Assembly: GCA_020429485.1 (NCBI GenBank)
Contig: JAGQLK010000014.1
Location: 1 to 13,543 of the forward strand
Length of the DNA stretch: 13,543 nt
Direction: 5' to 3'
DNA from: Candidatus Dojkabacteria bacterium
GTDB lineage: Bacteria > Patescibacteriota > Dojkabacteria > B142 > OLB20
In this document: positions 1-13,543 of the stretch, piece after piece
How positions within the stretch are numbered: position 1 is the first letter of the stretch
Layout: each line of letters opens with the position of its first letter
The notes under the pieces: generated by a model
Database searches by the model: none
What the model saw: the letters and a program-made list of their open reading frames with translations, nothing else
What the model was told of the DNA's origin: nothing
Program-made: the position numbers and the translations under genes

Positions 1-163
1 ATGCTGGAAAAAATAAAAAGAAAATATATTTACGAATAGTATAGTGATTTTCACCTGCGTGTTTCTTGGTGAAAAAATAATGTCCTTCAGCGAATACTAC
101 CTCTAATAAAGCACCTACACCGAACATAGTTAAAAATAAAAGTAGATTCTTGAATTCTTCCAT
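1..163 (-). CDS. Hypothetical membrane protein, N-terminal part (runs off the left edge)
   Basis: An open frame begins with ATG at 163-161 and stays open for 54 codons to the window edge, so the C-terminus is missing. Translation begins MEEFKNLLLFLTMFGVGALL and continues with EVVFAEGHYFF, a basic/polar stretch (TKKHAGENHYTIRK), then YIFFLFFPA. This gives one hydrophobic segment at about residues 5-24 and the start of a second at about 47-54, the pattern of a small polytopic membrane protein. A possible -10 (TATAAG, complement of 177-182) lies 13 bases upstream of the ATG, so the leader would be very short. The gene diverges from the nucleotidyltransferase gene at 252. I do not recognise the family. 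Support is the open frame, its hydrophobicity pattern and its position in otherwise empty sequence. Confidence 0.5.
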   Translation of the reverse strand, partial: MEEFKNLLLFLTMFGVGALLEVVFAEGHYFFTKKHAGENHYTIRKYIFFLFFPA

Positions 164-198
164 TTAATGAAAATAACTTATACTCAAAGTTACCATGT

Positions 199-226
199 TT
201 GAAAATTTAACTCAATAAGCTATTAT
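199..226 (+). promoter_or_regulatory. Putative sigma-70-type promoter for the nucleotidyltransferase gene
   Basis: TTGAAA (199-204) and TATTAT (221-226) are separated by 16 bp, close to the sigma-70 consensus. Transcription would start near 232-234, about 18 nt before the ATG at 252. No Shine-Dalgarno sequence is seen in that short leader. The sequence is AT-rich, so chance matches are possible. Confidence 0.4.
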
Positions 227-251
227 GAACACATATGTTTAGAAATTTATT

Positions 252-1502
252 ATGAAAGGAATTATCGCAGCTGCCGGCAGAGGAACTAGACTTTATCCAA
301 TTGGTATAACTACTTCCAAGACATTAGTCAAAATTTTGAATAAATCAATCATCGAATGGAGCATCGATGCACTCAAACAAAATGGAATTAATGAAGTAAT
401 AATTATCATTAGTGCCGATGAGTTTGGAGAGCAGGTTAGAAATCATCTAGAGAATGCTAATATCGATGGTGTTAACTTACAATTCGCTACTCAGAAAGAA
501 CAGTTAGGAACTGCTCATGTCTTCCAGATGGCAAAAGAACTAGTGGATGAAGGTGAAGATTTTGTAGCACTTTATGGAGATGATCTGTATGGACCAGATA
601 ATATCAGAGCTTTATTAGAACATGAATTAGCAATTATTGGAAAGAAAGTCACCGATCCTGAAAAATGGGGAATTTTACAACATGATGAACAAGGCAATCT
701 AATTAAACTTGTTGAAAAGCCCAAAGAAATGATTGGTGATCTAGCACATATTGGCTGCATGAAATTGAACGCAAGAATTTTTGATTTCTTTGACCAGTTA
801 GAAATGACAGAAAGAAGAGAATATGAGTTAACAGACTCAATTACTATGCTTGCCAACGAAAGACCAGTTAAAGTCATAGAGGCTGTAGATTACTGGTTAC
901 CAGTAGGGTATCCTTGGCATATATTAGATGCTACAGAAGTTCTAGCACCAAAAGTCGAATCCAAGATAGAAGGCGAAGTCGAACAAAATGTAGTAGTTAA
1001 AGGTAAATTAATTTTACCTGCTTCCAGCAAAATCTTAGCGAATACTTATATTGATGGTAATTTAATTGTTGGCGAAAATACTACAATAGGTCCAAACGTA
1101 ATGATCAGAGGTGACGTAGTTATAGGCAATGATTGTTGGATCAAATTCAATTCCGAAATAAAAAATACTGTAATCGGTGATTCTTGCAAAATACACTCAG
1201 GTTATATTGGCGACAGCATATTTGGAAATCATATAAACTTTCCAACTTCTATCGCAGGTAGCTATTTAGGTAGCTTTCCAGTAGCAAGAGTAGGAAGCGA
1301 CCCTGAAGAAAATACTAACGTAAAAACACTAGTTAAAAATAACTATGTAAATACATCCAGACACAAATTTGGAGCAGTAATAGGAGATAGTGTTCAAATA
1401 GGAATCAATACAGTAATTTTTCCAGGTATTAAAATCTGGCCAGGTGCTGTAACTTCACCAAATGAAGTCGTTAAGAACGATATTGTTAATAAGTGGGTTT
1501 AG
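252..1502 (+). CDS. GlmU-like sugar-1-phosphate nucleotidyltransferase with C-terminal left-handed beta-helix
   Basis: A 416-residue protein of the NTP-transferase family. Expected chemistry is transfer of a nucleotidyl group from NTP to a sugar-1-phosphate in the cytoplasm, plus possible acyl transfer by the beta-helix domain. The N-terminal domain (about 1-230) shows the nucleotide-binding signature AAGRGTRLYP at 7-16, QLGTA at 84-88, the metal-site motif YGDDLY at 108-113, and EKP at 155-157. Residues about 240-412 contain hexapeptide-type repeats such as IGPNVMIRGDVVIGNDCWI, typical of GlmU or archaeal-type bifunctional UDP-GlcNAc pyrophosphorylases. The usual PK of the loop after the signature is SK here (22-23). 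It shares a YPWHxLD motif (220-226) with the second nucleotidyltransferase in this window (228-233), so the two are probably distant paralogs. The glmS gene nearby favours glucosamine-1-P/GlcNAc-1-P as substrate, but glucose-1-P or another sugar cannot be excluded. It converges on the next gene with a 4-bp stop overlap. Confidence 0.85.
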   Translation: MKGIIAAAGRGTRLYPIGITTSKTLVKILNKSIIEWSIDALKQNGINEVIIIISADEFGEQVRNHLENANIDGVNLQFATQKEQLGTAHVFQMAKELVDEGEDFVALYGDDLYGPDNIRALLEHELAIIGKKVTDPEKWGILQHDEQGNLIKLVEKPKEMIGDLAHIGCMKLNARIFDFFDQLEMTERREYELTDSITMLANERPVKVIEAVDYWLPVGYPWHILDATEVLAPKVESKIEGEVEQNVVVKGKLILPASSKILANTYIDGNLIVGENTTIGPNVMIRGDVVIGNDCWIKFNSEIKNTVIGDSCKIHSGYIGDSIFGNHINFPTSIAGSYLGSFPVARVGSDPEENTNVKTLVKNNYVNTSRHKFGAVIGDSVQIGINTVIFPGIKIWPGAVTSPNEVVKNDIVNKWV

Positions 1503-2302
1503 GTATTAAGCTCTATTAAAGGAACAATTGTATCCAGCATATGTTGATTACCAATAACCATTTGTTCTAATTCTTTACCTATGTCTTTCTTCCAGATTTT
1601 TGCCCCAGCTTCTGTAGCCAAAATCATACCTGCTGCAGTATCTAATAATTCACTCTCATGACGATAAGGGTTAACAAATGCACCAAACATTCCTTGTGCT
1701 AACCAAGCAAGAGAAAGTGCACCGCTACCTATCATTCGTACACGATAATATTTTTGAATTAACTGAATAACTGATTGGGAAAGAAAATTTTTATGCTGCT
1801 CCCAATCATATCTGTGTGAGGTAAGATCTAATGCAAGCTGTACTTTTAGTGGGTCGGCTTCTGCAGTGATCGCCAACTTTTTACCATTAAGATAAGCACC
1901 ACCATCTAGATATGCACTATACATCTGATCAGCACTGGGATTATATATTATACCTAGTACAGGTGACCTGTCTTCCTTCCTTACTAATGCAATCGAAATA
2001 CACCACAAAGGGACATTGTTCTTAAACCATTTCGTTCCATCTATAGGATCAACAAACCACATATATTCGGCTTGCTTTGTAAGTTCTGGATTTTCTTCTC
2101 CTTGAAAGCCTGTGTTTGGATAATTCTTCTCAACAAATTCAAATATAGCTCTTTCGAGTTCTTGATCAAAGTTGGTTGAAACATCAGCTCCATGATCATA
2201 CTCTTTAGCAATTACCATCTGATTAACATTGTTATAAACATTTTGACCTAAAGGTCTAATCAGTTTAGTAATGCTCTCAGTTGCACTATTTAGATCTATC
2301 AT
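1499..2302 (-). CDS. Inositol monophosphatase-family sugar/inositol phosphatase
   Basis: A 267-residue protein, the usual length for the IMPase / FBPase / CysQ superfamily of metal-dependent, lithium-sensitive phosphatases. The metal-binding motifs are all visible: GEE at 68-70, DPIDGT inside WFVDPIDGTKWF at 82-93, and the second signature LLDTAAG at 219-225 followed by EAGAKI (usual form WDxAAGxxxxxEAGG; the W is L here). RMIGSGALSLAWLAQG (189-204) matches the conserved GSxAL region. Substrate cannot be fixed from sequence: inositol-1-P, PAP and fructose-1,6-bisphosphate are all hydrolysed by members. The operon context with YvcK and a sugar nucleotidyltransferase makes a sugar-phosphate role, possibly FBPase-like, attractive but inferred. 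The ATG overlaps the stop of the upstream gene (ATGA, 2302-2299), implying translational coupling. Confidence 0.88.
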   Translation of the reverse strand: MIDLNSATESITKLIRPLGQNVYNNVNQMVIAKEYDHGADVSTNFDQELERAIFEFVEKNYPNTGFQGEENPELTKQAEYMWFVDPIDGTKWFKNNVPLWCISIALVRKEDRSPVLGIIYNPSADQMYSAYLDGGAYLNGKKLAITAEADPLKVQLALDLTSHRYDWEQHKNFLSQSVIQLIQKYYRVRMIGSGALSLAWLAQGMFGAFVNPYRHESELLDTAAGMILATEAGAKIWKKDIGKELEQMVIGNQHMLDTIVPLIELNT

Positions 2303-3630
2303 TTTAGTTTGCTTCTAAACTCATCTCTATTTGTTTCAGAAATGTCAAAATTATTATCTTTGACTTCATAATCTTGCTTCAATCTAACAAACTTGTTTTC
2401 CTCTACATCTTTATCTAATAATACTCCTGATCCAATGAAGCAATTGCTTGCGATTTTCACTCCTGGCATCAACATTGCACCTACACCAACTCTTACATTT
2501 GAGCCAATGATATTACCTAGCTTGTTTAGCCCAGAGCTTAGACGTTCTCCTTTGATATTTACTGAGATATCTTGTTCATCAAGTCTTAAATTTGCTGTTA
2601 AAGAATGTGAGCCAAAAGATACATCGTTTTCAATAATTGAATCCCCAATGTAATTTTTATGTGTCCATACATTATCTAGCCAGTAGGAACGAGTTACTTC
2701 GGTGCTATATCCTACAATGCAATCATTGCCGAGCATAGATCCTCTGACTAAAGCGTTATTTCCAATGATGCAGTTTTTGCCGATATAAGCTGGCCCTGAA
2801 ACTACTGCATTATCAAATATCTTTGTACCTGATTCTATAATTACATTTCCTCTGATAACCGCTGTATCACTTATTTTTACATCATCAGCAATAATCTGCC
2901 CATCGATTTGGTCAAGAAAGAAGTTCATGACATCTAATACATGCCAAGGATATTTTATTGTTACCCATTTACCTCTGTAGTCAAGCATTACAAACTCGAT
3001 ATCAGATTGCATCATATTTGTCAGTGCAACCTCATAGACATCATCTGATTCACTCTGTGCTTGAGACATATATTCCCTTAACTGACCAACACTAGCAAAG
3101 TAATCAAATACAATTCTTACATATTTTGAGGGTTCATTCCCTTCACCAGGCTTTTCGTAAACTGCTTTAACAAAGTTATTATCATCTAGAACTAAATATC
3201 CTCCAGGAAAGTATTTCTCAGTCATAAATCCTGTTAGAAGAGATTGTTTTTTCTCACGTAGTCCAGAAAGCATTTCTGCGAATTGCTCAAAAAGTGTATC
3301 TTCGAAATAATCATTCATATTCAAGATAAGCAAATCATCCTCATCAGCAAAATTCTCAAGTCCTGTATTTGCTGCACCAGCCATACCATCACCAACTTGT
3401 TGCTTAACTTCAATATCGCCTTCTATTTCTTTAACAATTTCAGAAATAATTTCGGTATTAGTCTCATTACCAATAATTACTGTTTTATGTGGTTTGAGAA
3501 ACCTAATAAATTTCTCAACTTGTATTTTGGGCACTTCTTTTCCAAGGAATTTATAGAGGTTCTTTTCTTTAAGGGGGGCGAATCTACTGCTGCTTCCACC
3601 AGCTAGTATAATGAGGTTGAGGTTACTCAT
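2299..3630 (-). CDS. Second GlmU-like nucleotidyltransferase with beta-helix acyltransferase-like domain
   Basis: A 443-residue protein. The N-terminal NTP-transferase domain (about 1-245) carries LAGGSSSRFAP at 9-19 with conserved lysines shortly after (KEKNLYKFLGK, 21-31), and NMNDYFED at 104-111 in the place of the metal-binding aspartates. The segment KYPWHVLD (226-233) matches the same motif in the nucleotidyltransferase at 252-1502. From about 250 to 412 the protein is built of hexapeptide repeats (AYIGKNCIIGNNALVRGS, and VGVGAMLMPGVKI), a left-handed beta-helix as in GlmU and related acyltransferases, followed by a charged tail to 443. The signature has extra serines (GGSSSRF), more like sugar-P nucleotidyltransferases of the GlmU/RmlA-like superfamily than canonical GlmU. 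The substrate is unknown. It lies between yvcK (2-nt gap) and the phosphatase (ATGA overlap), so the three are almost certainly one transcript. Confidence 0.82.
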   Translation of the reverse strand: MSNLNLIILAGGSSSRFAPLKEKNLYKFLGKEVPKIQVEKFIRFLKPHKTVIIGNETNTEIISEIVKEIEGDIEVKQQVGDGMAGAANTGLENFADEDDLLILNMNDYFEDTLFEQFAEMLSGLREKKQSLLTGFMTEKYFPGGYLVLDDNNFVKAVYEKPGEGNEPSKYVRIVFDYFASVGQLREYMSQAQSESDDVYEVALTNMMQSDIEFVMLDYRGKWVTIKYPWHVLDVMNFFLDQIDGQIIADDVKISDTAVIRGNVIIESGTKIFDNAVVSGPAYIGKNCIIGNNALVRGSMLGNDCIVGYSTEVTRSYWLDNVWTHKNYIGDSIIENDVSFGSHSLTANLRLDEQDISVNIKGERLSSGLNKLGNIIGSNVRVGVGAMLMPGVKIASNCFIGSGVLLDKDVEENKFVRLKQDYEVKDNNFDISETNRDEFRSKLK

Positions 3631-3632
3631 TT

Positions 3633-4622
3633 TTAGTAAGTGATTAATTTATATAAAAGTCTACCAAGTTTTTGTGCATCATGTCGAACTAGACTCCTAG
3701 CAAGCGAATCACCTTTTACCTTTTTAACACGCTCTTTACTAATAATATCTTCTCTTACAACTTCAGTGTACTTATCGTCATCAATATCATCTTGGATTGG
3801 AGACTCACCTGATTTCTTATACCACTCAATAATATTGGATTCTATCTCTCCATTATTCACTACTACATAGTCAGGTCTTCTACCAGTATACTTTTCAATT
3901 TCATTAACGGTATCACTAGCAGTCATACCACGAGTTTCTCCATTTTCAGTCATCAAGTTAGTTATAAATATGATCTTTGCTTTCGAATCTTTAATTGCTT
4001 GAGCAATTCCATCGACCACCACATTAGCTAACACAGAAGTGTATAAGTCTCCAGGACCAATTGTAATGTATTCAGCCTCTAAGATTGCTTTTATAGCATC
4101 TTCGTTAGCTTTCACATTAGGCTCCAAATATAGATTTTTAATTCTTTCTTTTCTATCAACTTCCGGTACATCAATATACTGTTCACCTTTGACTACGTCA
4201 CCATTCTCATATTCTGCAATCAGTACTGCCTGTTCAAATGTCACTGGATAAAGATTGCCTTTACAATCAAATAGCTTACTTACAAAATTTATCGCTTCTT
4301 TTTCACTACCGGTAATATCAGACATAGCCATCATTATTAGGTTCCCAACTGTATGATCCGTTAGACCTTCTCCTTGATGAAATCTATATGTAAACAATTC
4401 TCTGAATTTACCATTGCCACTTCCAGCCAATGCAATAATTGACTTTCTTACATCATTGAAAGGTAATAAGCCAAATTCATCTCTAATTACTTTTGCAGTT
4501 CCACCATCATCGCTCATTTGAACGACAACACTTAAATCTAAATCATCATATATTTTTAGTCCTGATAATACTGATATAGAACCAGTTCCTCCTCCAATAT
4601 GTGTTACTTTAACTTTATTCAT
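3633..4622 (-). CDS. yvcK: YvcK/CofD-like gluconeogenesis factor (UDP-sugar-binding family)
   Basis: A 329-residue member of the YvcK / CofD-like family. In Bacillus and relatives YvcK binds UDP-GlcNAc and is needed for normal cell-wall synthesis and growth on gluconeogenic carbon. Hallmarks, numbered from the chosen start: HIGGGTGS (8-15) close to the N-terminus; MSDDGGTAK with DEFGLLPFNDVRKSIIAL following; HTVGNLIMMAM; TIGPGDLYTSVLANVVVDGI; FITNLMTENGETRGMTASD; and VVVNNGE. The open frame extends to an ATG at 4673. I prefer 4622 because family members begin only a few residues before the GGGTG loop, and the 17 extra residues (MYLSQAGVCLDFFSINN) look neither like a signal peptide nor like a domain. 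No Shine-Dalgarno decides between them. It is the first gene of the yvcK - nucleotidyltransferase - phosphatase operon and diverges from the Nudix gene. Confidence 0.9.
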   Translation of the reverse strand: MNKVKVTHIGGGTGSISVLSGLKIYDDLDLSVVVQMSDDGGTAKVIRDEFGLLPFNDVRKSIIALAGSGNGKFRELFTYRFHQGEGLTDHTVGNLIMMAMSDITGSEKEAINFVSKLFDCKGNLYPVTFEQAVLIAEYENGDVVKGEQYIDVPEVDRKERIKNLYLEPNVKANEDAIKAILEAEYITIGPGDLYTSVLANVVVDGIAQAIKDSKAKIIFITNLMTENGETRGMTASDTVNEIEKYTGRRPDYVVVNNGEIESNIIEWYKKSGESPIQDDIDDDKYTEVVREDIISKERVKKVKGDSLARSLVRHDAQKLGRLLYKLITY

Positions 4623-4722
4623 ATTATTTATGCTAAAAAAATCCAGACATACACCTGCCTGGGATAAATACATAAGAAAAACGTAAACATATAAATTAGC
4701 TTACAAATTTACAAAATTTTTA

Positions 4723-4731
4723 TGCTATCAT
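4723..4731 (+). promoter_or_regulatory. Extended -10 promoter placed for leaderless transcription of the Nudix gene
   Basis: TGCTATCAT fits the extended -10 pattern TGnTATnAT, with hexamer TATCAT at 4726-4731. The ATG of the Nudix gene begins at 4737, only 5 bases after the hexamer, so initiation about 6-7 bases downstream would put the transcript start on or next to the start codon. TTACAA at 4701-4706 is a poor -35 candidate (19-bp spacing). Confidence 0.5.
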
Positions 4732-4736
4732 AAGTC

Positions 4737-5162
4737 ATGGATACACAAATCAGAGGAGACAAAAATAACCCATATCATCTATCGGTCGGAATAGTTGTTA
4801 GAGAGGGGGATAGCGTATACTTAGTTAAGCATCCTATCGAAGGATATAAACTTCCAAGTGAAACTGTACATCTCTCAGAATCAATAGATGAAGCTATTAA
4901 GAGAGGTGCACAAGAAGAACTAGGTTTTATCGTAGAAACAAATAGATATCTGGGGTGTGTCATTTCCACTTTTACTAGGGAAGATGAAACACCGATAGAG
5001 AAGTGCACTTTATTCTTCGAAAGTGAAGTGATACGTAATGTTGAAAAAGATCTCGAAGCAGATGAAATAGAACAGCAAATTAAGCAATATAGTATTGCTG
5101 ATGCATTAGCTCTTCTTACAGAACATAGACCAAACGAAGCTCCTATTCTTACAAGATTATAG
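4737..5162 (+). CDS. Nudix-fold protein with a degenerate Nudix box
   Basis: A 141-residue protein, single-domain Nudix length. The core reads LPSETVHLSESIDEAIKRGA then QEELGF. Aligned with GX5EX7REUXEEXGU, the box covers residues 42-64: E48, R56, E60, E61, G63 and the hydrophobic F64 are kept, but the first G is E42 and the first Glu of REUXEE is G57. The two metal-ligand glutamates of EE are therefore present while a residue implicated in catalysis in MutT is not. The flanking strands (SVGIVVREGDSVYLVKH; LGCVISTFTREDETPI; CTLFFESEV) fit the fold. Family members hydrolyse nucleoside diphosphates linked to another moiety (NTPs, NDP-sugars, ADP-ribose). With neighbours that make or sense nucleotide sugars an NDP-sugar link is possible, but loss of activity or a ligand-sensing role is also possible. 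It overlaps the convergent guanylate-kinase-like gene by 6 bp. Confidence 0.78.
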   Translation: MDTQIRGDKNNPYHLSVGIVVREGDSVYLVKHPIEGYKLPSETVHLSESIDEAIKRGAQEELGFIVETNRYLGCVISTFTREDETPIEKCTLFFESEVIRNVEKDLEADEIEQQIKQYSIADALALLTEHRPNEAPILTRL

Positions 5163-5996
5163 TCCTAATCTATTTCCAAGCTGATCCAAATCATCATTAA
5201 CAAGAAATCTAACTTGGACACCAGCATCATATGCACTTTTTAAGGTTAAGAATTCCAACACTTGTCTATGTCCCATCGTACTTACTAAATAATCTTGATT
5301 AATACTGGGGCCATCATGAGTTTGCTCAATCTTTTCGGGCTCAGACAAGACTCTTTGTGACAACCTACTATATAAATGTAAAACCATCGGATCCGGAGGC
5401 AATATATAAATTAGTTGAAAGTCAGCGGGATAATTCAACCTATGCATATTTTGAGCAAATTGAACCAAAGTTGCAGGATTTTGTTCTACTACAACTAAAT
5501 CTGATTGTGTTAAACAACTATCTAATTCTTGTACTGTCTGACCATAGTAGCCTCTCCCTGGCTTGAAATCACTAGTTAATAAGTCTGCGGGATTAATGCG
5601 CCTGAAATCCTCATTACTCATAAAGAAATAATCTTCTCCATGAACTTCATTACCTCTCGGGTCTCTAGTTGTTGTATTAATGAATTTAGTCATGCCCATA
5701 CCATGTATCATTGCGTCCATCGTAGTTCCTTTCCCTACAGCACCAGGTCCAGCAATACCAAATACAGTTGGACCAGTAATGCTATTCATCCCGGCAGTAA
5801 TGCTCTCAAGTTCGTAGGGAGAAGGAGTTTGGGCTCTAAGGAATCCAGCCATTTCTACTATTCCATTTGACCAGGCATGAGCCATCTCCACCAGGAAATG
5901 GTGATCCAGATCAGGCCTATATACAGGACTATATGAATATCCATTTTGTTCAGGCGACCATTCATTCTGCCATACAGAACTTAATACTTCACTCAC
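5157..5996 (-). CDS. Guanylate kinase-like P-loop protein with N-terminal extension
   Basis: A 279-residue protein starting with GTG (5996-5994); no in-frame ATG lies just upstream. Residues about 77-279 resemble guanylate kinase: Walker A GPGAVGKGTT (83-92), the GMP-site signature TTTRDPRGNEVHGEDYFF (108-125) with R111, R114, E117 and Y123 in the usual positions, GYYGQ (149-153), and YILPPDP in the place of the FILPP strand. Canonical Gmk is about 200 residues, so the first 75 residues are an extra, uncharacterised segment. The GMP-site segment that normally reads LEIDVQG is VEQNPAT here (170-176), so the conserved aspartate appears to be lost. It could be the cell's divergent GMP kinase or a paralog with another nucleotide or phosphorylation role. 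It lies 33 nt downstream of glmS on the same strand and probably shares its transcript. Confidence 0.72.
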   Translation of the reverse strand: MSEVLSSVWQNEWSPEQNGYSYSPVYRPDLDHHFLVEMAHAWSNGIVEMAGFLRAQTPSPYELESITAGMNSITGPTVFGIAGPGAVGKGTTMDAMIHGMGMTKFINTTTRDPRGNEVHGEDYFFMSNEDFRRINPADLLTSDFKPGRGYYGQTVQELDSCLTQSDLVVVEQNPATLVQFAQNMHRLNYPADFQLIYILPPDPMVLHLYSRLSQRVLSEPEKIEQTHDGPSINQDYLVSTMGHRQVLEFLTLKSAYDAGVQVRFLVNDDLDQLGNRLGL

Positions 5997-6029
5997 AAAT
6001 TATCATTAATAACTATATAGGGCAGAATT

Positions 6030-7808
6030 TTACTTCACAGTGACGCTTTTTGCCAAATTTCTTGGCTTATCTGGATCAAATCCACGCTCTGTAGCTATGT
6101 AATACGCTAATACCTGGCATGGAATTACATTGGCAATCTTCGCTGCACTAATACCAGATACTGTTGGCAGTTCAATAAACTCATCAAATAGTTCGTTATT
6201 CTCTGTTCCTATTCCTATTACATAAGCTCCTCTTGCTTTTACCTCAGCTGTCGCTCCGATCATGTACTCTCTATCTTGATCATCATCTACAAAAGAAATA
6301 ACTGGTGTACCTTTTTCTATAAGTGCAATCACCCCATGTTTGAGTTCTCCAGCAGCAAATCCTTCTGCATGCATATAACTAGCCTCTTTAATATTTAGAG
6401 CACCTAGTAAGGCCACTTGATAGTTTGCTCCTTTCCCAAGTAAAAAAGCATGTTTCTTGGATTTAATTTTCTTTGCGATCTTTTTTATATCTCTAAGAAA
6501 ATCGTCAGATAAGTACTCTTTCAAATAATCTGTTAATCTCATAACACTATCTTTGGCAATATTATGTTGCCCAATTATGCTATTCGCTAATAAATATCCA
6601 AAAGCTACTTGTGCTGTTCCCGACTTCGTGGATAATACACATATCTCGGGACCAGTTCTACTGTAAAATGGATAATCTGAGATACGGCTTGTGGTTGATC
6701 CAATCATATTGACTGTACTTGCAATCTTTATTTTTTTATCAATTAGCTCAATTGCTTCCAAATTATCAGCTGTTTCTCCGCTCTGACTGATAACTACCAG
6801 TAAATCATTATCTTCAATTAGTTGCAGATAACTATTTATCTCATAGGGTCTTAATCCTAGTGCCTTAACTCCTGCAATGCTCCTTAAGAGATACGCAACC
6901 TGGTCAGCAGCATAAAAAGCACCTCCAGAACCAAGTACAAATATATTTTTGGCTTTTTTGGCAGCTTTAACCAAATCATGGAATTCTTCTTCGGTGTAGT
7001 TTACAGAAGAAAAAAGCGTATCTTTCTGCTCTAGAATTTCTTTAAGCATATAGTGATCAAAACCTTCTTTACTTACTTCAACTGCATCATGATCTAGTTT
7101 ATTTTTTTTGAGTTTCAATTTTTTCAACGACTCTAGTTCAAAAAGACTTAAGTCATTATCTTGATAATCGATCATTTGCATATTTTCTACGAAAACTACT
7201 TCATCTGTTTTATCTGCGAAAGAAAGAGCATCTGAAGCAAAGAATACTTCATTCTGGCCAAGGCCAATTACTAGTGGAGATCCATTTCGAACTGCAATAA
7301 TTCTATTATCTGCAGTAAGCAGAATGATCGTATTTCTTCCATTAAGTTTTAAGAATGCATTTCTTACTGCTAAAAACAGTTCTTGTTCAGTTAACAACTC
7401 CTGCTCAATTAGCTTAACAATGACTTCTGTATCGGTCTGGGTTTTAAATTTATAGCCATCTGACTCAAGTTGCTTCTTTAAGTCTTGATAATTTTCTACA
7501 ATTCCATTTTGAGCCAGTACAAAGCTATTATCATTTGAAAAATGTGGATGCGCATTAAGCTCGGTAACACCTCCATGAGTCGCCCAGCGTGTATGCCCAA
7601 TACCTATATGAGACTCTGGCAATTTCTTAATATCTTGTAGATTTCCTATTGCTCCAATTTTTTTAGAAACTAGAATATCTTTTGAATCATCTTTACCGAT
7701 TACCGCCACACCCCACGAATCATATCCTCTATACTCTAAACGTTTTAGCCCTGTTAATATTGTTTCTGCAGCGTCAGCATCACCACAATAGCCAAAAATA
7801 CCACACAT
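6030..7808 (-). CDS. glmS: Glutamine--fructose-6-phosphate aminotransferase (isomerizing)
   Basis: Makes glucosamine-6-phosphate from fructose-6-phosphate and glutamine, the first committed step to UDP-GlcNAc and peptidoglycan. The chosen start gives 592 residues beginning MCGIFGY, which places the nucleophilic Cys at position 2, where class II glutamine amidotransferases need it after Met removal. An ATG 99 bases upstream (7907) would bury this Cys and is rejected. Visible motifs: LEYRGYDSWGVAV, GHTRWATHGG and NAHPH in the glutaminase domain (about 1-230); then two SIS isomerase domains with SQSGETADN, STKSGTAQ, GKGANYQVALLGALNIKEASY and HAEGFAAGELKHG; and the C-terminal signature PRNLAKSVTVK. 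STKSGTAQ replaces the common STKAFTAQ. No Shine-Dalgarno precedes the ATG. The leader carries a glmS ribozyme, implying product feedback. Confidence 0.97.
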   Translation of the reverse strand: MCGIFGYCGDADAAETILTGLKRLEYRGYDSWGVAVIGKDDSKDILVSKKIGAIGNLQDIKKLPESHIGIGHTRWATHGGVTELNAHPHFSNDNSFVLAQNGIVENYQDLKKQLESDGYKFKTQTDTEVIVKLIEQELLTEQELFLAVRNAFLKLNGRNTIILLTADNRIIAVRNGSPLVIGLGQNEVFFASDALSFADKTDEVVFVENMQMIDYQDNDLSLFELESLKKLKLKKNKLDHDAVEVSKEGFDHYMLKEILEQKDTLFSSVNYTEEEFHDLVKAAKKAKNIFVLGSGGAFYAADQVAYLLRSIAGVKALGLRPYEINSYLQLIEDNDLLVVISQSGETADNLEAIELIDKKIKIASTVNMIGSTTSRISDYPFYSRTGPEICVLSTKSGTAQVAFGYLLANSIIGQHNIAKDSVMRLTDYLKEYLSDDFLRDIKKIAKKIKSKKHAFLLGKGANYQVALLGALNIKEASYMHAEGFAAGELKHGVIALIEKGTPVISFVDDDQDREYMIGATAEVKARGAYVIGIGTENNELFDEFIELPTVSGISAAKIANVIPCQVLAYYIATERGFDPDKPRNLAKSVTVK

Positions 7809-7908
7809 AATTGATACTTTAACAATTAATAAATATTCAGAAAACCAAGGACTAACCTTAGTTAATTTATTCGGAGAGATGTCTATTTTGAATTGAATTT
7901 TATGCAAA

Positions 7909-8053
7909 TATTACTACTTGTTTTCATTCAACCCCTGAGTAACTAATAGATAACTTGATAAGTTATAGAGAAGTTCTGGACGCACCCGCTGATAATTCGA
8001 TAACGTCCCCCTCGTTTTCCTCTTATTACTTTTAAAAAGAGGAACCATACGCT
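7909..8053 (-). promoter_or_regulatory. glmS ribozyme (glucosamine-6-phosphate-activated self-cleaving riboswitch)
   Basis: On the minus strand, directly upstream of glmS, I read the glmS ribozyme core. The predicted cleavage site is A8053|G8052, followed by GCGTATGG (family: GCGCCUGG). P1 is an 8-bp stem TTCCTCTT (8044-8037) / AAGAGGAA (8024-8017) with a 12-nt loop. Then comes ACGAGG (family: GACGAGG). P2 is GGAC (8008-8005) / GTCC (7981-7978), enclosing TTATCGAA and the block GCGGGTG, both matching the conserved core. The first bases GCGT could pair with GTGC (7985-7982), like the pseudoknot pairing of the family. Differences from what I recall of the consensus are GCGTA for GCGCC and TCAGCGG for UCGGCGG. 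The 3' part is less certain: a 7-bp hairpin ATAACTT/AAGTTAT (7966-7950) and a mismatched stem (7948-7938 with 7918-7909) may correspond to P3/P4. In characterised bacteria, GlcN6P binding triggers cleavage and lowers glmS expression. Confidence 0.85.
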
Positions 8054-8064
8054 TAAGAAATTTG

Positions 8065-8092
8065 TTTATACCTCCTATTTATTAAATTTAAA
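8065..8092 (-). promoter_or_regulatory. Putative promoter of the glmS ribozyme leader
   Basis: On the minus strand, TTTAAA (8092-8087) and TATAAA (8070-8065) are 16 bp apart. Initiation near 8058 would leave only about five nucleotides 5' of the predicted ribozyme cleavage site, consistent with the short 5' leader usual for glmS ribozymes. The AGGAGG at 8076-8071 falls inside the promoter spacer, is not transcribed in this model, and does not precede a start codon at usable spacing. The remaining bases between here and the stop at 8145 hold no gene and no strong terminator. Confidence 0.4.
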
Positions 8093-8144
8093 TATCTCTC
8101 GACTAATAGAGAACGAAGGTGCAAATATTTATCACAGAAAATGC

Positions 8145-9851
8145 TTAAGAAGGGGAGTATTGGGCTTGTAATTTATTGTTTACAGCTGCCATAAGTAATT
8201 GATCATCTCTATTTACACGCTGATCTTCAGACTGTGAATTCGAAGATGCTCTGCTATAAAGAACTCTATCGCACATGTTATTCCGAAGTGTGTCATATAA
8301 CCACATGGAGTCATAATAACGAGAGAGCAAATTATACAACGGGAAATGTTTCCAACCCCTACTTGCACTAATTACAAATCCATTATCAGCAGATACATCA
8401 TCCAGCACAGTAAGCAGACGTCTATTGGCATAAAGAATTCCTGTCTTTGCAGTAAATATCAGTGAGCCAATCATTGTGTCATAATCAGCTTCTTGTTCTT
8501 CAACAGCTCTCTGTACCCAATTTAGAATAGCTAGCACAGAGTCCTTGTATATTGAAGCAAAAGCTGGATTATATTCATTGGACGTAACAATACTAAGATC
8601 GATCTCCAACCCATCTGGACCTTCTACAATTGCATCTGTAAGAATAGTTAACATCTCTGCACTCAACACTTCTTCATATGTCTCATCACCCCATAAAGGT
8701 CTTCGATCTTCCACACCTAAATGATTTCTTTCATGGTGATCTATCATTACTAAGCCATTGAATGCCTCTTCTTCTGTTTCATACATTTCTGTAACAGAAA
8801 TGTCTACTCCGATGTGATCATTTAAATGATACCCCGCTCGATCTCGTCTTCCTTCAAGTGGTAAAAAAAATCGATTGGTTTTATAGTACCTTTCACGATC
8901 TGCAAATTGTGGATATCGTTGATTGATAAATTGGTTCATCAAGTTAACTCTATCTGATGCAGCATTTTCCATATCTGCTAGCAAAGAAAACACTTCATCT
9001 TGGAAATTATCATCGTATTCTACCTCCATTGCCAATGCCATCTGGCATAAACGTACATAATCCAAACATGCAAGATAGTATCTCTCAGCTTCATTAGGTC
9101 CGCCTATTACATTACCTGATCTACTTGACCTACGGCTTAGATTCTCAGCTCTCCTTGTATCAATCAAAGCTAATCCGTGATTATTAATATCATTTACAAC
9201 ATCTAGGATATAGGCGTTTAAAGTACGAACACCACCTTCTTGGGAATAGAGTAGATCTTCTCGCATCCATGGAAAATCTTCTAATATTTGCCTTACTGCA
9301 TCTTCTGGTGTTTGAATTCTTTCGATCTGATTAATACCACTCGATTCAAAATCCAACAATTCATCATCGACCATAGAAACTACCAGCTCATTTGTATCTA
9401 CTACGTGAGTGATATAGTTACCATGTGTTCCTGGAAATTCAACAGTTGCACCAAAAGGTACTACAAAATCTACATTATCGTGAGACTGACCACTTTTCCA
9501 ATGGATTCTACCTATAACGTGTACTCCATCATCATCGTCTGCTAAATTGAACTCAGCATTTTCACCTTGTCTAGTTACAAAAGCGAGTGTATCTGTTTGA
9601 GTACTTGCTACTTCTATAAAATTGATACCTAATACAAATGCTTCAAATTGATCATCTGTTTCTAGAAGCTCAACATTAGCACCATCACGGATATGTTTTA
9701 CATCGGCTCTTCCAACTGAAAGTGATCCATTATAAACACTCAAAACTACATCACCTCTCACAACATCTGTACCGTTTCTGTCACGACCAAATGCCAAGGT
9801 TCTATCTATAGTATTTATCGAACCTCCTATATTTTGTTCTCGCTCGCTCAT
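8145..9851 (-). CDS. Unrecognised HExxH protein (predicted metallo-enzyme), paralog of the preceding gene
   Basis: A 568-residue acidic protein with no signal peptide or membrane segment, so it should be cytoplasmic unless exported by an unusual route. Residues 1 to about 170 look beta-rich (short alternating hydrophobic strands, many D/G turns); the rest is mainly helical. The key feature is HERNH at 373-377, a match to the zinc-binding HExxH motif in a hydrophobic context (GLVMIDHHERNH), followed by TYEEVLSAEML (391-401) whose glutamates (E393, E394, E399) are candidate third metal ligands as in gluzincins. A second conserved histidine cluster, HLNDHIGVDI, lies at 342-351. The C-terminal half contains FVISASRGW (492-500). 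The same landmarks occur in order in the neighbouring paralog. I cannot name a family; peptidase activity is an inference from the motif alone. It is the last gene of the three-gene operon, 3 nt after its paralog. Confidence 0.7.
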   Translation of the reverse strand: MSEREQNIGGSINTIDRTLAFGRDRNGTDVVRGDVVLSVYNGSLSVGRADVKHIRDGANVELLETDDQFEAFVLGINFIEVASTQTDTLAFVTRQGENAEFNLADDDDGVHVIGRIHWKSGQSHDNVDFVVPFGATVEFPGTHGNYITHVVDTNELVVSMVDDELLDFESSGINQIERIQTPEDAVRQILEDFPWMREDLLYSQEGGVRTLNAYILDVVNDINNHGLALIDTRRAENLSRRSSRSGNVIGGPNEAERYYLACLDYVRLCQMALAMEVEYDDNFQDEVFSLLADMENAASDRVNLMNQFINQRYPQFADRERYYKTNRFFLPLEGRRDRAGYHLNDHIGVDISVTEMYETEEEAFNGLVMIDHHERNHLGVEDRRPLWGDETYEEVLSAEMLTILTDAIVEGPDGLEIDLSIVTSNEYNPAFASIYKDSVLAILNWVQRAVEEQEADYDTMIGSLIFTAKTGILYANRRLLTVLDDVSADNGFVISASRGWKHFPLYNLLSRYYDSMWLYDTLRNNMCDRVLYSRASSNSQSEDQRVNRDDQLLMAAVNNKLQAQYSPS

Positions 9852-9854
9852 GAT

Positions 9855-11564
9855 TTAAGGTTGATTAAACTGACTTTGGATTCTTGTATTAATTGTATCC
9901 AATAATAATTGATGTTCGTCAACTTCTACTGGTGTTGGTGCAGCTGACTCGGGTCTTGGGCCCGGACTTTTCTTCTTTCTACGGCCATCTCTAAAAACTC
10001 TATCACTAATCTCGTTCTCAAACATATTTCTAAGCTGCTCTCGATTATAATATCTGGCCAATGTATCGAAAATAGGCATATCATACCAGCCCCTTGAGCT
10101 ACTTATTACAAAACCATGATCTGCTACTGCGCCTGGAACACGTTGTAGTATTTTAGGTCTTGCTGCAAATATCCCGGTTCTAGCTGTAAACAATAATGAT
10201 CTAACTAAATGTTCATATGCTTGTGGAGTATCAGCTACTTTTTCAACCATCCTCAAAATTCTTTGAACTGATGAAAAATACGCTGAACGAAATCCTGGTT
10301 CATAATCATCCGAAGTAACAATACTTAGATCTAATTCAAGACCACTATCACCTTCCACTATCGCATCTGTAAGCACTGTCAACATTTCCGCCGTTAGCAC
10401 TTCTTCGTATGTATCATCATCACTGAGATCTAATCTTGTCTCAGATCCAATATGGTGCCTTTCGTGTGTATCTACACCCACAAGCGCTGCAAATGCGCCA
10501 TCTTCTGTTCTACCTTGCGGAATGGTGATATCCATACCAAGATGTGCATTGCTATGAACCCCGGATTTTGTCTCTGCAACCTCAGGAGGGGTAAAAAATC
10601 TATTACTTTTGAAATATCTTTCTTCTGTTGGTAGATGAGGGTACTTTTCTGATATAAATCTATTCATTAGATCAATATTACCTTGAGCTGCATTTTCTAA
10701 ATCTGCTAAAAGTGTGAATATTTCACTCTGAAAATGTTCATCTTGCGGGATTCCCATATTAATTCCTAATTGACACAATCTCACAAAATCAAGACAAGCA
10801 AGATAATACCTTTCTCCTTCCGTTTCTCTTCTTAATCGTCTGTCTGATCTATGTTGAATAGATGCAAGTCTTATCTCGTCTACATAACCAACGCCATGTT
10901 GATTAATATCACCAACTGCACCTTCAATATATATATTGAAGAATACGTCACCCCCCTCACGTGTATAAAGTAACTCTTCATCTAACCAAGGGAAATCTGC
11001 AAGTATTTGGTTCACTGCCTCATCGATAGTGTTAATTGGTTCCATTGTGAAGATTCCACCTGACTCATAATCTACATTATCTTCAACCAATCTAGTCACA
11101 ACTAATCTATCTGTATCTGCTATATGTGAAACGTAAATACCAGTAAATGCAACTACTGTACCACCCTTTGGCACCTTAAATCTTACCCAGTCTTTTGAGT
11201 TACGATTAGGCCAAATTGCATCACCCTCGAGTTCAATTTCATAATCATCTTCATCGGTAACAGCTAGAGTTACTTCTTCATTTGCAGGTGTATCAAAGTG
11301 TAAATTACCATCCTCAGAATCCTGGACTAGTGCAAAATCCAGTTGATCTACAAAAGGAGGGATCTGATTAGTATCTTGTAAAACCTCTAAATTTCCAGCA
11401 TTAGTAATAGCATGTAAATATGCATCTCCTGCACTTGCAAGTCCATCTTTTACGTATAGAACCTTTGATTTATGCGTAATTATCTGACCATGTCTATCAT
11501 AACCGTACGCAACGGTTTTATCTATAAGATTTTCTGGGCCAATATTTGGCTCTATTTCGCTCAT
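9855..11564 (-). CDS. Unrecognised HExxH protein (predicted metallo-enzyme), tandem paralog
   Basis: A 569-residue protein, paralogous to the next gene over its whole length. Both start MSExExNIG and end with a Q-rich helix. In the block after the HExxH motif, residues 385-418 here and 391-424 there match at 29 of 34 positions. It has HERHH at 367-371 (an HExxH match), TYEEVLTAEML at 385-395 with E387, E388 and E393 as possible third ligands, HSNAHLGMDI at 337-346 and FVISSSRGW at 485-493. Spacing from the last His of HExxH to the AEM glutamate is 22 residues in both copies. The N-terminal 165 residues are the most divergent part. A charged, proline-rich linker (about 527-548, RRKKKSPGPRPES) near the C-terminus is absent from the paralog. 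There is no signal peptide. The start codon overlaps the stop of the upstream Asp-box gene (ATGA, 11564-11561), so the two are translationally coupled. Confidence 0.7.
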   Translation of the reverse strand: MSEIEPNIGPENLIDKTVAYGYDRHGQIITHKSKVLYVKDGLASAGDAYLHAITNAGNLEVLQDTNQIPPFVDQLDFALVQDSEDGNLHFDTPANEEVTLAVTDEDDYEIELEGDAIWPNRNSKDWVRFKVPKGGTVVAFTGIYVSHIADTDRLVVTRLVEDNVDYESGGIFTMEPINTIDEAVNQILADFPWLDEELLYTREGGDVFFNIYIEGAVGDINQHGVGYVDEIRLASIQHRSDRRLRRETEGERYYLACLDFVRLCQLGINMGIPQDEHFQSEIFTLLADLENAAQGNIDLMNRFISEKYPHLPTEERYFKSNRFFTPPEVAETKSGVHSNAHLGMDITIPQGRTEDGAFAALVGVDTHERHHIGSETRLDLSDDDTYEEVLTAEMLTVLTDAIVEGDSGLELDLSIVTSDDYEPGFRSAYFSSVQRILRMVEKVADTPQAYEHLVRSLLFTARTGIFAARPKILQRVPGAVADHGFVISSSRGWYDMPIFDTLARYYNREQLRNMFENEISDRVFRDGRRKKKSPGPRPESAAPTPVEVDEHQLLLDTINTRIQSQFNQP

Positions 11565-13114
11565 CTATTAAGCTTTAATTGATTAATTCTGCCTAGATTT
11601 TTTAGGCAAAGGATTATAACAAGTGGAAGTAAAAATCTAAAGGAAATAAATGGGTCACCTGTATCTGCTAGTACCGCTAAAACTTCTATAGTGAACGAGT
11701 ATTCTCCTATGTTGTTTTCCTGATCATAAGCCCTTAGTTGAATAGTGTGAGTGCCTATACTTAAGTCGCTTATATCAATCATAAACTCTTCCATTAATTC
11801 ATCCAGACTTCCATCATTGCTTGGATAAGAAATCCATGGTCCTTCATCAATTCTATACTCCAATAAAACAATAGGTGTTTCAGAATCTAATACTGACAAA
11901 TCAAGAATCAATTCTGATCCGGAATTTATAGTAGAAGGTGGTGGGGTAGTAAATGAAAAAGTTGGACTAATCAAATCTCTATCTCTATAGATGTAATTAT
12001 AAGAGTCATAAGGAGTACCACCTGATACATGATAAGTATAAACAATATAGTTATCTTCCTTTGCTAAGTCTAAGGCAAAATCCAGTTGAGTAGCTGTAAC
12101 ACCCAAGTTTGAAATACTCCATACAGTCTCACCATATTTTAATTCTGCTACATTTAATTGAGAGTTTTTAACATAAGCTATAAGTAGATTGCCTTGAATA
12201 TCTACAGCCAATTTATTTGCAGTGCCTGAAGTAGATGTTGAATCAACAACCTCGGTTGTCCATACACCACTTTCTTCATAAGCTATATGTAGTAATCCAT
12301 CAACAGCATCAAAATAACTAAAAACTAGATTACCATCTAGATCAATTTCTGCAGAAATATTATTATCTGCATAATAATTTTCTGCACTAAATAATTCTGT
12401 TGTATTCCAACTAGTTCCGCCATCTGTTGATCTTGCTTCTTTGATTATCTCTGAAAAACCTCCATCTAAACCATAGTAGAAAATTACATAGTCACCATTG
12501 GTATCAATTATAAATTCAGTTCCATAGCCAGCTATATCGAGTGTCTGTTCACTCCAATTTACTCCTCCATCAGTTGATTTAGCAAATTTAAGAGAATCAT
12601 TATCCAAATCATAATATGCAACTAAATAGTTATTTGAGGCATCAATAGCAAAGGATGTCCAGTAACCAACATACGCAGTATTATCAATAGTATATTTACT
12701 CCAGGTTGCACCACCATCTGTACTCTTTGCAAATTTCAATTCTCCTAGATTATTATCAAGATAAGGCGAAACAATATCCCCATTATTATCAATTGTAATA
12801 TCAGAGAAATCACCTGTAGAAGTTAATGCATCTATATTTTCTGCTTCAACAGAACTACCCGCTGGAGTTATTTCATAGTAATAATATCTTTTAGGGATTA
12901 TGCCACCAGCAGCAATGCTACTTGAGTAGTTAATTGCAATATTGCCATTAGACCTTACATCTATTGACGGATAGTTATTATAAAAAAGAGATACACCAGT
13001 ATTTATGTTGAATAAATTGTCTGGGGTAGACCACGACTCAGCACTAACCTTAGTCAGGAAGGTTAGTAAGAAGATGTTTATAGAAAATAGAGCAACGATA
13101 AATTTTCTTTTCAT
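11561..13114 (-). CDS. Secreted Asp-box (BNR) repeat protein with LADTG sorting-like C-terminus
   Basis: A 517-residue exported protein. The signal peptide is 1-25 (MKRKF, a hydrophobic core, then VSA|ES as the likely cleavage site). Three Asp-boxes, SxDGGxxW, occur at 131-138, 180-187 and 229-236 within a repeated beta-strand pattern (AKSTDGG..W, IDxNGxY) through about residue 375, suggesting a beta-propeller like those of sialidases and other BNR proteins. No catalytic sialidase residues (FRIP arginine, nucleophile Tyr) are evident, so it is more likely a binding or structural propeller. Residues about 385-478 resemble an Ig-like/Y_Y_Y-type domain (LEYRIDEGPWISY; GTHTIQLRAYDQENN). The C-terminus has LADTG (482-486), a hydrophobic stretch (about 489-504) and a basic tail (KNLGRINQLKLNR), the layout of a sortase sorting signal. 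It is the first gene of an operon with the two HExxH paralogs. Confidence 0.78.
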   Translation of the reverse strand: MKRKFIVALFSINIFLLTFLTKVSAESWSTPDNLFNINTGVSLFYNNYPSIDVRSNGNIAINYSSSIAAGGIIPKRYYYYEITPAGSSVEAENIDALTSTGDFSDITIDNNGDIVSPYLDNNLGELKFAKSTDGGATWSKYTIDNTAYVGYWTSFAIDASNNYLVAYYDLDNDSLKFAKSTDGGVNWSEQTLDIAGYGTEFIIDTNGDYVIFYYGLDGGFSEIIKEARSTDGGTSWNTTELFSAENYYADNNISAEIDLDGNLVFSYFDAVDGLLHIAYEESGVWTTEVVDSTSTSGTANKLAVDIQGNLLIAYVKNSQLNVAELKYGETVWSISNLGVTATQLDFALDLAKEDNYIVYTYHVSGGTPYDSYNYIYRDRDLISPTFSFTTPPPSTINSGSELILDLSVLDSETPIVLLEYRIDEGPWISYPSNDGSLDELMEEFMIDISDLSIGTHTIQLRAYDQENNIGEYSFTIEVLAVLADTGDPFISFRFLLPLVIILCLKNLGRINQLKLNR

Positions 13115-13123
13115 ACTAGTTAA

Positions 13124-13152
13124 ATATTAATTAATTCAATCAATTTATGCAA
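13124..13152 (-). promoter_or_regulatory. Putative promoter of the Asp-box/HExxH operon
   Basis: On the minus strand, TTGCAT (13152-13147) and TAATAT (13129-13124) are separated by 17 bp, each matching four of six consensus bases. The ATG is only 9 bases beyond the -10, so the mRNA would be nearly leaderless. The local sequence is extremely AT-rich, so this is weak evidence. Confidence 0.3.
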
Positions 13153-13164
13153 TCAAGTAATTCT

Positions 13165-13173
13165 TGTTATAAT
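13165..13173 (+). promoter_or_regulatory. Extended -10 promoter for miaB
   Basis: TGTTATAAT is a perfect extended -10 (TG, one base, TATAAT at 13168-13173). Initiation near 13180 gives a leader of about 17 nt before the ATG at 13197, with no Shine-Dalgarno. A -35 match at 17-bp spacing (TTATGC, 13145-13150) is poor, as is common with extended -10 promoters. It overlaps the divergent promoter region of the Asp-box operon. Confidence 0.6.
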
Positions 13174-13196
13174 CACCAGAGTAGATAGTGTACTAA

Positions 13197-13543
13197 ATGA
13201 ATAAAAAATATTACATAAAAACTTTTGGTTGCCAGATGAATCATTCCGATAGTGAAAGATTTGCGACTGTAGTTGAAGAAATTGGATACGAACCAACAGC
13301 CAGCTATACAGAAGCAGACTTAATTGTGTTTAACTCATGCTCTGTTAGACAAAAGGCAGAAGATAGAATATTGGGACTTGGTAAAAAGATGAATTCACTC
13401 AAAGAGAAAAACCCAGAGTTAAAGTTGATTCTTACTGGGTGCATGGCTAGAAGAACATGGAAAGGCGCTAGTAAAACTGGATCACCAATCCAGATGACTC
13501 AACAAAGCAGGGGGGATGAATTGAAGGAACAAATGCCATGGAT
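13197..13543 (+). CDS. miaB: MiaB-type tRNA methylthiotransferase, N-terminal part (runs off the right edge)
   Basis: The frame opens with ATG at 13197-13199 and is still open at the window end (115 full codons). It encodes the N-terminal methylthiotransferase (UPF0004) domain: YYIKTFGCQMN at 5-15, FNSCSVRQKAEDR at 45-57, and LTGCMAR at 79-85. C12, C48 and C82 are the three cysteines that hold the auxiliary 4Fe-4S cluster. The radical-SAM CxxxCxxC motif and TRAM domain would lie beyond the edge. MiaB adds the 2-methylthio group to i6A37 of tRNAs reading UNN codons. GCQMN and NSCSVR favour MiaB over RimO or MtaB. Between CMAR and the usual RxxELKxxxPW segment there is an apparent insertion of roughly 17 residues (about 86-103). 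It diverges from the Asp-box operon. Confidence 0.9.
   Translation, partial: MNKKYYIKTFGCQMNHSDSERFATVVEEIGYEPTASYTEADLIVFNSCSVRQKAEDRILGLGKKMNSLKEKNPELKLILTGCMARRTWKGASKTGSPIQMTQQSRGDELKEQMPW

Follow-up and report, generated by a model that had tools for sequence, protein, structure and literature searches.

A clade-specific core variant of the glmS ribozyme family before glmS in a probable Dojkabacterium

The glmS leader and its surroundings

The window, by which we mean the whole stretch of 13,543 nucleotides analyzed here, carries a glmS gene on its minus strand (Table 1), and the 5′ leader of this gene aligns end to end with RF00234, the covariance model of the glmS ribozyme. The match (E 1.1e-12) scores 62.5 bits, the cut-off being 37, and ends 71 nt before the glmS ATG at position 7808. 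RF00234 is the sole Rfam family above its cut-off in the window, and it matches the genome once. The initial annotation had proposed a glmS ribozyme from a series of motifs, all of which are found on the minus strand: A8053 and G8052 flanking the cut, an 8-bp P1, ACGAGG, TTATCGAA and TCAGCGGGTG. The Rfam search bears out the family call, and the location directly before a true glmS is confirmed by a TIGR01135 score above cut-off; the ribozyme does occupy 7909–8053, where it had been placed, but it is longer. Chance resemblance, which the initial annotation had also discounted, is excluded by the RF00234 score, the place before glmS, and the recurrence of the element before glmS in relatives. 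Judged from its score, place, and conservation, the element is a true member of the glmS ribozyme family with a clade-specific core variant.

Beyond glmS lie a guanylate-kinase-like gene, a NUDIX gene, a GlmR/YvcK-type gene, and two GlmU-like genes. The GlmR/YvcK-type gene is on the same strand as glmS, two genes off, with one intervening gene (NUDIX) on the opposite strand. In Bacillus subtilis, GlmR stimulates GlmS unless UDP-GlcNAc is high (PMC7525490); a GlmR-type gene this close to glmS would permit a second layer of control, for which it is a candidate. Two adjacent minus-strand ORFs of 568 and 569 aa (8145–11564) are similar in start and length, and searches of Pfam and NCBIfam to E 0.001 give no match for either. 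As judged from one protein, GlmS, the host is most likely a Patescibacterium of the Dojkabacteria/WS6 lineage, so that the earlier guess of Patescibacteria holds: among the best 120 of 7999 GlmS matches, the closest taxon-named proteins are those of “candidate division WS6” (69% identity) and Candidatus Dojkabacteria, the only further taxon name being “bacterium.”

Table 1. Features of the window, with the evidence for each
Feature	Position	Strand	Basis
glmS ribozyme, full RF00234 match	7880–8064	−	62.5 bits, model 1–167
AGGAGG, upstream of the cleavage site	8071–8076	−	no ATG, GTG or TTG in next 16 nt
Predicted cleavage site, between A(-1) and G(1)	8052–8053	−	RF00234 alignment, sequence letters
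P2.2 5′ strand: C2 G3 U4 A5 U6 G7	8046–8051	−	letters, numbering after PMC7125110
P1 hairpin, 8 pairs (8044–8037 with 8024–8017)	8017–8044	−	RF00234 alignment, predicted fold, letters
ACGAGG; C28 G29 A30 (8014–8012) pair with U43 C44 G45 (8000–7998), forming P2.1	8010–8015	−	invariant in 19 aligned f9 relatives
P2 (8008–8004 with 7982–7978), enclosing the core	7978–8008	−	RF00234 alignment, predicted fold, letters
P2.2 3′ strand: C52 A53 G54 C55 G56	7987–7991	−	letters
P3 with extra inner hairpin (7966–7960 with 7956–7950)	7938–7977	−	hairpin, predicted fold; outer P3 pairs, by eye
P4 (7934–7926 with 7898–7890) and P4.1 hairpin (7920–7905, GUAA loop)	7890–7934	−	predicted fold, letters
AATAGA, likely 3′ strand of the P3.1 pseudoknot, with CTATT in P3 (7949–7945)	7882–7887	−	by eye
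glmS, 592 aa	6030–7808	−	TIGR01135, 559.2 bits (cut-off 418.05)
Guanylate-kinase-like gene	5157–5996	−	
NUDIX gene	4737–5162	+	
glmR/yvcK-type UDP-GlcNAc-binding protein	3633–4673	−	TIGR01826, 267.2 bits (cut-off 196)
GlmU-like sugar-phosphate nucleotidyltransferase	2299–3630	−	below TIGR03992 cut-off
GlmU-like sugar-phosphate nucleotidyltransferase	252–1502	+	above TIGR03992 cut-off

The letters of the cleavage site, A(-1) and G(1), as well as C2 G3, C55 G56, and those of P2.1, are all in the window. P2 comprises five pairs in the RF00234 model, rather than the four first reported, and a sixth (U-G) is possible. Nor is the 3′ part “shortened or rearranged,” as had been thought: P3 is enlarged by an extra hairpin, and both P4 (nine pairs, including two G-U pairs) and P4.1 (six pairs, GUAA loop) are present in the predicted fold. 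That fold is more stable than those of most shuffled sequences (z -2.41; 3 of 200 shuffles as low). One point against our explanation is that the best predicted structure, computed with no pseudoknots allowed, pairs some of the core letters otherwise.

Related leaders show conservation of the core and covariation in a pseudoknot, points on which the initial annotation had asked for a check. In 19 relatives of family f9, the core letters are invariant or nearly so except at positions 4 and 5. The P3.1 pseudoknot covaries in these sequences: the longest helix averages 4.32 pairs with the sequence's own partner and 3.32 with swapped partners (0 of 2000 shuffles as high), and the preference is the same for 15 non-redundant sequences. 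It is in relatives that the element is shorter: the f9 matches are 130–140 nt long, and no P4.1 is visible by eye in their alignment. In f9, AGGGA, which precedes the cut, and UCCC, which follows the ribozyme, are complementary, but the head-to-tail helix that they could form (P0, or 5′-3′ clamp) is not supported, since a sequence's own partners pair no better than swapped ones (5.26 pairs own, 5.34 swapped; p 0.67).

Distribution and descent

RF00234 is found above its cut-off in 24 of 96 relatives, the window's own genome included, and glmS adjoins the match in all 24 loci, its frame being broken in L011 and cut by the contig end in L014. Further Patescibacteria loci have glmS beside the match in 34 of 35 cases, which brings the figure for all fetched Patescibacteria loci to 58 of 59; the exception, L112 (24.5 bits, below cut-off, no glmS beside the match), was dropped. 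In a sample of the phylum, which partly overlaps the 96 relatives, 23 of 379 genomes have a match, 21 of them above cut-off. For the class of genome G361, the corresponding numbers are 36 of 280 and 32; seven of the 37 matches in that class have no fetched locus and lie outside the neighborhood counts.

Among 85 genomes of the host's class, 38 have glmS (35 above cut-off, three in pieces), and the ribozyme precedes the gene in 27 of these 38, including 19 of 19 genomes in family f9. Twenty-three of the 27 were identified in the first pass with RF00234. First-pass absence was partly a filter effect, since G007 (42.1 bits) and G003 (20.6 bits) were recovered later; G008 was missed by Rfam even at E up to 10 although its core is visible by eye, and the core of G001 was found by pattern and by eye. 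The G003 leader (L281) has an intact core and no recognizable P4, and its score explains why model searches at cut-off miss it. In G001 (L300), the glmS behind the ribozyme consists of two pieces, one of which contains a TAG. No ribozyme was seen before glmS in the remaining 11 genomes, eight of which (G004, G011, G016, G021, G022, G064, G073, and G083) were searched for core motifs in 900 nt as well as with Rfam (E up to 10), and three (G006, G023, and G025) for core motifs only, in 639–705 nt; as Rfam also missed G008, these cases mean that none was seen rather than that none is there.

Outside Patescibacteria, the ribozyme occurs in 7 of 29 genomes of one Chloroflexota class. Thirteen loci with named records were scanned for RNA families, and only that of a member of this class (L025) has the ribozyme; the scan detected no glmS ribozyme in the named Patescibacteria L026 and L028. 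In viral contigs, a loose core pattern matches at least 120 stretches, where chance matches are expected because the pattern has wide gaps.

In a quickly built tree with 78 GlmS rows, from which L011, L014, and L300 of the 27 are absent, the window's GlmS falls inside a Dojkabacteria clade of 29 rows (SH-aLRT 99), 24 with the ribozyme and five without. Contamination or recent transfer is thus unlikely; the latter had been doubted in the initial annotation on other grounds. The ribozyme-less rows inside the clade fit losses, and within Dojkabacteria the tree fits an old trait. Next to the clade stand 10 other Patescibacteria rows, all with the ribozyme, the joint fork having a support of 92. 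Outside Dojkabacteria the pattern is not one of simple descent, because three class members without the ribozyme (L268, L269, and L275) have their GlmS at other places in the tree, the other Patescibacteria rows do not form a single group (six changes), and the Chloroflexota rows are interspersed among them. Since most non-Dojkabacteria rows were chosen for having the ribozyme, gains are not countable from this tree.

Register of the P2.2 helix

In the canonical P2.2 of Andreasson et al. 2020 (PMC7125110), nucleotide 6 is bulged and the pairs are 2-56, 3-55, 4-54, 5-53, and 7-52. The initial annotation rightly remarked on GCGUA and UCAGCGG as unusual, but missed the link between them: these letters sit on the facing strands of P2.2 at the cleavage site. 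In the window, U4 A5 U6 stand opposite A53 and G54; A5 faces A53, and the canonical set of 4-54 and 5-53 cannot form. This failure is not disqualifying, because the 5-53 pair is poorly conserved across the family (PMC7125110). The letters of the window would permit a P2.2 helix with a single bulge, A5, and the pairs U4-G54 and U6-A53. Mutants altered at 4, 5, or 53 were rescued in vitro by an alteration at 6, and registers with 4 or 5 bulged have been inferred from this (PMC7125110).

Three types of P2.2 are found among the 26 class members tabulated: UAU/AG (11), GCU/AG (10), and ACU/AG (5). G001, taken from its printed sequence, is UAU/AG. None of these 27 can form 4-54 and 5-53 together, and all 27 can form 6-53 plus either 4-54 or 5-54, i.e., a shifted register only. 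The picture differs in 35 other Patescibacteria, of which 31 fit the canonical register, three (L022, L127, and L137) only a shifted one, and one (L130) none. The canonical fits are often achieved with altered letters, as in UGU/UG (23 cases), UGU/UA, CGU/UG, UAA/UA, and CAA/UG; in L121, A7-U52 replaces G7-C52. Among the six readable Chloroflexota sequences, five have the canonical CC/GG and L265 fits no register; L266, whose 5′ end is unreadable, was excluded from the P2.2 counts.

Over 64 rows, 62 fit some register, compared with a mean of 50.6 when the 3′ letters are shuffled (0 of 10,000), and 36 fit the canonical register, compared with 21.2. Because the rows are related, figures per type are fairer: 13 of 15 distinct types fit any register (mean 9.1; p 0.012, a moderate value) and nine fit the canonical one (mean 4.7; p 0.0044). 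G1 C2 G3 occurs in all 64 rows; C55 G56 was not counted as a test, having been built into the search pattern. Mapped on the GlmS tree, the register requires four changes. Within the class, where U6, A53, and G54 are invariant, the case for a shift rests on broken canonical pairs rather than on covariation.

The two registers differ by only two pairs, and over types the lower p value belongs to the canonical register alone. Both facts suit a reading in which the RNA is a working glmS ribozyme that keeps the canonical register despite mismatches, and in which the shifted bulge is an artifact of short complementarity. We consider this reading doubtful, given that 15 of the 26 class members (GCU/AG and ACU/AG) are mismatched at both 4-54 and 5-53, and that outside the class the canonical fit is common and is sometimes kept through changes on both strands, e.g., UAA/UA. 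The bulge of the clade is, in our opinion, probably at position 4 or 5 (A5 here) and not at 6, with U6-A53 and U4-G54 paired. L105 (CUU/AG) fits all three registers; if the re-registered reading is true, sequences of this kind would be a step between registers.

A decayed relic, in which the fold is kept and the altered P2.2 is inactive, could be suspected from the broken canonical pairs of GCGUA and UCAGCGG, the more so as a single mutation at 5 or 53 brings an average loss of ~1000-fold in vitro (PMC7125110) and as G replaces A at -1 in L019 and L127 (A in 65 of 67 leaders). A relic would drift, whereas the core outside positions 4 and 5 is conserved in the 19 relatives, all three core variants of the class regain pairing in a shifted register, and P3.1 covaries; we regard decay as very improbable. 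That the same fold serves as a non-cutting switch, or one with another ligand, is scarcely credible in view of the cleavage-site letters, the intact P2.1 (C28 G29 A30 with U43 C44 G45), and the presence of glmS beside every fetched Patescibacteria locus above cut-off.

Proposed control and comparison with known ribozymes

The explanation that we hold very probable, taken as a whole, is that a Dojkabacterium has a cis-acting glmS ribozyme in the leader of its glmS gene, with cleavage as a predicted part. By extension from the known family, glucosamine-6-phosphate, the product of GlmS, would on accumulating bind a preformed pocket as a cofactor (both features of the glmS ribozyme; PMC2258182). 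The RNA would then cut itself between A8053 and G8052, leaving a 5′-OH end on the glmS message; the message would be degraded, and the GlmS product would limit its own synthesis. In B. subtilis, cutting is set off by GlcN6P, and the 5′-OH glmS message is then broken down by RNase J1 (PMC3997798).

RNase J is found above cut-off in 75 of the 96 relatives and, among the 27 genomes of the class that bear the ribozyme, in 23, so most of the clade could use the B. subtilis decay route. It was not found in G000, the window's own genome (77% complete; best score 17.2 bits), nor in G007 (96%), G014 (99%), and G077 (80%); its absence from the matches in the window's own genome is a point against our explanation. 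In G014, the leader (L019) has an extra G at the cut, which puts G at -1; the related leader L012 has A there, and its genome (G061) has RNase J.

No sigma-70-type promoter match precedes the ribozyme in the window, which also counts against the explanation. Of 61 Patescibacteria leaders, 10 have AGGAGG in the 45 nt upstream of the cut (0.76 in shuffles), namely two of 26 Dojkabacteria, the window included, and eight of 35 others. The distance from the start of AGGAGG to the cleavage site is 17 to 37 nt, and the next 16 nt contain ATG or GTG in none of the 10 leaders and TTG in five. A strong SD sequence with no start codon can stabilize a message (PMC3997798); as an idea only, the SD-like AGGAGG may be a 5′ message stabilizer that the cut removes. 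The parts can be joined into a single reading: in Dojkabacteria the P2.2 bulge would have moved naturally from 6 to 4 or 5 throughout the clade, with U6-A53 paired, the ribozyme still active, and L105-like sequences as intermediates, and in some Patescibacteria, the host included, the cut would also strip a protective AGGAGG. We see the case for this joint reading as evenly balanced.

With these results, metabolite-driven control by a ribozyme would reach into Patescibacteria, a very large group whose gene regulation is little known, with the glmS ribozyme retained across a large part of one class. The main survey of glmS ribozymes is that of McCown et al. 2011. Among the open-access papers listed, none reports a glmS ribozyme from Patescibacteria in its title or the beginning of its abstract; such sequences may already be in Rfam. 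What is new is the letters of P2.2, and likely the shifted bulge that they suggest. PMC11665869 names riboswitches as tools.

With the RF00234 ribozymes of B. subtilis and Thermoanaerobacter tengcongensis, the window shares the cleavage site, P1, P2, P2.1, P3, P3.1, P4, and P4.1 with a GNRA-type loop, as well as the place before glmS. It differs from them in having UAU/AG instead of the consensus CC/GG in P2.2, a probable shifted bulge, and an enlarged P3. The Chloroflexota ribozymes are of the same family, and that of L025 likewise lies upstream of glmS; the canonical CC/GG is kept in most of those that can be read. The closest parallel to the proposed register is provided by the rescue mutants of T. 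tengcongensis (PMC7125110): in both, 6 would pair with 53 and the bulge would stand at 4 or 5. Those mutants were engineered, whereas the Dojkabacteria letters are natural and clade-wide, and thus offer natural sequences for testing whether the bulge can move with activity kept, a possibility previously inferred from mutants.
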